Origin: Alicyclobacillus sp.
GTDB taxonomy: Bacteria; Bacillota; Bacilli; Alicyclobacillales; Alicyclobacillaceae
Assembly: GCA_023511295.1 (NCBI GenBank)
Contig: JAIMBT010000004.1
Location: forward strand, 1-64,000
Reading direction: 5' to 3'
DNA length: 64,000 nucleotides
Under the pieces are notes generated by a model. It made no database searches and was not told the origin of the DNA. It saw only the letters and a program-made list of their open reading frames with translations. The first letter of the stretch is position 1, and each line of letters starts with the position of its first letter. This document shows positions 1 through 64,000 of the stretch, piece after piece. A program made the translations under genes and the position numbers.

Positions 1-14
1 ATTCTTCAACGCTG

Positions 15-40
15 TTCCAGTTGGCCCGGGCCAACTGGAA
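15..40. repeat. 26-bp perfect palindrome
   Basis: Bases 15-27 are the exact reverse complement of bases 28-40, centred on CCCGGG, with no loop. It sits about 50 bases upstream of the first small gene. It could be an operator, or the stem of a terminator belonging to a gene outside the window; no T-run follows on either side. Only the symmetry is seen; the role is unknown. Confidence 0.6.
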
Positions 41-91
41 ATTCAACGAAAAAGAACTTCTACAACTATGATACGAGAGAGGAGGGACAAT

Positions 92-286
92 ATGGGCGAG
101 ATTCAATACGTCATCAACGTCATGGTGTACGAAGACGGCCACTGCGAAGTGCTTTGGGACTCTTCCGTATCCATGGAGGCGTGTTACACCGCACTGAAAC
201 AGGTCACGGACGACCTCGAGGAAGCGCTCGGCAAAAACCCGCCACCGAGCCCGCCGAAGACGGCGAAGATCACGCGGCTCAAATAG
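92..286 (+). CDS. small hypothetical protein (64 aa)
   Basis: This short reading frame begins MGEIQYVINV and has a good ribosome binding site (GGAGGG at 81-86) five bases before the ATG at 92, which is why the upstream in-frame ATG at 68 is not preferred. The product is acidic in its first 50 residues and ends in a proline- and lysine-rich tail (PPPSPPK...). No signal peptide, membrane segment or known motif can be seen, and I do not recognise the family. A GC-rich hairpin follows the stop. Confidence 0.6.
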   Translation: MGEIQYVINVMVYEDGHCEVLWDSSVSMEACYTALKQVTDDLEEALGKNPPPSPPKTAKITRLK

Positions 287-311
287 GAACCGCGAGCGAG
301 GGAAACGTCCG

Positions 312-356
312 CCCCGCGGTTCCACCCGGGACTTCCCGTGAAGCGGAACCGCGGGG
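312..356. terminator. GC-rich hairpin between convergent genes
   Basis: A 12-bp inverted repeat (CCCCGCGGTTCC at 312-323 and GGAACCGCGGGG at 345-356) lies just past the stop of the small plus-strand gene and just past the stop of the minus-strand mannosyltransferase. There is no clear T-run, so it may act as a weak bidirectional terminator or an mRNA 3' end stabiliser. Confidence 0.5.
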
Positions 357-362
357 GGACAG

Positions 363-1553
363 TTAGGCAATCCAGTGCCCCGACGCGAACAGCCCCGTCA
401 ACCACGTCAGCAACACGACGCACACCGCCAACGTGGCGACGTACGTCTCGGCCTTGCGCATCGCCGACCCAAGAAACAGAAACAGTGGGAACAGCACGAG
501 CACAAACCGCACCATCGACATCGGGTACTTGCCGGCCGTCGACAGGAGCGGAATGACGAGTGCAACCGCAGAGAACAGCCACTGTTCGAACGGGATGCGC
601 CGAATCGCGAAGATGAGCAGGGCCAGGAACGTGATGGACGCGAGGAACCCTACCGGGTCCTGCTGGTAGTCCAGGTGCAACGACGTCCAGATCCACGTGA
701 AGTGGCGGTGCCAGTGGTGCGTCTCCGCGTGCAGAAACATCAGCGGATCTCCGTAGATCTTGGCCTGCCAGCCCAGGTATGCGAGGAGCGCCGCGAGGGG
801 AACGAGCGCCACCGCGCAAGCTCGCTGGACGGCGGCGCCGAGGCGACCGTCTTCGCGGTACTGTTTCCACAAGAGCCACAGGAGCGAGAACACCACAAAC
901 GGTCCAAAATCCCAGGACAGTGTGGCCAGTGCGGTACAGATCCCGGCCCAAACCCAGCGCTTTCGGTACCCGAGCAGAAACGCGGCCGCCACGAGGCAGA
1001 GAAACAGCGATTCGCTGTAGGCGGCGGAGAAGTAGTAACTGCTCGGAAACAGAGCAAGCAACCAGAGCCCGCGGCGCGTCTGCCGATCTGTCCACTTCAC
1101 CCTCCCGACCTGATACAGCAGCCAGAGAAACAGCAGGAAACAGACGTTCGAGATGAAGATGCCACAAGCGAGCAAGGTCCGGTCGCTGGGAACGACCAAC
1201 CGGCCGTGCGCCAGCCAGGCCACGATGCGGCCCAAGCCTCCCTCGAGGATGGGGTAGAGCGGGAAAAAGGCCGTTTCATTCGGCGCTTTCGCCATGTACC
1301 CGTATCGAGCAATCTCCAGAAACCACGTGGCGTCCCAGTGGGAGAACCCTGCGATGAACACGCCGAGCCGATCCGCCGTGATAGTCCGAGACAGCGTCCC
1401 GAAGTAGTGTTGCCAGATGGCGGAGGCCGTGAACACCAGAAGGATATGGACAGTAAAGATGGGCAGCACCAGGCGGAGTGCGCGCGCTCGCTGTCGGGTT
1501 TGTACGGCTTCCTCTGGTACGGCTTCCTGTTGCAGATTCTCGGTTGTCGCCAT
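363..1553 (-). CDS. PIG-V-like mannosyltransferase, integral membrane
   Basis: The 396-aa product has about ten hydrophobic segments and the motif HWDATWFLEIARYGY at residues 72-86, which matches the HWD...I..YGY lumenal/extracellular loop typical of the PIG-V / GT-C mannosyltransferase family; a second family-like stretch is FFPLYPIL a few residues later. Such bacterial proteins are thought to transfer a mannose (or other hexose) from a lipid-phosphate carrier on the outside of the membrane. The ATG at 1553 has an upstream GAGGAAGG ribosome binding site. Its acceptor is unknown and no glycan operon is adjacent. Family assignment is fairly sure, substrate is not. Confidence 0.8.
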   Translation of the reverse strand: MATTENLQQEAVPEEAVQTRQRARALRLVLPIFTVHILLVFTASAIWQHYFGTLSRTITADRLGVFIAGFSHWDATWFLEIARYGYMAKAPNETAFFPLYPILEGGLGRIVAWLAHGRLVVPSDRTLLACGIFISNVCFLLFLWLLYQVGRVKWTDRQTRRGLWLLALFPSSYYFSAAYSESLFLCLVAAAFLLGYRKRWVWAGICTALATLSWDFGPFVVFSLLWLLWKQYREDGRLGAAVQRACAVALVPLAALLAYLGWQAKIYGDPLMFLHAETHHWHRHFTWIWTSLHLDYQQDPVGFLASITFLALLIFAIRRIPFEQWLFSAVALVIPLLSTAGKYPMSMVRFVLVLFPLFLFLGSAMRKAETYVATLAVCVVLLTWLTGLFASGHWIA

Positions 1554-1612
1554 CGACGTCCCTTCCTCTTTGTACAGCGGATGGTCACCATCGAACAGAC
1601 GGAGCCCAGGGG

Positions 1613-1649
1613 AAAATCGTTCACTCCCGGCAGGGGCATCGACGATTTT
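1613..1649. terminator. candidate intrinsic terminator after the LysE-type gene
   Basis: Arms AAAATCGT (1613-1620) and ACGATTTT (1642-1649) flank a 21-base loop that can itself pair (TCCCGGCAGGGGCA). It lies 35 bases past the stop of the minus-strand exporter gene and gives a T-run on both strands. Confidence 0.45.
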
Positions 1650-1683
1650 TTCGTTTCCGCGCGCGTCCGCTCGCCAGGCCCCA

Positions 1684-2319
1684 CTATCGCATTCGAACCA
1701 GCATCCACACCAGATACGCGGCCGCTCCCCACATGAGCAGAGCGGAGGTCAAGTCCATCCAGACGCGCCCGCGCCCGCGAACGAGGACCATCCCCGCGAG
1801 GTGACCGACGTACGACAGGCCAAAGAACCACAGCCAGGACACGAGGACGCAGGCCACCGTGAAGGCCAGGCGAGCCGATCCGGCCGGGTACAAGAGTGCG
1901 GTCCCGCCAATCACGGCGATGGTGTCCATCCACGCGTGCGGATTGAGGAGCGACGTGGAGGCAGCAAAGGTCACCTGTGCCCGGGTCGTCCACACCCTCG
2001 TTTGCGGCCCGGCGGCGTCCGCGGTTTGAGATTGCACGCTGCGGCGCAAGCTACTGGCCCCCATCCACAGCAGGAAAAGGACGCCGATGACGCCGAGCAC
2101 GAGCCGGAACGAATGCAGGAAGGCACCGAGCGACCCGACCAGCACGACCGACACCGTGGTGAGCAAGGTGTCGCACAGCGACGCGGTGAGGACCGTTGGG
2201 AAGCTGCCACGCCAACGCGTGTGCAAGGACCCTTGGGTCAGCACGAACCCGTTTTGCATCCCAATCGGAAGAATCAAACCCAGCGAGAGCAGGAACCCGT
2301 GTACAAATGCGTCAATCAA
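1684..2319 (-). CDS. LysE/ArgO-family amino-acid exporter
   Basis: The 211-aa product starts (M/L)IDAFVHGFLLSLGLILPIGMQNGFVLTQG, the classic N-terminal pattern of LysE-type translocators, and has about six membrane segments. Members export lysine, arginine or other amino acids from the cytoplasm. The frame is open to an ATG at 2337, but the TTG at 2319 has an AAGGAG site six bases upstream and gives the N-terminus typical of the family, so I chose it. The start lies inside the last codons of the preceding DCC gene (8-base overlap), so the two are probably translationally coupled. The exact substrate cannot be read from the sequence. Confidence 0.85.
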   Translation of the reverse strand: MIDAFVHGFLLSLGLILPIGMQNGFVLTQGSLHTRWRGSFPTVLTASLCDTLLTTVSVVLVGSLGAFLHSFRLVLGVIGVLFLLWMGASSLRRSVQSQTADAAGPQTRVWTTRAQVTFAASTSLLNPHAWMDTIAVIGGTALLYPAGSARLAFTVACVLVSWLWFFGLSYVGHLAGMVLVRGRGRVWMDLTSALLMWGAAAYLVWMLVRMR

Positions 2320-3058
2320 GGTGTTGCTCCTTCTCATCTCTTGTGCGTCGACGACGGGTCAGTCGACGACGTACCGCCGCGACCCGTCTACCGCGATACG
2401 GCGCCGTCCGCCCCGTCACTGGCGCGTGGCATCGACGGAGGGCTGAGACGACGAGCGGATCGTCCCCGTCCAGAAACCGGGACTGTACGGTCGGCGTCGG
2501 CACGAAGCAGGCATCCCGGCGGCCGAACCAGCGGTGGCGGTGACGGGCGACGAGGTCATACACCGCGTCGCGCAGGGGGCGGGGAACGACGAGCAGTGCC
2601 ACCGCCAAGCGCCAGGGAAAGCGCAGGTAGCGACAACACCGCAGGACGGCGGCGGACTTGATCCACAGGTGGTCTCCCTCCAGCAGCACCACCGTGTCCT
2701 CACCCGGCAACTGTTCCCGTACCGCCTCGCCGATGCGGGACTGCAGCGGCGCGAAGCGGACACGGCCGCGCGAATCCCTCCGGAGGATGAACTGCACTGC
2801 CCCATGGCACAGGTTGCACAACCCGTCGAAGAGGAGGATGGGACCGGTCGGGCTGGTCGGGCTGGTCGGGCTGGTCGGGCTGGTCGGGCTGGTCGGGCCG
2901 GCGGGGGCCGACGGGTCAACCCCCTTGGGGCGTCGCTTGCGTTGGCCTGGTACCACGCCGGCACCCGGCGACAGCCGCCCGCGCCGGCTCACTCCCGCGG
3001 CCACGATGATGTTGTCGCACGCCAGCCGCGGTCTCCGGGTCCCGTTCGCTTCACCCAT
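2312..3058 (-). CDS. DCC-family thiol-disulfide oxidoreductase with (TSP)5 linker
   Basis: After a basic, low-complexity N-terminus and a (TSP)5 run, the conserved core begins at about residue 72 with ILLFDGLCNLC, the DxLCxxC motif that defines the DCC (DUF393) family of thioredoxin-like proteins, and ends with the family's WFGRRDACFVPTP-type segment. The 248-aa length exceeds the usual 120-140 aa because of the N-terminal extension and a basic C-terminal tail. The ATG at 3058 has a GGAGG site ten bases upstream. The TSP linker is encoded by a 9-bp tandem repeat (2846-2899). It precedes and overlaps the LysE-type gene. The redox partner is unknown. Confidence 0.8.
   Translation of the reverse strand: MGEANGTRRPRLACDNIIVAAGVSRRGRLSPGAGVVPGQRKRRPKGVDPSAPAGPTSPTSPTSPTSPTSPTGPILLFDGLCNLCHGAVQFILRRDSRGRVRFAPLQSRIGEAVREQLPGEDTVVLLEGDHLWIKSAAVLRCCRYLRFPWRLAVALLVVPRPLRDAVYDLVARHRHRWFGRRDACFVPTPTVQSRFLDGDDPLVVSALRRCHAPVTGRTAPYRGRRVAAVRRRLTRRRRTRDEKEQHLD
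2846..2899. repeat. 9-bp tandem repeat, five perfect copies plus one variant
   Basis: The unit GGTCGGGCT occurs five times in a row from 2846, followed by GGTCGGGCC. On the minus strand it codes for TSP repeats in the DCC-family protein. Because the unit is a multiple of three, gain or loss of copies would change linker length without shifting the frame. Confidence 0.9.
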
Positions 3059-3235
3059 GTCTTGCTCGCCTCCACGCAGATAGCTGTCTCGCGTTCAACG
3101 CGCTGTCGCTCATCTGCGACCTTATCCTACCACGGATACCGTATCCAGCAAGTCGGGCCTACCCCGCCTGTCGCCAGAATATGGTCTACCCTATGGCCGC
3201 CCCGATTGCGGCCGGTACACCGGAACCGTCGCGAG

Positions 3236-3587
3236 ACGGGGTCCGATCCGCCCCCCGTTCCCCGCATAGCGGAACGCCGTTCCCTTGTCACCCCGTCCAC
3301 ACCCCCTCCCGCCGAGAATAGCGGAACGGCGTTCCTCTCTTCCTCCGACGCAGGCCTCAAACGGGGTCCGATCCGCCCCCTGTTCCCCGCATAGCGGAAC
3401 GCCGTTCCCTTGTCGCCCGGGCCACACCCTCTCTCGCCGGGAATAGCGGAACGGCGTTCCTCTCTTCCTCCGACGCAGGCCTCAAACGGGGTCCGATCCG
3501 CCCCCCGTTCCCCGCATAGCGGAACGCCGTTCCCTTGTCACCCCGTCCACACCCTCTCTCGCCGGGAATAGCGGAACGGCGTTCCTA
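3236..3587. repeat. 125-bp tandem repeat array (about 2.8 units) with six GGAACGSCGTTCC palindromes
   Basis: Units begin at 3236, 3361 and 3486 with the same ACGGGGTCCGATCCG sequence; the period is exactly 125 bp and the third unit stops after its second palindrome. Each unit holds two 13-base palindromes, GGAACGCCGTTCC (3271, 3396, 3521) and GGAACGGCGTTCC (3323, 3448, 3573), spaced alternately 52 and 73 bases. The array fills the roughly 710-base gap between the DCC gene (start 3058) and the S9 peptidase (stop 3770); no convincing gene is present there. A diverged single copy occurs at about 16319-16370. Function unknown. Confidence 0.9.
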
Positions 3588-3597
3588 AAATGGCAGC

Positions 3598-3655
3598 GGG
3601 GGCTCCACCTGGTCCAGACGGCGGAACCACGATCCGCCGGACCAAGTGAGCCCCC
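3598..3655 (-). terminator. probable terminator of the S9 peptidase gene
   Basis: A long inverted repeat (3598-3615 against 3639-3655, GGGGGCTC...GAGCCCCC type) encloses a second GGCGGA/TCCGCC pairing. On the minus strand it lies about 115 bases after the peptidase stop and is followed by TGCCATTTT. Confidence 0.5.
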
Positions 3656-3769
3656 AACCTGCGTGCCTCTGCTGCGGCATGCGTGATCCCCAACCAGCCC
3701 ACGCACTCGCACACTCGCACTCTGATGTGCAACTGCCGGCGGCTGCCGCCGCGACCTCCGCGGCAATTC

Positions 3770-5779
3770 CTACTCCGCCGCCGCGACCTCCGCCGCCGCG
3801 ACCGAGCCGACCAGCCGCTCGGCAAACCAGGTCCGAACGCGTTCGATGCGATCCATCTTCAACTTCGGCGCACCGTGAACGCCAAAGCCGTGACCGCCAG
3901 AACCGTGCGGGTAGCGCACCAACACCGCTTCTTTGCCGAGCGCCTTCAGGGCCGTGTAGAACTCCTCCGTCTGCCCGATGGGGCAGCGGTGATCATCCTC
4001 CGCGCAGTACATCAACACCGGCGTGTGAACGTTTTGAACGTACGCCATCGGCGAGGCGGCCCACAGTTTCTGCGCGTCTTCCCAGACCGTAGCGAAGTGC
4101 TCCTCCTTCGTAAAGTGAAAGCCGATGTCGCTGCTGCCGGCGAAACTCACCAGGTCTGACACACACGCGCCGGCTGCGGCGGCGCGGAACCGATCCGTGT
4201 GAGAGATCACCCACGTGGTCATGAAGCCGCCATAGCTGTAACCCGTCACGCCCAGTCGCTCCGCATCTGCCACGCCGTCGGCCACCAAGCGGTCGACGAA
4301 GGCCATCAGATCTTCGTAGTCCTTGCCTCCCCAGTCGCCGCGGACAGCGTCCGCGAACCCTTGCCCGTAGGTCTGGCTGCCGCGCGGGTTGACGTACGCA
4401 ACCGCCATGCCGGCGGCGCAGTAGTTCTGAAAGTCCCAGTGAAACCCGTTGCCGAACGCCCCATGGGGACCGCCGTGAATGACGAGCAGCAGCGGCACCG
4501 GGCCGTCGATGCTGCGCCCCTCCGGGGTGACCGGTCGCATCAGCCAGCCGTCAATCGTCCAGCCGTCCGCGCCCTCAAACGGGATCTTTTCCGGCGCCGC
4601 GAACGTCAGTTCCTCGCACACTGCATCGTTCAAGTGCGTCAGGCGCTCCATCTGTCCGTCGCGCCACAGGAAGAGTTCGTCCGGCTGGGTCTCGTTGTTA
4701 GCGACGTACAGGAACGTTCTGTCCACCACCCGAGAGATCTGGCGCACGAAGCCGTTCGGCGGCGTGACCGGAACCACCGTACCCGGGTAGGCCGGGTCAA
4801 AGCGGTAGACATACGTCGATCCGCTGTCCGCCGCGATGAAGTAGATGCCGCGAACCGTCCCACCTTTCCCCGTATCGAACGCCGGAGGTGACGTCGCCGC
4901 AACGGGGCACACGCTGTCGCCGCCGTAACCGCCGGCGGGCCGGTCAAACGAAGGAACCAACTTCGCCGTCTCGCCCGTGGCCACGTCCGACCACCACACG
5001 GACTGGTTGGTGACCGACCACTCCGGTCCCTGGTGGCCGAGCCATACCACCTTCGTGCCATCCGGGGAGAAGCCGACGGCGTGAACCGTCCCGCGGCTCT
5101 CGAACAGGCGTCGCGCCGCACCCGATGCCACGTCGAGGATGTGGATGTCTTGGACCGAGATGGACGCCCCGGGTGCTGCATGCGCGGTGTAAGCGGTCAA
5201 ACGTCCGTCCGGAGACACCGCCCATTCGAGCACCTCCTGTTCCGGCTGTGCGACCATCGTCGGTGTGCCGTGCAGCGGGACGCGCCAGATCTTGGTGATG
5301 GACGAATCGTTCAGGCCGACACCGTCCGCTTTGAACAACAGCGTGTCGTACACGCGGATATCCGGAGACGCCTTCTCCGCTGTCACCGCCATCATGCTGT
5401 CATCCGCGAGCCAGACCAGCCCGCCGCGGAACTTCTGCGCCGACCAAACCTCGCGGCGCGTCTCTGCGAAATGACGCCAGTCCACCACGTCCGCCAAGAC
5501 AATCCGCTCCGATTCCTTGTCCGACTCCATCCACGCCAGTTGGCGCCCGTCTGGAGAGAACGCCAGCGACCGCACAGACTTCGCTTCACTCTGCCAGGAC
5601 ACCGCCTCGCGCGTCAAAACGTCCATCACCTGCACCGCGTATATGTACCCCTCGCCATCCTCACTCGCTCGCACCGTGGCGAAGGCCGCCAGGTTGCCGT
5701 CTGGGGACAAGATTGGGTGCACAATCGACGTCAGCCGGGACAAATCGCTCGGCTTCATCAGCCGCTTCGGCAACTTCAT
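3770..5779 (-). CDS. S9-family serine peptidase (acylaminoacyl-peptidase / prolyl oligopeptidase type)
   Basis: The 669-aa product shows an N-terminal beta-propeller region with several SPDG-type blade motifs (LSPDGNLAAF, FSPDGRQLAWM, VSPDGRLTAY, FSPDGTKVVWLG) and a C-terminal alpha/beta hydrolase domain. The nucleophile lies in GYSYGGF (about residue 514), the acid in AEDDHR, and the histidine in GGHGFGVHG, so the catalytic triad is complete. Such enzymes release acylated or N-terminal residues from short peptides in the cytoplasm. The frame is open to 6082, but the upstream part contains the tandem repeat at 5951-6000 and is not protein-like; the ATG at 5779 preceded by GGGAGGTGG gives the usual family length. 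Confidence 0.88.
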   Translation of the reverse strand: MKLPKRLMKPSDLSRLTSIVHPILSPDGNLAAFATVRASEDGEGYIYAVQVMDVLTREAVSWQSEAKSVRSLAFSPDGRQLAWMESDKESERIVLADVVDWRHFAETRREVWSAQKFRGGLVWLADDSMMAVTAEKASPDIRVYDTLLFKADGVGLNDSSITKIWRVPLHGTPTMVAQPEQEVLEWAVSPDGRLTAYTAHAAPGASISVQDIHILDVASGAARRLFESRGTVHAVGFSPDGTKVVWLGHQGPEWSVTNQSVWWSDVATGETAKLVPSFDRPAGGYGGDSVCPVAATSPPAFDTGKGGTVRGIYFIAADSGSTYVYRFDPAYPGTVVPVTPPNGFVRQISRVVDRTFLYVANNETQPDELFLWRDGQMERLTHLNDAVCEELTFAAPEKIPFEGADGWTIDGWLMRPVTPEGRSIDGPVPLLLVIHGGPHGAFGNGFHWDFQNYCAAGMAVAYVNPRGSQTYGQGFADAVRGDWGGKDYEDLMAFVDRLVADGVADAERLGVTGYSYGGFMTTWVISHTDRFRAAAAGACVSDLVSFAGSSDIGFHFTKEEHFATVWEDAQKLWAASPMAYVQNVHTPVLMYCAEDDHRCPIGQTEEFYTALKALGKEAVLVRYPHGSGGHGFGVHGAPKLKMDRIERVRTWFAERLVGSVAAAEVAAAE

Positions 5780-5950
5780 CCACCTCCCAGGTGACCGTCC
5801 GCCCAGCCCCCACCCCACGTCAGGCGTTTCTGGACGGCGGTCTGTCATCAATCTATTCTGCAGCCGTCCCCGATTTCCCTGTGCCTTCCGAAAATTTCGC
5901 CGGAAACAGTCATCAAGGTGACCCTTGCGGCGGGGCGCGCCAGGCGCCTG

Positions 5951-6000
5951 CGCCCAGACACGCCCAGACACGCCCAGACACGCCCAGACACGCCCAGACA
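5951..6000. repeat. 10-bp tandem repeat, five exact copies
   Basis: The unit CGCCCAGACA is repeated five times without change in the spacer between the FAD-oxidoreductase stop (6084) and the S9 peptidase start (5779). It is non-coding in the annotation chosen here and would lie in the leader of the peptidase mRNA if that gene is co-transcribed with the oxidoreductase. Confidence 0.92.
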
Positions 6001-6083
6001 CGCGCCCGACGAGGCTGACACCGCTAACATCGCCGACAGCGGTAACAGCACGCTGCCACCGGCACACGCCCCAGCGCCACAAC

Positions 6084-7220
6084 CTACGCGAACCGATTTG
6101 CCGCGAAGGCCGCCCACGGGATGTCCACCGTCTCGCCCATCACGCGGCGCGCCACCGCGATCCCGGAGAATGCCCCTGCCGTCAGCCCGTTGGCGCCGTG
6201 ACCTGTCGCCACGTGCATGTTGTCGACGCCCGGGATGGGGCCGAGGATAGGGAGTCCATCGGGGCTCGCGGGCCGCAGGCCGACCCGGACCTCCGCCACC
6301 GCGCCCGCCGCCAGTCCCGGGGCGACCCGCAGCGCCTCGCCGAACACCTCGTGGAGGCCGCCCGCCGTGACCCGCGTGTCGAACCCGCTCCCCGTCTCGC
6401 GCGTCGCACCGACCACCACGCGGCCCTTCGGAAACGCCAGCATGTAGTGCGAGTGAAAGCCCAAGACGATGGGCCACGCCCCCGTCTCCTGGCCCATTTC
6501 GAGGTGCACAATCTGGCCCTTCTGCGGCGCCACCGGCAAATCCATCCCCACGGCTTCCCGCATCTCTCGCGTCCACGCGCCACCGGCCACCACAACCGCG
6601 TCTGCCGGAAGCGCCTCGTCGCCGCAGCGGACCCCCTTCAACTCGCCGCCGGCGCACACCGGCACCCCTCGACCGCGGACGACCTTCGCCCCGAAGTGCG
6701 CGGCACCGTCCAGCAAAGCCTGGCGCAACAAACGCCCGTTGAGCCGGGCCGCATCCGGGATGTAGATGGCCGCCGCCACGTCGCCGAGCGGCGGAAACAA
6801 GGCCTGGGCCTGCCGCCGCTCCAACACCGCGACATCCCCGAGGTTGGGCGCCCCGGCCAAGCGGCGCTCCTCGAACAACTTGGCCGTCACGGTCAGCCGG
6901 GCAGCTTCCTCCTCGCTGGTCGCGACAAACAGGGCACCCACCACCTCGTATCCGGCGTCGCCGTTGCCGGCATTCTGCAACTGGCGCAGCAGTTCCGGGT
7001 AGTACGCCGCCGCTTGATAGGACAACAGGCGATTGGGCAGGTTCGTCGCAAGACTGGTCCCCGGCGAGACGATGCCGGCGCCCGCTGCCGTCGCGCGTCC
7101 TTCGTGCTCCGCGTCTATCACGCTCACCCGCACGCCCTTGCGCGCAAACTCGAATGCCGCTGCAGCGCCGACCACGCCGCCTCCCAACACCACCACTTCC
7201 TGCACACTGCTCACGTTCAT
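6084..7220 (-). CDS. FAD-dependent amino-acid oxidase/dehydrogenase (DadA/glycine oxidase-like)
   Basis: The 378-aa product begins VVVLGGGVVGAAAAFEFARKG, a dinucleotide-binding GxGxxG fold, followed by a glutamate/aspartate region (VIDAE) and, near the C-terminus, GLRPASPDGLPILGPI and ATGHGANGLTAG, the second FAD-binding pattern of the DAO family. It probably oxidises a D-amino acid, glycine or a secondary amine, passing electrons to oxygen or quinone. Its ATG at 7220 overlaps the Tex stop codon as ATGA, so translation is probably coupled. An AGGAGG abuts this ATG; the GTG two codons in (7214) has better spacing and is an alternative start. Substrate not determinable. Confidence 0.8.
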   Translation of the reverse strand: MNVSSVQEVVVLGGGVVGAAAAFEFARKGVRVSVIDAEHEGRATAAGAGIVSPGTSLATNLPNRLLSYQAAAYYPELLRQLQNAGNGDAGYEVVGALFVATSEEEAARLTVTAKLFEERRLAGAPNLGDVAVLERRQAQALFPPLGDVAAAIYIPDAARLNGRLLRQALLDGAAHFGAKVVRGRGVPVCAGGELKGVRCGDEALPADAVVVAGGAWTREMREAVGMDLPVAPQKGQIVHLEMGQETGAWPIVLGFHSHYMLAFPKGRVVVGATRETGSGFDTRVTAGGLHEVFGEALRVAPGLAAGAVAEVRVGLRPASPDGLPILGPIPGVDNMHVATGHGANGLTAGAFSGIAVARRVMGETVDIPWAAFAANRFA

Positions 7221-9520
7221 CCCTCCTTGCTTTCCTGAACTACGCCGCGCATCGTGAGGCCCAGGCGCTGCCTCGCTGCGTCCACCTGCAGCACGCGGAC
7301 GCGCACGATGTCGCCGACCGCCACAACGTCGAGCGGGTGTTTGACGTAGCGCTCCGCCAGCTGCGAGACGTGCACCAACCCGTCTGTCTTCAGGCCGACA
7401 TCGACAAACGCGCCGAAGTCGACGACGTTGCGAACCGTGCCCGTCAGCTCCATCCCGGGCGATAGGTCCTCCAGCGTCAACACGTCGGTCCGCAGGACGG
7501 GTCCAGGGACGTCGTCGCGAGGGTCGCGCCCCGGCCGCTCAAGCGCCTCGAGGATGTCGCGCAGCGTCGGGATGCCGACCGCTGCCGCCCTGCAGAGGTC
7601 CTCCAAAGGACGAGCCCGCAGATCCGTGAGCCAGGCCTCACGGAGGGTCGCATCAGCAAGGACCGAGTGATGCCGGCCGGTCAGCGCGAGCAGCCGATGA
7701 ACCGCGGGGTACGACTCGGGGTGGATGGGCGTCGCGTCGAGCACCTCATCCCCGTCCAAGACGCGCAGAAAACCCACGCACTGCTCGAGGGTCTTTGGGC
7801 CCAAACGCGGGACCTTCGCCAGATCTCGCCGGCTGCGGAACCGGCCGTTCGCGTTGCGGAACGCGACGATGTTGTGGGCCGCAGAGCGGTTCAAGCCTGC
7901 CACGTGCGCGAGCAGGCGCTCCGACGCTGTGTTGACGTTCACGCCGACCTGGTTGACGGCACTCTCGACCACCGCCCGAAGCTGCGCCCCGAGCTGCTTC
8001 TGCGAGACGTCATGTTGGTACTGTCCGACGCCGATGGACGCGGGATCAATCTTCACCAACTCCGCAAGTGGATCCTGCAGGCGACGCGCAATCGAGACGG
8101 CACTGCGCTCGGCGACGTCGAGGTCTGGAAACTCCTCTCCTGCCAGTTCCGAGGCGGAATACACGCTTGCGCCGGCTTCGGAGACCAAGGTGTAGGACAC
8201 CACCCGCTCGCCCGACGCATTGTACGACCGCAGACAGTCGGCGATGAACGCCTCCGTCTCGCGCGAGGCCGTCCCGTTTCCGATGGCAATCACCTCGATG
8301 CGGTACCGGCAGATCCAAGATTGCACCGTCTCGGCTGCCTCCCGCGCGCGGTTGTGCGGCGGCGTCGGGTAGATGACCGCGACGTCGAGCAGCTTGCCGG
8401 TGGCGTCCACAACGGCGAGCTTGCAGCCGGTTCGATACGCCGGGTCAACCCCCAGCACCACCTTGCCGCGAAGGGGTGGCTGCAACAGCAAGGCCCGAAG
8501 GTTTTCGGCGAAGACACGGATAGCCTGCGCCTCTGCGCGCTCCGTCAGCAAGTTGCGCACCTCACGCTCGACGGCCGGGGCAATCAAGCGCTTGTAGGCG
8601 TCGTCCAGCGCGTCGCGCAGCCGATGCAGGCCAATCTCGGCGGCAGGCCGAGGACCGTCTGCCCCCGGGCGGATGGGCGCACCCATCCCCCCGCCGGCGT
8701 CCGTGGTACCATCCGGCCGGAGGTGAATCCCGTGACGACGGTACAGCCAGTCGAAGATCTCCTGAACGGGCGCCTCCACGGAGACCTTCAACACCCCTTC
8801 GCGCTCGCCCCGGTTCACCGCCAGCACCCGGTGCGGCGGCACCTTCGCCACCGGTTCCCGGTAGTCGTAGTACGGTGCATACACGGTTTCTGCGGCCGGA
8901 TCGACCGCGCGGCTACAGAGCACACCGCGGCGCTCGGTCACGCTGCGGACGTGGCCGCGCGTGGCCGGGTCATCGGCCACTTCCTCCGCAAGAATGTCGC
9001 ACGCACCCTGCAGTGCGTCGTCTGCTGTGGCTGCCCCGTCCGGCCGGACGAACCGCGCCGCCTGCGCACGGACCGTCACCATATCCAGTCGCCGGCCAGG
9101 GCCGGCCAGCCAGGCGGCGAGCGGAGCGAGCCCTTGGGCGCGCGCAACCGACGCACGGGTCTTGCGCTTCGGCCGGTACGGACGGTAGATATCGTCGACC
9201 TCAGCGGTGGACTTTGCCGCGGCGATGGCGGCCGTTAGAGGCTCCGCCTTGGCCGGGTCCGCGAAGACTCCTTGCTCTTCCAAGAGCCGGAGCACGTCGC
9301 ACTTGCGCGCGTGCAACGTCTGCTCCGCTTCGTAGGCCGCGGATACCGCGCGCAGCTGGTGTTCGTCCAGTTCCCCCGTCACCTCCTTGCGGTAACGGGC
9401 GATGAACGGAATGGTATTCCCTTCTTGAAGCAGCGACACCGCAGCCCGCACCTGTGCGGGCCGCAGCTGCAGCCGCTGGCTGACGATGTGGATAAAATCG
9501 GGTGTCTCCAAGGTGGCCAC
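7217..9520 (-). CDS. tex: Tex-like RNA-binding transcription accessory protein
   Basis: The 767-aa protein has the full Tex layout: an N-terminal helical region with FIARYRKEVTGELDE (about residues 38-52), a YqgF/RuvX-like RNase-H fold with VVLGVDPAYRTGCKLAVVD, a helix-hairpin-helix part with VNTAS and LGPKTLEQCVGFLR, and a C-terminal S1 domain (LTGTVRNVVDFGAFVDVGLKTDGLVHVSQL). Tex proteins bind nucleic acid and influence transcription and, in some bacteria, toxin expression and stress survival. The start is a GTG at 9520 preceded by AGGAGG at ideal distance. It is followed by the FAD oxidoreductase with an ATGA overlap. Identification is near certain. Confidence 0.95.
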   Translation of the reverse strand: MATLETPDFIHIVSQRLQLRPAQVRAAVSLLQEGNTIPFIARYRKEVTGELDEHQLRAVSAAYEAEQTLHARKCDVLRLLEEQGVFADPAKAEPLTAAIAAAKSTAEVDDIYRPYRPKRKTRASVARAQGLAPLAAWLAGPGRRLDMVTVRAQAARFVRPDGAATADDALQGACDILAEEVADDPATRGHVRSVTERRGVLCSRAVDPAAETVYAPYYDYREPVAKVPPHRVLAVNRGEREGVLKVSVEAPVQEIFDWLYRRHGIHLRPDGTTDAGGGMGAPIRPGADGPRPAAEIGLHRLRDALDDAYKRLIAPAVEREVRNLLTERAEAQAIRVFAENLRALLLQPPLRGKVVLGVDPAYRTGCKLAVVDATGKLLDVAVIYPTPPHNRAREAAETVQSWICRYRIEVIAIGNGTASRETEAFIADCLRSYNASGERVVSYTLVSEAGASVYSASELAGEEFPDLDVAERSAVSIARRLQDPLAELVKIDPASIGVGQYQHDVSQKQLGAQLRAVVESAVNQVGVNVNTASERLLAHVAGLNRSAAHNIVAFRNANGRFRSRRDLAKVPRLGPKTLEQCVGFLRVLDGDEVLDATPIHPESYPAVHRLLALTGRHHSVLADATLREAWLTDLRARPLEDLCRAAAVGIPTLRDILEALERPGRDPRDDVPGPVLRTDVLTLEDLSPGMELTGTVRNVVDFGAFVDVGLKTDGLVHVSQLAERYVKHPLDVVAVGDIVRVRVLQVDAARQRLGLTMRGVVQESKEG

Positions 9521-9606
9521 GGGAAACCTCCTGTCTTTGCCAGAACCAGACGGACAGGCGCTGGCACCAACGATTGGACGGGTAAACTTGTGGATACGCT
9601 ACGGGT

Positions 9607-10578
9607 ATGTGGACAGACGAGCGCAACACACACGGCCACCGCGGACCGACAAGTACACGGACGAGCTGGCGCGCCGACACCTGGCAGCCCGCCATTCAGT
9701 TGGACGACGCGGCGCAGGGAGATGCCGCGCACGCACCGCTGTGGCGGCGGATTTGGGACCGGACTTTCGAGATTATCCAAGCGATGGGGCGCCACAACCT
9801 GGCGCCTCTGGCCGGCGCCATCGCGTTTTTTGGCTTTTCGTCGCTGCTGCCGGTGCTGGCCCTGTTGGTCTTTATCACCTCACTCGCGTTTCCGGAGGTG
9901 GTGATTGAACATTTTATTGAGGGCATCTTTCGGAGCTACGTCCCCGCCATCCCAACCGGCGGAATGTTCGCCGTGCAGACCGTCCAGCGGCTGATGACCC
10001 TGCGCGAGGTGACGAGCATCATCGGGCTGTGCAGCTTGGTCTGGTCGACCATCGGCGGGTTCATGACCCTGCAGGGAGCCCTCGACATCATCTACGAAGT
10101 GCACCAGCGCCGCAACTTCATCCTGCAGTACGTGATTGCCTTCGCCATGATGGGCATCCTACTCGCCCTCACCCTCGCCGCTGCGATGATTGCCACCGTG
10201 TCGCCGGCGTTCGTCGCCGTCCTGGCACAGCAGCACGCGGCGGCCGGGTTGGTGGCGGTACATTGGGCCGGACGCGTGGCCTTCCCGGTCATCCTGTTTT
10301 GCATCTGTTTCTTCGTCTACCGCGTGCTGCCGTCCCGGCCGCTCCACACCTGGCCGCTGCTCGCAGAAACGGCCCTCGCCACCATCTTCATCTATCTTAC
10401 CAGAGCGGCCTTTGGTATCTACACGCACCACCTCGGCAACTACCAGCTGATGTACGGAACCCTCACCTTCGTGATGCTGTTCACGTTCTGGCTGTACATC
10501 ATCTGCATGATTCTGCTCGTCGTCGCGGAAGTCGCGGCTGCGTTGGACCGGTGGGTGTACGAAGGCGGGACAAGTTGA
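9607..10578 (+). CDS. YihY/BrkB-family inner-membrane protein
   Basis: The 323-aa product has six or so membrane segments and the family's characteristic N-terminal sequence HNLAPLAGAIAFFGFSSLLPVLALL, then SLVWSTIGGFMTLQGALDIIYEV and a C-terminal YGTLTFVMLFTFWLYIICMILLVVAEVAA segment. YihY proteins are widespread membrane proteins once mistaken for RNase BN; their role is not settled. The ATG at 9607 has no strong ribosome binding site, so a slightly different start is possible. It is divergent from tex and convergent with the MMPL transporter. Confidence 0.85.
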   Translation: MWTDERNTHGHRGPTSTRTSWRADTWQPAIQLDDAAQGDAAHAPLWRRIWDRTFEIIQAMGRHNLAPLAGAIAFFGFSSLLPVLALLVFITSLAFPEVVIEHFIEGIFRSYVPAIPTGGMFAVQTVQRLMTLREVTSIIGLCSLVWSTIGGFMTLQGALDIIYEVHQRRNFILQYVIAFAMMGILLALTLAAAMIATVSPAFVAVLAQQHAAAGLVAVHWAGRVAFPVILFCICFFVYRVLPSRPLHTWPLLAETALATIFIYLTRAAFGIYTHHLGNYQLMYGTLTFVMLFTFWLYIICMILLVVAEVAAALDRWVYEGGTS

Positions 10579-10581
10579 AGC

Positions 10582-10608
10582 GGGCCCGGGCCACTCCGGC
10601 CCGGGCCC
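10582..10608. terminator. GC hairpin between convergent YihY and MMPL genes
   Basis: An 11-bp perfect stem, GGGCCCGGGCC (10582-10592) and GGCCCGGGCCC (10598-10608), with a 5-base loop starts three bases after the YihY stop. No T-run follows. It could serve both genes. Confidence 0.6.
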
Positions 10609-10629
10609 CGTACGCCCAGTTCACCCACA

Positions 10630-13600
10630 TTACTGCACTGGATCTGTCGCCGGATGGGGACCGCCGCTCGGTTCGCCGTCGTCTCCGTCGTCCGAGTCGC
10701 GCAAGCGGATGAACGGCCACGCGTGCGCTGGGCCGATGAGGGCAACGGCCGCCGGCATGAAGAACGCGAGCAACACGAAGGTGTACAGGAACAACCCAAT
10801 CACGACCGACACACCAATCTCGACCAACGTGGCCATGCCCGTCGCGATCATGGAACCAAACGTCCCCGCCATAATCAACGCCGCCGAGAACACGACGCCG
10901 CCCATCGTGCGCATCGCGTGACGCATGGCCCGCATCGGCATCGGAATTGCCGCGGACAGGCGACTGCGACCGCCCCCTGCTCCCGGCTCCTCGTTCGCAC
11001 CTCGGCCTCGGTAGGCTTCGTCAAATCGCGACATCAGGAAGATGCTGTAGTCGACGCCGAGCGCGACAAGCAGCAGGAAGGTGAAGAACGGCGCCGCCCA
11101 GCTCACCCCCGCCTGGTGCATCACGTCCACGGCAATCACCTGGACCAGGCCCATCGTGACGAAGTACGTCGCGCCGAGCGAGACGAGGATGAACACCGGT
11201 GTCAAGAAGGAGCGCAGCATCACGAACAGCAGGATGAAGATGGCACCGAACACCAACCCCATCGTCCGCGTGAAGTCCTGGTTGGAGAGGCTGTTCATGT
11301 TCGCCTGGGTCGCGCTCGTGCCCCCCACAAAGATCTGTCCGTGCGCCAGCGGACTCGCCGCAAGGGCGGACTGCGCCGCTTGCTGCAACTGGTTCACGGT
11401 GTGGATGGCCTGTGCAGAGTACGGATTGCTGTTCAGCACGACGGTGAACTTCGCCACGTGCCCGTCCGGCGAGATGTACGCGTTCAGGGCCTGCTGCAGG
11501 TCTGCGTTGTGATTGATCTCGCTTTGCGGCACGTAGAAACCCGGGTTCGACGCGTGACTCGAATCCTGGAGGAACTGCTGGACCTGCGACACGCCGGACT
11601 GCAACTGGCGCGTCCCCGACGCCGCCTGTCCCAGCCCGGGTCCGAAACTCCCCAGCCCGGACGCGAACTGCGAAATGCCGTTCGTCACCTGCGCGCTTCC
11701 GCCGGCCAGTTTCTGCAACCCACCCGACAACTGGTTCGCCCCCGCAGCCAACTGCTGATTGCCCGAAGCTACTTGACCTGCCGCGCCCTGCAGCTTCGGT
11801 AGACTGGCGGCCAGTTGTCCCAGGCCCGTCGATACCTTTTGACTGGACGCTGCGACGGCTTGCGATCCGCTGCTGACCTGCCCCGCCAGCTGCTGAATCT
11901 GCTGCCAGTTCGGGTTTCCGGCGGTGTCCGGATGGGCAGCTGCCCAGGCCGAGATGGCGTTCGCCAGTGCGCTCGCTGCGCTGGCGAGCTGCGCCTGCGA
12001 TTTCGACAACTGAGCAGACCCCGCAGCCAACTGGGTGGTCGATTGGCTCACCTGGCCGATACCCGCCGCCAACTGTCGCGCCCCGCTGGCGAGCTGCTGG
12101 CTGCTCGCGGCCAGTTGACTGGCTCCGGTGGCAGATTGCTGCGCGCCGCTCGTCACCTGACTGGACCCACTGCGCAGGGCGTCCACCGCGCTGCCGGACT
12201 GCCCGCTCTTCGCCGCACCGCCCGCCAATTGGGTGGCCAACTGGTTCAACCCGGTCGAGACCTGACGCAGACCGCTCGCCGCCTGCTGGTTCTGGTGCGC
12301 GAGCTGAAACGCGGTCTCCACCTTGCCGGTCGGGCGAGTGGCGCTGTCCACTTCGGCCACGCCCGGCTGTGACGCCAGCTGCTGCGAAATCCGGTCAATC
12401 GTCGCCAACCCATCCGGCGTCCGCAGGTTCCCGTCCGTCTTCAGCACCACGGTCGTCGGCATCGCCTGCCCGGCCCCGAACGCCCGCGACACCACGTGAA
12501 ATCCTTGTACGGCGGGCGCGTTCGGGATGTCGAGCATCGGGTCAAACGTCCGGGCGCCATTCGACAGCAGGGCCACGGGCAGCAGCACCACCGCTAACAC
12601 CAGCATCACCCACCAGGGGTGACGCGTCGACACGCGGCCGGTCCAGCCCCAAATCCGCGACGGCTTGTGCGACACCCCCGGTTTCGGCCGCACCGGCCAA
12701 TAGAGGGCACGGCCGAGCAATGCCATCAACGCCGGAATCAGCGTGAGGCAGGTGACCAGCGTGACGAACACCCCAATGGCGACGCCTACACCGGATCGAT
12801 ACAAGCCAAAGTTCGCGAAGTAGAGGACCGCGAATGAAACGAGCACCGTGAGGGAGCTGAACACCACCGTTTTCGACACGCCCCGCAGTGCCATGGCCAG
12901 CGCCTCGGCCCGATCATGGTACCGCGTCAGCTCCTCGCGAAAGCGGTTCAATAAGATCATCGTGTAGTCGGTACCCGCCCCGAACAGGACAGCGATGAGG
13001 AACGTCTGCGTGAACGTCGACACCGGTAGCCCGTGCTCCGCGGCCCACGCCACCAGTCCAGACGAGACCAGGTACGACAGCCCGACGGCAACCAACGTCA
13101 GGAGCGGCGCGAGGAGCGAGCGGAAGACAATCAGGAGGATGGCCAGCACCAGCACCACGGTCACCACGGCCGTCTTGTCCGCCGCACCCTGCATGGAGTG
13201 GATGGCGTCCTCTTGCACGGGTGTGTCGCCGGTGAAGTAGACGTGGGCTCCCGCCGGTGGATGCGCAAACGCCTGGTTCAAATGCTGGAGCACCTGCGGC
13301 AGGTCCGTGTCACTGATGCCCTTCGAGAGACCGACGATGGCAATCTCGGTGGACTGGTCTTTGGAGAGGAAGTGCGAAGCCACACTCGACGACGCGTTCG
13401 CGCTGTCCTCAACATAGGTCACATCGTAGGACGAGTGGTTGGCGTCCACTTGCCGCAACTGCCCGGTCAGGTACTGTTTGTCCGCCGGCTTCAGGCCCCC
13501 CGGGCGCTGGATGGCGACAATCACCGTGCTGGCCGCCTTGTGTGCGGGGTCCACCTGGTTCGCCAGCGTCCCAGCGACCATACTCTCGGCCGTGTTCGGC

Positions 13601-13737
13601 AGGTAGGTCGTGCTCGTTCGCGCGACCACGTCCTGCAGCTTCGGCATGAACATCAGACTGGCTGCGACCAGCACCATCCAAACTGCAACAATCGCCCATT
13701 TGAACTTCATCACCCAGCGCGCGTAACGTTCAGGCAT
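10630..13737 (-). CDS. MMPL/RND-superfamily transporter with long Q-L-A-S-G repeat domain
   Basis: The 1035-aa product has the duplicated RND layout: a first membrane segment near residue 12, an external loop, a membrane bundle with GAGTDYTMILLNRFREEL (proton-relay region of MMPL proteins), a second external domain, and a second bundle with ALGVDYSIFLMSRFDEAYR. Between about residues 480 and 730 the external domain is made of heptad-like QLASG / QLAAGSAQL repeats, predicted to be coiled coil, as in YhgE/Pip-like proteins. Such transporters export lipids or drugs using the proton gradient. A MarR-type gene lies 76 bases upstream in the same direction and probably controls it. Confidence 0.88.
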   Translation of the reverse strand: MPERYARWVMKFKWAIVAVWMVLVAASLMFMPKLQDVVARTSTTYLPNTAESMVAGTLANQVDPAHKAASTVIVAIQRPGGLKPADKQYLTGQLRQVDANHSSYDVTYVEDSANASSSVASHFLSKDQSTEIAIVGLSKGISDTDLPQVLQHLNQAFAHPPAGAHVYFTGDTPVQEDAIHSMQGAADKTAVVTVVLVLAILLIVFRSLLAPLLTLVAVGLSYLVSSGLVAWAAEHGLPVSTFTQTFLIAVLFGAGTDYTMILLNRFREELTRYHDRAEALAMALRGVSKTVVFSSLTVLVSFAVLYFANFGLYRSGVGVAIGVFVTLVTCLTLIPALMALLGRALYWPVRPKPGVSHKPSRIWGWTGRVSTRHPWWVMLVLAVVLLPVALLSNGARTFDPMLDIPNAPAVQGFHVVSRAFGAGQAMPTTVVLKTDGNLRTPDGLATIDRISQQLASQPGVAEVDSATRPTGKVETAFQLAHQNQQAASGLRQVSTGLNQLATQLAGGAAKSGQSGSAVDALRSGSSQVTSGAQQSATGASQLAASSQQLASGARQLAAGIGQVSQSTTQLAAGSAQLSKSQAQLASAASALANAISAWAAAHPDTAGNPNWQQIQQLAGQVSSGSQAVAASSQKVSTGLGQLAASLPKLQGAAGQVASGNQQLAAGANQLSGGLQKLAGGSAQVTNGISQFASGLGSFGPGLGQAASGTRQLQSGVSQVQQFLQDSSHASNPGFYVPQSEINHNADLQQALNAYISPDGHVAKFTVVLNSNPYSAQAIHTVNQLQQAAQSALAASPLAHGQIFVGGTSATQANMNSLSNQDFTRTMGLVFGAIFILLFVMLRSFLTPVFILVSLGATYFVTMGLVQVIAVDVMHQAGVSWAAPFFTFLLLVALGVDYSIFLMSRFDEAYRGRGANEEPGAGGGRSRLSAAIPMPMRAMRHAMRTMGGVVFSAALIMAGTFGSMIATGMATLVEIGVSVVIGLFLYTFVLLAFFMPAAVALIGPAHAWPFIRLRDSDDGDDGEPSGGPHPATDPVQ

Positions 13738-13813
13738 GGAAACTCCACTCCTCTCTATCGGAAACGGTTCGCCGTCGATGGCGCGGCCAGCGTCGTTGCG
13801 GCGCCAGGCGCGG

Positions 13814-14353
13814 TCAGCGACGGGGCGTCGGCGCCCGGCCGGTGCGGGGTGCTCGGCCCGTTGTCGGCGCGGGGTCGCGGGTCGCGGGCGGATCGAGCGA
13901 ATCCAAGATGCGCAGCGTATCGGTCATCAGGCGCAGGGTCTCCTCCGTCCGTTCCGCTCCGAGTTGCCGAATCAACAACTCCCACCGACTGGCGCTGTGA
14001 GCCGCGAGCTGTTCGGACAGCCGCGCCCCGTCTGCCGTCAGCGCGAACCAGACGACCCGGCCGTCTTTCGCATCCGGCCTCCGATCTACCAGCCCCCGCG
14101 CCACAAGCCGTTTCGTGAGGCTCGTCACCGGCCCCGACGTGATGCCGAGCAGCTCGCCGATGGTGGACGCCGTACACGGGCCGTGTTCGCGCAAATGGTG
14201 CAGCAGGAACGCCTGAGCCAGGGTGACGTCGGGCACCGGAAAGTCCTTGACAAAGTGCATCAGCTTCACGGCGAGGGCCGGCAGCAGGTCTGCCACCTGT
14301 CTGGCCAGTTGGGATGGGCTGGCCGGGGTCGCGTCGCGTTCCGAGTGTGCCAT
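13814..14353 (-). CDS. MarR-family transcriptional regulator of the MMPL operon
   Basis: The 179-aa product has the winged-helix pattern TASTIGELLGITSGPVTSLTKRLVARGLVDRRPDAKDGRVVWFALTADG characteristic of MarR proteins (recognition helix then the DxRD-type wing), and a disordered, Pro/Thr/Arg-rich C-terminus. The ATG at 14353 follows GGAGGTCACGAG, a strong ribosome binding site, so the longer frame to 14449 is not used. It precedes the MMPL gene by 76 bases. An inverted repeat overlapping its own promoter at 14463-14481 suggests autorepression relieved by a small ligand, probably a substrate of the MMPL pump. Confidence 0.88.
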   Translation of the reverse strand: MAHSERDATPASPSQLARQVADLLPALAVKLMHFVKDFPVPDVTLAQAFLLHHLREHGPCTASTIGELLGITSGPVTSLTKRLVARGLVDRRPDAKDGRVVWFALTADGARLSEQLAAHSASRWELLIRQLGAERTEETLRLMTDTLRILDSLDPPATRDPAPTTGRAPRTGRAPTPRR

Positions 14354-14447
14354 CTCGTGACCTCCATTCAACAACGAGCGTCCAGGGGGCGGGGAAAGAG
14401 ACCGTGCCTGGGTACCTCCCACAGCCCCTCTGCTCACCACGGATTGC

Positions 14448-14481
14448 ACTGTAACACAAAACTATCTTCAATGTAAAGATA
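14448..14481 (-). promoter_or_regulatory. promoter and operator of the MarR-MMPL operon
   Basis: On the minus strand TTTACA (14472-14477) and TACAGT (14448-14453) are spaced 18 bases apart and form a good sigma-A promoter. The perfect inverted repeat TATCTT (14463-14468) / AAGATA (14476-14481) with a 7-base spacer overlaps the -35 and spacer, a typical MarR operator position. This part is AT-rich against a GC-rich background. Confidence 0.6.
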
Positions 14482-14629
14482 TATCGCCGGCGCTGCTCTC
14501 CTTGTGCCCGCCAGCGAGCCAGCACACCAGCCCGCCATGTATGGCAAACGCACAGGAATCCGGTACCCCATCTGCGTAGGCTGTAGGCATCCGTACCACA
14601 GCAACTACCGATGTCCGGAGGTGGATGTC

Positions 14630-14971
14630 ATGCATCTCAAGAAGGAGCACTGCGTGAAGTTCGTCGGTCAGTGGGTTCACGTACATTCGGTGTACGGCAT
14701 GCACGAAGGTGTCCTTCACCGCGCGTTACACGATGGCATCATCCTCGTACACCACGTGCAGCTCGCGAGTACATCTGACGCGCAGGTCGACGACTTCCAA
14801 CTTGGCCTGTGGGAGGATCAGCCGGACCATGGCCATACGGCCCATGCCAGTCCGCTCGATATCCATCGTCTCGACGCGACACCTGCCCAGTTTCTCCTGC
14901 CGGCGCCTGGATTGTTTGTCCCGTACCCAGGGCTGTTTGGCATCTGGCCGCGCCCGGCCTTCGTGATTTGA
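14630..14971 (+). CDS. hypothetical protein (113 aa), GVLH...DGIILV type
   Basis: The product starts MHLKKEHCVKFVGQWVHVHS and contains HSVYGMHEGVLHRALHDGIILVHHVQL, a compact beta-strand pattern, followed by a proline-rich hydrophobic C-terminal end (PAPGLFVPYPGLFGIWPRP). The ATG at 14630 lies nine bases after GGAGG, which favours it over the earlier in-frame ATG at 14504. Short Bacilli proteins with a similar 'G..V.VHS.YG...G.LH....DGI.L' pattern exist but I cannot name this family. It stands alone, divergent from the MarR-MMPL operon. Confidence 0.6.
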   Translation: MHLKKEHCVKFVGQWVHVHSVYGMHEGVLHRALHDGIILVHHVQLASTSDAQVDDFQLGLWEDQPDHGHTAHASPLDIHRLDATPAQFLLPAPGLFVPYPGLFGIWPRPAFVI

Positions 14972-15031
14972 GGGTCCTCCGCCCACCGCCACCTGACGTC
15001 CCATGCCCTTGTTTCACCGCCTGTACACAGA

Positions 15032-15064
15032 GAGCCGAGAACAGGCGCTTCCTGCTCTCGGCTC
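15032..15064. terminator. hairpin between the small gene and the aldo/keto reductase
   Basis: Arms GAGCCGAGA-A-CAGG (15032-15045) and CCTG-C-TCTCGGCTC (15051-15064) form a 13-bp stem with one mismatch and a 5-base loop. The 14972-15205 stretch contains no gene; it also holds two copies of CGGGCGCCGAACAG (near 15125 and 15160). Confidence 0.5.
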
Positions 15065-15205
15065 CACATGCTTCAGATCACACCCCTGCGCCCAACGACG
15101 TCGCACCCCCACGTCGGCAATCGGCGGGCGCCGAACAGCGGACCGGAACCCCACAACGGGCGGGCGCCGAACAGTAGATCGTTACCGCGCATCCGCTGCC
15201 GGCCG

Positions 15206-16183
15206 TCACCACGCGTACGCTTCCGGTGCCGGTTTCCCCGGGCCCGGGAAGATCTCGTTCAGCTTGTCCAACACATCGTTTGACAACTGGACCTCGAGCA
15301 CCCGCAGGCTGTCCTCGAACTGCTTCAAGGTGCGCGGCCCGATGATGGGTGCCGTCACCGCCGGGTTGGTCAGCAGCCATGCCAGCGCAACCGTGTCCGG
15401 ATGTTCCCCCACCTCGGCACACAACTTGGCGAACGCCTCCAGCTGCCCGCGGTGCTGCTCGACGGCCGACTCTGCACGCGCGCTACGCGCCCCGGCGCGG
15501 TTGAGCGCGTTGCGGCCGAGCAGACCGCCGGCCAGCGGGCTCCACGGAATGACGCCAATCCCAAACGCCTCCGCAGCCGGCAGCACCTCCAGTTCCGGCT
15601 CCCGGCACAGCAGGTTGTACTTGTGCTGTTCCGACACCAGCCCGAGGAAGTGCCGCTCCTTCGCCGCCGCCTGTGCGACAGCGATGTGCCAGCCCGCGAA
15701 GTTGCTCGATCCGATATACGACACCTTTCCCTGCTGCACCGCCACCTCGAATGCACCCCAGATCTCGTCCCACGTCGCGTGCCGTTCGATGTGGTGCATC
15801 TGGTAAAGATCGACGTGATCTGTCTGCAAGCGCCGCAACGAACCTTCCAGGTGACGGCGGATCTTCCAAGCCGACAACCCGCGCCCAGCGTTCGGGCCGT
15901 CGTTCGGATCATCCATCAGGTTGTAAACCTTCGTCGCAAGCACCACGCGTTCCCGGCGGTTTCCTCCTTGCGCGAACCAACGCCCGATGATCTCCTCCGT
16001 CCGCCCCCGGTGCCCCTGCCCACCGTACACGTTCGCTGTGTCAAAGAAGTTGATGCCGGCGTCAAGCGCCGCGTCCATGATCCGGTGCGCCTCCTGCTCA
16101 TCGGTCTCCGGGCCGAAGTTCATCGTACCCAGACACAGGCGGCTCACCTTCAGGCCCGTTCGGCCCAGGTAGGTGTACTCCAT
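15206..16183 (-). CDS. aldo/keto reductase
   Basis: The 325-aa product begins MEYTYLGRTGLKVSRLCLGTMNFG and carries the AKR active-site residues Asp48 and Tyr53 in FFDTANVYGG, Lys85 in VLATKV, and His in DLYQMHHIE; the C-terminal SNF..W and IGPRTLKQFEDSL segments fit the NADP(H)-binding part. It is of the bacterial YghZ/GSP69-like class that reduces carbonyls with NADPH. The ORF extends to 16273, but ATG 16183 gives the conserved N-terminus with a GAGGAG site about ten bases upstream. It is divergent from the alpha-mannosidase gene. Substrate unknown. Confidence 0.9.
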   Translation of the reverse strand: MEYTYLGRTGLKVSRLCLGTMNFGPETDEQEAHRIMDAALDAGINFFDTANVYGGQGHRGRTEEIIGRWFAQGGNRRERVVLATKVYNLMDDPNDGPNAGRGLSAWKIRRHLEGSLRRLQTDHVDLYQMHHIERHATWDEIWGAFEVAVQQGKVSYIGSSNFAGWHIAVAQAAAKERHFLGLVSEQHKYNLLCREPELEVLPAAEAFGIGVIPWSPLAGGLLGRNALNRAGARSARAESAVEQHRGQLEAFAKLCAEVGEHPDTVALAWLLTNPAVTAPIIGPRTLKQFEDSLRVLEVQLSNDVLDKLNEIFPGPGKPAPEAYAW

Positions 16184-16318
16184 CTCCGTCCAGCTCCTCT
16201 CCGTTATGTTCGGGGGGTCAGTGGGGTGGGCGGATTTCATCCGCCCCGCCCCCCACACACGTCCACTTCCCATGGTAGCGCATTCACGCGACCGGAAGCG
16301 AGCCCTGCCTCGGCCTGG

Positions 16319-16370
16319 AACGGGTCCCGACGCAGCCCCTCAGTCCCCGCATACAGGAACGCCATTCCTC
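16319..16370. repeat. diverged single copy of the 125-bp repeat element
   Basis: The sequence shares GGGTCC, GCCCC, TCCCCGCATA and GGAACGCC-TTCC in the same order and spacing as the start of each unit in the 3236-3587 array. It sits in the 365-base gap between the aldo/keto reductase and the alpha-mannosidase, where no other gene is visible; the mannosidase promoter is probably at about 16390-16415 (TTATCCT) but is weak. Confidence 0.55.
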
Positions 16371-16548
16371 GGTGCAGGTCGTGTCTACCATTCCTACCGG
16401 TCCGTGTTATCCTAAAAGTGTCTGCATACCGTGCCTCACCCTTCCAACGCCGAGCCGTCTGCCTGCAGATGCGCGACGGGCCGCAGCAACCAAACCTCCG
16501 CCATCCACCGGCGGATGGACGAACAGCACAGACGGAGGCGAACAGGCC

Positions 16549-19500
16549 GTGTATTTCACCGAAGAGAAGCTTGGTGCGAGAGTTCGTGAACTCGCAACAT
16601 TCCGTTACCGGGACGTGATCCCGCTGTTGGGCCTGGCGTGGCAGCCGGACGACAGCGGTGCCAACGGCGCGCTCCCCCCAGACACTGGCGAATGGCAACC
16701 TGTGCAGGTCGGTCAGCGCTGGGAAGGCGTAGATCAGTACTTCTGGCTGCAGGCGGTGGCAGCCGTGCCGCGCGCATGGTCTGGTCGCAAGGTCCTCGCG
16801 CTCCTCGACTTCGGCGACACCGGCGACGGCTACAACTCCGGGTTTGAGTCGATGCTGTTCCTCGAGGGCAAGCCGTACCAAGGCGTCGACAGCAACCACC
16901 AGGAGGTCTTTCTGCCGGGAGACTGCACCGGAGCGGAGACCACCCTCCACGTGCGCCTTTGGTCTGGCCTTGGCGGCATGGACGGCTACCACCAGCCGCA
17001 AGCGCACCAGGTGAAGCGGGCGGACCTGTGCTGGCTCGACGAAATTGTCGACGACCTGTACTTCACGGCGACCGTCGCCCTTGAGACCGTCCACGTACTG
17101 AGTCCCGGTCAACCCGAGCGCGCCCAACTGCTGCAGGCGTTGGATGTTGCGTTGCGGCAGATTGACTGGCGCCAGCCCGGCTCCCCCGCGTTTTACCAGA
17201 GCCTCACTGCCGCCCAGACGACGTTGCATCGGCGGTTGCGCGAGATGGATAGACGGCACCCGGTGTCGGTACACCTCGTCGGCCATACCCACATCGACGT
17301 CGCCTGGCTGTGGCGTCTGCGCCACACGCGCGAGAAGGCGGCGCGCTCGTTCGCGACCGTCTTGCGCCTGATGGAACTCTACCCGGATTACGTCTTCATG
17401 CAATCGCAGCCGCAGCTGTACGAGTTCGTGAAAACCGACTACCCGCACCTGTACGAGCAACTTCGCAAGCGCGTGCGGGAAGGCCGCTGGGAAGCGGATG
17501 GCGGGATGTGGCTCGAGGCGGACTGCAACCTCCCGTCGGGCGAGTCCATCGTGCGGCAGATCCTCTTTGGCACCCGCTTCCTGCGCGCGGAGTTCGGCGT
17601 GGAGTGCCGGTACCTTTGGCTTCCCGACGTGTTCGGCTACAGCTGGGCGCTGCCGCAGATCTTGCGCAAATCCGGCCTGGACACGTTCATGACGACGAAA
17701 ATCAGCTGGAACCAGTACAACCGCATGCCCCACGACACGTTTTGGTGGCGCGGAATGGACGGTTCCGAAGTGCTCACCCACTTCGTGACCACGCCCCATC
17801 CGAGCGCCGCACCGGGATCTTGGCGATACGTGTACGAAGGCGAAGTGTCGCCGAAGGCATTGCTCGGCAGTTGGGAGGCATACCGCGACAAAGAGATCAA
17901 CCAGGAGCTGGTCATCTCGTACGGCTTTGGCGACGGCGGGGGTGGCGTGAACCGCGACATGCTGGAGCGGATTGCCCGCGTGCAGGAGATCCCTGGACTG
18001 CCGCGCGTGACCACTGGGACCGCACGGGCGTACTTCGAGCGGTTGCACGAGCGGATTGCGTCCACCGACGGTTACGTCCACACCTGGGACGGGGAGCTGT
18101 ACCTCGAGTACCACCGCGGCACGTACACCAGCCAGGCGTTCAACAAGCGGATGAACCGCAAGTTGGAGTTGCTCTACCGCGAGGCGGAATGGCTGAGCGC
18201 GTTCGCCAGCGTACTGCATGGCGACTGGACCCGCTACCCGCAGGCCGACCTGAACGCGGGCTGGAAGATCCTCCTGCGCAATCAGTTCCACGACATCATC
18301 CCTGGCTCGTCCATCCACGAGGTCTACGAGGACAGCCGCGCCGAATACCGAGAGGCCGAACAGATGGGGCTTGCCGTGCTGCAGTCTGCCGTGGAAGCGG
18401 TGTGTACCGCGGGAGACCTAGCCGCGGATGGCGGCGCGTCTCCGACATCCGCGAGCAACGTCCCGTTCACGGTGTTCAACGCGGCGCCGTGGCCGGCTAC
18501 GGGTCTCCTTGAGATTCCGAAGGACCACGTCGATCTGGAGGGTTGGTGGGTCGACGAACAGGGGCGGAAGTTGACGGCACAGGAGGCCGGGCAAGCGGTG
18601 CTCGTGCGCGTGGAGGACGTGCCGCCGCTAGGCTTCGCCACCGTTCACCTGGTCTCCACCGGGACGGTGGTGCTGGATTTCCCGAAACCAGGGGGAGACC
18701 CGGAACCGTTCACGTTTGGCCCGGGCCAGGTGCGCACTCCCTTCTACGAACTGCGGTGGGACGACAAGGGGCGCCTGACGCGTCTGTTCGACATCGAGAA
18801 CGAGCGCGAAGTGTTGGCGGCCGGGCGCCTTGGCAACGAGTTGCAGGTCTTCGAGGACAAACCGCTCCGGTTTGACGCCTGGGACATTGATCTGTTCTAC
18901 CAACAGCGGATGTGGACCGTGGATGATCTCGTTCGCGCCGAGGTGACCGAGATAGGACCGCTCCGGGCCGTGCTGCGGTTCGAGTGGCGATACAGTGCCT
19001 CCACCATCCGTCAGGACCTGATTTTGTACGCACACGACCGGCGGATTGACTTTCGGACGGAGGTGGATTGGGCGGAGCGACAACAGCTCCTCAAGGTGGC
19101 GTTTCCGGTGTCCGTCCGAGCGACGGAGGCGACCTACGACGTCCAATTCGGCAACGTCCGCCGCCCGACCCATTGGAACACCAGTTGGGACTGGGCCCGG
19201 TTTGAGACCGTCGGCCACCAGTGGGCAGATCTGTCCGAGCGCGGGTACGGCGTCAGTCTGCTCAACGACTGCAAGTACGGCTACGACATCCACGACAACG
19301 TCCTGCGCTTGAGCCTCATCAAGTCCGCCATCCGGCCGGATCGGACGGCAGATCTGGGCCGCCACGTGTTCACGTACGCACTCTACCCCCATGCCGGCGA
19401 CTGGTTCGACGGGGAAACCGCCGAAGCCGCTTGGGCGTTGAACCAACCGCTGCGCGCCGTGGCAGGACCCATCGGCCCTGCCGCACAGGCCGGTGAGCGG

Positions 19501-19905
19501 AGGGTGCGGGCAGCTCTGCCCGTGCACCCCCCCACCCTGGCCTCCGCGGCGGTGTCCCGAGGCGGCGCGCCCGTTTCCGAAGCCAGCTCGCCCCCCGGTG
19601 CTTCGCTGTTCCGCATCTCCGGGCGCGGCGTGATGGTGGACGCCGTGAAGAAGGCCGAGGATGGGGCCCGCGTCCTCCTGCGCCTGCACGACTTTTCAGG
19701 AGGTCGCCGTCGCGTCACCGTCGCGAGCGACTGGCCGATTGCGAGCTGGCAGGAGGCGGACCTGATGGAGCGTCCCCTGGCTGCTGCCACCGGGGGCCCG
19801 GACATCTCGTTTCATCTCGGCCCTTACGAGATCAAGACCTTTCTCGTCGACTTTGCGCCGGCTCCGCGCGACGACGAAGCGGCCCACCGAACGCGGCTTC
19901 CCTAG
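16549..19905 (+). CDS. alpha-mannosidase, glycoside hydrolase family 38
   Basis: The 1118-aa protein contains HTHIDVAWLWRLRHTREKAARS near residue 246, the zinc-binding H-x-D and signature region of GH38, and LWLPDVFGYSWALPQILRKSG near residue 358 with the nucleophile Asp, followed by NQFHDIIPGSSIHEVYEDS (zinc His) and C-terminal beta domains ending in PYEIKTFLVDF. It removes terminal alpha-mannose residues, probably in the cytoplasm since no signal peptide is seen. The frame is open from 16372, but the GTG at 16549 has GGAGG ten bases upstream and starts the family-like N-terminus VYFTEEKLGARVRELATFRY. No transporter accompanies it. Confidence 0.93.
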   Translation: MYFTEEKLGARVRELATFRYRDVIPLLGLAWQPDDSGANGALPPDTGEWQPVQVGQRWEGVDQYFWLQAVAAVPRAWSGRKVLALLDFGDTGDGYNSGFESMLFLEGKPYQGVDSNHQEVFLPGDCTGAETTLHVRLWSGLGGMDGYHQPQAHQVKRADLCWLDEIVDDLYFTATVALETVHVLSPGQPERAQLLQALDVALRQIDWRQPGSPAFYQSLTAAQTTLHRRLREMDRRHPVSVHLVGHTHIDVAWLWRLRHTREKAARSFATVLRLMELYPDYVFMQSQPQLYEFVKTDYPHLYEQLRKRVREGRWEADGGMWLEADCNLPSGESIVRQILFGTRFLRAEFGVECRYLWLPDVFGYSWALPQILRKSGLDTFMTTKISWNQYNRMPHDTFWWRGMDGSEVLTHFVTTPHPSAAPGSWRYVYEGEVSPKALLGSWEAYRDKEINQELVISYGFGDGGGGVNRDMLERIARVQEIPGLPRVTTGTARAYFERLHERIASTDGYVHTWDGELYLEYHRGTYTSQAFNKRMNRKLELLYREAEWLSAFASVLHGDWTRYPQADLNAGWKILLRNQFHDIIPGSSIHEVYEDSRAEYREAEQMGLAVLQSAVEAVCTAGDLAADGGASPTSASNVPFTVFNAAPWPATGLLEIPKDHVDLEGWWVDEQGRKLTAQEAGQAVLVRVEDVPPLGFATVHLVSTGTVVLDFPKPGGDPEPFTFGPGQVRTPFYELRWDDKGRLTRLFDIENEREVLAAGRLGNELQVFEDKPLRFDAWDIDLFYQQRMWTVDDLVRAEVTEIGPLRAVLRFEWRYSASTIRQDLILYAHDRRIDFRTEVDWAERQQLLKVAFPVSVRATEATYDVQFGNVRRPTHWNTSWDWARFETVGHQWADLSERGYGVSLLNDCKYGYDIHDNVLRLSLIKSAIRPDRTADLGRHVFTYALYPHAGDWFDGETAEAAWALNQPLRAVAGPIGPAAQAGERRVRAALPVHPPTLASAAVSRGGAPVSEASSPPGASLFRISGRGVMVDAVKKAEDGARVLLRLHDFSGGRRRVTVASDWPIASWQEADLMERPLAAATGGPDISFHLGPYEIKTFLVDFAPAPRDDEAAHRTRLP

Positions 19906-20016
19906 TCCGAAACAACAGGCGGCCGGGTTGGCGCCACACGTCCGTGGCAGGACTTCCAGCAGGTGGTCTCGCCCTGCAGCGCGTGGCGGCGCTCATCCCG
20001 GCGACCGGCGAATCGC

Positions 20017-20703
20017 TCACGCATCGCGTCCCGGCTCCCCCACCAAGCGCCCCGGTAACACCAGCGCAGGTCCCGACGCGTGGACCAGGAGCGGCGCCAA
20101 TCGGTCCAGCACCGGGTCCAGCAGGGAGTGCGGGACCGCCGCTTCGACGGACACAGGCGCGTGTTCCGAGAAGCGGAAAGCGTTCGCCTTGTGCAAAACG
20201 TGTTCCGCGCCGAACCCCTCCAATGCGCGGTTCACCGTCACCCACAGGACATTCGCGTCCTGTAGCGCGCGTACGATGGCGTGGTAGAGCGGATTGCTTT
20301 CGAATTCGTCTTCTTCCTTCATGTAGATCTTCAGGATTGCGTCGCCCATCCCCCGTCGTTCTCCTCCGTGTGCCAATTCTTTGACATCGTAGACATCTTC
20401 AATGACGCAGGCCGTCCCGTGCGCCGGTGTCACGACCTCAGCCGCCCGGTCAAGGATGGCCGGCATTTGACGCTGGTCCGCGAAGACCTCCAAAATGACC
20501 GGAAGCTCGTCAGAAATGTATTCGGACGCCATACGCTGCATGCGCCCGTCCGGGCCGATGCCTTCAATCCCACGAAACACAGTCACACCCGGCGCTCCCG
20601 CCCTCCACAAATCCGAAACAACCTGCTCATACACCGGTTTGCCCAACAGCGCAACCCGTTGCCCTTCGTGCAGAAAAATTTTTACCAAACTGCCCCGAAC
20701 CAA
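20017..20703 (-). CDS. tandem DUF190 (PII-like) protein, ehr cluster
   Basis: The 228-aa product holds two DUF190 domains in tandem. The first runs LVKIFLHEGQRV..GKPVYEQVVSDLWRAGAPGVTVFRGIEGIGPDGRMQ, the second LKIYMKEEDEFESNPLYHAIVRALQDANVLWVTVNRALEGFG; each ends with a VFADQRQMPAILDRAAEVV-type helix. The family is structurally PII-like and of unknown biochemical function. I chose the TTG at 20703 because GGGGAGGTGACAGG precedes it; the open frame to 20811 lacks a ribosome binding site. It is the last gene of the minus-strand Ehr cluster, 211 bases after the NuoL-like gene, and is paralogous to the two DUF190 genes at 28.8-30.0 kb. Confidence 0.85.
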   Translation of the reverse strand: MVRGSLVKIFLHEGQRVALLGKPVYEQVVSDLWRAGAPGVTVFRGIEGIGPDGRMQRMASEYISDELPVILEVFADQRQMPAILDRAAEVVTPAHGTACVIEDVYDVKELAHGGERRGMGDAILKIYMKEEDEFESNPLYHAIVRALQDANVLWVTVNRALEGFGAEHVLHKANAFRFSEHAPVSVEAAVPHSLLDPVLDRLAPLLVHASGPALVLPGRLVGEPGRDA

Positions 20704-20914
20704 CCTGTCACCTCCCCTTTGGTGGAACCCGATGCCGCCCAAGGAATGTGAAACAAGGGTAGGGTTTCCGTCCCAAACGGCGAACATGTCCAAAAGCCGC
20801 TCCCAGCCCATCCTGTGGACGGAACCGATCTCGGCACCGGTCAGCCCCAGTGCAGCGGTTGTGCGACTCGGCAGTCTTCCATGGGTCGCTGCCTCCCCCC
20901 TTTCGTGACTGGCG

Positions 20915-23074
20915 TCAGTACAGGATGGCCCACGCGAGGAGGCAGACGGCGCCTGCCAGAATCGTCAACAGGTATCCCCACAGCTGGCCGTGCTGCCAAC
21001 GGCGAATGGCGGAAATCCCGCGACGCATCTGACGCACCACCGGCCGCCACGGCTCTGCCGACAACCACAGCGAGATGGCGCGGCGCACCACGAGGCGGCG
21101 TGGAACCTCTGGAACCCCCGCCGTCCATTGTCGGTCGATGCGGTATCTCAACAAACCTGCCCACAGCATGCGGTACGGGTTTGCGTACGCGGAACTGGTG
21201 TACTGCGACTGCGCGGCGCGGTGCTCACGGCCGCCGAGCCACGCCGGGACCACGCGTGTGCGATACGCCCGCCTGCGCGGGAGCCAAATCAACAACAGCC
21301 CGAAGGCAGCCCACACGATGAACCACCCCAACACGTACGTGGGACCGATGGTTGCGACGAAGTCCGCGGGCTGAATCACCAACCCGGGTGCGGGCAGAAA
21401 CGGCGGCACGGCGCCGCCCAAGCTGACGATGGTCGCGTTCACATGCGGTCCGCCGGCGACGTTCGGTACGATGTCGGTGAGCGACTCCGGATGGCGTACC
21501 ACCGCAGTGATGACGTGCTCGTACGCTGACATGGAGAAGGTTGGAAACCAACCGTACAGCGCGCACAGGACCGTGAGGATGCCGATGCCAAATCCGGTCA
21601 GACGTCCTGTCTGAGAAGAGGTCAGGCGAGTGACCGACCACCGTCGCTGGCCGGTCATCGCGAAAGCGAACAGCTTGAGGAAGGTGGTCATCGCGAGCGC
21701 TGAGCCGGCCGCCGCGACCATGCCGCCGAGTGTCACCACGACCTGCAAGGCGGGCGTCAGGCTGCGGTACACCTGCAGCATCCCCTGCAACGTCATCCAT
21801 TCCGATACAAATCCACTAAACGGCGCGACCGCGGCAAGCGTCAGACAGGAAAACAAGAAACTCACTCCCAGCGCGGGCATCTCGCCAAGCAGTCCGCCGA
21901 GGTGGTCCAAGTCCGACGTCCCCGCTCGGCGGCTCACCTCCCCCGCCGTGAGGAAGGCCAACGCCTTGGCCATCCCGTGCGAGACCATCTGGACAAGCAG
22001 TCCCATCATCGCAAGGTTTGCGTCTGCCGCGTTGTGGCGGTCGGCGAACGAGATGGCGAGTCCGATGCTGATGACCATCCATCCGACGTTCTCCACGCTG
22101 CTGTACGCCAACAGCCTTCGCATGCGATTTTCGATGACCGCGAACAGCGCGCCCGCAAACACCGCGGCGACCCCCAGCCACAGCACGGCGATGCCGATGA
22201 CAAGGGTCGGCGGTGAAACGGCGAGCACCCGCAGGACGCCGAAGAGGCCCAGGTTCAGCAGCCCGCCCGCCAGGATGGCGTTCAGGTGCGGCGGCGCGGC
22301 GTCGTACGCCTCCGGCATCCACGCCTGCAGCGGTAAGATGCCGCTCTTTGCACCGAAGCCCATGAGAGCGAGCCCAAACACGGTGTTTCGCAGGTCCGGT
22401 GACGTCGTCGACAGGTGCGCCTGAAGTACCGTGAAGGCAAACGGATGACCGGACAACCCGGTCGAGGAAACGTCCTGCAGCGGCGCGGACAATAGAAACG
22501 CGAGGACCAGCAGCAAGAACCCGAGTTCACTGACGACGACGGTGACATACGCGGCCCTGCGGCTTGGCCTGTGGTGGTGTTGCGGAAGGAGGTAGCCGTA
22601 GGCGCACAGCGACATCGCTTCCCACGCGATGAGAAACGGGACAGCGTCCGTCGCCGTCACGAGAAAACTCGTAAACAGAAATTGCAGGGCCGTGACCATC
22701 GCCATCGTTCGGCCGGTCCCCGCGCGGCGATGCCGTGCGAGGTCTGCGGCCACGCAGGCGGCCGTCGCGCCGATCACGCCGAGCAGCAAAAGCAGCAGAC
22801 TGGAGAGCGGATCAACCCGGAAGGTCCAGCTGCCGAATACGGGGATGGCTGGCAAGGTCCACAAGGTCACGGACGTGTGCAGAGCGAGTCCGGACACGCC
22901 GACGGCGGCCTGCAGCAAGCAACCCACGCCCACCCAGAGCCAGGGCCACCGGCCCGCTGGTCGGTGGGCAGCAGCACCATCACCCCCGCGGCCCGGCGCC
23001 CACACGGCGGAGACGCCGCTCCATGCGATGGACAGAAGAAACGGGCCCAGCGACACCCAGAACCACTCAGCCAT
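20915..23074 (-). CDS. HyfB/NuoL-like proton-pumping membrane subunit of the Ehr complex
   Basis: The 719-aa protein has about fifteen membrane segments and the antiporter-like features of NuoL/HyfB: the key Glu in LIAWEAMSLCAYG, the Lys in LMGFGAKSGILPLQAWMPEAY, the RRLLAYSSVENVGWM stretch and the His/Lys pair in MVSHGMAKALAFLTAG. It lacks the NuoL lateral helix but has a long C-terminal arginine-rich cytoplasmic part and a last membrane segment. It should form a proton (or sodium) channel in the membrane arm. Its start overlaps the stop of the iron-sulfur subunit by 8 bases. Confidence 0.88.
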   Translation of the reverse strand: MAEWFWVSLGPFLLSIAWSGVSAVWAPGRGGDGAAAHRPAGRWPWLWVGVGCLLQAAVGVSGLALHTSVTLWTLPAIPVFGSWTFRVDPLSSLLLLLLGVIGATAACVAADLARHRRAGTGRTMAMVTALQFLFTSFLVTATDAVPFLIAWEAMSLCAYGYLLPQHHHRPSRRAAYVTVVVSELGFLLLVLAFLLSAPLQDVSSTGLSGHPFAFTVLQAHLSTTSPDLRNTVFGLALMGFGAKSGILPLQAWMPEAYDAAPPHLNAILAGGLLNLGLFGVLRVLAVSPPTLVIGIAVLWLGVAAVFAGALFAVIENRMRRLLAYSSVENVGWMVISIGLAISFADRHNAADANLAMMGLLVQMVSHGMAKALAFLTAGEVSRRAGTSDLDHLGGLLGEMPALGVSFLFSCLTLAAVAPFSGFVSEWMTLQGMLQVYRSLTPALQVVVTLGGMVAAAGSALAMTTFLKLFAFAMTGQRRWSVTRLTSSQTGRLTGFGIGILTVLCALYGWFPTFSMSAYEHVITAVVRHPESLTDIVPNVAGGPHVNATIVSLGGAVPPFLPAPGLVIQPADFVATIGPTYVLGWFIVWAAFGLLLIWLPRRRAYRTRVVPAWLGGREHRAAQSQYTSSAYANPYRMLWAGLLRYRIDRQWTAGVPEVPRRLVVRRAISLWLSAEPWRPVVRQMRRGISAIRRWQHGQLWGYLLTILAGAVCLLAWAILY

Positions 23075-23864
23075 GCGTCGCCACCTTCTCTCTCCGAGTG
23101 GCCGCCTCCAGCAACCCGCGCAGGATGGCGTAGGGCGTCGGGGGACACCCGGGGACCATCACGTCCACTGGAATCACTTGGTCGAGCGGGCCCACAAACT
23201 GCGCACTCTCCCGGAAGACACCGCCGTGCAGGGAACACACGCCCGCCGCTACGACGAGGCGCGGACGTGGCATCGCCTCGTAGGTCGCGACCAGCACTTC
23301 GCGCATCGCAGGGGTCAGCGCCCCTGTCACCAGCAGGACGTCCGCGTGCCGGGGCGAGGCCGTAAAGAAGATGCCGAGCCGATGAAAGTTGTAGTACGGA
23401 TTGGATAGGGCGAGCACCTCCGATTCGCAGGCGTTGCAGGAACCCACATCGATGTGGCGGACGTGCAGACTCCTGCGGAAGACGGACTGCAGGTGACCCG
23501 CCGCCGCAGCGTCCAACTCGTCCCAGTCCCTCTGCGCGACGTCCTCCGCGCGTGCGGTGTAGCGCATCGCTTGGTCAATCCGGTCGGACCAGGCGAAGAC
23601 ACCTTCGGGGCACGCCTCGATACAGCGCCCACAGCCGATGCACGCCGCCGCGTCCACTTCCGGAAGCAGATCGGTCCGAAACCGGATGGCGCCGGTTGGA
23701 CAGATCTGCGCACAGTCACAGGCCGCTGCCAAACAGGGGCGCGCACCGCCCGCTGCGACGGTGTGCCATGCGCGGCAGCCATCCTCGTCGCGAAACGTTG
23801 GGTGCGGATATCGGGTGGTCACGCGGCCGCTGCCAACACCTGCTCTGAGCCAGTTTGCCAACAT
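23067..23864 (-). CDS. ferredoxin + NuoB-like iron-sulfur subunit of the Ehr complex (fusion)
   Basis: The 265-aa product joins a two-cluster ferredoxin half to a NuoB/HyfI half. The ferredoxin cysteines are Cys44, 49, 51, 55 (CLAAACDCAQICP, an unusual first spacing) and Cys75, 78, 82, 86 (CIGCGRCIEACP); the NuoB-like half has Cys143, 146 (GSCNACESEV), Cys210 (AGVCSLHGG) and Cys240 (PGCPPTP), the N2-type cluster ligands. In hydrogenase-4 and complex I these are two proteins (HyfH/NuoI and HyfI/NuoB). The ATG at 23864 follows GGGAGGG at good spacing; upstream frame is not protein-like. It passes electrons to the cofactor-free large subunit and onwards. Confidence 0.88.
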   Translation of the reverse strand: MLANWLRAGVGSGRVTTRYPHPTFRDEDGCRAWHTVAAGGARPCLAAACDCAQICPTGAIRFRTDLLPEVDAAACIGCGRCIEACPEGVFAWSDRIDQAMRYTARAEDVAQRDWDELDAAAAGHLQSVFRRSLHVRHIDVGSCNACESEVLALSNPYYNFHRLGIFFTASPRHADVLLVTGALTPAMREVLVATYEAMPRPRLVVAAGVCSLHGGVFRESAQFVGPLDQVIPVDVMVPGCPPTPYAILRGLLEAATRREKVATHG

Positions 23865-23950
23865 GGACAGCCCTCCCAGGAAAACGTCTGATAGAGCCGC
23901 GGCGGCCTGCCGAACCGCTCGCGCTCGTCGCCGCGGACAAATGACAAAAC

Positions 23951-25456
23951 TCACCGGTCGGTGCCGGCGTACGACAGGCCGAAGCTCGCGTCCATCACGG
24001 GGAAGTCGGTCTGGATGTTGCCGTTTGCTGTGGCGAGCCCAAACACCGGCCAAATCCAGCTGGATGCCGAACGGACCCCCCAAAATCCGATGCGCCCGCG
24101 CTCGACGCAGACGACGTGGCTGATGCGCCCCCTCGGTCCCTCGACCGTCCCAACGCCCCAACCGCGCGCTTCGTCCGCGTTCACCTCGGGCGGCGTCCAT
24201 CGGTCCGTCGGCCGAGTGGACGCGAGTTGAGACACCAGCCACCGAATCATGTCTACGGACACGCGCCACTCTTCGACGCGAACCAGAAAGCGGTCCAGGG
24301 CGTCGCCCTGCGCGCGCGGCGCGACCGCGACGGAAAACCCGGCGTGCGCCGTCCAGGGCGCGTACGCCAAGCGGGCGTCCGTGCGGAAGCCGCAAGCGCG
24401 GGCGGTCGGACCGACCAATCCGTACGCAGGTACCCACGTCCGCTCGACGGTTCCGGTTCCCACGAGCCGGTCCACAAACGTCGGTGTGCGCCGCAACAGT
24501 GACACAAACTGCTGCAGCCGTGCGTCGACCCTTGCCAACGCTTCGAGGAGCCACGTCCGCACGTCCGGCCAGTCCACGGGAGCAAAGCGGAATGGGGAGA
24601 CGGCCGTCCGGAGGTAGCGAGAGCCCGTCAACCGCGCCGCCATCCGAAGGCAGTCCTCCTTCACGCGAGTCAGTTGCGCATGCGCGACTGTCATCCCCGC
24701 GGCCGAGGCCAACTGACCGATGTCGTGCGCGTGGTTGTAGAGCCGCTCCAACTCCATGAACAACTGCCGCTCGTACCGCAGCGGTTCCGGTGCCATCCAG
24801 CCGCACGCCTGTTCGACGGCCGACGCGTAGGCAGCGGTGTGCGCCGCTGTGGTGACACCCGAGATGCGTTCGGCGAGCAGCGTGACGTCATCCATCGAAC
24901 GGCCGACGGCGAGTCGCTCGACATCGCGGTGCTTGTAGTACAGCTGCGGCTGCATGTGCATAATCTGTTCGCCGATGGTGTCAAACAGGAAGAACCCGGA
25001 TTCCGTCACGTCCGCGCGGACCGGTCCGAGTGGCAACGGAAACGCCCCCGCGCCGGTAACGCGGCTTTGCAAGGTGTGCCGTTCCGGGTGCAGCAACGGA
25101 TGTGGGTCCGGATGACCAGCGGGGAGAACACCGAGCCGATCTGCCACCTCCAGCTCCGGCCAAAGGAGGGCCGGCCACTCGCCTGCGAGGGAGCGCCACG
25201 AACGCACGTCGAGGGGGGTCGTGTATAGACTGGATTGCCCCGTTGCCGTGTTCCCGATGGAGGCCATCAGATTCGGCGTGCCCTCCGATTCCCACACGCC
25301 GAAGAAGAGCAGTTGTTCGTCGGACGCGGGACCCGCCGAGGCCGGGTTGCCCCGAGCGGCCAAGACGCGTCGCGCAAACGTCGCAAAATCAAGGTGCAAC
25401 AGGGACGGATCGAGCGGATCGCTCGTCTCGCGCTGCATCACGCGCATGCAAAGCAC
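23951..25456 (-). CDS. NuoCD/HyfG-like large subunit without Ni-Fe ligands (Ehr type)
   Basis: The 501-aa protein fuses a NuoC-like N-terminus (about 1-115) to a NuoD/hydrogenase-large-subunit domain. The alignment anchor TLLAERISGVTTAAHTAAY (residues 193-211) corresponds to ERICGVCxxAH of group 4 hydrogenases, but both cysteines are replaced (Ser199, Thr202). The C-terminal DPCxxC is replaced by MDASFGLSYAGTDR and the protein stops there, with no cleaved C-terminal extension. Neither nickel nor hydrogen chemistry is therefore expected; this is the hallmark of Ehr complexes and of complex I NuoD. The GTG at 25456 lies six bases after AAGGA and nine after the stop of the preceding gene. Confidence 0.87.
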   Translation of the reverse strand: MLCMRVMQRETSDPLDPSLLHLDFATFARRVLAARGNPASAGPASDEQLLFFGVWESEGTPNLMASIGNTATGQSSLYTTPLDVRSWRSLAGEWPALLWPELEVADRLGVLPAGHPDPHPLLHPERHTLQSRVTGAGAFPLPLGPVRADVTESGFFLFDTIGEQIMHMQPQLYYKHRDVERLAVGRSMDDVTLLAERISGVTTAAHTAAYASAVEQACGWMAPEPLRYERQLFMELERLYNHAHDIGQLASAAGMTVAHAQLTRVKEDCLRMAARLTGSRYLRTAVSPFRFAPVDWPDVRTWLLEALARVDARLQQFVSLLRRTPTFVDRLVGTGTVERTWVPAYGLVGPTARACGFRTDARLAYAPWTAHAGFSVAVAPRAQGDALDRFLVRVEEWRVSVDMIRWLVSQLASTRPTDRWTPPEVNADEARGWGVGTVEGPRGRISHVVCVERGRIGFWGVRSASSWIWPVFGLATANGNIQTDFPVMDASFGLSYAGTDR

Positions 25457-25465
25457 ACCCTTTCC

Positions 25466-26935
25466 TTACCCATTCGACATGACGTGGGCGAATGCCAGTC
25501 CCACAAACGGCAGGGCGGTTCCGAACGCAAAGGTGAGCAGCAGGTGCAGCGCCGTGGGCCCTACGATACCTGCAGATTCTCCGACCGGTGCTGCACTCGC
25601 CGTCACTTGCCGCGACGGCTTGCCGTACCCAATCTGGAGCGCTCGCTGCAGAAAACTCGCGAAGAGCACCAGCAAGAAGACCAGCAGAACCACCGCGAGC
25701 GCCGGAGTGCCGTGGCGGAGGATGGCGAGGACGACGAGGAACTCGCTGATGAACAGTCCGAATGGCGGTGCACCGGCGATGGCGAGCATGCCGAGCATCC
25801 AGGCGCGGCCGGTCTTCGGCAGCACGGCGGTCACACCGCGCATGGTCCGCATATCGGTTGACCCCGAGAGGTGCAACAGCTCCCCCGAATGGTAGAACAG
25901 CATCGACTTGATGATGGCGTGGTTGACCATCTGCAGATAGCCCGCGATGGCGCCAATCGGCCCAAAGGCAAACCCGATGGCGACCATGCCGAGGTTCTCC
26001 GCGCTGGAATATGCGAGCAGACGCTTGACGTCGGTCTGGGCCACCGTCATCAGGGCGCTCATTCCGACCGTGAGGAAGCCGAGCGTACCAAGCGCCGCGT
26101 CGGCGAAGCCGCCTTGCCCGCCGGCGTGCAGGACTTGCTGCAGCCGGAGGATGCCGTACATCGCACAGTTGAGCTTGATGCCGCTGAGCATCGCGGAGAC
26201 CGGCGACGGCGCCTGACTGTGCGCGTCCGGCAGCCAAAAGTTGAACGGCACCAGCCCGGCCTTCGCCCCGAATCCAGCCAGGATAAGGGCGAACGACACG
26301 CGAAGCGCGGTGGCCGGAACGTGCCGTGCCACACGTGCAAGGTCCGTCCAAGTGGCGCCCATCAGCGGAAGGTCCACAGAACCTGCGAGGGTCACCAGAC
26401 CGAACAGCGCCAATAACCCGCCGGATATCATGATGACCAGGTATTTCCACGCAGCTTCATGGGTGAGCCTGGTCTGATGCCAATCCACGAGTAAAACCGA
26501 CGAGAGTGCAGTGAGTTCAATCGCTCCCCAGGTGAAAAAGACGTTTTGCACAATCGTCGCGGCGACCAGACTCGCGTAGAACACGAGCAACAGCGTGAAG
26601 TACCCACGTTCCTGGGCCAAGTTCCGGGGACGTTCCGCGGGCGCGTGCGGACCCGTACGTCCGCGGATGTACCGCACCGAGTACACGCACGCGGTGAACC
26701 CCACCACCAGCGTGATGGCCGTCACGACCGCACTCAGCCCATCCGCTGACCACCACGGCGAGTCTGAGACGCTGGGCCCGTGTGCGAAACCATTCACCCC
26801 CACGTTCACACCCATCAGGGCGATGTTGAGCGCCGTGACCACGGGCGGGACAAACGGGCACCGCGACGCCGGTAGGAGGTACATCGCGCCGATGCCGAGC
26901 AGAGGAACGACCAGGAGCCATCCGACGACGTCCAT
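25466..26935 (-). CDS. HyfF/NuoN-M-like proton-pumping subunit of the Ehr complex
   Basis: The 489-aa product has about fourteen membrane segments with antiporter-like residues in TWGAIELTALSSVLLVDWH (Glu), LAGFGAKAGLVPFNFWLPDAHSQAPSPVSAMLSG (Lys, and the family signature), VKRLLAYSSAENLG and MVNHAIIKSMLFYHSGE. It should be the second ion-translocating subunit of the membrane arm. The ATG at 26935 lies eight bases after GAGGGGG, which is better than the GTG at 26944 that overlaps the preceding stop. It sits between HyfE-like and NuoCD-like genes with only a 5-base and 9-base spacing, so all are one operon. Confidence 0.87.
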   Translation of the reverse strand: MDVVGWLLVVPLLGIGAMYLLPASRCPFVPPVVTALNIALMGVNVGVNGFAHGPSVSDSPWWSADGLSAVVTAITLVVGFTACVYSVRYIRGRTGPHAPAERPRNLAQERGYFTLLLVFYASLVAATIVQNVFFTWGAIELTALSSVLLVDWHQTRLTHEAAWKYLVIMISGGLLALFGLVTLAGSVDLPLMGATWTDLARVARHVPATALRVSFALILAGFGAKAGLVPFNFWLPDAHSQAPSPVSAMLSGIKLNCAMYGILRLQQVLHAGGQGGFADAALGTLGFLTVGMSALMTVAQTDVKRLLAYSSAENLGMVAIGFAFGPIGAIAGYLQMVNHAIIKSMLFYHSGELLHLSGSTDMRTMRGVTAVLPKTGRAWMLGMLAIAGAPPFGLFISEFLVVLAILRHGTPALAVVLLVFLLVLFASFLQRALQIGYGKPSRQVTASAAPVGESAGIVGPTALHLLLTFAFGTALPFVGLAFAHVMSNG

Positions 26936-26940
26936 CCCCT

Positions 26941-27594
26941 TCACCCCCTCAACTCGCGCAAATCGTGCAACCGCGTGGAACCAGACGCCTTCAGCCGGAC
27001 CAACAGGACCACAGACAGCATCGTCGCCAGGGCGATGTCGACGAAGATCAGGTCATCCACGCCGACCGGGATGCGGCTGAGGATGGCTGCGACGGCGAGA
27101 TCGATCCCGTTCTCCGCACTGAGGAGGCCAAACATCTGCTGCCCGGCCTGGTGCGTGAGCGCCACGCCGGCGAGCGCGGCCAACAGCGTTCCGAGCGCAA
27201 AGCCAAACGGCACGGCAAAACGGCCAGCCCAAACCGTCGCGACACCGGCTGAAACCGCACCGAGCACGCAGAACGCCATCAGGAGGAATGTCGGTGCTGC
27301 AACAAAACGGTTCTCACGGGCGTCCATCAGCACAGGGGGCAGCTTCCACCGGATGATGATGGGAATCAGGCCGCCGCGGATGACGACCAGCCCAGCGAAG
27401 GCCGCCCACATGTCGGCATCCCCAGTGTGCAGCGCCTTGGCGCCGTACAGCACCACGATACACGCTGTCTGCAGCAGGTAGCCCAACTGGCACGTGCGCA
27501 GCTCCCGCGCCACGCCGATGAACAGTGCGAGCAGAAACACCAACAACCCGAGCCATGTCCAGAGCAACTTCCACCACACCTCCACTCCCGGCAT
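26941..27594 (-). CDS. HyfE/NuoK-like membrane subunit of the Ehr complex
   Basis: The 217-aa product has about six membrane segments. It is longer than NuoK (about 100 aa) and fits HyfE, which is an extended NuoK: the C-terminal part holds HQAGQQMFGLLSAENGIDLAVAAIL, with the conserved Glu in SAENG that takes part in proton transfer. The ATG at 27594 lacks a ribosome binding site; a TTG nine codons in (27567) follows GGAGG and may be the real start. It lies 34 bases after the NuoH-like gene. Confidence 0.8.
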   Translation of the reverse strand: MPGVEVWWKLLWTWLGLLVFLLALFIGVARELRTCQLGYLLQTACIVVLYGAKALHTGDADMWAAFAGLVVIRGGLIPIIIRWKLPPVLMDARENRFVAAPTFLLMAFCVLGAVSAGVATVWAGRFAVPFGFALGTLLAALAGVALTHQAGQQMFGLLSAENGIDLAVAAILSRIPVGVDDLIFVDIALATMLSVVLLVRLKASGSTRLHDLRELRG

Positions 27595-27628
27595 TGTTCG
27601 GCGTGCGCCAGTCCGATGCAGCAGTCGT

Positions 27629-28609
27629 CTACACGCCGATGGCGACCAGCATCACCGCGACCAAGGCCGCGGCCGTCGACGCCGCCATGAACTCGGCAAT
27701 CCGGAGCAGCCGCAACTTGCCGACAGACGACTCCACCCACACAATGGCAGCCAAGAGCGCCAGGAACTTCACGAACACCCTTACAGCGCTCGCGAGCAGC
27801 GCCAGCACCGAAACTCCGCGTGCGAGGCCCCAAGGTGACACGATGACGTTGAGCAATATCACCCCGAGGACGACCAACTTCATACAGCCACCCCATTCAA
27901 TCAACGCCAGGTGCGGCCCCGAGTAGTCGTAGGTACGGTTATGGTCAATCATGGAAAACTCGCGGTGGGAAGACGGGTTATCGACGGGAATCCGCCCAGT
28001 TTCCGCCAGTAGAATGGCGAAAAACGCCGCGATGAGCAGCACGTGTGCGGGAGACCATCCGAGGCGTTGCATCGCGCCCCCGACGATGAACGGAATGGTC
28101 GCGTGGGCAGCGAAGCTGACGGCAAACAGGACGACCATCAGCGCGGGTTCGACACACATCGAGACAAAGCGGGCTCGCGTGCTGCCGATGCCGCCGTACG
28201 GACTGGCGCCCGCCGTCGCGCCAACCAAGAGCGCGTAGGTGCCGAGGCCGAGGATGAATCCGCCCGCCATCATGTCTCCCGCAAACGCCATGAACAAGGG
28301 ATACGACGTGAGGACCGGGATCAACATCGCGACCACCAAGGGAGCGGCGAAGTACAGATACGGGGCCACCCGGTACATCCGTCCAGCCCCGTCGGGTCGC
28401 ACCGTCTCCTTGTGAAACCACTTGCGCAGATCGCGGTATGTCTGGAAGATGCTCGGTCCGCGCTTGCCTTGAACAAACTCCTTCCAACGATTGAGAATGC
28501 CTTTCACGAGCGGAGAAACGAGCAGGACGAATGCGAGCTGCATCCCCTGCATCCACACGGCCTGACCCACCGTCACAGCACTCCCTCCCTCACGCGCACG
28601 CGCATTCAT
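27629..28609 (-). CDS. HyfC/NuoH-like membrane subunit of the Ehr complex
   Basis: The 326-aa product has eight or so membrane segments and the NuoH/HyfC pattern: KRGPSIFQTYRDLRKWFHKE (the first cytoplasmic loop, GPxxxQxxxDLxKLxxKE), GIGSTRARFVSMCVEPAL, and AETGRIPVDNPSSHREFSMIDHNRTYDYSGPHLALIEW (the conserved loop that contacts the hydrophilic arm). It anchors the peripheral arm to the membrane arm. The ATG at 28609 follows GGAGGTCACG. It is the first gene of the complex operon and lies about 48 bases after the intrinsic terminator of a fluoride riboswitch (28657-28745). Confidence 0.88.
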   Translation of the reverse strand: MNARAREGGSAVTVGQAVWMQGMQLAFVLLVSPLVKGILNRWKEFVQGKRGPSIFQTYRDLRKWFHKETVRPDGAGRMYRVAPYLYFAAPLVVAMLIPVLTSYPLFMAFAGDMMAGGFILGLGTYALLVGATAGASPYGGIGSTRARFVSMCVEPALMVVLFAVSFAAHATIPFIVGGAMQRLGWSPAHVLLIAAFFAILLAETGRIPVDNPSSHREFSMIDHNRTYDYSGPHLALIEWGGCMKLVVLGVILLNVIVSPWGLARGVSVLALLASAVRVFVKFLALLAAIVWVESSVGKLRLLRIAEFMAASTAAALVAVMLVAIGV

Positions 28610-28656
28610 CGTGACCTCCGGACGAAACGCAGGCTTGGCCGGCCGGTTGCACCGGC

Positions 28657-28745
28657 AAAAGACAGGAAAATGGCTCCTACCCAGCGGAATCGCTGGATAG
28701 GAGCCATCAGCCGGACCGGCGTTTCGGGCGAGCTCCATCGCCACC
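28657..28745 (-). ncRNA. fluoride (crcB-motif) riboswitch with intrinsic terminator, ahead of ehr genes
   Basis: Read on the minus strand the element matches the fluoride aptamer: P1 GGCG/CGCC (28739-28742 with 28727-28730) enclosing AUGGAGCU, then a CGAAAC linker, P2 GCCGG-UC-CGGC (28710-28720), then UGAUGGCUCC whose GGCUCC (28700-28705) can pair with GGAGC (28732-28736) as the pseudoknot. The same GGCUCC is the 5' arm of a perfect 17-bp terminator stem (28670-28686 with 28691-28707) followed by TTTTCCTGTCTTTT. Fluoride binding should block the terminator and switch on the NuoH-like gene and the genes after it. Confidence 0.9.
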
Positions 28746-28808
28746 ATTGGACGCTTTGTCGCACCATCATGATATGGCACCGATTGAGAAATAGAACTGC
28801 TTGTTGTC

Positions 28809-29492
28809 CTACGGCTGTACACCCGACGTGCGCGGATGCCACACCGCGACCGGGAGGATGACAGCCGGTCCGGAGACGCGCCGTAAGCGGGGGCGGACCT
28901 CGTCCAGGACCGACATCGCATCTGCACGGGACCACATCGCTTCCAAAATCCACACGTCGTCCCTGTTGGAGAACAAACGGGGTTTGCGCACCGCCCGATG
29001 ACTGCCAAATCCCCTGCGCGCGCGCGTGAGCATCGGCGGCGCCACACTGGGCCCGCGCAGTGCACCGAGCCACTCCGAGAGCGAAAGCGCCACATCGGGT
29101 TGACCGAGATAGACCTTGCAGAAGACGTGATCTGACATCTCCAGAACGTCTTGGAGCTCGTGGTCTGTGCAGACCCGCACGTCCACCGCCGGCGAAGTGA
29201 ACAGCCTGCATCTCGTCGACCATTTGGCATCTATCGACTGGAGGAACGTCCCAACCCAGTTTGTGGACGCGAACACCTGGATACAGACCGGCAGGTTCTC
29301 GTTCGCGTACTCCGACGCGACATCCTGAATCGTCCCCCTCCGGTCGAGCCCGTAGACCCCGTGAACCACCGTGCACCCTGGGGCGCCACGGTGCAACAGT
29401 TCCTGCACCACCCAGTCGCTCACCAGCGGCCCGAACGGGTGCAGCCGTTCGCCATCGTAGGTCAAGACCTCCAGATAGGTTCCGCCGGACAT
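28809..29492 (-). CDS. tandem DUF190 (PII-like) protein with degenerate second domain
   Basis: The 227-aa product starts MSGGTYLEVLTYDGERLHPFGPLVSDWVVQELLHRGAPGCTVVHGVYGLDRRGTIQ, a clear DUF190 domain, continues through VCIQVFASTNWVGTFLQSID, and then has a second, more diverged copy (HVFCKVYLGQPDVALSLSEWLGAL...SRADAMSVLDEVRPRL). The ATG at 29492 follows GGGAGG with 8 bases spacing; the frame opens three codons earlier at a GTG. It lies between the two fluoride riboswitches: 64 bases before the second, 153 bases after the single-domain DUF190 gene. Family certain, function unknown; a regulatory role for the complex is inferred. Confidence 0.75.
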   Translation of the reverse strand: MSGGTYLEVLTYDGERLHPFGPLVSDWVVQELLHRGAPGCTVVHGVYGLDRRGTIQDVASEYANENLPVCIQVFASTNWVGTFLQSIDAKWSTRCRLFTSPAVDVRVCTDHELQDVLEMSDHVFCKVYLGQPDVALSLSEWLGALRGPSVAPPMLTRARRGFGSHRAVRKPRLFSNRDDVWILEAMWSRADAMSVLDEVRPRLRRVSGPAVILPVAVWHPRTSGVQP

Positions 29493-29645
29493 CCGGCTCA
29501 CCTCCCATCCAACAGGGAAGCCCGAGGCGTGAATCCGGTGGCGCGTTCGTGTCGGAGGCAGCCTCGCCGACTAGAGATCATGTTTATGCTGTCTTCCGCC
29601 AAACATGCCTGCGAACCCAGTGGAACCCTGCACCCGTCGGACGCT

Positions 29646-29966
29646 TTACTCGGTCCGGACGTACGCCCCTTGGAGGACCAGCGCAGGACGGGATGCACCC
29701 TCCAACATTGCGGAAAGTTCCTTCCAGGTCGATTCGACGTCTTCCACTGGGCCGCAGATCTCGACGACCAGCGGGTACGCCGGCCGCACCCGTCTGCCTC
29801 CGCTGGCGAAGGCCGCGCCCACCGCATCTCCTGCAACCCGCGATACCTGCACCCACAACGCCCCCTCGCGCTTCTTGCAGGCGCGGACGATGGCCTGATA
29901 GAGCGGGACGCGTCGATATCGCTCGCGCTCCCCCACGACAATCCGAACCGTCAACCCTGGCTCCAT
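29646..29966 (-). CDS. single-domain DUF190 (PII-like) protein
   Basis: The 106-aa product (MEPGLTVRIVVGERERYRRVPLYQAIVRACKKREGALWVQVSRVAGDAVG...) is one DUF190 domain: a beta strand with VRIVVGE, the PLYQAIVRACKKREGA helix, a second strand, and a C-terminal helix VEDVESTWKELSAML with the LVLQGAYV strand. The ATG at 29966 follows GAGAGGTGCGC. It is the first gene after the first fluoride riboswitch (30001-30090), which ends 35 bases upstream. It probably forms an oligomer with, or competes with, the double-domain paralogues; that part is inference. Confidence 0.8.
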   Translation of the reverse strand: MEPGLTVRIVVGERERYRRVPLYQAIVRACKKREGALWVQVSRVAGDAVGAAFASGGRRVRPAYPLVVEICGPVEDVESTWKELSAMLEGASRPALVLQGAYVRTE

Positions 29967-30000
29967 GCGCACCTCTCCCATGCCAGGAACTTCGATGGGC

Positions 30001-30090
30001 CTTGAAATGAAATCGGCTCCTGCGACAGCGCCGGGCGCTATCACAGGAGCCATGAGCCCCAACGGGCGTTTGCGGTGAGCCCCATCACCG
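30001..30090 (-). ncRNA. fluoride (crcB-motif) riboswitch with intrinsic terminator, ahead of DUF190 genes
   Basis: On the minus strand P1 GGUG/CACC (30086-30089 with 30074-30077) encloses AUGGGGCU, then GCAAAC, P2 GCCC-GUU-GGGGC (30056-30067), then UCAUGGCUCC. GGCUCC (30046-30051) can pair with GGGGCU (30078-30083) as the pseudoknot, and it is also the 5' arm of an 18-bp terminator stem (30015-30032 with 30034-30051, with G-U pairs) followed by ATTTCATTTC. The layout is the same as the element at 28657-28745, so both should be fluoride-ON switches. A possible promoter is TTGACG (30129-30134) with TCGGAT (30106-30111), 17 bases apart. Confidence 0.88.
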
Positions 30091-30201
30091 ATTCACGGAC
30101 ATCGCATCCGACGTTGCTGTCGACGCGGCGTCAATCCTGGCGCAACCTGAATATACGCGCCCAAATCCCCCATCGTGCACGTCCCGACCAGCGCGGCGCG
30201 G

Positions 30202-30402
30202 TTAAAAGCAGCCGTTCTGGCAGCTCGAGGTATGCCCCAACCAGGCATCGAGCGCTAAGTTGGCCACGCCGCCGCAGAGCGGGCACACAAAGGTCGTCTC
30301 CGCCACGGTGTCGTCGTCCAGCGCCAGCAAGGCCTGCTGTTCAGCCTCGGCAATCCGGCGCATCGCCTCTCGGTCTAACACCACCATCGCCTCCTCGTTC
30401 AT
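30202..30402 (-). CDS. small zinc-ribbon-like protein (about 66 aa)
   Basis: The product is MNEEAMVVLDREAMRRIAEAEQQ... followed by ETTFVCPLCGG and a C-terminal HTSSCQNGCF. The CPLC pair plus the C-terminal Cys and His residues look like a small metal-binding site. A GAGGAGG lies inside the N-terminal coding region, so the real start may be the ATG at 30387 or the GTG at 30381. It lies upstream of the first fluoride riboswitch in the same direction, divergent from the oxidoreductase gene. Not recognised further. Confidence 0.55.
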   Translation of the reverse strand: MNEEAMVVLDREAMRRIAEAEQQALLALDDDTVAETTFVCPLCGGVANLALDAWLGHTSSCQNGCF

Positions 30403-30601
30403 TCCCTCGGAGTATCGCCGGTTTCTGGTGGCGGCATGCACACCGGCGATGTCATCCGATGCCAATGCCGCAGGCCCATGATGAGCCGTCCCGTAGTAGA
30501 ATGGTACGGAAGGGGTCTGCGCCACAGAACGTCAGCAGTGCCGGCTGCCGCGCGGCAGTTTCCGGACCGATGCCCCACCTCCCGGAGAGAAGGTGACGGC
30601 C

Positions 30602-31735
30602 GTGCCGCGACGTTGGTTCCCGCATGCCAAGTGGCCGAAGTTCCTTGTCGGACTCCACGCATACACCATTGTGTCGTTCGTGTTGTTGGTGATGAGCGGG
30701 ATGGCGCTGTACCTGCCCGCGGTTCACGCACCGCTCATCCCATACCTGCGCCTGCTCTACGACGCGCACATCGTAATCGGTCTGGTGTTCGCCGGAACGC
30801 TGCTCGCGCCGCTGTTGCGCCGCTTGCTGCCAGAGGGCAAGACCATCCTCCGGCCCGATTGGCTGATACCGACGGTGTTCGGCGCTGCGATTGTCGTCAC
30901 GGGCATCCTCCTGTGGGGCGTGCGCGTCTTTCCCACCGTCTGGCGGGCACCCGCGTTCTGGTGGCACGGCGCACTCACGACCGTGCTCAGCGCCTGGCTC
31001 GTCACACATGCGTTTCTGAAGGCCCTCGGCGTGCGCTTTCCGCGCGACACCTGGGCCGGCGGACGCATACAGCCCGAGCGCCGCGCCTTCCTGCGCTGGC
31101 TGGCGGGCGGTACCGCGGTCGCGGCAGTCGTCACCGTCCTAGATCCGCTGCGCATCCTGCGCGCCCTCGCCCGGCCGACCGGTCAGGCGAGCGCAGCTGC
31201 CACCCCATCCAACCAACTTCCGGATTTTCCTGAGTACTACACAGTCGTCCGTCCGCCGTACCCCGTGATGAAGCTCACCGATTACCGTCTGACCGTCGAC
31301 GGGTCCGTCGCCCATCCAGCCGTCCTGACCTGGCAGGACATCCAACAGCTCACGTTCGCGACGGAGACCGTGGATTTCCACTGCGTCACGGGTTGGAGTG
31401 TACCGAACGTGCGTTGGCACGGCTTCACCATTCAAAGCCTGGTGAACCGCGTACAACCGCAAGGTCATGTGAAGTACGTGCATTTTTACTCGTTCGATGG
31501 GGCGTATTCGGAGTGCCTCCAACTCGCCGAGGCGCTGGACCCCTCCGTGCTCCTCGCGACGACCATCAACAACCAACCCTTGCCGGTCGTACAAGGTTTC
31601 CCGGTGCGCTTGGTCGTCCCGAAGATGTACGGCTACAAGTCCATCAAATGGGTGAATCGCGTGGTGTTCAGCGAACGGCCGATTGAAGGGTTCTGGGAAC
31701 AGCGCGGATACCCGACAGAGGCATACTGGTCTTAG
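30602..31735 (+). CDS. cytochrome b-like membrane domain fused to sulfite-oxidase/MsrP-type molybdopterin domain
   Basis: The N-terminal 150 residues form four or five membrane segments with paired histidines (LVGLHAYTIV, LYDAHIVIGLV, FWWHGALTT, WLVTHAFLKAL) that suggest a b-type heme protein like MsrQ/cytochrome b561. A RRAFLRWLAGG segment resembling a Tat motif (about residue 156) leads into a molybdopterin domain with DFHCVTGWSVPNVRWHG, the Cys that binds molybdenum, and GFPVRLVVPKMYGYKSIKWV. In most bacteria such parts are two proteins (MsrP and MsrQ). The GTG at 30602 has AAGGTG six bases upstream; GTG 30593 is an alternative. A P450 gene follows 30 bases later. Confidence 0.82.
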   Translation: MPRRWFPHAKWPKFLVGLHAYTIVSFVLLVMSGMALYLPAVHAPLIPYLRLLYDAHIVIGLVFAGTLLAPLLRRLLPEGKTILRPDWLIPTVFGAAIVVTGILLWGVRVFPTVWRAPAFWWHGALTTVLSAWLVTHAFLKALGVRFPRDTWAGGRIQPERRAFLRWLAGGTAVAAVVTVLDPLRILRALARPTGQASAAATPSNQLPDFPEYYTVVRPPYPVMKLTDYRLTVDGSVAHPAVLTWQDIQQLTFATETVDFHCVTGWSVPNVRWHGFTIQSLVNRVQPQGHVKYVHFYSFDGAYSECLQLAEALDPSVLLATTINNQPLPVVQGFPVRLVVPKMYGYKSIKWVNRVVFSERPIEGFWEQRGYPTEAYWS

Positions 31736-31765
31736 ATACGCCAAAGAACAGAAAGGACGATGCAT

Positions 31766-32947
31766 GTGAACCCCTTCCTGACACCCGAGGTCCGGTTGAA
31801 CCCGTACCCTGTCTACCGCACCATGCGCCAGACCCAGCCGGTGGCCCTGCTTCCAGACCTCCAGGTGTGGTCCGTCTTCCGCTACGATGACGTGAAGACC
31901 GTCCTCAGCCACCACCAGCAGTTCTCCTCGGAATACGGGCGGTCCTTCCGAGCCGACGAAGCCGGTTTTGAGACCCAGCGGCGCTCCAGTTTAATCACGA
32001 CCGATCCGCCCCGTCACACGCAGCTGCGCGCCCTCGTCAACCGCGCCTTCACGCCGCGGGCCGTCGCCGCGCTCGAGGGGCGCATTGAAGCCATCGCGAA
32101 TGCGTTGATGGACCGCGTCGTCGACACCGGCGAGATAGATCTCGTTCGCGATTTCACCTACCCCCTGCCGGTGATTGTGATTGCGGAGATGCTCGGTGTG
32201 CCGGCAGCGGACCGAGATCGGTTCAAGCGGTGGTCGGACGAAGTCGTAGCGTCCGCAGACCGGGTCGTCGGCGGGAGGGACGGCGCGTCGGCATCCGTGC
32301 ACGAGGAGATGAATGCGTATTTTCGCGATGCCATCGCGGTACGCCGCCAATCGCCGCAGGATGACCTCATCAGTGCGCTGATTGCCGCTGAGGTGGAGCA
32401 CCAGCACCTGAGCGAAGACGACATTCTGGCGCTGTGCTGGCTGTTGCTGGTGGCAGGCAACGAGACCACCACCAACCTCATCGGAAACGCCGTGCGGACG
32501 TTCCTCGAACACCCGGACGTTTGGGCGCGGCTGCAACGGGAACCAGATGCTTTGCCGGGAGCCATCGAGGAAGTGTTGCGTTACCGGTCACCGGTTCAGG
32601 CGATGTTCCGCGTCGCGCGCGAAGACGTGGTGTTGGGCGGCCAGACCATCCCCGCGGGCAGCCGCGTCGTCGCCTGGATTGGCTCAGCCAACCGGGACGA
32701 AGCGAAGTTCCCGGAGCCAGACCGGTTCGACATCGAACGCACCCCGAATCCGCACATCGCGTTTGGCCACGGCATCCACTTCTGCCTCGGGGCGCCACTG
32801 GCCCGACTGGAGACCAAGGTGGCGCTGCGGACGGTGATGGACCGGTTGCCCAATCTGCGGATGGTGGAAGGGCAAGTACTCACGCCAGCCCGCGGGTTTA
32901 TCGTTCACGGCGTGACGAGCCTCCCGCTCACCTTTACAGCGCCTTGA
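31766..32947 (+). CDS. cytochrome P450
   Basis: The 393-aa product carries all class I bacterial P450 motifs: AGNETTTNL in the I helix (about residue 230), EEVLR in the K helix (about 269), the PERF-like FPEPDRFDIER, and the heme loop FGHGIHFCLGAPLARLE with the cysteine ligand at about residue 340. It is a soluble monooxygenase needing ferredoxin or flavodoxin partners, none of which is adjacent. The GTG at 31766 lies eight bases after AAAGGA; the ATG at 31760 is only two bases away from it and less likely. It probably shares an operon with the preceding oxidoreductase. Confidence 0.93.
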   Translation: MNPFLTPEVRLNPYPVYRTMRQTQPVALLPDLQVWSVFRYDDVKTVLSHHQQFSSEYGRSFRADEAGFETQRRSSLITTDPPRHTQLRALVNRAFTPRAVAALEGRIEAIANALMDRVVDTGEIDLVRDFTYPLPVIVIAEMLGVPAADRDRFKRWSDEVVASADRVVGGRDGASASVHEEMNAYFRDAIAVRRQSPQDDLISALIAAEVEHQHLSEDDILALCWLLLVAGNETTTNLIGNAVRTFLEHPDVWARLQREPDALPGAIEEVLRYRSPVQAMFRVAREDVVLGGQTIPAGSRVVAWIGSANRDEAKFPEPDRFDIERTPNPHIAFGHGIHFCLGAPLARLETKVALRTVMDRLPNLRMVEGQVLTPARGFIVHGVTSLPLTFTAP

Positions 32948-32987
32948 ACTCCGTGGGGAGCAGGACTGACGGATGGCGCCCCTGTGG

Positions 32988-33389
32988 TCAACGCGGCACG
33001 TGATGCCCGGTGACCCGGAGCACCATCCGGTGTAACAGGAACTCCCACGGTCCGAGAAACAGGGCCATCACGACGGCGTCCAGCCACGACACGTGATTAT
33101 CCGCGCCCCACGACGCGACGAACCAAATGATGGCGACCATCACGGGGTAGCCGAGCAGGAGGGCTGGCACGTTACCGAGGACGGGTACGACCACGAGGTC
33201 GGCCATCAGGCCAATGAGGGTCAGGACCCCGACCGTGATGGCCGCGTACGTGAGCGACCCGTACAGACGCGGGGCAACGAAGGTGTCCGCCGCCGCGAAG
33301 ACAGAACCGTAGCCGAGCAGCTTCGCAGCGAGGTTGAACCACGTCACCTCCCGCACCATGTACGGGCGCGGCGGACGGTCCGCACTCAT
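32988..33389 (-). CDS. DUF2512-like membrane protein
   Basis: The 133-aa product has four membrane segments and the stretch LIGLMADLVVVPVLGNVPALLLGYPVMVAIIW, which resembles the DUF2512 (YndM-like) family of Bacilli. Its ATG overlaps the stop of the aspartate decarboxylase gene as ATGA, which indicates translational coupling. Function is unknown; the place next to a decarboxylase could hint at a transport or membrane role but it lacks the features of AspT antiporters. Confidence 0.65.
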   Translation of the reverse strand: MSADRPPRPYMVREVTWFNLAAKLLGYGSVFAAADTFVAPRLYGSLTYAAITVGVLTLIGLMADLVVVPVLGNVPALLLGYPVMVAIIWFVASWGADNHVSWLDAVVMALFLGPWEFLLHRMVLRVTGHHVPR

Positions 33390-35278
33390 ACGTCATCATC
33401 CGAGCGATGCGTCGTCTCGGAACGAAGGTGCGAAGCCCACGGGTGAACCGACGCCTCGCCGTGCCGGCCCGGCGAAGCCGATGTCGTCGGCCCGTTCTGT
33501 TCCCCGCGCTCCCCGCGCCAGCGGGCGACGTACGTCTCCAGCGCCTTGTGCAGGTCCTCGCCGATGCGGGCGTACGCGTCGTCGTCCAGGTTCGCAAGCG
33601 ACACCCGCAGGGACCACGTGGGTCCGTAGAACCCACCGCCGTTGAGGAGGACGACGGACGACTCCTCGGCCAGCCGAAAGAGGATGTCGACGGGCTCGTA
33701 GTTGTCCTGCAGGTAGCGCACGAAGTCCGGCCCGTAGTGTTTCTCCGCCCACAGGGCGAAGTCAAACTCCGTGTAGTAGTCGGCGTCGTTCGGGAGGTTG
33801 GGTTGCGGCAGGCCGAGGCCGTCGTACAGCAACTTCATGCGGCGCTGGCAAATCTGCATCGTCAGCCGCTTGTACGCGTTGTGCCGATCGAGCAGTGCGA
33901 ACCCGCACAAAAGGGCCATCTGCACCTGCTGCGGAGTGGACAAGCCAGCCGTGTGGTTGAGCGCGACCTGCCGGCTGTCCGCCACCAGCCGGTCGATGAA
34001 CCGGAGTGTACCCGGGTCGCGCGAGAGTGACGAATACCGCCGCGCTAAGGCCCGGCGCCGGTCAGCGGGCAGGTCTTCCAGCAACCGGTCGAAGACGTTG
34101 CGTTCATTCACGCAGATGACCCCAAGCCGCCAACCCGTCACGCCGAAGTACTTCGAGAACGAGTACACGCAGATGGTGTTGTACGGCAGATCTGCCATCA
34201 GCGAGCGGAAGTTCTCGACGAACGTGCCGTAGACATCGTCGGTGATGATCATCAGGTTCGGATTGTCGTGCTCCACGATGTCCACCAACTGCTGCACGGT
34301 GTCCGGTACCATCGCCACCGATGGCGGATTGCTCGGGTTGACCAAGAACAGCGCCTTGATGCTCGGGTCCTTGAGCTTCTCGATTTCGCTTGGCGGGTAC
34401 TGCCACGTGTGGTTGCCGTCCGCGTCGACGGCGGTCGCCCGGATTGGAACGATGTCAAACCGGTAGCGGTCCAACTGGGGAATTTCGACGTACGGCGGGA
34501 AGATGGGGACCATAATGGCCACCCGATCTCCCTGTTGCAGCAAATGGTTCGCCGATAGGCACTCGAACAAGTAACACATCGCGGCCGTCGCCCCCTCGAC
34601 CGCGAACAGTTGGAAGCGCCCGCCGCCCTTCTCGCCTTGGCACATCTCCTGCAGGATGTAGTCGTGGACAATCGACTCGATGTGCGTGAGCATACGGTCC
34701 GGCACAGGGTAGTTGTCGCCGATGATGCCATCCACCAGTTCGTGGACCCACGCGTCCGGTTGAAAGTGGTTCACGTGAATCCCGTACTCGACAAAGCGGG
34801 CCAGCAGTTGGACCCCAGGTTCATCCCCGTGCTTGCAGAGAAATGCCTGCATCCGCTCGTAGATCCCGTCGAGCGCCGGCTTACCGGCGAGGTCTCCTTC
34901 ATCCCACACGCGCCGGCTCTCCTGCACCGCAAACTGCCCCAGGGCGAAAAACGCCTCGCGCGGTGTCGCCGCAATCCAGTTCGGATTTCCGCGGCCCGCG
35001 TCGAGCATCGCTTTGGCCGCCTTCTTCTCCGTCTGCTCCGCGAGGCGAATCAACTCGTTCTTCAGTTCAAACGGGCTGATGGCTTCGAACGACAGTTCCA
35101 TCTGTCGACGCCGTTTCAGCTCCGCAGTGGAGGGTTGCTCGTGCTTTCCGAGTGCGTTCGCTGGCCGATGGGCGTCGTCGGCCGCCCGGCCTCGGGAATC
35201 GGGTTCCAGGTTGACGCGCCGCAGGGCGTCTTCGGTCTGCTGCGGTTTGGCTTTCGGTCTGCCAATATCGATACTCAT
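33386..35278 (-). CDS. aspD: aspartate 4-decarboxylase (bifunctional aminotransferase)
   Basis: The 630-aa fold-type I PLP enzyme shows LSFEAISPFELKNELI at about 65, GRGNPNWIAATPREAFFALGQFA, LVNPSNPPSVAMVPDTV, MIITDDVYGTFVE and YSFSKYFGVTGWRLGVI, where the PLP lysine sits in SFSKYFG. These are specific to the bifunctional aspartate transaminase/aspartate 4-decarboxylase group, which converts aspartate to alanine and carbon dioxide with proton consumption. It is about 90 residues longer than usual, with an unstructured N-terminal extension (first 60 residues) and a C-terminal tail. The ATG at 35278 follows GGGAGGG. The usual partner antiporter AspT is absent. It lies after a PerR-like gene and before a coupled DUF2512 gene. 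Confidence 0.88.
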   Translation of the reverse strand: MSIDIGRPKAKPQQTEDALRRVNLEPDSRGRAADDAHRPANALGKHEQPSTAELKRRRQMELSFEAISPFELKNELIRLAEQTEKKAAKAMLDAGRGNPNWIAATPREAFFALGQFAVQESRRVWDEGDLAGKPALDGIYERMQAFLCKHGDEPGVQLLARFVEYGIHVNHFQPDAWVHELVDGIIGDNYPVPDRMLTHIESIVHDYILQEMCQGEKGGGRFQLFAVEGATAAMCYLFECLSANHLLQQGDRVAIMVPIFPPYVEIPQLDRYRFDIVPIRATAVDADGNHTWQYPPSEIEKLKDPSIKALFLVNPSNPPSVAMVPDTVQQLVDIVEHDNPNLMIITDDVYGTFVENFRSLMADLPYNTICVYSFSKYFGVTGWRLGVICVNERNVFDRLLEDLPADRRRALARRYSSLSRDPGTLRFIDRLVADSRQVALNHTAGLSTPQQVQMALLCGFALLDRHNAYKRLTMQICQRRMKLLYDGLGLPQPNLPNDADYYTEFDFALWAEKHYGPDFVRYLQDNYEPVDILFRLAEESSVVLLNGGGFYGPTWSLRVSLANLDDDAYARIGEDLHKALETYVARWRGERGEQNGPTTSASPGRHGEASVHPWASHLRSETTHRSDDDV

Positions 35279-35380
35279 GCCACGCTTCCCTCCCACGTTG
35301 ATCTATGGGATAGCGTGCACGGACACGAGTTGGGTTATCCGACCTTGCACGGCCTCTGGCTTCGCGCTCAAGCATCGTGC

Positions 35381-35797
35381 TCAAGCCTCGCGCGGATTCC
35401 CGTCCGCCCCCTCCCGACAGCTTTCGCACAATCCGTGCAGGACGATGTCCGTTCGCAGCACCGCGAACCCGGTCTCCTCATGCACAGCGGTCAGCCATGC
35501 GTCGGGGACCGCAATGCCTGCTTCCTCAATCCGCCCGCACCGGTCGCACTTCAAGTGCAGATGCTCCTCGGTCCGACCATCGTAGCGGCTGGCCCCGTCT
35601 CCGAGCTGCAACTCCAGCAACAGTCCCGCATCGACCAGGTAGCGCAGCGCATTATACACGGTGCCGTAGGCAAACGAGTGGCCCTCGTCCCGAAGCCGGT
35701 CCATGATGTCTTTAGCGGTTGGGTGGTCCTTCGCCGCGCGGACCACGTTGTAGATGACCCTGCGCTGTGTGGTCCAGTGGATGTTGTGCGACTCCAC
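35381..35797 (-). CDS. Fur/PerR-family metalloregulator
   Basis: The 138-aa product has the Fur family winged helix (HPTAKDIMDRL...YGTVYNALRYLVDAGLLLEL), a regulatory metal site formed by His in HPTA, Asp in SRYD and His pair in EEHLHLKC, and a structural zinc site with CDRC and CESC. It is closest to PerR by these ligands, but the position equal to Asp104 of Bacillus subtilis PerR is Glu (CGRIEEAG), as in Fur. The GTG at 35797 follows AGAGG at nine bases and is preferred to the GTG at 35806. It is divergent from the catalase remnant and precedes aspD. Confidence 0.85.
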   Translation of the reverse strand: MESHNIHWTTQRRVIYNVVRAAKDHPTAKDIMDRLRDEGHSFAYGTVYNALRYLVDAGLLLELQLGDGASRYDGRTEEHLHLKCDRCGRIEEAGIAVPDAWLTAVHEETGFAVLRTDIVLHGLCESCREGADGNPREA

Positions 35798-35891
35798 AGA
35801 TCTCACCCTCTTTCACTCTTCCCTGAGTCTACCCCGGGTACCCGCCTGGCGCAATGAGGGGCCGGGGGCGGCGGGCGCGTTCGCGCAGAAC

Positions 35892-35923
35892 TTGACGGCT
35901 CGTCCTGATTATATTTATACTAA
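35892..35923 (+). promoter_or_regulatory. promoter with a PerR-box-like operator
   Basis: TTGACG (35892-35897) and TATACT (35916-35921) are 18 bases apart and point at the catalase remnant. TTATATTTATACTAA (35909-35923) matches the PerR box TTATAATNATTATAA at 11 of 14 informative positions and covers the -10. The flanking 35908-35938 is AT-rich in a GC-rich genome. Together with the divergent Fur/PerR-type gene this is the layout of a perR-katA region. Confidence 0.6.
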
Positions 35924-35955
35924 ATCTAAATCTAAATGGGCTGTAGGGCTCGAGA

Positions 35956-36195
35956 ATGGAGCGTGACGAAATGATGGACCGACTCCTCACGACGCAGTCC
36001 GGTGCACCGGTGGATGACAACCAAAACTCGAAGACGGCGGGCCCGACGGGCCCAATTCTCCTCGAGGACGTCCATCTCATCGAGAAACTCGCGCACTTCC
36101 ACCGCGCCGACGCGGGTTGGGCCGAGCGCGTGGCCGCCGGGCTCGGCCTGCCGGCCGATGCGCACGGGGACGTCGCAGCTACGACGGAGGATTGA
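35956..36195 (+). pseudogene. catalase remnant: N-terminus joined in frame to C-terminus by internal deletion
   Basis: The 79-aa frame reads [38 protein letters not shown], the exact N-terminal pattern of monofunctional heme catalases, and then switches to [21 protein letters not shown], which matches the catalase C-terminal end (F.RADPEYG.RVA.GLGL). Some 400 residues, including the heme-binding and active-site parts, are missing; the joint lies near the sequence [10 protein letters not shown] (about 36090). No catalase activity is possible. It retains a good promoter and is divergent from the Fur/PerR-type gene. A terminator follows at 36351-36380. Confidence 0.85.
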
Positions 36196-36350
36196 TGCGA
36201 GTGCCCCGTGAAGAGGATTTGGGCACAGGCTGGGCCTGGGAGATTCGCGGGCCGCCGGAATGGCACGGAGTGGCAACCCGCACCTGCGCGGTCCGGCCGC
36301 GAGGAGCGGGTTCGGAAGAGAGGTACGCGCCGCACGGCGATTTCACCCAC

Positions 36351-36380
36351 AACAAACCGCCTCTTTGGGGGCGGTTTGTT
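36351..36380 (+). terminator. intrinsic terminator after the catalase remnant
   Basis: AACAAACCGCC (36351-36361) and GGCGGTTTGTT (36370-36380) form an 11-bp perfect stem, 155 bases past the remnant's stop. The 36196-36832 stretch otherwise shows nothing convincing; a 35-aa minus-strand frame at 36532-36639 (MPRRKTGYLEGLSHHLD...) lacks a ribosome binding site. Confidence 0.6.
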
Positions 36381-36773
36381 GCATGGAGGGGCCCTTTGGG
36401 ATCAGTTGGTTGCGTGGACGGCCCCTCACTCCATGGTCATGCCGGGCGTGGCCAGGCGGGACACGGGCCACTTCGGCTGCGTGCGCGGTGGTTCCAGCGA
36501 GCCCCGAGCGGAGAACGCCGTCATACACCGCTCACTCGGGTCGCCCTTGTAGCCAGTCTCGGACAACCGGGGCTTGCACGGCGGCATCGAGGTGGTGACT
36601 TAGCCCTTCCAGGTAACCGGTCTTCCGGCGAGGCATGGGAAACGGCTCGGCGCAATCCCTGCGAAACCGCTTTGTCGTCCCACCGATGCCTTGCTCACAA
36701 GGGAGATGATACGATAGACAGCTAGTCCATGCGATGGGGGTGCACCACCGCATGCGGCGCCTGGCATCCATGT

Positions 36774-36805
36774 CAAACAGGCATGCGGAGTCGCATGCCT
36801 GTTTG
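36774..36805. terminator. perfect 14-bp hairpin after the luciferase-like monooxygenase
   Basis: CAAACAGGCATGCG (36774-36787) and CGCATGCCTGTTTG (36792-36805) with a 4-base GAGT loop lie 28 bases past the minus-strand stop. On the minus strand the stem ends in CTGTTTGAC, a weak T-run. Confidence 0.6.
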
Positions 36806-36832
36806 CTGTCCGCGGCCGCTCATGCAAACAGG

Positions 36833-37882
36833 TCAGACTACGGCGGTGCGGCGCTTTTGCTCCACCAGCGGCATCACGTCGCGCGCAAACCGCTCCATCT
36901 CCTCCAACTGCGGCGAGAACTGCAACAGCAGCAGGTCGAGTCCCACGTCCTCGTAGGCGAGAATTCGATCCGCTATCTGCTCCGGCGTCCCAATCAGGTT
37001 CGGCCGCAAACCGCGGTTGGAAACGGAGTAATCCTGGAGCTTGACGACCTGTTCCAGCTGCGACTTGCTGACGAAGTCATTGTAGCCGGCGTAGCCGCTC
37101 GTGTTTTGGACGTTGGTGATACGCGCGAGCTCCGCCTGTGCCTCCGCTTCCGTATCCCGGCAGATGACGTAGGCTGCCATCCCGAAACTGGCCAGAGGCA
37201 CGTCCGAAACGGCGGCGCGGCGCCGCTTCATGTCTGCAATCTTCGCCTCAATTTCCTCCACGGTGCCCCCGTGCATGACGTACGCGTCACAGGAAGTGAC
37301 AATGGCCGTCTTGCCGCGCTCGCTCTCGCCGCCTGCGTAGAGGATGGGGTTCGGGCGCTGCACCGGCTTTGGCGCCAATTTCGCGTCCTGGATTTGATAG
37401 AAGCGCCCGTCGTAGCGGAAGGTATCCTGCGTCCACAGGCCCTTCATCACCGCCACAAACTCCTCCGTCCGGTCATACCGCTCGTCGTGAGCGGTGAACA
37501 CGCCGCCGTATTGACGGGCTTCCTCCTCCCACCACGCGGATACGACGTTTAACGTGAAGCGCCCACCGCTCAACCGGTCGATGTTCGCCGCCATCTTCGC
37601 AGTGACAGCCGGGTTGTGAAAGCCTGGGCGTACGGCCGCCATGATTTCGAGTTCATCCGTTACAGCCGCCAGCGCAGCCGCCGTGGTCCACGCCTCGAGC
37701 GCATCTGCTTCCGGACCCTTGATGTCGTTCAAGTACAACTCCGCGATGAGGGTTGTGCTGTAACCCCACCGCTCCGCCGACTGTGCCACCTGCTTGACAT
37801 AGTCGAAGGTGGCCGGCATGCCCTCATCTTCAACATTGCGCAGCCATCCGCCGAATATCGGCAACCAAAACCCGTAGCGCAT
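36833..37882 (-). CDS. luciferase-like (LLM) flavin-dependent monooxygenase
   Basis: The 349-aa product starts MRYGFWLPIFGGWLRNVEDEGM and has the LLM/SsuD-like pattern: AERWGYSTTLIAELYLND, a MAAVRPGFHNPAVTAKMAANIDRLSGGRFTLNVVSAWW stretch that binds the flavin phosphate, and a C-terminal IGTPEQIADRILAYEDVGLDLLLLQFSP. Such enzymes use reduced FMN and oxygen to oxidise sulfonates, sulfones or other organosulfur or amine compounds. The ORF extends to 38203 but only the part from ATG 37882 is family-like. It lies 121 bases after an ATP-grasp gene in the same direction. No flavin reductase is adjacent. Confidence 0.87.
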   Translation of the reverse strand: MRYGFWLPIFGGWLRNVEDEGMPATFDYVKQVAQSAERWGYSTTLIAELYLNDIKGPEADALEAWTTAAALAAVTDELEIMAAVRPGFHNPAVTAKMAANIDRLSGGRFTLNVVSAWWEEEARQYGGVFTAHDERYDRTEEFVAVMKGLWTQDTFRYDGRFYQIQDAKLAPKPVQRPNPILYAGGESERGKTAIVTSCDAYVMHGGTVEEIEAKIADMKRRRAAVSDVPLASFGMAAYVICRDTEAEAQAELARITNVQNTSGYAGYNDFVSKSQLEQVVKLQDYSVSNRGLRPNLIGTPEQIADRILAYEDVGLDLLLLQFSPQLEEMERFARDVMPLVEQKRRTAVV

Positions 37883-38003
37883 TCTCCACCCTGTCTCCTC
37901 TCTACGGCGGAAGGGGCGGGTTCGCCCGCACCCAGACCGCCTGTCTCGTCTCGTCCACCACGCGCCGCGGGACACAGCCGCCCGGGTGTCGTGCTCGTGT
38001 CGG

Positions 38004-38987
38004 TCAGTCGGCGGATTGAGCGGCGGCCGATGGAACCTTCTGCAACTTTTCCAACTCTGCGCCGAGGAACTTCGCGACCGCCAGCATGCCGTACTTGCCT
38101 GCAGCTGCCTCGGCATCGGAGTTGTAGTTGGTGTTCGTGTTGATGTCGTAGGTGTAGATCTCACCCTGCGCGTCGCGGATGAATTCAATCCCGGCCACCT
38201 CAATGCCGCAATCCGCCAGCAGCGCCTCGTATTGGTTCAGGATGGGATCTGCGAACCCTTCGATAATCTGGAACTTCGGCCGACTCGGAGCCTCCGTGCC
38301 GACGGGGCAGAACAGATCTCCAATCTGGCAGGCGTCCGCCGGGCACAGCTGGAAGCCCTCCGATGTATCGACGCGGACTGCGTACAGGAACTTGCCCCCG
38401 ATGAACTCGCAGCGGGTGATGTAGGACTCCGGCGACTGGATGTACTCCTGCAGCAAGGTGATGCCGTCCACCGGCGGTTCGTACGTCGAGCCGTCCAGGT
38501 ACTCCTTGAGCGCAGCTTTGGAGTAGAACAACTGCACGCCGAGCCCCTTCCCCGCGCGGTTGTGCTTCGTGATGAATGGCCGGCCTTCGAACTGATCTGC
38601 CGCCTGCAGGATGTCCTCGCGGCCGACCGCCGCTACGGTGTGCGGCGCGCGGATACCGTGCCGCTTCATGGCCATGTACTGGTTGACCTTGCTCACTTCG
38701 AGTTGCAACACGCGCCATCCGTTGATGACCCGCCGCCCGTACGCCTCCAACCAGGCCAGCACGGCACCCGTCAACTCCGGCGCATAGCGGTGATCCCGCG
38801 TGTGCGCCGAGGCGCTCATGCGGCTGAAAAATACGCCCTCCGGCGGCGTCTCTGTCAGGTCGATGCGGCCGTGATCCAGATGCCACAACTCGTACGGCAG
38901 GTGCAGCTCTTCCAGCCGCCGCGTGAGGTGGACCGTCCATTCGTCGTTTTCGTGCAACACGTATATCTTCGCTCGCGCATCTGTCAC
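38004..38987 (-). CDS. ATP-grasp ligase (RimK-like)
   Basis: The 327-aa product begins (V)TDARAKIYVLHENDEWTVHLTRRLEE and contains a PFITKHNRAGKGLGVQLFYSKAALKEYL lysine-glycine loop, TLLQEYI, and YDINTNTNYN near residue 290, the metal-binding D..N.N of ATP-grasp enzymes. The pattern fits alpha-aminoacyl ligases that modify a protein or small peptide in the cytoplasm; the substrate is unknown. I chose the GTG at 38987, ten bases after AGGAG; an upstream open frame reaches 39038. It precedes the LLM monooxygenase. Confidence 0.8.
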   Translation of the reverse strand: MTDARAKIYVLHENDEWTVHLTRRLEELHLPYELWHLDHGRIDLTETPPEGVFFSRMSASAHTRDHRYAPELTGAVLAWLEAYGRRVINGWRVLQLEVSKVNQYMAMKRHGIRAPHTVAAVGREDILQAADQFEGRPFITKHNRAGKGLGVQLFYSKAALKEYLDGSTYEPPVDGITLLQEYIQSPESYITRCEFIGGKFLYAVRVDTSEGFQLCPADACQIGDLFCPVGTEAPSRPKFQIIEGFADPILNQYEALLADCGIEVAGIEFIRDAQGEIYTYDINTNTNYNSDAEAAAGKYGMLAVAKFLGAELEKLQKVPSAAAQSAD

Positions 38988-39087
38988 CTGTTCTCGGCTC
39001 CTCTCGTTGAAAGCAAAGGTGTGCAACACGCGGCACACCTCCGGTTGGCCTCTATTATCGCGGATATCGTACAGATCGTCTAGAGGT

Positions 39088-40620
39088 TTAGTCGGCTTTT
39101 TGGAGTGCCGGGGCCACCTTGCCGCGGAGAGCCGAACAGGCCATGCCGATGACCGTCGCGACCAGCAGCGCGGCCATCGCCCAGCGGTACCCGCCGACCA
39201 TCCGCAGTACGTCCGTCCGCGTGAAGTTCGTGACGTTGCCCGAGTACACAGCGTCCTGCAGGCGCTGCGGCAGTCCGGCCGTGATGATGGTCAGGGACGC
39301 GGCTGTGCTCAGTACTTGGCCCATGTTCTGCAACATCGAACGCAACCCGTTCGCAAACCCGCGCCGATCCACCGGGACCGACGTCATGATGGAGCGCGTG
39401 TTGGGGGTGAGGAACAGACCGGATCCAAACCCGACCAAGGTCATGCCAGTCCCGGCGAGCCAGTACGCGAGGCCAGGCTGCAACGCCCACATGAGGAGTA
39501 TCAACCCGAGAGCACTCAGCCCGAGGCCGGTCGTGGACAGCACCCGCGGCGTGAATCGGCCGGAGAGTGCCCCGGCGATAGGCGACGCCACCAGCATACC
39601 GACCGTCACCGGCAGCACCTCGTAGCCCGCCTGAAAGGCACCCTGGTGGAGGACCGACTGGTAGAACAGGCTGGCGAGCAATACAACCGACACACGGGCA
39701 AAGGCGTTGAGGAATGTCGCGACGTTCGCCATCGCATACGGTCGATCTCGGAACAAGCTGAAGTCGAACATCGGCGCCGGCGACCGGCGCTCGGTGAGCA
39801 CGAGGATGGGTGCCAGCACCACAAACAGCGCAAACCCAATCAACACAGACGGGTTGAACCAGCCGAGGGTTCCACCTTCCGACAGCGCGTAGATGAGGGC
39901 ACTCAGGGCCACGAAGATGATGCCGCCGCCGGTCCAGTCAATCGGACGCCCAGACCCTGTCGACGGCAAGCGCCGCAGCACCAGCACGCCCCAGACCATC
40001 GCAATCAGGCCCACCGGCACGCAGGCCCAAAACACCCACTGCCATCCCAGACTACCCGCCAGAGCGCCACCGACCACTGGCCCAATCAACTGCGCCGCGG
40101 AGGCGATGAGCACGTTTAAACCGAGTCCCTTTCCGAGGGACGACTCTGGAAACGCGTCGGTCAGCAGCGCCGTGTTGTTGGTGATGACCAATGCACCCCC
40201 CGCTGCCTGCAACACGCGGAACACCAAGAACCACCAGATGTTCGGCGAAAACCCGATGGCCAGGCTCACCACCGTGAACACGGCAATCCCGAGGAGGTAC
40301 ATGTTTCGCCGGCCGAACGAGTCGGCAAACTGCCCGAACACGAGAATCAGGACGGTGTTGACCAGCATGAAGGAGAGCAAGATCCAGTTTGCGACCGCCG
40401 CACCCGCGTGAAAATGCCGGGAGATGGACGGCAGAGCCACGTTCAAGGCGCCGAGGTTGACCATCACCAGGACCACCGCCAACCCCGTCGCGGACAACAC
40501 CATCCACGGGTTGACGCCGGCGGGGGTGTTGTGAGGCGGATCAGAAGATCTCATCGGGCCACCCTGGCCGCCCCGCCTCGGGGGGCGTGCGGGCAGGGTT
40601 CCACCGGTTGTATCGTGCAT
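39088..40620 (-). CDS. DHA2-family MFS drug exporter (EmrB/QacA-like)
   Basis: The 510-aa protein has fourteen membrane segments with LGALNVALPSISRHF in helix 1, GQFADSFGRRNMYLLG (motif A) and RVLQAAGGALVITNNTALLTDAFPES (motif C region), which are DHA2 features. It should export amphipathic drugs using the proton gradient. The ATG at 40620 is chosen; the GTG at 40629 is possible. An inverted repeat at 40709-40731 lies upstream and may be an operator for a regulator not in the window. Confidence 0.87.
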   Translation of the reverse strand: MHDTTGGTLPARPPRRGGQGGPMRSSDPPHNTPAGVNPWMVLSATGLAVVLVMVNLGALNVALPSISRHFHAGAAVANWILLSFMLVNTVLILVFGQFADSFGRRNMYLLGIAVFTVVSLAIGFSPNIWWFLVFRVLQAAGGALVITNNTALLTDAFPESSLGKGLGLNVLIASAAQLIGPVVGGALAGSLGWQWVFWACVPVGLIAMVWGVLVLRRLPSTGSGRPIDWTGGGIIFVALSALIYALSEGGTLGWFNPSVLIGFALFVVLAPILVLTERRSPAPMFDFSLFRDRPYAMANVATFLNAFARVSVVLLASLFYQSVLHQGAFQAGYEVLPVTVGMLVASPIAGALSGRFTPRVLSTTGLGLSALGLILLMWALQPGLAYWLAGTGMTLVGFGSGLFLTPNTRSIMTSVPVDRRGFANGLRSMLQNMGQVLSTAASLTIITAGLPQRLQDAVYSGNVTNFTRTDVLRMVGGYRWAMAALLVATVIGMACSALRGKVAPALQKAD

Positions 40621-40708
40621 GGGCACCACCGCCTTTCTATTGGGAAGGAGGTCCGCAAGCAGCGGGACGTGCGTTGTCGGTTCTTGTCAGGATGTCCATC
40701 CCGCCGCG

Positions 40709-40731
40709 GATATTTCTAACCGCGAAATATC
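40709..40731. promoter_or_regulatory. inverted repeat, candidate operator of the MFS gene
   Basis: GATATTTC (40709-40716) and GAAATATC (40724-40731) are exact 8-base arms with a 7-base spacer, 90 bases upstream of the exporter start. A TATGAT box on the minus strand lies beside it. The AT-rich arms contrast with the surrounding GC-rich DNA. Confidence 0.5.
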
Positions 40732-40840
40732 ATAGCATAGAACGCGTGCCAACGGCAGGCAAAGGTGGGTGGACGCGGCCGGATAGGGCCCCGTGGTGGT
40801 GGCCAATCAGGGAGCAGATGGGACCCCGGGCCCACCACCC

Positions 40841-40910
40841 GGCCCTCGTCACCCGGCCCTCGTCACCCGGCCCTCGTCACCCGGCCCTCGTCACCCGGCC
40901 CTCGTCACCC
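40841..40910. repeat. 14-bp tandem repeat, five exact copies
   Basis: GGCCCTCGTCACCC is repeated five times from 40841 and then breaks off into GGCCGCAGG. It sits at the 3' end of the minus-strand MATE gene (stop at 40905), so copy number changes could touch only the last codons and the spacer. Confidence 0.92.
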
Positions 40911-42275
40911 GGCCGCAGGGGCGCCGGGCCGCGATCTCGCCGCTTCCGACCCCGCCGTCCGGGTCGCCAGATGGGGCCACGGCAGACGCAGGTAGCGGAT
41001 GAAGTTGCAGACGCCAAGCAGGACGAGTTCCGTGCACAGCGCCAGCCAGGCGCCCGCCTGACCGAGGCCTAGGACCACTGTGAGCAAAATGGTGAGTGGA
41101 ATGAATACCGCCCAGTTGACAATCAGGGATACGCGCGTCAGGAAATTGGTGTCCCCAACGCCGCGCAAGCCGCCGGAGAGGATGATGCCACCGCCGTCAA
41201 ACAATTGGATGAACGAGGCGATGTGAATGAGCGAGACCGCCAGCGTGTACACCGCGGGCACAGAACTGTAGATCTTGGCGACGGGCAGCGCGAACAGCCA
41301 GAGGTAGATGGAGAACAGCGCCATGAACACCAGTCCGCAGCCGAGCGTCCAGATTCCGCCGCGCCGCGCTTCCAAAGGTTGCCGCGCACCAATCCCCTGC
41401 CCAACCAGGATGGTCGCCGCCGCGGCAAAACCGTTCGCTGGCATAAATCCGAAGGACAGGATGTTCAGCGCAATCTCGTTGGCCGCCACGGCGTCCGTTC
41501 CAAGGCGCGTGATACAGGCGGTGAAGACGAGCATCCCGAGGCTCATGGACAGTTCCGTCAGGCTCAGTTTGGCGCTCTCCCTCAGCACCAGGCCGAACAC
41601 CGGCCGCGTCCACGCATGCCGCACGCGCGTCGCGTAGCGGTGCCCATACGGTCCAAAGTAGACCAGGGCCGACGCTGCGAGCCCCAACCCTTCCGTCATC
41701 AGCATGCTGGTGGACGCCCCAACCAGCCCCATGCCGTGAACCGGCCCCGCGCCGTACGTCAGCACGTACGTCAGGCCAATCAGGAGGACGTTGGTGGACA
41801 TCGAGATCACCATCGGCGTGCGCGTGTCCCCAACCGCCCGCATATACGCGTAGAAGAGGTTACTGAACATTGAAAACGCGAAACTGAGCATGCGGATGCG
41901 CAGGTAGCCTGTACCTGCCGCCACCAGGGTCGGGCTTGCCCCAACCCAGTGCAGGATGAGGCCCGGCAGCGTGAGGCTCACCACCACCCACAAAGCGGCC
42001 AGCGCAGCGGTGACCACGAGGCCCACCTGCATCCGCTGGTTCCCCTGCGCCATCGTGCGCTCGCCGAAGTTCTGCGAGACCAAGTAGTTGATGGACTCGT
42101 TGATGCCGGCGAACAGCGCCCAAGTGTTGTACATCAAGACGTTGCTGATCCCGACGACTGCTATCGCCGACGCCCCCAGTCGGCCAATCAGCACGAGCGT
42201 GATCATGCCGGTCAGCGTCATCGAGGAGAAGGTCGCAATCGACGGGATGGCCAACGTCAAAATTCGCTTCAGCAC
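40905..42275 (-). CDS. MATE-family multidrug/Na+ or H+ antiporter
   Basis: The 456-aa protein has twelve membrane segments and MatE features: LTLAIPSIATFSSMTLTGMITLVLIGRLG at the start, and a duplicated half beginning RESAKLSLTELSMSLGMLVFTACITRLGTDAVAANEIA. It probably exports drugs or metabolites with a sodium or proton gradient. The start is a GTG at 42275 with only a weak upstream GGGATGG. It is in the same direction as the MhqD-like gene 115 bases upstream. Distinct from the second MATE gene at 48954-50402. Confidence 0.88.
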   Translation of the reverse strand: MLKRILTLAIPSIATFSSMTLTGMITLVLIGRLGASAIAVVGISNVLMYNTWALFAGINESINYLVSQNFGERTMAQGNQRMQVGLVVTAALAALWVVVSLTLPGLILHWVGASPTLVAAGTGYLRIRMLSFAFSMFSNLFYAYMRAVGDTRTPMVISMSTNVLLIGLTYVLTYGAGPVHGMGLVGASTSMLMTEGLGLAASALVYFGPYGHRYATRVRHAWTRPVFGLVLRESAKLSLTELSMSLGMLVFTACITRLGTDAVAANEIALNILSFGFMPANGFAAAATILVGQGIGARQPLEARRGGIWTLGCGLVFMALFSIYLWLFALPVAKIYSSVPAVYTLAVSLIHIASFIQLFDGGGIILSGGLRGVGDTNFLTRVSLIVNWAVFIPLTILLTVVLGLGQAGAWLALCTELVLLGVCNFIRYLRLPWPHLATRTAGSEAARSRPGAPAAG

Positions 42276-42390
42276 AGGGCCATCCCGTTCCCTTCGTCAC
42301 AACATGCCACCATCATACTGTCCGAGATCGGCGTTTGAACAGTGGCCATCGCTGGGAACACCCCGTTCAGCTCAGACCAAGACGTGATGG

Positions 42391-43065
42391 TCACACGGGC
42401 ACCGACTGAGATTCGCCGTTTCCGAGGAAATCCTCGTGGTACCATACGTGCGCGAGAGAGAGCTCGGCCCGCGAAAGGGCGTGCCCGGACGTGAACCACT
42501 CCAGCGTCACCCTGGCTCCAGCAGCGCGGAGCAACTCCGCCAGACGTTCCGTGTTGTCCGCTGGAATCAGCGGATCGTTCCGCCCTGCCGCGAGGAACAC
42601 CGGCAGTCCACGCAAGTCGACATCGCGCGGGATTCCGAACTGTTCCAAGGTCGACGGTTGAAACGGCACCATGGCCCGGAACAAGATGGCGCCCGAGAAC
42701 AGCCCCGGCCGGAGAAACAAGGTGCTGGCGGCGATGTTGGCGCCGTTCGAGTAACCCACCGCCACCAGACGGCCGTTCAGCTGATACGCGTCCCGCGCCT
42801 GCGCCACGAAATCCGCCAACTCACGGGTACGAAAGATGAGGTCCGCCTCGTCAAACACCCCCTCGGCAATCCGCCGGAAGAAGCGCGGGCTTCCCCCTTC
42901 CAACACCTGACCCCGTACGCCGAGCAGGCTCGCTTCATCGTCCAGCAGTTCTCCGACCGGCAGCAAATCTTCCTCGTCTCCACCGGTTCCGTGCAAGAGG
43001 ACGAGCGCCGGGTGATCTGCCGCCCCTGTGACGACCTTGTGTCGAAATCCGAGTTGTTCTGGCAT
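42391..43065 (-). CDS. MhqD-like alpha/beta hydrolase
   Basis: The 224-aa product shows PALVLLHGTGGDEEDLLP, VRGQVLEGGSPRFFRRIAEGVFDEADLIFRTRELADFV and VAVGYSNGANIAASTL with the nucleophile Ser, then GRNDPLIP (Asp) and SGHALS (His). The SPRFFRR...GVFDEADL stretch is specific to the MhqD/YodD group, which is linked to quinone and electrophile resistance in Bacillus. The ATG at 43065 follows AGAGGG. It lies next to the BshB2 gene, which fits an electrophile-defence theme, though a direct link is inference. Confidence 0.85.
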   Translation of the reverse strand: MPEQLGFRHKVVTGAADHPALVLLHGTGGDEEDLLPVGELLDDEASLLGVRGQVLEGGSPRFFRRIAEGVFDEADLIFRTRELADFVAQARDAYQLNGRLVAVGYSNGANIAASTLFLRPGLFSGAILFRAMVPFQPSTLEQFGIPRDVDLRGLPVFLAAGRNDPLIPADNTERLAELLRAAGARVTLEWFTSGHALSRAELSLAHVWYHEDFLGNGESQSVPV

Positions 43066-43150
43066 CGTTGTCCCTCTCATCCCTATCATGCGGAAACGTC
43101 GCATGCAATGTTTCGCCGGGCCTGCGCGCCCTCAGCCTGGGCCTCGGCCA

Positions 43151-43849
43151 TCATATCTCGACGGTGTCTGCGTCCACCGTGTACATCCGCCCTCGGGCAA
43201 TCTGGCCAATCGCTGCGTCCCTGTCCGATGGCGATCCCGCCAATGCGCGCTCGATCCGCTCCACCCACGCGGACGTCTGCGACTTGTGCGCGCGAATCGC
43301 AGCGTAGCAGCGTTCCCACACGTCCGCCGCGTCGTACACGACATCCGGTTCTCCCAGCGCCGCCTGATAGCCCTGGGCAAACGCCTGACACTGCAGTTTC
43401 GGGCGCTGACCGGCCGGGAGCTTGCGCAGCGCGCGGACCGTCGCGGCCGCCAGCGCCTCGTGGTCTGGATGGACACACCACCCTGGATAGTAGGTGATCA
43501 CGAGCGATGGCTGACATTCCTGAATCAAGTCTAGAACTGTCTGCGCCAACGCCTCGGGGTCTTCAAAATCCAGCGTCTTGTCGCGAAATCCCATCAACCG
43601 AAGATCTGTGATGCCGAGGTGCTGGCAAGCTGCGCGCAACTCCTGCTCCCGAATCAGCGGCAGCGATTCGCGCGTGGCAAACAGCGGCTTCCCCATGTTT
43701 CGGCCCATCTGGCCCAACGTGTAACAGGCGTACGTCACCGGCGTCCCCGCCGCAGCGTGCATCGCAATCGCCCCGCCGACCGCGAGCGTCTCGTCATCCG
43801 GATGCGGAAACACGACCAAGACCTGTCGCTCTCGATTTCCCGTCTCCAT
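43151..43849 (-). CDS. bshB2: bacillithiol biosynthesis deacetylase BshB2
   Basis: The 232-aa PIG-L family protein begins with VLVVFPHPDDETLAVGG (zinc site His16, Asp19 in HPDDE) and continues VTYACYTLGQMGRNMGKPLFATRESLPLIREQEL and GWCVHPDHEALAAAT (second zinc His). The LGQMGRNMGKP...ATRESLP stretch is typical for BshB2, which removes the acetyl group from GlcNAc-malate in bacillithiol synthesis, or from bacillithiol conjugates. Bacillithiol genes point to Firmicutes. It is immediately upstream of the MhqD-like gene in the same direction. Confidence 0.88.
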   Translation of the reverse strand: METGNRERQVLVVFPHPDDETLAVGGAIAMHAAAGTPVTYACYTLGQMGRNMGKPLFATRESLPLIREQELRAACQHLGITDLRLMGFRDKTLDFEDPEALAQTVLDLIQECQPSLVITYYPGWCVHPDHEALAAATVRALRKLPAGQRPKLQCQAFAQGYQAALGEPDVVYDAADVWERCYAAIRAHKSQTSAWVERIERALAGSPSDRDAAIGQIARGRMYTVDADTVEI

Positions 43850-44143
43850 CCCAGCCTACCCCCATTTGTTTCCGTCTATGTCCGTCTCGTTCACCCACGC
43901 GTCTTGAACCGCATCTCGGTTCCCACACCCTGTCCTGCAAAACGGGCCAGGCGCACCGTCGACAATGTTTGGACAGGTCTAGTGTAGCGGAAAGCCGGTG
44001 GTCATTTCCAATCCGCCAGCTGCACCCCTCTGGGGATGTCGTCCGTCGGCGGCCCCCCCCCCGCGCACACCGCCTGCCCGACAGTCGCGTTCGCCCCGTT
44101 CCACGTCCGGGCAGTGTGCCGGAGGGAGATTGAAGGCAGATGG

Positions 44144-44152
44144 TGATATGAT
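44144..44152 (+). promoter_or_regulatory. extended -10 promoter of the zinc-ribbon gene
   Basis: TG-A-TATGAT (44144-44152) is an extended -10 element 39 bases before the start codon. The 43850-44190 stretch otherwise has no gene; it contains a run of ten C residues at 44053-44062. Confidence 0.45.
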
Positions 44153-44190
44153 AGAAGCGTCATCATGACATCGCGAAGGAGTGGAACAGC

Positions 44191-44403
44191 ATGTCTGTGT
44201 TCGATGCAACCGAGTGCCCGAAGTGCGGTCAAACGTCCTTGCACCGCTTTCCGATGGCCGTGGCGATGCCCGGCGTCATCAAGCCGAAGCACGGCGAGCT
44301 GAAGTTCGAACCGAACCAGTCGTTCATTGTCCGCCCCTGGTACTGCAGCAACTGCCAGTATGTAGAGTTCAAGCACGAGACGCAGCACGACGTGGAGATC
44401 TAA
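44191..44403 (+). CDS. small zinc-ribbon protein (70 aa)
   Basis: The product starts MSVFDATECPKCGQTSLHRFPM and ends with RPWYCSNCQYVEFKHETQHDVEI; the two CxxC pairs (CPKC and CSNC) form a classical zinc ribbon. The ATG at 44191 follows AAGGAG at a ten-base spacing, and a GC stem with a T-run terminates the transcript (44418-44444), so it is a self-contained gene. Role unknown; nucleic-acid or protein binding is plausible. Confidence 0.8.
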   Translation: MSVFDATECPKCGQTSLHRFPMAVAMPGVIKPKHGELKFEPNQSFIVRPWYCSNCQYVEFKHETQHDVEI

Positions 44404-44417
44404 ACCCGGCGGGGGCA

Positions 44418-44444
44418 GGGGGCCCGGTTGCGCGGGCCCCGTTT
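44418..44444 (+). terminator. intrinsic terminator of the zinc-ribbon gene
   Basis: GGGGCCCG (44419-44426) and CGGGCCCC (44433-44440) form a strong stem followed by GTTT, 15 bases after the stop. Confidence 0.65.
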
Positions 44445-44465
44445 GACCGCCCATGCCGAGAGACG

Positions 44466-45215
44466 TTACGGATTCATCCGCCGGAACGCTGCATCGAGCT
44501 CTGCGCGCGACGCGACTCTTGCGTGCACCGCGTGTCCGTACGCAATCTCCTCCTCTCCCCTGTCCAGCCCCTCCATGACCGCTGCTGCGAACTCCAGGGC
44601 GGTCGTTCCCGTTCGCGTCATCCCGCGCTTCTGTCGCCCCTCGGCATTCAGCTCCGAATCGACCGCAGGCGGAATCACCTCTATCACCTGGATGTCGTAA
44701 GGTGCCAACTGGTGGCGCGCCGTCAACGACAGGGAGTGCAGCGCAGCCTTCGTCGCGCAATACACCGGAAAGGTCGCCATGGGCGTAAACCCGAGACCGG
44801 ACGACACGTTGATGATGACCGCGTCTGGCACCTGTCGCAGATGCTCCGCAAACAGCACCATCAGGTGGATGGGGGCTTCCAGGTTGGTGGCAATCTCCTG
44901 TCGGGTCTGGGCCCACGGCTCTCGCGTATCGAGAAAGTGAAAGTCGCGCTGAATCCCGGCATTGTTGACGAGGACATTGAGCCTTGGGAACTGCTCTGTG
45001 GCCCATTCATACAGCGCCCGCCGCTCCGCTTCGTCGGACACGTCACACACGCGGTAGTGGATGCCCGGAATCTGCGCCTGTGCCGCGCGCAGGCGTTCCT
45101 CGCGCCGACCGCAAATGACCACCTCGTTGCCCCTGTTCGCCCACTGCTTGGCCAAGGCGAAGCCGATGCCGGTCGCTCCTCCGGTAATGAGAATGGTGTT
45201 CCCGGATGGTTTCAT
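44466..45215 (-). CDS. short-chain dehydrogenase/reductase (DltE-like)
   Basis: The 249-aa product carries ILITGGATGIGFALAKQWANRGNEVVICGR (NAD(P) binding TGxxxGIG), NVLVNNAGIQ, INVSSGLGF and VYCATKAALHSLS with the catalytic YxxxK, so the Ser-Tyr-Lys triad is complete. The C-terminal VIPPAVDSEL and the EEEIAYGHAVHARVASRAELDAAFRRMNP tail resemble the DltE/YciK-like group. The ATG at 45215 follows GGAGAGG. It is divergent from the oligoendopeptidase remnant. Substrate unknown. Confidence 0.85.
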   Translation of the reverse strand: MKPSGNTILITGGATGIGFALAKQWANRGNEVVICGRREERLRAAQAQIPGIHYRVCDVSDEAERRALYEWATEQFPRLNVLVNNAGIQRDFHFLDTREPWAQTRQEIATNLEAPIHLMVLFAEHLRQVPDAVIINVSSGLGFTPMATFPVYCATKAALHSLSLTARHQLAPYDIQVIEVIPPAVDSELNAEGRQKRGMTRTGTTALEFAAAVMEGLDRGEEEIAYGHAVHARVASRAELDAAFRRMNP

Positions 45216-45284
45216 GTGTTCCTCTCCTTTCCAATGCACCCTCCTGCAGGGTCATTGTACCTGGTGGGGGCGGGAGTCTGAAAC

Positions 45285-46044
45285 GCCCCGCACGCCGTCT
45301 ACGAAGGCGGTCCACAGCTCTCGCCGGACCCCGTTCTGCGGCGCAACGCCTACACCTCGTTCACCGCCGGGTTGTCCGCCTACCGCAACACGTACGCCGC
45401 AACCTTCGCGACCGAGATTGAGAAGAACATCGCACTGGCGGAGCTGCGCGGCTACCCGTCGGCCATCGACGTGCTGCTCCAGCCGCACAAGGTGACGCGC
45501 GACGTGTACGACCATGTCCACGATATCATCCGCCCAGCACCTCCTACGCCAGTATGAAGACAAAGATGTGCGGGGGAGCGTGATTGCAGGCCTGATGGGG
45601 ACCTACCATCACAACTTTGTCAACCACCTACTGGAGGGCGAGCTGCAGCGCCGCCTCTACCACTTGGCGGAGGCTGGGTCCCCCATCACGGAGCAGGTGC
45701 TGACGCGGACGAAGGGCGAGATCCTCAGCGAGTTCTGGGGCGACGTGCTGACCGTGGACGACGGGGCCCGACTCGCCTGGATGCGGCAGCCTCACTACTA
45801 CATGGGGCTGTACCCCTACACCTACGCGCTTGGCCTGTCCATCTCCACTGCCGCCGCTCAGGCCATCGCAGAAGAGGGGCAGCCGGCTATCGACCGATGG
45901 GTGGAGGTATTGAAGTCCGGCGGCACGAAAACGCCCGCCGAACTGGCGAAACTCGCTGGGGCGGACATCACCCAGCCGGACGTCATCCGGCGCGCCGTGG
46001 CCTATGTCGGGACGTTGGTCGACGAATTCGAGAAGACCCTCTAG
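45285..46044 (+). pseudogene. oligoendopeptidase F (M3) remnant missing N-terminus and catalytic core
   Basis: Two frames carry pieces of an M3B oligoendopeptidase. The first (to about 45530) reads DPVLRRNAYTSFTAGLSAYRNTYAATFATEIEKNIALAELRGYPSAIDVLLQPHKVTRDVYDHVHDII, an internal N-terminal-domain segment; the second, shifted by one frame, runs from HLLRQYEDKDVRGSVIAG... to the stop at 46044 and is the C-terminal region including YTYALGLSIS. The first 200 or so residues and the HExxH zinc-binding centre are absent, and the joint at about 45530-45540 is out of frame. It is not functional as a peptidase; the 45514-46044 part alone could be translated as a 176-aa fragment. Confidence 0.85.
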
Positions 46045-46151
46045 CAGACCTACGCAGAATGCGCAACGATGCGCCTCGCGCATCCTGCGTGAAAGGCGGA
46101 CGACGCCGCCCCGCATCTGGGAACGGCGTCGCATCCGCATAACATGAAAGG

Positions 46152-48758
46152 TTACGGCCCTCCACCGCCCGGACCTCCTGATCCACCACCAGCCGATCCA
46201 CCACCAGCCGGTCCGGAACCGCTGCCGCCAGCTGGTCCGGCCCCGGTCGATCCCGTTCCCGACGTCCCACCGGAGCCCGAACCAACGCTGTTACCAGCGC
46301 TGCCACCCCCGGTGCCACCGACCGCGTTGCCTATCCCGGACACCGCATTGCCAGTCCCCCCGACCGCGTTCCCAGCGCTGCCAAGGTCGTTGCCGAGCGT
46401 ATTCTGCACGCCCGCGCCACCGCCCAAGCTGTTGTCCGGCGGCAGGTTGCCCGTCGGGTTGGGAACGGGGGTGGATGCGTTCACCACCAGTGTGATGGAG
46501 GCCGGTTGACCGACCGGTTGGCCGCTCGACGGATCGACCGCCTGAACCGTGTAGGTGTAGGTCTGCCCGGGTTCAACCGACGTGTCGACAAAGCTCAGGT
46601 TGGCCGTCTGACCGAGGGTTACCGCCCCAGCCGACGCCGCGGGGCCGCCTGCCGCTTGCCCTCCGGCCTTCCCGCGCCCTTTGCCGCGGCCGTGTCCCGG
46701 CCCGCCAGCCGGTCCTTGCGGCGGACCACCCGCAGCGGGCGACGTGACGTCCGCTCGGGTCACCACAAACTGCACCTGACCAGCCGCGTCGGACGACCAG
46801 GTCAACTGAACGCCGCCTGCCGCTTGGTCCCACGCCGCTTGCAGATTCGTCACCGCGTTCGCATCACTCGGACTCACCTGCGGGCCCTGGAAGGTCTGCG
46901 GGGTTCGGCCCTCTTCAGCCAGGCGCACGATATCCCCGAAGATCTGTGAACACTGGTAACTCGGGCTGCCCGTCATGTGGTAGGCCGGGTTCGGCTCGTC
47001 GTAGTTCCAGCCCATGTAGATGGACCCGACCATGTTCGGTGTGTACCCGTCGAACCACGCGAGGCGAATCCACGACTGGTCGGGCCCCGTCAGACCCGCG
47101 TCAAACTGCACCGTTCCCGTCTTTCCGGCCACACCCCAACCCGGAACCGCGGCGCCGGTGCCCGTCCCATACTGCACCACGTCCTCCATCAGGCTCGTCA
47201 TCGTCGCGGCTGTCTGGGCGGACATGATTCGTTTTGCGCTCGGATGAAACTGATAGATGGTTGAGCCGCTCGCGTTGACAATCGACGAGATGAGGTGCAC
47301 CTGCTGTTGGACACCCTGGTCGTCAAAGGCCTCGTACGCCTGCGCCATCTGCACCGCGTTCACGCCGTTCTGCATCCCGCCGATGGCAATGCCGAGGTGC
47401 TTCGCGTCGTCCGCCGTGAACTGAATCCCGTCTTGTTCTGCAAACTGGATACCCCGCTGAATGCCGAGCTTCTGCAACAGGGAGACAGCCGCGACGTTCT
47501 CCGAGTGCGCCAGCGCGTATCGCACCGTCACCTGCCCCGGCTGGTTTGGCTCATCGTTCTGCGGGACGTAACCGCCGCCGAAGTCGTGCGGTGTATTGTC
47601 GAGGATGGAGTCCGGTGTGATGAGTCCATCCTCAATCGCCGGTGCGTACTCGAGGATGGGCTTGATGGACGAGCCGGGTTGGCCGTTCTCGTAGGCCCTA
47701 TCCAGCCCGCGCGCCGCCTGCGCGTCTCGCGCACCTGCCGCACCGAGGATGCCGCCCGTGGCCGGATCGACAAACACCGCCGCCGCTGGCACTGGCTGCC
47801 CGTTCACCGGAGCGGCAAAGTGGGTGCCGTTCTCCATCACCTGTTCAATGGCAGATTCGACCTGGGGATCCAGTGTGGTGTAGATCTTCAGGCCGCCTTG
47901 GGTCAACAGTTCGCTGCTGATGCCGTTTTTGTCCGCGTAATCAAACAGGAACTGCGCAAACAGCGGATGTTGCGTCCAGATGTCACCAGGGACGGAGTGC
48001 GGCGACAACTCGAGCGACAGCTTCTCGGTCTGCTTCGCTTTCGCTTCGGAGATGTACCCGTACTTCGCCATGTTCTCGAGCACCTGATTGCGGCGAGCGA
48101 GGGCTGCCTTCGGGTGCTGAATGGGGTCATATGCGCTCGGCGCCTGGGGCAGTCCGGCGAGCAGCGCTGCCTGCGCCAGCGTCAGCCCGTTGGGATCTTT
48201 GCTCAGGTCCACCCCGAAGTATTTCATCGCCGCCTGTTTGACGCCGACGGCGCCCTCTCCCAAGTAGACCCGGTTGAGGTACATCGCGAGAATCTCCTGT
48301 TTGCTGAAGTGCCGGTCAATCTGGACCCCGAGGATGATCTGGCTGATCTTTCGGCTGAACGTCTTCTGATCCGTCAGGTACACGATTTTCGCCAATTGTT
48401 CCTCAATCGTACTGCCGCCCTGGGCGAGCTGGCCGCGCCACAGGTCCACGAAAGCGGCGCGCAGAATCCCCCGGATATCGATACTCGATCCGCTCCAGTA
48501 GTTGTGGTCCTCCGTCGCGACCACCGCGTCTTGGAGGTTCTGTGGAATGCTGCTGTATGGCAGGTCGTTCGATCCCGGTGCCGCAATGGTCGCATATCGG
48601 TTTCCGTTTTTATCGTAAATGACCGTTGGTGTGCTGGACGGTGTCAGCTTCGAAGCGTCGAACGGCGTCAGCTCAATCAGCGCGGCGAAGACGACGACAA
48701 ACAGCGCTGTGACGCCAATCAACAACAGAAGGATGCGTCTCGCGTACTTCACCCACAT
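46152..48758 (-). CDS. class A penicillin-binding protein (PBP1A type) with C-terminal fibronectin-like domain
   Basis: After a short basic cytoplasmic end and one membrane anchor (about 5-30), the 868-aa protein has a GT51 glycosyltransferase domain with the catalytic Glu in ATEDHNYW (about 83) and GGSTIEEQLAK..SFSRK-type motifs, and a transpeptidase domain with QPGSSIKP (nucleophile Ser about 364), HSEN and GVAGKTGTVQ (about 545). A fibronectin-like domain (VNLTW...TYTYTVQAVD) and a 100-residue Gly/Ser/Pro-rich tail follow. It builds and cross-links peptidoglycan outside the membrane. I prefer ATG 48758 (AAAGG seven bases upstream) to the ORF's ATG at 48848. Confidence 0.92.
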   Translation of the reverse strand: MWVKYARRILLLLIGVTALFVVVFAALIELTPFDASKLTPSSTPTVIYDKNGNRYATIAAPGSNDLPYSSIPQNLQDAVVATEDHNYWSGSSIDIRGILRAAFVDLWRGQLAQGGSTIEEQLAKIVYLTDQKTFSRKISQIILGVQIDRHFSKQEILAMYLNRVYLGEGAVGVKQAAMKYFGVDLSKDPNGLTLAQAALLAGLPQAPSAYDPIQHPKAALARRNQVLENMAKYGYISEAKAKQTEKLSLELSPHSVPGDIWTQHPLFAQFLFDYADKNGISSELLTQGGLKIYTTLDPQVESAIEQVMENGTHFAAPVNGQPVPAAAVFVDPATGGILGAAGARDAQAARGLDRAYENGQPGSSIKPILEYAPAIEDGLITPDSILDNTPHDFGGGYVPQNDEPNQPGQVTVRYALAHSENVAAVSLLQKLGIQRGIQFAEQDGIQFTADDAKHLGIAIGGMQNGVNAVQMAQAYEAFDDQGVQQQVHLISSIVNASGSTIYQFHPSAKRIMSAQTAATMTSLMEDVVQYGTGTGAAVPGWGVAGKTGTVQFDAGLTGPDQSWIRLAWFDGYTPNMVGSIYMGWNYDEPNPAYHMTGSPSYQCSQIFGDIVRLAEEGRTPQTFQGPQVSPSDANAVTNLQAAWDQAAGGVQLTWSSDAAGQVQFVVTRADVTSPAAGGPPQGPAGGPGHGRGKGRGKAGGQAAGGPAASAGAVTLGQTANLSFVDTSVEPGQTYTYTVQAVDPSSGQPVGQPASITLVVNASTPVPNPTGNLPPDNSLGGGAGVQNTLGNDLGSAGNAVGGTGNAVSGIGNAVGGTGGGSAGNSVGSGSGGTSGTGSTGAGPAGGSGSGPAGGGSAGGGSGGPGGGGP

Positions 48759-48953
48759 CACCTGACCTTTCGGCGTTCGCGCAAAGCCGGCGACGAACCG
48801 GCAAGCGGCTCCCCACAGATGCGCTGGACCGTGCGGTACCGGGATCATGATAGCGAAAGCAGACGCGTATAGGATACGAGAAAATCCGGAAGGTGCGGGG
48901 GCCGTCTCCCATTTGACGCGAAATCGTCACAGGTGACGGCTCCCGACAGCGGG

Positions 48954-50402
48954 TCACTGCGCGGCAGGCGCTGGCTCACCCGCCGGCGTGGAGGGGCTCG
49001 CCGAACTCGGCGGCCCGCCCGAGGGGCCTTGCTTCATCATGCGCGCGGAACGCCACTTGCCAAATCGATAGTAGGCAGCAGACAGGCCGGTGCCGAGCAC
49101 AAATCCAATCGGGAAGCTCCACCACAACGCGTCGAGTCCGAAGCGATGTGCAAACACGTACGACAGTGGAATCCGAACGCACCACAGCGCGAAAAACGTG
49201 ATAAGCAGCGGAACAGTGACCGCGCCGGTCGAGCGCACCACACCGGAGATGACGAAGGTGACGCCAAACAGCACAAATCCCCAAAGTGTGATGGCGTTGA
49301 TGCGCATCCCGATGGCCGCCACGCGCTCAGAGTCGACGAACAGCATGAGTGCAGCGTGGTTGAAGAGGTAGATGGCCGCAACCAACACGCCCGTCATGAC
49401 AACGTTCACGAGGACGCCGAGCAGCGTGGTTCGATGCACTCGGTCCCACTTTCCAGCGCCCACGTTCTGCGCGGCAATCGTCGACACCGCACCCCCAATG
49501 GCCATGGCCGGCATCTGCACGTAGTTCGAGATCTGCATCGCCGCGCCGAAGGCTGCTGTGGCGACAGAGCCGAAGCTGTTGATGAGGTTGATCATCGCGA
49601 TACCGCTGCTCGACACGACAATCATCTGTAGACCCATCGGAATCCCCTTGCGGATGAGGGAAGCGATGATCACCCCGTTAAACCGCAGGTACCGCCCGTC
49701 TCCGCGCCGGAGGCATAGGAAGTGCTGCGTCCGGTAGAGGTACAGAAGAATGCAGGCGAGACTCACCACCTGGCCAATCAGCGTGGCAAGCGCCGACCCA
49801 GCTACTCCCAGCCGCGGGAACGGGCCGAGTCCGAAGATGAACAACGGGTTCAGGCCGGCATCGAGGACACTCGACAATATAAGGAAGTAAAACGGCGTCT
49901 TTGAATCCCCCGCGCCGCGCAGGATGGTCATGATGAAATTGTACAAAAACATGAACGGTACGCCGGCGAAGATGATGCGCAGGTACGACGTGGCATAGCG
50001 CAGGGCGTCTGGCGGTGTGTGCATCGCGCGCAGGATGTCCGCCGACAAGAGATACCCTGCGATGCCCACCAACAGGGCGAACGTCAGAAAGAAGAGGAAA
50101 CTCGAGCCGACGACCCGCTTGGCTTGATCCACGTCGCGGGCGCCGATGCTCTGCGCCACCAGGATGGTGGCGGCCATGCCCACGCCAAAGATGGTCCCGA
50201 GCATGAGGAACATGATGTTGTTCGCGTTCGACGTTCCGGCAAACGCGCTCGGCCCGAGGAAGTGGCCAATCCACACCGCATTGATGGAACCGTTCAGGGA
50301 TTGCAACACATTGCCGAGCAGGAGCGGCATGGCAAACAAGACCAAACTCTTGCCGATGGGCCCTTCGGTCAAATTCCCTTTGTTCACACGAGCCACGTCC
50401 AA
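48954..50402 (-). CDS. MATE-family efflux transporter (second copy)
   Basis: The 482-aa protein starts TEGPIGKSLVLFAMPLLLGNVLQSLNGSINAVWIGHFLG and has twelve membrane segments, with VLDAGLNPLFIFGLGPFPRLGVAGSALATLIGQ in the first half, all MatE features. It ends with a polar Pro/Ser-rich tail. The start is a TTG at 50402 preceded by AGGAG. It is the third gene of a MarR-MFS-MATE operon, only 18 bases after the MFS gene, so both pumps are likely induced by the same compound. Confidence 0.9.
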   Translation of the reverse strand: MDVARVNKGNLTEGPIGKSLVLFAMPLLLGNVLQSLNGSINAVWIGHFLGPSAFAGTSNANNIMFLMLGTIFGVGMAATILVAQSIGARDVDQAKRVVGSSFLFFLTFALLVGIAGYLLSADILRAMHTPPDALRYATSYLRIIFAGVPFMFLYNFIMTILRGAGDSKTPFYFLILSSVLDAGLNPLFIFGLGPFPRLGVAGSALATLIGQVVSLACILLYLYRTQHFLCLRRGDGRYLRFNGVIIASLIRKGIPMGLQMIVVSSSGIAMINLINSFGSVATAAFGAAMQISNYVQMPAMAIGGAVSTIAAQNVGAGKWDRVHRTTLLGVLVNVVMTGVLVAAIYLFNHAALMLFVDSERVAAIGMRINAITLWGFVLFGVTFVISGVVRSTGAVTVPLLITFFALWCVRIPLSYVFAHRFGLDALWWSFPIGFVLGTGLSAAYYRFGKWRSARMMKQGPSGGPPSSASPSTPAGEPAPAAQ

Positions 50403-50420
50403 ACCCGCTCCTGTCTTGAG

Positions 50421-51965
50421 TTAGTCTCCTTGCGAAATTCGTTGCCCAACACCCGCCACCTTCGGTCCGGCAGAGGCCTGAGCTGCCACGCGAGCGCGCT
50501 GGTGAATGATGTCCTCCTTCGGCTCCGTGCGGCGAATGAAGAACGCAAGAACGAACGAAACGACCGTCATCAGCGTGGCCACCATAAAGGCGTCGTTGAT
50601 GCCCATCACGGCGCCTTGGTGAGCGGCTGCCAGCACATGTGCGGTATCCTTTGGCGAGATACCGGCCGTCTGCATGATTTGCTTTGCGTGCATCGCCCCG
50701 CGATTGGTCATGATGGTCACGAACAGGGCAGTGCCGATGGCCCCGGCCACCATCCGCAGGGTGTTCACCATCGCGGTCCCGTACCGGTTCAGGGCGAGCG
50801 GCAGTTCGTTCAAGCCCGCCGTAAAAATCGGCATCATCATGATGGACATCCCGAACATACGGACCGTGTACACCACGGTGACGTAGGTGAAGCTGGTGTT
50901 CAACTGCAGGCGCGTCAGCGCGTAGGTGGTGGCAATCGTGATGGCCAGGCCCAGAACAGCCAGCCAGCGGGCGCCAAACCGGTCGAACAGCCGACCGGTG
51001 ACCGGCGACATGATGCCCATCACGATGCCGCCCGGGAGTAACATCAGGCCCGACAGGAGCGGCGAGAAGCCGCGCACGTTCTGAATGTAGATGGGCATCA
51101 AGATCATCCCAGAGTACATCGCCATGGTGACCACCACGTTGACCACCGTCGTCAATGAAAACATCGGGTAGCGAAAGATGCGAAACTCAAGAATCGGGTG
51201 CGAGATCACCAATTGGCGCCACAGGAACAGGACGAGGCTCAGCATGCCGACCACGAGCGTGCCCGCCACGGCGGGGTCGCTCCAACCGCGGGTCCCAGCC
51301 TCCGCGAATCCGTACAGCACGCCTCCGAAGCCGATGGTGGACAGAATCACCCCGAACGTATCGAGTCGCTGGGCTTGCGTCTCCGTCACGTTGCGCACCA
51401 GGAAGCAAGCAACCAGCCAGTCCGCCAACGCAATCGGGAACACAATGAAGAACAGGACGCGCCACGAGTGACCCTCCAGCAGCCAGCCGGACAACGTCGG
51501 GCCGATAGCTGGCGCGAAGTTGATGGCGATGCCGAACACCCCCATCGCGAACCCCCGACGGTGCGGCGGAAACAGGACGAAGATGACGTTCGTGATGAGC
51601 GGGAACAGCACGCCGGCGCCGGCCGCCTGAACCACGCGTCCCACCAGAATGACGGCAAAGTTTGGCGCGAGGGCGCAGATGATGCTTCCCACCGTGAACA
51701 GCCCCAGCGACGTCAGGTACAACTGCCGCGTGGTAAACCGCTCCAACAAGAACGCGGTAACCGGTATGACAATGCCGTTCACAAGCAGGTAGATGGTCGT
51801 CAGCCAGTCAGCCGTCGCTGCCGCGATGTGCAGTCGATCCATGATCTGCGGCAACGCCACATTGATGAGTGTCTGGTTCAGAAACGCGATAAACGCACCA
51901 ACCAACAACACGCCAAAGACCGCCTTCGTCGAGACGGCCCGCTCCGAAGTGTGTACATCCTTCAT
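50421..51965 (-). CDS. DHA2-family MFS drug exporter
   Basis: The 514-aa protein has fourteen membrane segments and the DHA2 pattern NQTLINVALPQIMDRLHIAAATADWLTTIYLLVNGIVIPVTAFLLERFTTRQLYL, followed by RVVQAAGAGVLFPLITNVIF and FGIAINFAPAIGPTLSGWLLEG (motif C). It exports drugs with the proton gradient. The ATG at 51965 has GGGAGAG about a dozen bases upstream. It lies between a MarR regulator (87 bases upstream) and a MATE gene. Confidence 0.9.
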   Translation of the reverse strand: MKDVHTSERAVSTKAVFGVLLVGAFIAFLNQTLINVALPQIMDRLHIAAATADWLTTIYLLVNGIVIPVTAFLLERFTTRQLYLTSLGLFTVGSIICALAPNFAVILVGRVVQAAGAGVLFPLITNVIFVLFPPHRRGFAMGVFGIAINFAPAIGPTLSGWLLEGHSWRVLFFIVFPIALADWLVACFLVRNVTETQAQRLDTFGVILSTIGFGGVLYGFAEAGTRGWSDPAVAGTLVVGMLSLVLFLWRQLVISHPILEFRIFRYPMFSLTTVVNVVVTMAMYSGMILMPIYIQNVRGFSPLLSGLMLLPGGIVMGIMSPVTGRLFDRFGARWLAVLGLAITIATTYALTRLQLNTSFTYVTVVYTVRMFGMSIMMMPIFTAGLNELPLALNRYGTAMVNTLRMVAGAIGTALFVTIMTNRGAMHAKQIMQTAGISPKDTAHVLAAAHQGAVMGINDAFMVATLMTVVSFVLAFFIRRTEPKEDIIHQRARVAAQASAGPKVAGVGQRISQGD

Positions 51966-52052
51966 TTCTCTGCTTCTCTCCCAGCTCTCTGTATGTGTAG
52001 GTATCCCTTGGTCTTCATCAGATGTCCATCGGAAGGTGTGGCGTGGTGATAT

Positions 52053-52562
52053 TCACCGACATGTCCCGTCGTCGATGGGTGTCCCCGCAGTGGAAACCCT
52101 CGGGGTCCCCTGTGCCTCCGGGTCGAGGATGCGAATCAGCTCTGCGTTCAGGTTCAGGAGCGCGGTCACATCCTCAGGCGGAAGCTCCACGAACCGCAGC
52201 AGCGCCCTCGACAACAGGGACTCGTCTCCGTAAGCTTCCGCCACCAGTTGTTGGCCCGCGTCCGTCAAGCGGATGGCGACCGTCCGTTGGTCTTCATCGA
52301 GCCGATCCCGGTGGACCAACCCAGACTCCACCAGACGTTTCACCACGCCGCTGACCGTGCTGCACCCCAGCGCGACGCGCTCAGACAGTTCGCCGAGCGA
52401 CAGGTTCGGCTCCTCTTCCAGCGCCCGCATCACCAACATCTGCACCGGCGTGACGCCCAGTTGGTCGGCCTGCATGCGCATCAATGTGTTCATCGACCGG
52501 TGAACCTGGCGCATGGAATGCAGTACCTCCCGCGCGCGCGTTTGCGCTGCGTGCTCCGACAT
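52053..52562 (-). CDS. MarR-family regulator of the MFS-MATE operon
   Basis: The 169-aa product has the winged-helix sequence LSLGELSERVALGCSTVSGVVKRLVESGLVHRDRLDEDQRTVAIRLTDAGQQL, with the DEDQR wing of MarR proteins. The ATG at 52562 lies eight bases after GAGAGG, better than the GTG at 52571. A perfect inverted repeat overlaps its presumed -10 at 52592-52606, so it likely represses its own operon (MarR, MFS, MATE) until a ligand binds. A terminator-bearing leader sits upstream (52633-52731). Confidence 0.87.
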   Translation of the reverse strand: MSEHAAQTRAREVLHSMRQVHRSMNTLMRMQADQLGVTPVQMLVMRALEEEPNLSLGELSERVALGCSTVSGVVKRLVESGLVHRDRLDEDQRTVAIRLTDAGQQLVAEAYGDESLLSRALLRFVELPPEDVTALLNLNAELIRILDPEAQGTPRVSTAGTPIDDGTCR

Positions 52563-52591
52563 CCATGCCACCTCTCATTCGTTCTTCCTGA

Positions 52592-52626
52592 TGCGAAACA
52601 TTCGCACCCTAACATTTCGTATTCAA
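52592..52626 (-). promoter_or_regulatory. promoter and operator of the MarR-MFS-MATE operon
   Basis: On the minus strand TTGAAT (52621-52626) and AATGTT (52597-52602) are 18 bases apart. The inverted repeat TGCGAA-ACA-TTCGCA (52592-52606) covers the -10, the position expected for a repressor site. Confidence 0.5.
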
Positions 52627-52632
52627 AATAAA

Positions 52633-52665
52633 AACCCGCAGGATATCTTACTGCCTCCTGCAGGT
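52633..52665 (-). terminator. intrinsic terminator upstream of the MarR promoter
   Basis: On the minus strand CCTGCAGGA pairs with TCCTGCGGG over 9 bp around a 12-base loop, followed directly by TTTTTATTTT. There is no annotated gene upstream on this strand for it to end, so it may terminate a short leader or small RNA started at the promoter-like pair at 52703-52731. Confidence 0.65.
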
Positions 52666-52702
52666 GTCGTCAATAGCGTGTCGATTCGTCTCATCTCGAA
52701 CC

Positions 52703-52731
52703 AGTATAGGGCCTTTCCGACCATTTGTACA
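52703..52731 (-). promoter_or_regulatory. possible minus-strand promoter of a short RNA
   Basis: TGTACA (52726-52731) and TATACT (52703-52708) are spaced exactly 17 bases on the minus strand. Transcription from here would end at the terminator at 52633-52665, giving an RNA of about 65-70 bases. Confidence 0.35.
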
Positions 52732-52845
52732 CCCGATTCTGAATGTTCCCGAAATGTAAGCGGATTCTTTCTTGCTGTGCGGCGGAATCGGTTTCCGATA
52801 CAATGACAACTGTGGACAATTCGCGTCCAGGAGGTGTTCGAGTCG

Positions 52846-53709
52846 ATGGCTGACCCGTTTGTCTTTGCCTGTATTGCGCCGCACGGTCTCCCTGTGATTG
52901 AAGCGTTGTCACCCCGAGATCCCGAACTCATGGCGACCACCCGCTCCAGTATGCAAAAACTCGGTATCTGGATGAAAGAGGCCCGCCCGGAGACCATTGT
53001 CGTTCTGACCCCGCACGGTTTGCGTATCGACGGCGCATTCACCGTGATTGACGCCTCGCACATGTCGGGCGAGATGTCGGAGCACACACTCGCCGGGATG
53101 TCCGGCGAAGCCCTGCCGCTGCCGGGAAACGTCGTGGGGATGCACCGACTGGTCGACCGCCAGCTGGCGCGGCAGGTCGTCGAGTCGGCGGCCGGCAGAG
53201 GCATCCCCGTCGCGGCAGCGAACTTCGCGACTTCCGAAGGTCCGTTTTCAAACCTACCGCTTGACTGGGGCGCGATGATCCCGCTGTACTTCATGCCGGA
53301 CACCCCGGTCGTCGTCGTGACACCATCGCGCCGCCTGTCCGACACCGACCACCTGCGGTTCGGCGCGGCCCTTGCGGACGCCGTCCGTCAATCCGGCAAA
53401 CGCGTTGGACTGATTGCGAGTTGCGACTGGTCCCACGCCCATCATCCCACCGGGCCGTACGGATTCCACGAGGACGCGGCGTGGTTGGACGAGCAGGTCG
53501 TGCAGCTGCTGAAGACGAACGAGATTGAAGCCATGCAGCAGTTTTCTCCGGAGCGCGTGGCCAACGCGAAGCCGGACGGTATCTGGCAGGCGCTCATCCT
53601 CGCTGGCGCCATCGCCAAGGAACACCGGCACGTGGAATTTCTATCCTACGAAGTGCCGACCTATTTTGGACTGATGTGTGTGGCCTATCACGGGTCACCC
53701 CGCGGCTAG
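52846..53709 (+). CDS. LigB-like class III extradiol dioxygenase-family protein
   Basis: The 287-aa product starts MADPFVFACIAPHGLPVIEAL and has the LigB/AMMECR1-partner pattern: VVLTPHGLRIDGAF, SLRLS-type strands, GLIASCDWSHAHHPTGPYGFHEDAAWLDEQV (metal His region) and FLSYEVPTYFGLMCVAYH at the end. The APHG and TPHG histidines with SHAHH are candidate metal ligands. The family includes aromatic-ring dioxygenases and AmmeMemoRadiSam proteins; no ring-cleavage operon is adjacent. The ATG at 52846 lies eleven bases after AGGAGG; the GTG at 52834 abuts it. Confidence 0.78.
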   Translation: MADPFVFACIAPHGLPVIEALSPRDPELMATTRSSMQKLGIWMKEARPETIVVLTPHGLRIDGAFTVIDASHMSGEMSEHTLAGMSGEALPLPGNVVGMHRLVDRQLARQVVESAAGRGIPVAAANFATSEGPFSNLPLDWGAMIPLYFMPDTPVVVVTPSRRLSDTDHLRFGAALADAVRQSGKRVGLIASCDWSHAHHPTGPYGFHEDAAWLDEQVVQLLKTNEIEAMQQFSPERVANAKPDGIWQALILAGAIAKEHRHVEFLSYEVPTYFGLMCVAYHGSPRG

Positions 53710-53816
53710 TGGCGTCCGCGCGGGCAAAGACAGAGTTTCCTCCGCCTTGGCGGCGGTATTGAGAGGGCTGCTGGGCGAGGTCGCCCGGCTGCCGGATTCA
53801 GAAGGGGGTCCTTTCC

Positions 53817-55859
53817 TTGCAACCACCCGTTGCGAAACGCATCCCGCACCCGCACACCCTGCACGGCGACGTCCGGCCGGACGACTACTACTGGCTGCGC
53901 GAGCGAGACAATCCCGACGTGATTGCCTACCTCGAGGCAGAGAACCGTTACTACCAAGAGATGATGAAGCCCATCGAAGGGTTGACCCAACGCCTCTACG
54001 AGGCGATGGTCGCACGCATCCCGGAAGCCGAAGTGAACGTCCCGGTCCAAGACGGTCCGTACTTTTACTACACGCGCCAGGACAAGCAACTGCAGTACCC
54101 CGTCCACGCGCGCAAACGGGCATCGTCGCGCGCAGATCTCGATGCGGTCGAAGAGGAAGTCATCCTCGACCTCAACGCCATCGCGACAGAGGGCGCGTAT
54201 CTCAGCGTCACCGTCCTGCGCGTCAGCCCGGACCACACGCGCCTCGCGTACCTCGAGAACCGCGACGGCAGCGACCGCTACACCGCGTTCGTGAAGGATT
54301 TGCGAAGCGGCACTCGATTGCCGGATGAGATTCACAACGTGTTTATCTACGGCAGCCTCGAATGGGATGCGTCGGGAACCTACCTTTTCTACACAACCCT
54401 GGACGAGACCCAGCGGCCGTACCAGGTGTGGCGCCACCGCGTCGGAGGCGGTGAAGCCGACACCCTCCTCTACGAGGAGCGCGATACCACGTTCACGTTG
54501 CACCTGTCAAAGTCCCGCGACGGGCGATACCTGTTCGTCCACTCGGACAACAAGACGACCAACGAGATCCGCTACCTCGACGCTGCCGACCCGCTGGGGA
54601 CACTCTGCGTATTTGCGGAGCGGCGACGCGGCATCCTGTACGACCTTGAACACTGGAACGGCCACTTCCTCGTCCTCACGAACGAGGACGCGCCGAACTT
54701 CCGACTGGCAGCGTGCCCGGTCGGAGAGACGTCGCAACCGGTGGACCTCTTCCCGTACGACGACGCGCGTTACTTGGAAGAGGTGTACCCGTTTCGCGAC
54801 GCGCTCCTCCTCGCCGGACGCCAGGACGGGCTGACGCAACTGTGGCGCTTTACGGCGGAGGATGGACTGCAGCAGCTCGCATGGGCGGAACCCGTATACA
54901 CCGTCCGCGTCGGCGACAACCGTGCCTATGACACCGCCGAGGCGCTCATTCACTTCCAGTCCCTGCTCACGCCACGCACCACCTACGCACTCAACCTGCA
55001 GACAGGCGGACGCGTAGCGCTGCAGGTGGCGCCTGTGTCAGGCCCGTACGACGCGGCCGCTTACGAACAGGCGCGCTGGTGGGCGACGGCCGCAGATGGA
55101 ACCCAGATTCCGCTCACCGCAGTCTACAAGGCCGGCCTGTTTGACCACGGACCGGCGCCGCTCATTCTCTATGGGTACGGGTCGTATGGATCGAACAGCG
55201 ACCCTCATTTCGATCCGCTCCGGCTCCCCCTCCTCGACGCAGGCGTGGCCTTCGTCACGGCCCAGGTCCGAGGCGGGTCCGAGATGGGGCGGTCTTGGTA
55301 CGAAGACGGAAAGTTCCTGAACAAGCGCAACACCTTCACGGACTTCGTCGACGCAGCCCAGTTCCTCATTGAACAGGGCTTCACGACGCCAGATCTGCTC
55401 GCCGGCCGCGGCGGCAGCGCGGGTGGCCTGCTGATGGGCGCAGTGGCCAACCTGGCACCGCATCTGTTCAAGGTCCTCGTCCCCGCTGTGCCGTTCGTCG
55501 ACGTCGTCACCACCATGCTCGACGCCAGTATCCCGCTGACGAGCCTGGAGTGGGACGAGTGGGGGAACCCGGCAGACAGGGAGTACTACTTCTACATGAA
55601 GTCGTACAGCCCGTACGACAACGTGGAGGCGAAGCGCTACCCGCACATGCTCGTCACCACAGGGCTTAACGATCCCCGGGTCGCGTACTGGGAGCCGGCC
55701 AAGTGGGTCGCTCGGCTGCGCGCGTCGAAGACCGACGACAACGTGGTGCTGCTCAAGACGAACATGGGAGCCGGCCACTTCGGCGCCTCAGGTCGTTTGA
55801 ACCGCGTGCGCGAGTTGGCCGAAAGCTACGCGTTCGTCCTCGACAAGTTGGGCGTCTAG
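53817..55859 (+). CDS. S9-family prolyl oligopeptidase / oligopeptidase B-like peptidase
   Basis: The 680-aa protein begins PVAKRIPHPHTLHGDVRPDDYYWLRERDNPDVIAYLEAENRYYQE, diagnostic of the PtrB group, and carries LYGYGSYGSNSDPHFDP, VTAQVRGGSEMGRSWYEDGKFLNKRNTFTDFVDAAQFL and GRGGSAGGLLMGAV with the nucleophile Ser at about 533; the Asp is in GLNDPRVAYWEP and the His in GAGHFGASGR. It cleaves short peptides after basic (or prolyl) residues in the cytoplasm. The start is a TTG at 53817 preceded by a purine-rich GAAGGGGG. A 15-bp terminator hairpin follows. Confidence 0.9.
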   Translation: MQPPVAKRIPHPHTLHGDVRPDDYYWLRERDNPDVIAYLEAENRYYQEMMKPIEGLTQRLYEAMVARIPEAEVNVPVQDGPYFYYTRQDKQLQYPVHARKRASSRADLDAVEEEVILDLNAIATEGAYLSVTVLRVSPDHTRLAYLENRDGSDRYTAFVKDLRSGTRLPDEIHNVFIYGSLEWDASGTYLFYTTLDETQRPYQVWRHRVGGGEADTLLYEERDTTFTLHLSKSRDGRYLFVHSDNKTTNEIRYLDAADPLGTLCVFAERRRGILYDLEHWNGHFLVLTNEDAPNFRLAACPVGETSQPVDLFPYDDARYLEEVYPFRDALLLAGRQDGLTQLWRFTAEDGLQQLAWAEPVYTVRVGDNRAYDTAEALIHFQSLLTPRTTYALNLQTGGRVALQVAPVSGPYDAAAYEQARWWATAADGTQIPLTAVYKAGLFDHGPAPLILYGYGSYGSNSDPHFDPLRLPLLDAGVAFVTAQVRGGSEMGRSWYEDGKFLNKRNTFTDFVDAAQFLIEQGFTTPDLLAGRGGSAGGLLMGAVANLAPHLFKVLVPAVPFVDVVTTMLDASIPLTSLEWDEWGNPADREYYFYMKSYSPYDNVEAKRYPHMLVTTGLNDPRVAYWEPAKWVARLRASKTDDNVVLLKTNMGAGHFGASGRLNRVRELAESYAFVLDKLGV

Positions 55860-55874
55860 TTCGAATAAGGCAGC

Positions 55875-55924
55875 ACAGGGCCCTGCCGGCGCCCGCGCAG
55901 CAGCGCGAACCGGCAGGGCCCTGT
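55875..55924. terminator. perfect 15-bp hairpin between convergent genes
   Basis: ACAGGGCCCTGCCGG (55875-55889) and CCGGCAGGGCCCTGT (55910-55924) flank a 20-base loop, between the stop of the S9 peptidase (55859) and the stop of argJ (55977). It can serve both. Confidence 0.65.
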
Positions 55925-55976
55925 ACCGTCTCTCTGTTCACGCCGCCGCTCGGCGGCTTGTCGCAATCGATGGGCG

Positions 55977-57197
55977 TCAGGTTCGGTAATCCCCATTGAT
56001 GCGGACGTAGTCGTAGCTGAGGTCGCATCCCCAACCCGTGGCGGTCGCACAGCCGTCCGTGAGGCCGACCTCGACGACAATGTCTCGTTCGGCCAGGATG
56101 GCGGCCGCCAAGTCTTCGTCGAACGTGAGTGGCTGACCCGAATCCATCAGGACGATGCGTCCAGCGGCGCTGACGAACGAGATGGAGACCCCATCGACAG
56201 AGAACGCCGCCCCGCTGTAGCCCATGGCTGCGAGAATCCGGCCCCAGTTTGCGTCTTCGCCGAAAAACGCCGTCTTCACGAGGTTTGAGGTCAGAATCGA
56301 CTTGACCAGCTTCCTCGCGTCCGCCGTCGTACTGCCGCCCGTGACGCGGACCTCAATCCACTTCGTGGCCCCTTCCCCATCGCGGACAATGGCCTGCGCC
56401 AGTTGCGCACAGACGTACCGGAAGCCCGTTTCGAACGCTGTGAAGTCGGGATGCTCTCGCGTTAGCAGGTGGTTTCCTGCGAGTCCGTTGGCGAGCGCAA
56501 ACACGGTGTCGTTGGTGCTCGTGTCACCGTCCACCGAGATCATGTTGAACGTCTCTTCCGCGGCCTCGCGCAACAGGGCGCGCAAGGTCTGCGGGTCCAC
56601 CGCTGCATCGGTCGTGAGAACACCGAGCATGGTGGCCATGTTGGGGTGAATCATGCCGCTGCCCTTCGCCATCCCACCGATGGTCACGCGGTGGCCGTCG
56701 ACCTGAACCGCCACTGCCGCCTGCTTCAGGCACGTGTCGGTCGTGCGGATGGCATCCGCCGCCGCCTCGCCCGCCGCTTCCCCTGCTGCCAGCTCCTCGC
56801 TGGCCCGCTCGATGCCCGCACACACCGCCGCGACGGGCAGCGGGACGCCGATGACGCCGGTCGACGCCACCAACACGTCGCTCGCGTCCAGCCCCACGGC
56901 TTCGGCTGTGGCTCGGCACATCGCGTCCGCGTGCGCCAAACCTTCGGCACCGGTGCACGCGTTGGCGTTTCCGCTGTTGACGACAATCGCACGCGCGGTG
57001 TCCCGAGCCGCTATTTTCGCCTTTGATACCACGACAGGTGCGGCTTGCACCCGGTTCGTAGTGAACACAGCGGCTGACGACGCTGCCACGTCGCTGACGA
57101 CGAGCGCGACATCCTTTCCTTGTTTCTTCACGCCGGCGCTCACACCGGCCGCGCGAAATCCCCTCGGTGCGGTCACGCCGCCCGGCACTGTCTGCAT
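55977..57197 (-). CDS. argJ: ArgJ, bifunctional glutamate N-acetyltransferase / ornithine acetyltransferase
   Basis: The 406-aa product has GVTAPRGFRAAGVSAGVKKQG at the start, IVVNSGNANACTGAEG, VASTGVIGVPLP, and KGSGMIHPNMATMLGVLTTDA, where the Thr of the ATML motif (about 187) is the autocatalytic cleavage and nucleophile site; the end is DLSYDYVRINGDYRT. It transfers acetyl groups between ornithine and glutamate in arginine synthesis, after self-cleavage into two chains. ATG 57197 lies seven bases after GGAGG; earlier in-frame starts exist. No other arginine gene is adjacent. Confidence 0.95.
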   Translation of the reverse strand: MQTVPGGVTAPRGFRAAGVSAGVKKQGKDVALVVSDVAASSAAVFTTNRVQAAPVVVSKAKIAARDTARAIVVNSGNANACTGAEGLAHADAMCRATAEAVGLDASDVLVASTGVIGVPLPVAAVCAGIERASEELAAGEAAGEAAADAIRTTDTCLKQAAVAVQVDGHRVTIGGMAKGSGMIHPNMATMLGVLTTDAAVDPQTLRALLREAAEETFNMISVDGDTSTNDTVFALANGLAGNHLLTREHPDFTAFETGFRYVCAQLAQAIVRDGEGATKWIEVRVTGGSTTADARKLVKSILTSNLVKTAFFGEDANWGRILAAMGYSGAAFSVDGVSISFVSAAGRIVLMDSGQPLTFDEDLAAAILAERDIVVEVGLTDGCATATGWGCDLSYDYVRINGDYRT

Positions 57198-57361
57198 GTC
57201 CATCCCTCCGCTCGCTGCATGGGCGGTGCCCGCTGGTGCACGCAACTACACCTGTAACAATACCGCCTTCCCGTCCATCTGCCAACGGCGGCGAGCGGAT
57301 TGCCGGATGAACCGCCGCGATGGGCTTCCGTTGTCACGTCGCGGAATGTCAGATACTGTCG

Positions 57362-57390
57362 TTGCCTGGGTGAGCGTTTTCCTTTACAAT
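57362..57390 (+). promoter_or_regulatory. promoter of the NlpC/P60 gene and its riboswitch
   Basis: TTGCCT (57362-57367) and TACAAT (57385-57390) are exactly 17 bases apart. Transcription from about 57397 would carry a leader of some 235 bases with the c-di-AMP riboswitch. Confidence 0.6.
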
Positions 57391-57499
57391 GCAGCCATGG
57401 CACTTCCCTTGGGCGTGAACCTCACCCATACATATCACAGCGCCCTTCCTGTGCCGTGCTCTCCTGTGCTGTAGCGGACCAACGCGGTGCAGCACAGCA

Positions 57500-57625
57500 A
57501 AACCACAACAGTCCGAATCGCGTAAGCGAGCGGGGGATGCATCACTTTGGGGTGAATCGCAGCCGAGCTGCCTAGGGAATCCTTCTCCCGAACCCGTCAA
57601 CTAACCTCGCAGGACTTGAAGGAGC
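57500..57625 (+). ncRNA. c-di-AMP (ydaO/yuaA) riboswitch
   Basis: The leader contains the conserved ydaO blocks in order: CCGAATCGCGTAAGCGAGCGGGGGA, CTTTGGGGTGAATCGC, a CCTAGGGAATCCTTCTCCCGAACCCGTCAACTAACCTCGCAGG stretch and the 3' end running into GAAGGAG. The ribosome binding site (57618-57624) is at the end of the aptamer and CCTTCT at 57581-57586 is complementary to it, so c-di-AMP binding could act on translation. The riboswitch commonly controls cell-wall hydrolases and ion transporters in Firmicutes. Confidence 0.9.
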
Positions 57626-57632
57626 TGCCAGA

Positions 57633-58568
57633 TTGAAAAAGAAGACCCTGATGTCGCTGTGCGCCAGTGCGGTGTGCGCAGGCGCGGCCCTGTTCACGGC
57701 CCCAGCAGCCGCATTCGCAGATGTCAGTGCCTCCGACATGACGATGAAAGGCATTGTCTTCAACCAGGACGTAGTTTCGAAACCGTATGGATTCGTCCAG
57801 AACGGAACCACCTACCTCCCCATCTGGTACCTCATGCAGGCCCTTCACCAGTTGCAGGTCAACAGTCACTGGGCCAACCAGAGTTGGACCTTGGTCACCA
57901 GCGGATCGACAACACCGGACCTCAGCAACGTGAATCCCGGCACGGGCACCACGTCCATCTACCTGAACGGTGAACTGGTCCAGAAGGTCGACACGGTGGT
58001 CGCAACGGACCCGTCGTCCGGTAAGCCCACCACCTACATGCCTGCGTGGTACATCATGCAACTCTTGAATCGCCTCCAGGTTCACTCCAAGTGGAACGGC
58101 ACCGTTTGGCAGATGTACACCGGCACCACACCGCCCGCCATCGGCAACCTCGACATTCAGCCCAACACGCGTCCCCCCGCAGCGCGCAGCGCCCCCAGCC
58201 TAGGCGAACAGATTGTGCAGTACGCGGAACAGTTCATCGGGACACCGTACCAGTACGGTGGTACGTCCGCGAACGGGTTTGACTGCTCCGGTTTCGTGCA
58301 GGCTGTGTTTGCGCACTTCGGTAAGACGCTGCCCCGAACGGCGGCGGAGCAGGCGCAGGTGGGCAGTGCCGTCTCCGAACAAGACCTGAACCCCGGGGAC
58401 CTGGTCTTCTTCGATACCGAAGGCAGCCCGTTCTCTCACGTCGGCATCTACGTCGGCAACGGGGAATTCATCTCGGCGACCACCTCGCGCGGCGTGCGCA
58501 TCTGCAAGTTGGAAGACTCGAGCTACTGGGGTCCGCGGTTCACAAAGGCCACCGACCCAGGTGTATGA
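57633..58568 (+). CDS. secreted NlpC/P60 (C40) cell-wall hydrolase with two N-terminal repeat domains
   Basis: The 311-aa product has a signal peptide (KKKTLMSLCASAVCAGAALFTAPAAAFA), two copies of a GTTYLPIWYLMQALHQLQVNSHWANQSW / PTTYMPAWYIMQLLNRLQVHSKWNGTVW stalk domain (about 55-90 and 130-165), and a C-terminal NlpC/P60 domain with GGTSANGFDCSGFVQAVFAHFG (catalytic Cys about 222), SHVGIYVGNGEFI (His) and a final polar residue. It should cleave peptide cross-links in peptidoglycan outside the cell. It starts with TTG at 57633, eight bases after AAGGAG, and is under the c-di-AMP riboswitch. Confidence 0.92.
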   Translation: MKKKTLMSLCASAVCAGAALFTAPAAAFADVSASDMTMKGIVFNQDVVSKPYGFVQNGTTYLPIWYLMQALHQLQVNSHWANQSWTLVTSGSTTPDLSNVNPGTGTTSIYLNGELVQKVDTVVATDPSSGKPTTYMPAWYIMQLLNRLQVHSKWNGTVWQMYTGTTPPAIGNLDIQPNTRPPAARSAPSLGEQIVQYAEQFIGTPYQYGGTSANGFDCSGFVQAVFAHFGKTLPRTAAEQAQVGSAVSEQDLNPGDLVFFDTEGSPFSHVGIYVGNGEFISATTSRGVRICKLEDSSYWGPRFTKATDPGV

Positions 58569-58604
58569 GGACTGTGCAAAACGTGCACAACCGCGTTTTG
58601 ATCC

Positions 58605-58630
58605 AACGGCCCCTCCGGGGGCCGTTCTTT
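58605..58630 (+). terminator. intrinsic terminator of the NlpC/P60 gene
   Basis: AACGGCCCC (58605-58613) and GGGGCCGTT (58618-58626) form a 9-bp stem followed by CTTT, 36 bases past the stop. Confidence 0.8.
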
Positions 58631-58765
58631 CGTCCTGAACGCCCGTTGCGTCTGGAACAACCATTCGGCGCCGGTCCCGCCCAGGTGAGCCGCCACCCGG
58701 ACACGCGCCGTCGCCCGCACGCCAGGTTCCCCGTATCCTGTCGCATACCGCGAGGGGGTGCGGAG

Positions 58766-59077
58766 ATGGACGCCGTGACAGAGAAACCAACCCTGCACGA
58801 CCGGACCCTGAGAGGTGTCGAACAGGTCATCGACCGAGCCATGAACCACGTCCAGGGGATGGAGCGCGCCATCGTACGGCGCGCCGTGCAGGCGCTGTAC
58901 CCGCGTGTTCGCCAACGCCTGCTCGCCGCTGCGGAGACGGATCTTCGTGAAGAACTGGAGTTCCTGCACACCCTGATTGGCGACATCCTGCAGGACTCGC
59001 CTGCCACGCCGAAGCCTGTGCGTCGACGGGGCCGGAGAGGCGCTCGCCGAGGTCGTGCGGGCGCCAAAACAAGATGA
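58766..59077 (+). CDS. hypothetical basic-tailed protein (103 aa)
   Basis: The product MDAVTEKPTLHDRTLRGVEQVIDRAMNH... is mostly helical, with VQALYPRVRQRLLAAAETDLREELEFLHTLIGDILQD, and ends in an arginine-rich tail (PVRRRGRRGARRGRAGAK) that could bind nucleic acid. The ATG at 58766 follows GAGGGGGTGCGGAG, which supports translation. I do not recognise the family. It is convergent with the CheR gene. Confidence 0.6.
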   Translation: MDAVTEKPTLHDRTLRGVEQVIDRAMNHVQGMERAIVRRAVQALYPRVRQRLLAAAETDLREELEFLHTLIGDILQDSPATPKPVRRRGRRGARRGRAGAKTR

Positions 59078-59107
59078 ACCGCGCACCGGCGATGGGGGCG
59101 AGGCCGC

Positions 59108-59947
59108 TCAACCGTTCGCCGATGCCGCCGAAACGCGCGGCTCATCGTCGACCTTCTGGTAGATGAGCCTGGAAACCTGCGCCAGACCGTACCGGATGGG
59201 CTGTGCAATCTGCTCTGTCCCTCCAACAAACAGGAACCCGCCGGTCCGCAGGCTCGCACACAACTGTGTCAAGACCCGTTCTTTGGCCTCGTCGGTGAAG
59301 TATATCAGCGCATTGCGGCAGACGACCACGTCGAGCCCGCCAGGGTAGCGGTCCGTCACCAGGTCGTGCTGCGCGAACTGGACACACCGCCGGAGTGACG
59401 GTCGGACGACCACCTGCTCACCGTCCGTTTCGAAGAAGCGCCGCACGTCCTCCACGGGCATCTCGGCGACACTGGCGACCGGGTAACGCCCCACCGCCGC
59501 TACCTCCAGCACGCGCGGGTGGACGTCCGTCGCCCATATGCAGATCTGGGGCAGCGCCAGACCGGCTGCCAGCGTGATGGCCAGGCTGTACGCTTCCTCT
59601 CCGGTCGAGCAAGCAGCGCTCCAACACCGAACGGGCCGCCCCAACGTCGCGAGCTGTGGCACCACACGTGCAGCGAAGTCCCGCCACCGGTCCGGGTTTC
59701 GGAAAAATTCCGTGACGTGGATGGTGAGGTGGTCCATGAACTCATCGCGCGACACGGCACCGGACTGCATGGCTCGTCCGAGGTCCTGAAACGTCCTGAA
59801 GCCGCGGCGCGTGCACAGCGCAGCCAGCCGTCGCCGCACCTGTGTCGACTTGTACGCCGCAACGTCCAAGCCGAACGCACGCTGGATGGTCTCTGTGAAC
59901 GAAGCGAAGTCGCGCTCCTGGTTCGTCTCTGGCGGCTCCAAACGCAT
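59108..59947 (-). CDS. CheR-type protein-glutamate O-methyltransferase
   Basis: The 279-aa product has the CheR N-terminal helical domain (FGLDVAAYKSTQVRRRLAALCTRRGF, then HLTIHVTEFFRNPDRW) and the SAM-binding domain with VRCWSAACSTGEEAYSLAITL, IWATDVHPRVLEVAAVGRYP and DVVVCRNALIYFTDEAKERVL, ending FVGGTEQI. It methylates glutamates of chemoreceptors or of regulatory proteins in the cytoplasm. The ATG at 59947 follows AAGGGGTG; the frame runs on to 60328 but that part is not protein-like. No other chemotaxis gene is near. Confidence 0.9.
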   Translation of the reverse strand: MRLEPPETNQERDFASFTETIQRAFGLDVAAYKSTQVRRRLAALCTRRGFRTFQDLGRAMQSGAVSRDEFMDHLTIHVTEFFRNPDRWRDFAARVVPQLATLGRPVRCWSAACSTGEEAYSLAITLAAGLALPQICIWATDVHPRVLEVAAVGRYPVASVAEMPVEDVRRFFETDGEQVVVRPSLRRCVQFAQHDLVTDRYPGGLDVVVCRNALIYFTDEAKERVLTQLCASLRTGGFLFVGGTEQIAQPIRYGLAQVSRLIYQKVDDEPRVSAASANG

Positions 59948-60272
59948 GAGGCACCCCTTGTCGAATCCGCTCCAATGGCACGTGCGGCACCATCGCAGAG
60001 CGAACCACCGCCCGCTTGCGCGCGTCCATGTGCGGGAATGCGACATAGTTCGACTCCTGTGCGGGATCTCCTGTTTCACGAGCGCCAGGGCGGAGTGTGC
60101 ATGCAACAGAATACTTCCCTTGTCGCGTCCCGTCCGCTTGACTGGGTTCATTCCGGTCGCCAGGTACGACGAATTCCGCGTCAGCGCGGTGTACAGCCTC
60201 CCCGTACACGAGTGGCTGCCGGCGCGGGAGTGAGCGGCGGGCCAGCCTCCGGAGACCGTTCTGGTGGCCGAA

Positions 60273-60292
60273 GGGGCAGCGACGGCTGCCCC
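60273..60292 (-). terminator. hairpin after the M14 carboxypeptidase
   Basis: GGGGCAGC (60273-60280) and GCTGCCCC (60285-60292) form an 8-bp stem 18 bases past the minus-strand stop, followed by TTCGG. The 59948-60309 stretch holds no convincing gene; a plus-strand frame ending 60233 (GFIPVARYDEFRVSAVYSLP) has protein-like composition but no start. Confidence 0.45.
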
Positions 60293-60309
60293 ACCCGCAC
60301 CGAGATCGT

Positions 60310-61992
60310 TCAGTGGAGCGCAACGCACTGCTCCACGGAACCGCAGCGGCGGCCTCCGAAGCGGACCGTGACTTCAGTCCCGGGCTTCGCACGAACCACC
60401 CACTCGACGTGCGCTCGCTGTCCTTTCGCCGGCGCCCAGGTACCTTGTGTTCCGTAGCCATCGAGGTGTCCGAGCAGGGTCGGTGAGGAACCCGCCACCA
60501 CTTCAACCGGTCCATCCACCTCGGCCCGCAGCCCTTCCAGGCTCAACTCCTTGCCCTTCGCCGTGCTCGACGTCGGCAAGAACCCGGCGTTTGCAACCTC
60601 GGCCACGATGCGGTACAAACCCGGTCCTTCAGCCGTCACCTGCACCGTCGGGATGAACAGTTTCGCGGTGGACAGACCGAGCCGTGTCAGAAAGGCGCTG
60701 ACGCTCACACACTCCTCTTCCAAGAAGCGCAGCGGCGGGTTTTGCAACACGTACTTCGGGTCCAGTCCGCCAATCTCCACACGCCCGAAGTCCGGGTGGT
60801 CGAACGGCGTCCACGGGAACAGTCCCGCCGGGCCCACTTCGCGCTCGACCCAGGAGTAGACCTTGCGCTCGTCCTCGACCAACTCTTCCGGTGTTCGCGC
60901 CATCATCTTGCGCATGCCCATCTCGCCGTATCCCCTTGCCCCCGCCCGCTTGTGCAGGTCCCAAATCTCGACGGTGAATCCGAGGACACCGAAGTGGTCG
61001 TACATCCAGTCGTCGGCCGCGCCCGGCATCAGGACTTTCTCATGACCGGTGGCGAAGATGTTGTAGTTCGATCCGCTATAGTACCCGCTCACCTCCGCCC
61101 CCATCTCGGCCACGCGGGTAAACAACTCGCGGTCCGCGAGCGACAGGACGGTGTCGTCCCCCGTTGACGGTTGGCGCAGGATGACACCACCGCTGGTGTG
61201 CAGGGCCGCGTACGCCGAGATGTTCGGGCGCGCGAGAACGAAGTCCGCGAGTGCGCGCAGTTCCGGTTCGGACAACGGGAACGGCCCGGACCCCGGCTGG
61301 CCTTGTTCACCTGCCCAGCGGATGGGGAAGTTGCGGTTGAAGTCCATCCCGTGCCGGCGCACGTTGTGCGCCTCCGCCCACGCGGGGAGGGCGCCGCGAG
61401 CCGACTTGCGGTCAATCCGTCCCTCCGTGAATACGTGGTAGTACTGCCCGCCGAACTCCCCAGGTTTGCGCGGCCGCATCACCCGTGGATCGACCTCGTC
61501 GACCGCGTAGCCACCGTCTTCCGCCGGGACGCGCATCTGCAGAATGTGGCCATCGCCGTTCACGTCTTCTTGGATGAACCCCTCCGGCGGCTCGGAATAC
61601 GGGTAGCTGTGCGGGCTCGAGCGGAACCGGGCCGGCGTCGTCAGGTACAGCTCCGCGCCGTCCACAGCAATCCGCGGCACGACGTACACCGTGTGGTGAT
61701 CGAGCAGTTCCGTCGCCAACGGGTCCCGTCCGTACTGTTCCACGCACCACGAGATCCAGTACATCGCGATGGCGTTGCCAGACACCTCCCCGGCGTGGAT
61801 GTTGGCGTCCACCAACACAGCGGCCTTGCGGTCTGGCGACCCGGTGCGGCGGTTGGTCAAGGTTACACCCGCGATGTCCCGGCCCTGCCGACTGTGGCCA
61901 ATCACCTCGACCTGCACAAACTCTGGGTGGGTCGTTTCCAAGCGACGGAGTTCATCCCACATTTCCTGATAGGTGTAGTAGCGTGCGGTCAT
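60310..61992 (-). CDS. M14-family zinc carboxypeptidase
   Basis: The 560-aa product has an M14 peptidase domain with the zinc ligands in ANIHAGEVSG (His and Glu at about 65-68) and AALHTSGGVIL, a substrate-binding RRHGMDFNRNFPIRW region, and the catalytic Glu in GFTVEIWDLHKRAGARGYGE (about 340). A C-terminal beta-sandwich domain follows. No signal peptide is seen. It removes C-terminal residues from peptides or amidated compounds. The ATG at 61992 follows GGGAGG; the frame starts at 62016. It is upstream of DinB and downstream of the lactonase-like gene in the same direction. Confidence 0.88.
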   Translation of the reverse strand: MTARYYTYQEMWDELRRLETTHPEFVQVEVIGHSRQGRDIAGVTLTNRRTGSPDRKAAVLVDANIHAGEVSGNAIAMYWISWCVEQYGRDPLATELLDHHTVYVVPRIAVDGAELYLTTPARFRSSPHSYPYSEPPEGFIQEDVNGDGHILQMRVPAEDGGYAVDEVDPRVMRPRKPGEFGGQYYHVFTEGRIDRKSARGALPAWAEAHNVRRHGMDFNRNFPIRWAGEQGQPGSGPFPLSEPELRALADFVLARPNISAYAALHTSGGVILRQPSTGDDTVLSLADRELFTRVAEMGAEVSGYYSGSNYNIFATGHEKVLMPGAADDWMYDHFGVLGFTVEIWDLHKRAGARGYGEMGMRKMMARTPEELVEDERKVYSWVEREVGPAGLFPWTPFDHPDFGRVEIGGLDPKYVLQNPPLRFLEEECVSVSAFLTRLGLSTAKLFIPTVQVTAEGPGLYRIVAEVANAGFLPTSSTAKGKELSLEGLRAEVDGPVEVVAGSSPTLLGHLDGYGTQGTWAPAKGQRAHVEWVVRAKPGTEVTVRFGGRRCGSVEQCVALH

Positions 61993-62052
61993 GTCATCCT
62001 CCCTCTCTGTCTGCAACGACGCGGGGGCCGTGTACGGCCCCCGCCTGACAGC

Positions 62053-62493
62053 TTAGCCGAGCAGCTTCCGGATGAGTGGTATCTGCCCCCGGTGATGCGC
62101 GGTATGGGCGATGGCGTACGTCACGAGCTGACGTTTGTTCAGGTCCCCGATGCCGAGTTTCAATCCCGGTTGCTCGAGCTCGCCCTCCTCGACGCCTTCC
62201 AGGACCTGCCGGGCATACGCCAGGGCATCCGCCCAAGCCGCACGGATAGCGCCGAGGTCCCACTCGTCCACCTGGAACGGCTCCTGGGACTTGGTGTCCA
62301 CCGGGTCTCCGGCGACGGCGGAGAAGAAACGCCGCTCGACGCGGGCGGTATGATCCAGAACGGATGCGATGTTGTTGAAGTTCGGCAGCGGCTTTCTCAG
62401 CAGTTGTTCGTCGGTCAGCCCTTCCAGCATCTTGTCGATACTGTCGTGGATGCGCTCCAGCAGCTTGTACTCGTCTTCCAGTTCGGGAAGCAT
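62053..62493 (-). CDS. DinB-family protein
   Basis: The 146-aa four-helix-bundle protein has the DinB metal ligands: VLDHTARVERRFFSAVAGD (first His), and AIAHTAHHRGQIPLI (His pair) near the C-terminus. DinB/YfiT-like enzymes often use bacillithiol or other thiols as cofactor, which would fit the BshB2 gene in the window. The ATG at 62493 follows AGGAGG at eight bases. It is 60 bases before the M14 gene. Confidence 0.85.
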   Translation of the reverse strand: MLPELEDEYKLLERIHDSIDKMLEGLTDEQLLRKPLPNFNNIASVLDHTARVERRFFSAVAGDPVDTKSQEPFQVDEWDLGAIRAAWADALAYARQVLEGVEEGELEQPGLKLGIGDLNKRQLVTYAIAHTAHHRGQIPLIRKLLG

Positions 62494-62573
62494 CTTTTCA
62501 TCCTCCTGTCGCATGTTCGCATGGGGCCAATGGATCTCGGTCCGTACACCGGGCCACCGTCCGGCCTCCGCCC

Positions 62574-63362
62574 TCAGTCTGCCCAATCTCCATCGTGCGG
62601 GAACTTCAAGAAGTCCTCGGGGTCATGCGAAAATACCAATTCCATCCCGGCCAGCTCCAACTGGCGCAGGCGGTGGTACGTGGCCGTCTCCGCCTCGATG
62701 CTCCAATCAAACGGCATGCACGTGAGCGTCCGGTACGCCTCCTGCAGGTGCGCCGAGTCGGCACCGAGGCAGACCGTGCCGCGGTTCTCGAGGCGCAAGA
62801 TCATCGACTGGTGGCCCGGGCTGTGACCTGGCGTCGTCACCAGACGGACGCTGCCGTCGTCAAACAGGTCGATATCACCGTCCAACTGCACAAACCGGTA
62901 GTCGCGCGTGTCCTTGTAGTCGTTGTACATGTACACCGCCTTCGAGAACGCATCCGGCCACCAGGCATAGCGCAGTTCCGTCTTCTGCACGACAAATGTC
63001 GCGTGCGGGAAGTGGCACATGCCACCGGCGTGATCAAAATGCATGTGGGACAACACGACCGTCTTCACATCGGTCGGCTTGTAGCCGAGCTTGTCCAGTT
63101 GCTGGTCAATCGCCAGATCTCGCGTCAGGCTGCAGCCGAACGCGTCCCGCACGCCGGGTCCCCAGTAGACTTCTGCGTCCTCTGGGTCTGCCACCCGGTA
63201 GTTGATGCCTGTGTCAAACAGCATCAGCCCATGACGCGGGTGCTCGATGATGTACGCCGCAGTCGGGATGGTGATGGTCCCGGAAGTGCCCGTCATGAGC
63301 ACGCCCTTGTCCAGGGTGAGTGGCCCGCAGTTGACGGCCGTTACGCGAAGGCCCTTCGTCAT
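62574..63362 (-). CDS. metallo-beta-lactamase-fold lactonase-like hydrolase
   Basis: The 262-aa product carries VLSHMHFDHAGGM (the HxHxDH dinuclear zinc site), a TPGHSPGHQSM His, and GADSAHL (Asp), and begins with MTGTSGTITIPTAAYIIEHPRHGLMLFDTGIN, typical of the AiiA-type N-acyl-homoserine-lactonase group. It may hydrolyse acyl-homoserine lactones or other lactones/esters. The ATG at 63362 lies nine bases after GAGGGG; the TTG at 63371 is an alternative. It follows the SDR gene. Confidence 0.87.
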   Translation of the reverse strand: MTKGLRVTAVNCGPLTLDKGVLMTGTSGTITIPTAAYIIEHPRHGLMLFDTGINYRVADPEDAEVYWGPGVRDAFGCSLTRDLAIDQQLDKLGYKPTDVKTVVLSHMHFDHAGGMCHFPHATFVVQKTELRYAWWPDAFSKAVYMYNDYKDTRDYRFVQLDGDIDLFDDGSVRLVTTPGHSPGHQSMILRLENRGTVCLGADSAHLQEAYRTLTCMPFDWSIEAETATYHRLRQLELAGMELVFSHDPEDFLKFPHDGDWAD

Positions 63363-63387
63363 CGCAATCAACCCCTCTCCGATTCAG

Positions 63388-64000
63388 TCAGTGGGCGGTG
63401 TAGCCGCCGTCCACCACGAGTTCCGTGCCGGTGATGTAAGAAGCGTCGTCCGACGCAAGGAAAAGCACCGCGCGCGCCACCTCTTCGGGCTTGCCGAGCC
63501 GGCCCATCGGCGTCCCGGACACGAGGATGTTGTAGCGGTCCTCGGTCATGTCGGCAATCATCGGCGTGTCGATGATGCCGGGGTGGACGGAGTTCACCCG
63601 GATGTTGTCGCGGGCGTACTGCACGGCCGCCGTCTTCGTCAACAGGTGCACCGCCGCCTTCGACGCCTGGTAAGCGGCGGACGCGCCGCTGCCGACGAGG
63701 GCGTAGATGGACGAGATGTTGACGATGGCCCCTCCACCTCTGCGCTGCATCTGCGGAATCGCCATCTGCATGCCGATGAGCACGCTCTTCGCGTTGATGT
63801 CGAGCACTCGCTGCCATTCCGTCAAGGAGGTCTCCGCAATCCCCGTCCGGCTGGTGACACCCGCGTTGTTAACCAAAACGTCCAGCCGACCAAACTGCTC
63901 GACTGCCGCCTGAACGACGCGTTCCCATGCCGCCGCATCGGTGACGTCGTGCTCCTCCGTCCGCACGCGGTTCGCTGGCACGTCCAGCCCATCGAACGCC
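63388..64000 (-). CDS. short-chain dehydrogenase/reductase, 5' end beyond the window
   Basis: At least 200 C-terminal residues are present: RLDVLVNNAGV, the INAKSV region, IVNISSIYALVGSGASAAYQASKAAVHLLTKTAAVQYARDNIRVNSVHPGII with the Ser-Tyr-Lys triad, and the C-terminal TELVVDGGYTAH. The pattern fits the FabG / glucose-1-dehydrogenase-like group of NAD(P)-dependent enzymes. The frame continues off the right edge. It lies upstream of the lactonase-like gene. Confidence 0.88.
   Translation of the reverse strand, partial: AFDGLDVPANRVRTEEHDVTDAAAWERVVQAAVEQFGRLDVLVNNAGVTSRTGIAETSLTEWQRVLDINAKSVLIGMQMAIPQMQRRGGGAIVNISSIYALVGSGASAAYQASKAAVHLLTKTAAVQYARDNIRVNSVHPGIIDTPMIADMTEDRYNILVSGTPMGRLGKPEEVARAVLFLASDDASYITGTELVVDGGYTAH

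Follow-up and report, generated by a model that had tools for sequence, protein, structure and literature searches.

It was found that a gene cluster of Alicyclobacillus sp. carries two fluoride riboswitches, RS1 and RS2, and that RS2 lies upstream of an operon for a membrane complex whose large subunit has lost all four cysteines of the NiFe site. The cluster lies in the window, i.e. the whole 64,000-nucleotide stretch of DNA that was analysed. RS1 precedes two DUF190 (PII-like) genes, and RS2 precedes a six-gene operon resembling complex I and hydrogenase 4, with a third DUF190 gene last. The pairing of a fluoride switch with such an operon is conserved in one clade of Ehr-like complexes. 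In my estimate, there is about an even chance (a probability of roughly 0.5) that the fluoride-switched Ehr complex is a redox-driven proton (or sodium) pump, with the DUF190 proteins as regulators.

Two fluoride riboswitches in one gene cluster

The gathering-level Rfam matches in the window are RS1 (30037..30098, minus strand; RF01734, 42.2 bits, E 2.5e-8), RS2 (28691..28751, minus strand; RF01734, 47.4 bits, E 5e-10), and one c-di-AMP riboswitch, with no others. The c-di-AMP riboswitch (57501-57630, plus strand; RF00379, 88.4 bits) lies immediately upstream of an NlpC/P60-domain gene (57633-58568). The initial annotation had claimed two fluoride aptamers and had proposed a covariance-model search with Rfam as a check. 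This search gave a significant match for each element, above the curated gathering cutoff of RF01734 (34 bits), and the positions that the initial annotation gave span the aptamer core and the terminator of both.

Each aptamer overlaps a terminator hairpin whose 5′ arm is the 3′ pseudoknot strand of the aptamer, so that the GGCUCCU strand opens both hairpins. The RS1 hairpin (30014..30052, minus strand) has 18 pairs, and the RS2 hairpin (28657..28707, minus strand) is followed by a T-rich tail. The hairpin segments fold at -34.8 kcal/mol (RS1, z -8.5) and -32.8 kcal/mol (RS2, z -8.7), and in both cases 0/200 shuffles equal the value. Judged by this architecture, the hairpins would be expression platforms that compete with the pseudoknot, in agreement with the terminator competition claimed before, and RS1 and RS2 are probably ON switches induced by fluoride. 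A consensus terminator scan flagged the RS1 hairpin and not the RS2 hairpin, and its one site compares with a shuffle mean of 1.4. Thus, the terminator argument rests on the strength of the hairpins and on their conservation across species. The window elements share the aptamer consensus and the terminator overlap with the known terminator-type ON switches of RF01734, from which they differ by their serial placement with DUF190 genes in between and not in kind.

All genes of the cluster are on the minus strand. RS1 is followed by DUF190 gene 1 (29646..29966; PF02641, 28.4 bits using the 29981 start) and DUF190 gene 2 (28809..29501, 230 aa; PF02641, 42.5 bits; P-II, 23.5 bits, under the P-II cutoff). 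A Shine-Dalgarno-like stretch suggests 29966 (or 29981) as the start of gene 1. RS2 is followed by the genes for a NuoH/HyfC-like membrane subunit (27629..28609; PF00146, 109.9 bits), which belongs to the conserved clade, a HyfE-like membrane subunit (26941..27594; NCBIfam hydrogenase 4 membrane subunit, E-value 8e-7, under the cutoff, with no Pfam match), a HyfF-like antiporter-type subunit (25466..26944; PF00361, 156.7 bits), a NuoCD/HyfG-like large subunit without the NiFe cysteines in its ligand columns (23951..25456; PF00346, PF00374, and PF00329), a fused ferredoxin and NuoB-like subunit (23067..23864; PF01058 and Fer4), and a HyfB-like antiporter-type subunit (20915..23074; PF00361, 130.9 bits; hydrogenase 4 subunit B, 336.9 bits, under the cutoff). 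The double DUF190 gene 3 ends the operon (20017..20811; PF02641 in two stretches, 124 bits; P-II, 43.1 bits). All three DUF190 proteins are above the Pfam cutoff of 23.4 bits. The gene annotation thus agrees with the earlier claim that one switch stands before DUF190 genes and the other before a complex-I-like operon, and the latter pairing is also kept across the clade loci. Near RS1, a divergent gene (30593-31735, plus strand) encodes a molybdopterin oxidoreductase domain and has a sub-threshold cytochrome b561 match.

The switches had also been regarded as two independent control points. There are indeed two switches; their independence is unproved, as no promoter-like site was found between RS1 and RS2. 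A consensus-only scan found no sigma-70-like promoter in 28400-30700, and so both may act in series on a single transcript, with two terminators to pass. I regard this serial arrangement as having nearly an even chance: tandem fluoride aptamers (on one strand, with a gap of up to 400 nt) recur as 10 arrays in 8/59 genomes of the order, and two arrays, one triple and one double, precede the Ehr operon, whereas a non-canonical promoter, to which a consensus scan is blind, may lie upstream of RS2. The arrays are at G037:C209:33866-34170, at G020:C1:4898196-4898523, and at eight further positions. Inspected by eye, the triple array has a separate terminator for one or more of its units.

Distribution of the switch and operon pairing

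Is this pairing found in other bacteria? An aptamer lies directly upstream of the HyfC-like gene in 18/18 clade loci with upstream DNA on the contig, of which three have a divergent aptamer detected only with R1, a model built from 28 aptamers (including the two of the window and one of L088). The clade comprises Bacillota and Acidobacteriota species plus one metagenome-assembled genome (MAG) labelled Nitrospirota. Thirteen loci in twelve genomes, the source genome included, encode a large subunit closely related to that of the window (>=430 bits). Where the contig includes the start of HyfC, R1 places an aptamer directly before the HyfC-like gene (10/10 of these loci). Kept outside the 18-locus count are L080 and L081, where the contig ends before HyfC, and L078, which has a lone large-subunit gene, with an aptamer before it, and no full HyfC. 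In the order survey, the aptamer is present in 46/59 genomes.

More distant relatives were scanned as well. Eight distant homologues (L089-L096) gave no aptamer with R1 (best E 6.7). A profile search of genome contigs with the large-subunit alignment gave 73 loci. Among the 61 loci beyond the close Bacillota set, a clear aptamer was found in two, an Acidobacteria record and a Nitrospirota record, which are both clade members, and the other 59 had no aptamer match below E 0.1. When the HyfC alignment A3 was run against 347 Acidobacteriota-group genomes, four matches reached at least 477 bits and the remainder 271 bits at most; all four have the aptamer, and 31 other loci scanned in this group (L172-L176, L180-L205) have no aptamer match below E 0.5. 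Against 398 Bacillota genomes, A3 gave the match of the source genome itself, three matches of about 360 bits (G741 among them), each with an aptamer upstream, and a remainder of 267 bits at most. No aptamer match below E 0.3 was found in 16 other Bacillota loci. The best of these is a weak R1 match before the HyfC of L214 (10.5 bits, E 0.34), which Rfam does not confirm and which, by its position in the longer locus, falls in the HyfB region. L177-L179 and L211-L213 were not in the alignment that found them; L209 and L170 repeat L112, and L171 repeats L111, each being counted once.

In a tree of 75 HyfC proteins (cut at 340 residues, with L109 left out), a single branch with a support of 100/99 separates the 18 proteins with an aptamer from the 57 without, and these 57 relatives have no credible aptamer match, many having been scanned with short flanks. 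The position of the aptamers was also checked in the 347 Acidobacteriota-group genomes, using stricter filters. Among the matches listed, there are 142 aptamers and 150 HyfC-like genes, the latter down to weak matches, and 59 genomes have both. The aptamer adjoins only the HyfC genes of ranks 1-4 among the matches listed, and three other listed HyfC genes share a contig with an aptamer more than 700 kb apart. A chance association of switch and operon was rejected on the basis of the HyfC tree and this position check.

The gene order also sets the clade apart. HyfC is the first gene and HyfB the last in the clade operons (18 loci), and in the 14 loci outside the clade with both genes located HyfB directly precedes HyfC. 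Thus, an aptamer upstream of HyfB could be missed in 42 controls (L180-L205, L214-L229), which were scanned with flanks of 1.5 kb. The whole-genome aptamer search covers the region upstream of HyfB in the 26 Acidobacteriota-group controls among these; the longer loci of L214 and L215 have no aptamer match below E 0.2, and the other 14 Bacillota controls are represented by their 1.5 kb flanks. At L113, the sequence preceding HyfC is only about 115 nt long. Compared with other Ehr complexes, the window clade is separate, with a fluoride switch and with HyfC as the first gene.

Twelve of the 18 clade aptamers reach the Rfam cutoff, and three others are reported by Rfam below it (L212 at 32.7, L211 at 30.6, and L085 at 28.1 bits). 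The remaining aptamers, those of L083, L084, and L086 (one genus code), were detected with R1 only (28.9-30.5 bits), and an Rfam search of these loci did not report them (L084 twice). They deviate at positions that are otherwise constant, with GUUGG in place of GAUGG and AUAG in place of AUGG. These divergent aptamers (L083:5901-5959, L084:1903-1961, and L086:14300-14358) retain an overlapping terminator-like hairpin. Judging from these changes, it is possible that the aptamers have decayed or that their ligand has changed. A terminator-like hairpin was found for most clade loci, usually starting in the 3′ strand of the aptamer. The script search for hairpins found none at L112 and L179, a short one at L211, and none overlapping the aptamer at L213, where a ACTCCTGTCG/CGGCAGGGGT hairpin exists by eye.

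The HyfC of the Nitrospirota-labelled MAG groups weakly (80/41) with one of the Acidobacteriota group, so the phylum given for it is doubtful. A single old event, inherited with the operon, could account for the pairing, so that 18/18 does not equal 18 independent events. The retention of the pairing over such divergence suggests selection.

Exporters and DUF190 proteins

In all, four fluoride switches are present in the source assembly, which comprises 3.43 Mb in 42 contigs. The two outside the cluster lie before a Na+/H+ exchanger gene and before a gene whose product has a sub-threshold TerC match. The latter (L014:4647-5285, minus strand, on C42 of the genome) may be an extra fluoride-response gene. 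According to PMC11139923, Na+/H+ antiporters are the next commonest target class after exporters.

The initial annotation had pointed out that no CrcB gene is in the window, and had taken the complex to be the target instead of an exporter. The former is correct: the genome has four CrcB matches, which form two pairs, and every one is on a contig other than that of the window, with no RF01734 match in 5.5-6 kb around them. The latter does not hold, since with two CrcB pairs elsewhere in the genome the complex is an addition to export and not a substitute for it. Replacement of the exporter was rejected for the clade as well, CrcB being present in 17/20 clade genomes. The other three (G059, G060, and G268) have no CrcB match, for which incompleteness of the assemblies or a CLC-F exporter may be the cause.

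The DUF190 family has four matches in three genes of the source genome, all inside the window cluster. The relatives of these proteins in the PDB are TM0021 (1o51) and PH1503 (2dcl) of DUF190/COG1993, and there are weak matches to P-II proteins. In addition to the Pfam match and the relatedness by sequence, there is a difference from TM0021 and PH1503: several DUF190 copies flank the Ehr operon of the window, and one of them is double-domain. DUF190 is present in 12/20 clade genomes. In the eight genomes of the window's own family code, 11 of 19 DUF190 genes have an aptamer, CrcB, or Ehr at a distance of 3 kb or less, and 13 of 36 CrcB matches have an aptamer no more than 500 nt away. A strict partnership of DUF190 with the fluoride switch was thus rejected, and there is only a tendency. 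Four DUF190 genes outside the 19-gene count (G070, G081, G572, and G783) each lie within 150 nt of CrcB. At two loci, a second fluoride aptamer lies 3′ of the Ehr operon and has the same orientation (L232:2380-2441 and L206:2645-2706, both minus strand). In G070, the region still further downstream also has CrcB and a DUF190 gene.

The genus Alicyclobacillus is acidophilic, and one clade host, Alicyclobacillus sp. ALC3, comes from acid mine drainage sediment. A plasmid of ALC3 (NZ_CP066785.1, 20500-40500; L078/L239) has a fluoride island with seven aptamer matches, CrcB, and two DUF190 genes, together with the lone NiFe-less large subunit, a sigma factor, and a gene annotated as a manganese efflux pump.

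The membrane complex and its possible role

In 21/21 large subunits of the clade, the window protein included, none of the four NiFe-ligand columns (0/4) has a cysteine. ERISG.. stands in place of ERICGVC and SFGLSYAG in place of SFELCYAC, and four of the 21 have a cysteine in a neighbouring column. Among the hydrogenase-like controls, the C-terminal cysteine pair is present in 10/10 and the N-terminal pair in 8/10. The best solved relatives of the window large subunit are those of E. coli FHL (7z0s) and Pyrococcus MBH (6cfw), and an alignment to E. coli HycE, which has the NiFe cysteines, confirmed their loss in the window protein. Since all four cysteines are gone, these complexes are not hydrogenases or formate hydrogenlyases. 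The loss is not unique to the clade: in a survey of 49 Ehr-like ends, in which the C-terminal ends were used alone because the N-terminal motif pattern matched almost nothing, only three have a CxxC, and the ends without it include many aptamer-free loci. Thus, the loss says "Ehr", and the fluoride switch marks one Ehr clade.

Parts of the proton and electron paths are retained. The antiporter-type subunits of the window have the GFGAK(A/S)G motif, whose lysine I take to be the TM7 lysine of such subunits. The NuoB-like part has the hydrogenase-type CxxC of the proximal cluster, a spacing that PMC7684303 gives for MBH and cytosolic NiFe hydrogenases. The motif patterns for CxxC and GFGAK were too narrow and missed the majority of the more distant clade members. 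The source genome encodes a separate canonical NuoD, whose Asp-Tyr aligns with Ser-Gly in the window large subunit, and the His and Tyr residues of NuoD presumably form the quinone site. No NADH-module family matched among the operon genes scanned. Thus, the window complex does not show the quinone-site His/Tyr pair or, among the operon genes scanned, the NADH module genes that mark complex I (Nuo). No gene for an electron donor or acceptor was found in the operon. With group 4-type subunits, lost NiFe ligands, and antiporter-like subunits, the complex fits the Ehr type, which PMC6349859 defines as group 4 hydrogenase-like subunits without NiFe ligands and for which it gives redox-coupled ion translocation as suspected. 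The respiratory-type target proposed by the initial annotation therefore stands as a complex-I-like operon, and its type is amended to Ehr without NiFe ligands.

What else could such a complex do? One alternative, which I consider unlikely, is a fluoride-tolerant redox enzyme with a reductase role (e.g. on a sulfur compound, like MBS), the pumping being secondary. Pyrococcus MBS (6u8y) is a relative by sequence, and it resembles the window complex in its reduced NiFe site and its antiporter modules; according to PMC7684303, two of its four NiFe cysteines are missing and its chemistry takes place at the proximal cluster. However, MBS retains the other two cysteines and has an altered proximal-cluster motif, whereas the window complex has 0/4 and a CxxC. 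It is improbable that the complex itself moves HF or F-, as a redox- or proton-driven fluoride exporter: the coupling to fluoride switches at the level of the clade and the lack of a CrcB match in G059, G060, and G268 would fit, but those three are assemblies of unstated completeness, CrcB is found in the rest of the clade genomes, and no F- binding element was identified in the complex. The published label would make the complex an ordinary formate hydrogenlyase, or a group 4 hydrogenase, that fluoride induces to provide a metabolic by-pass. This reading was rejected as very improbable, since the NiFe columns of all 21 large subunits are devoid of the cysteines that the controls have and no formate dehydrogenase domain is present among the locus genes scanned, even though hydrogenase 4 and FHL are the NCBIfam and PDB neighbours and "formate hydrogen lyase" is printed as a target of the crcB-motif RNA.

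This label has a history. PMC2864571 (2010) lists formate hydrogen lyase among the genes found downstream of the crcB motif, and PMC11139923 repeats it as a crcB-motif target; thus, the link between the RNA and "formate hydrogen lyase" is itself not new. These published loci probably have the same kind of gene neighbourhood as the window, and the label does not fit a clade whose large subunit is without NiFe ligands. The label is misleading for the target genes of the clade. As stated in PMC7266159, misannotation hindered the search for the riboswitch ligand. In the open-licence literature, I found no link between fluoride and Ehr, between the fluoride riboswitch and hydrogenase, or between DUF190 and fluoride, which may be in print elsewhere.

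The preferred reading is the redox-driven proton (or sodium) pump under fluoride control. Intracellular fluoride would cause both ON switches to release transcription terminators; release at RS1 would allow the expression of the DUF190 (PII-like) genes, and release at RS2 that of the membrane complex. The complex, taking electrons from a donor and passing them to an acceptor, would restore the proton-motive force and the cytoplasmic pH as HF leaks in and F- exits through the CrcB channels, and so the pump would offset what HF entry together with F- exit costs in protons. PMC11139923 links HF entry to acidification. In the fluoride response, the DUF190 proteins may sense nucleotides and regulate membrane proteins that move ions. 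The co-regulation of a Na+/H+ exchanger, the acid-site host, and the retained parts of the proton and electron paths fit with a pump, from which I infer the pumping. A more tentative view, with the odds somewhat against it, is that the NiFe-less clade is dedicated to the fluoride response as a switched, redox-powered ion pump (possibly moving HF/F-) that is tuned by DUF190 proteins and is the misnamed "formate hydrogenlyase". If this is true, a long-listed "formate hydrogenlyase" of the fluoride regulon would be a NiFe-less pump under the wrong name.

The function of Ehr complexes has mostly been guessed from their subunits, and a fluoride switch before one Ehr clade provides a physiological handle. 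An ion-sensing RNA has been retained before this clade in at least two phyla, and the finding questions the "formate hydrogen lyase" label in the fluoride-regulon literature. These results suggest that, at low pH, bacteria combine their fluoride exporters with machinery for rebuilding the proton-motive force. The switch and the Ehr complex are also paired in other bacterial groups, which suggests a component of fluoride defence that has received little attention.
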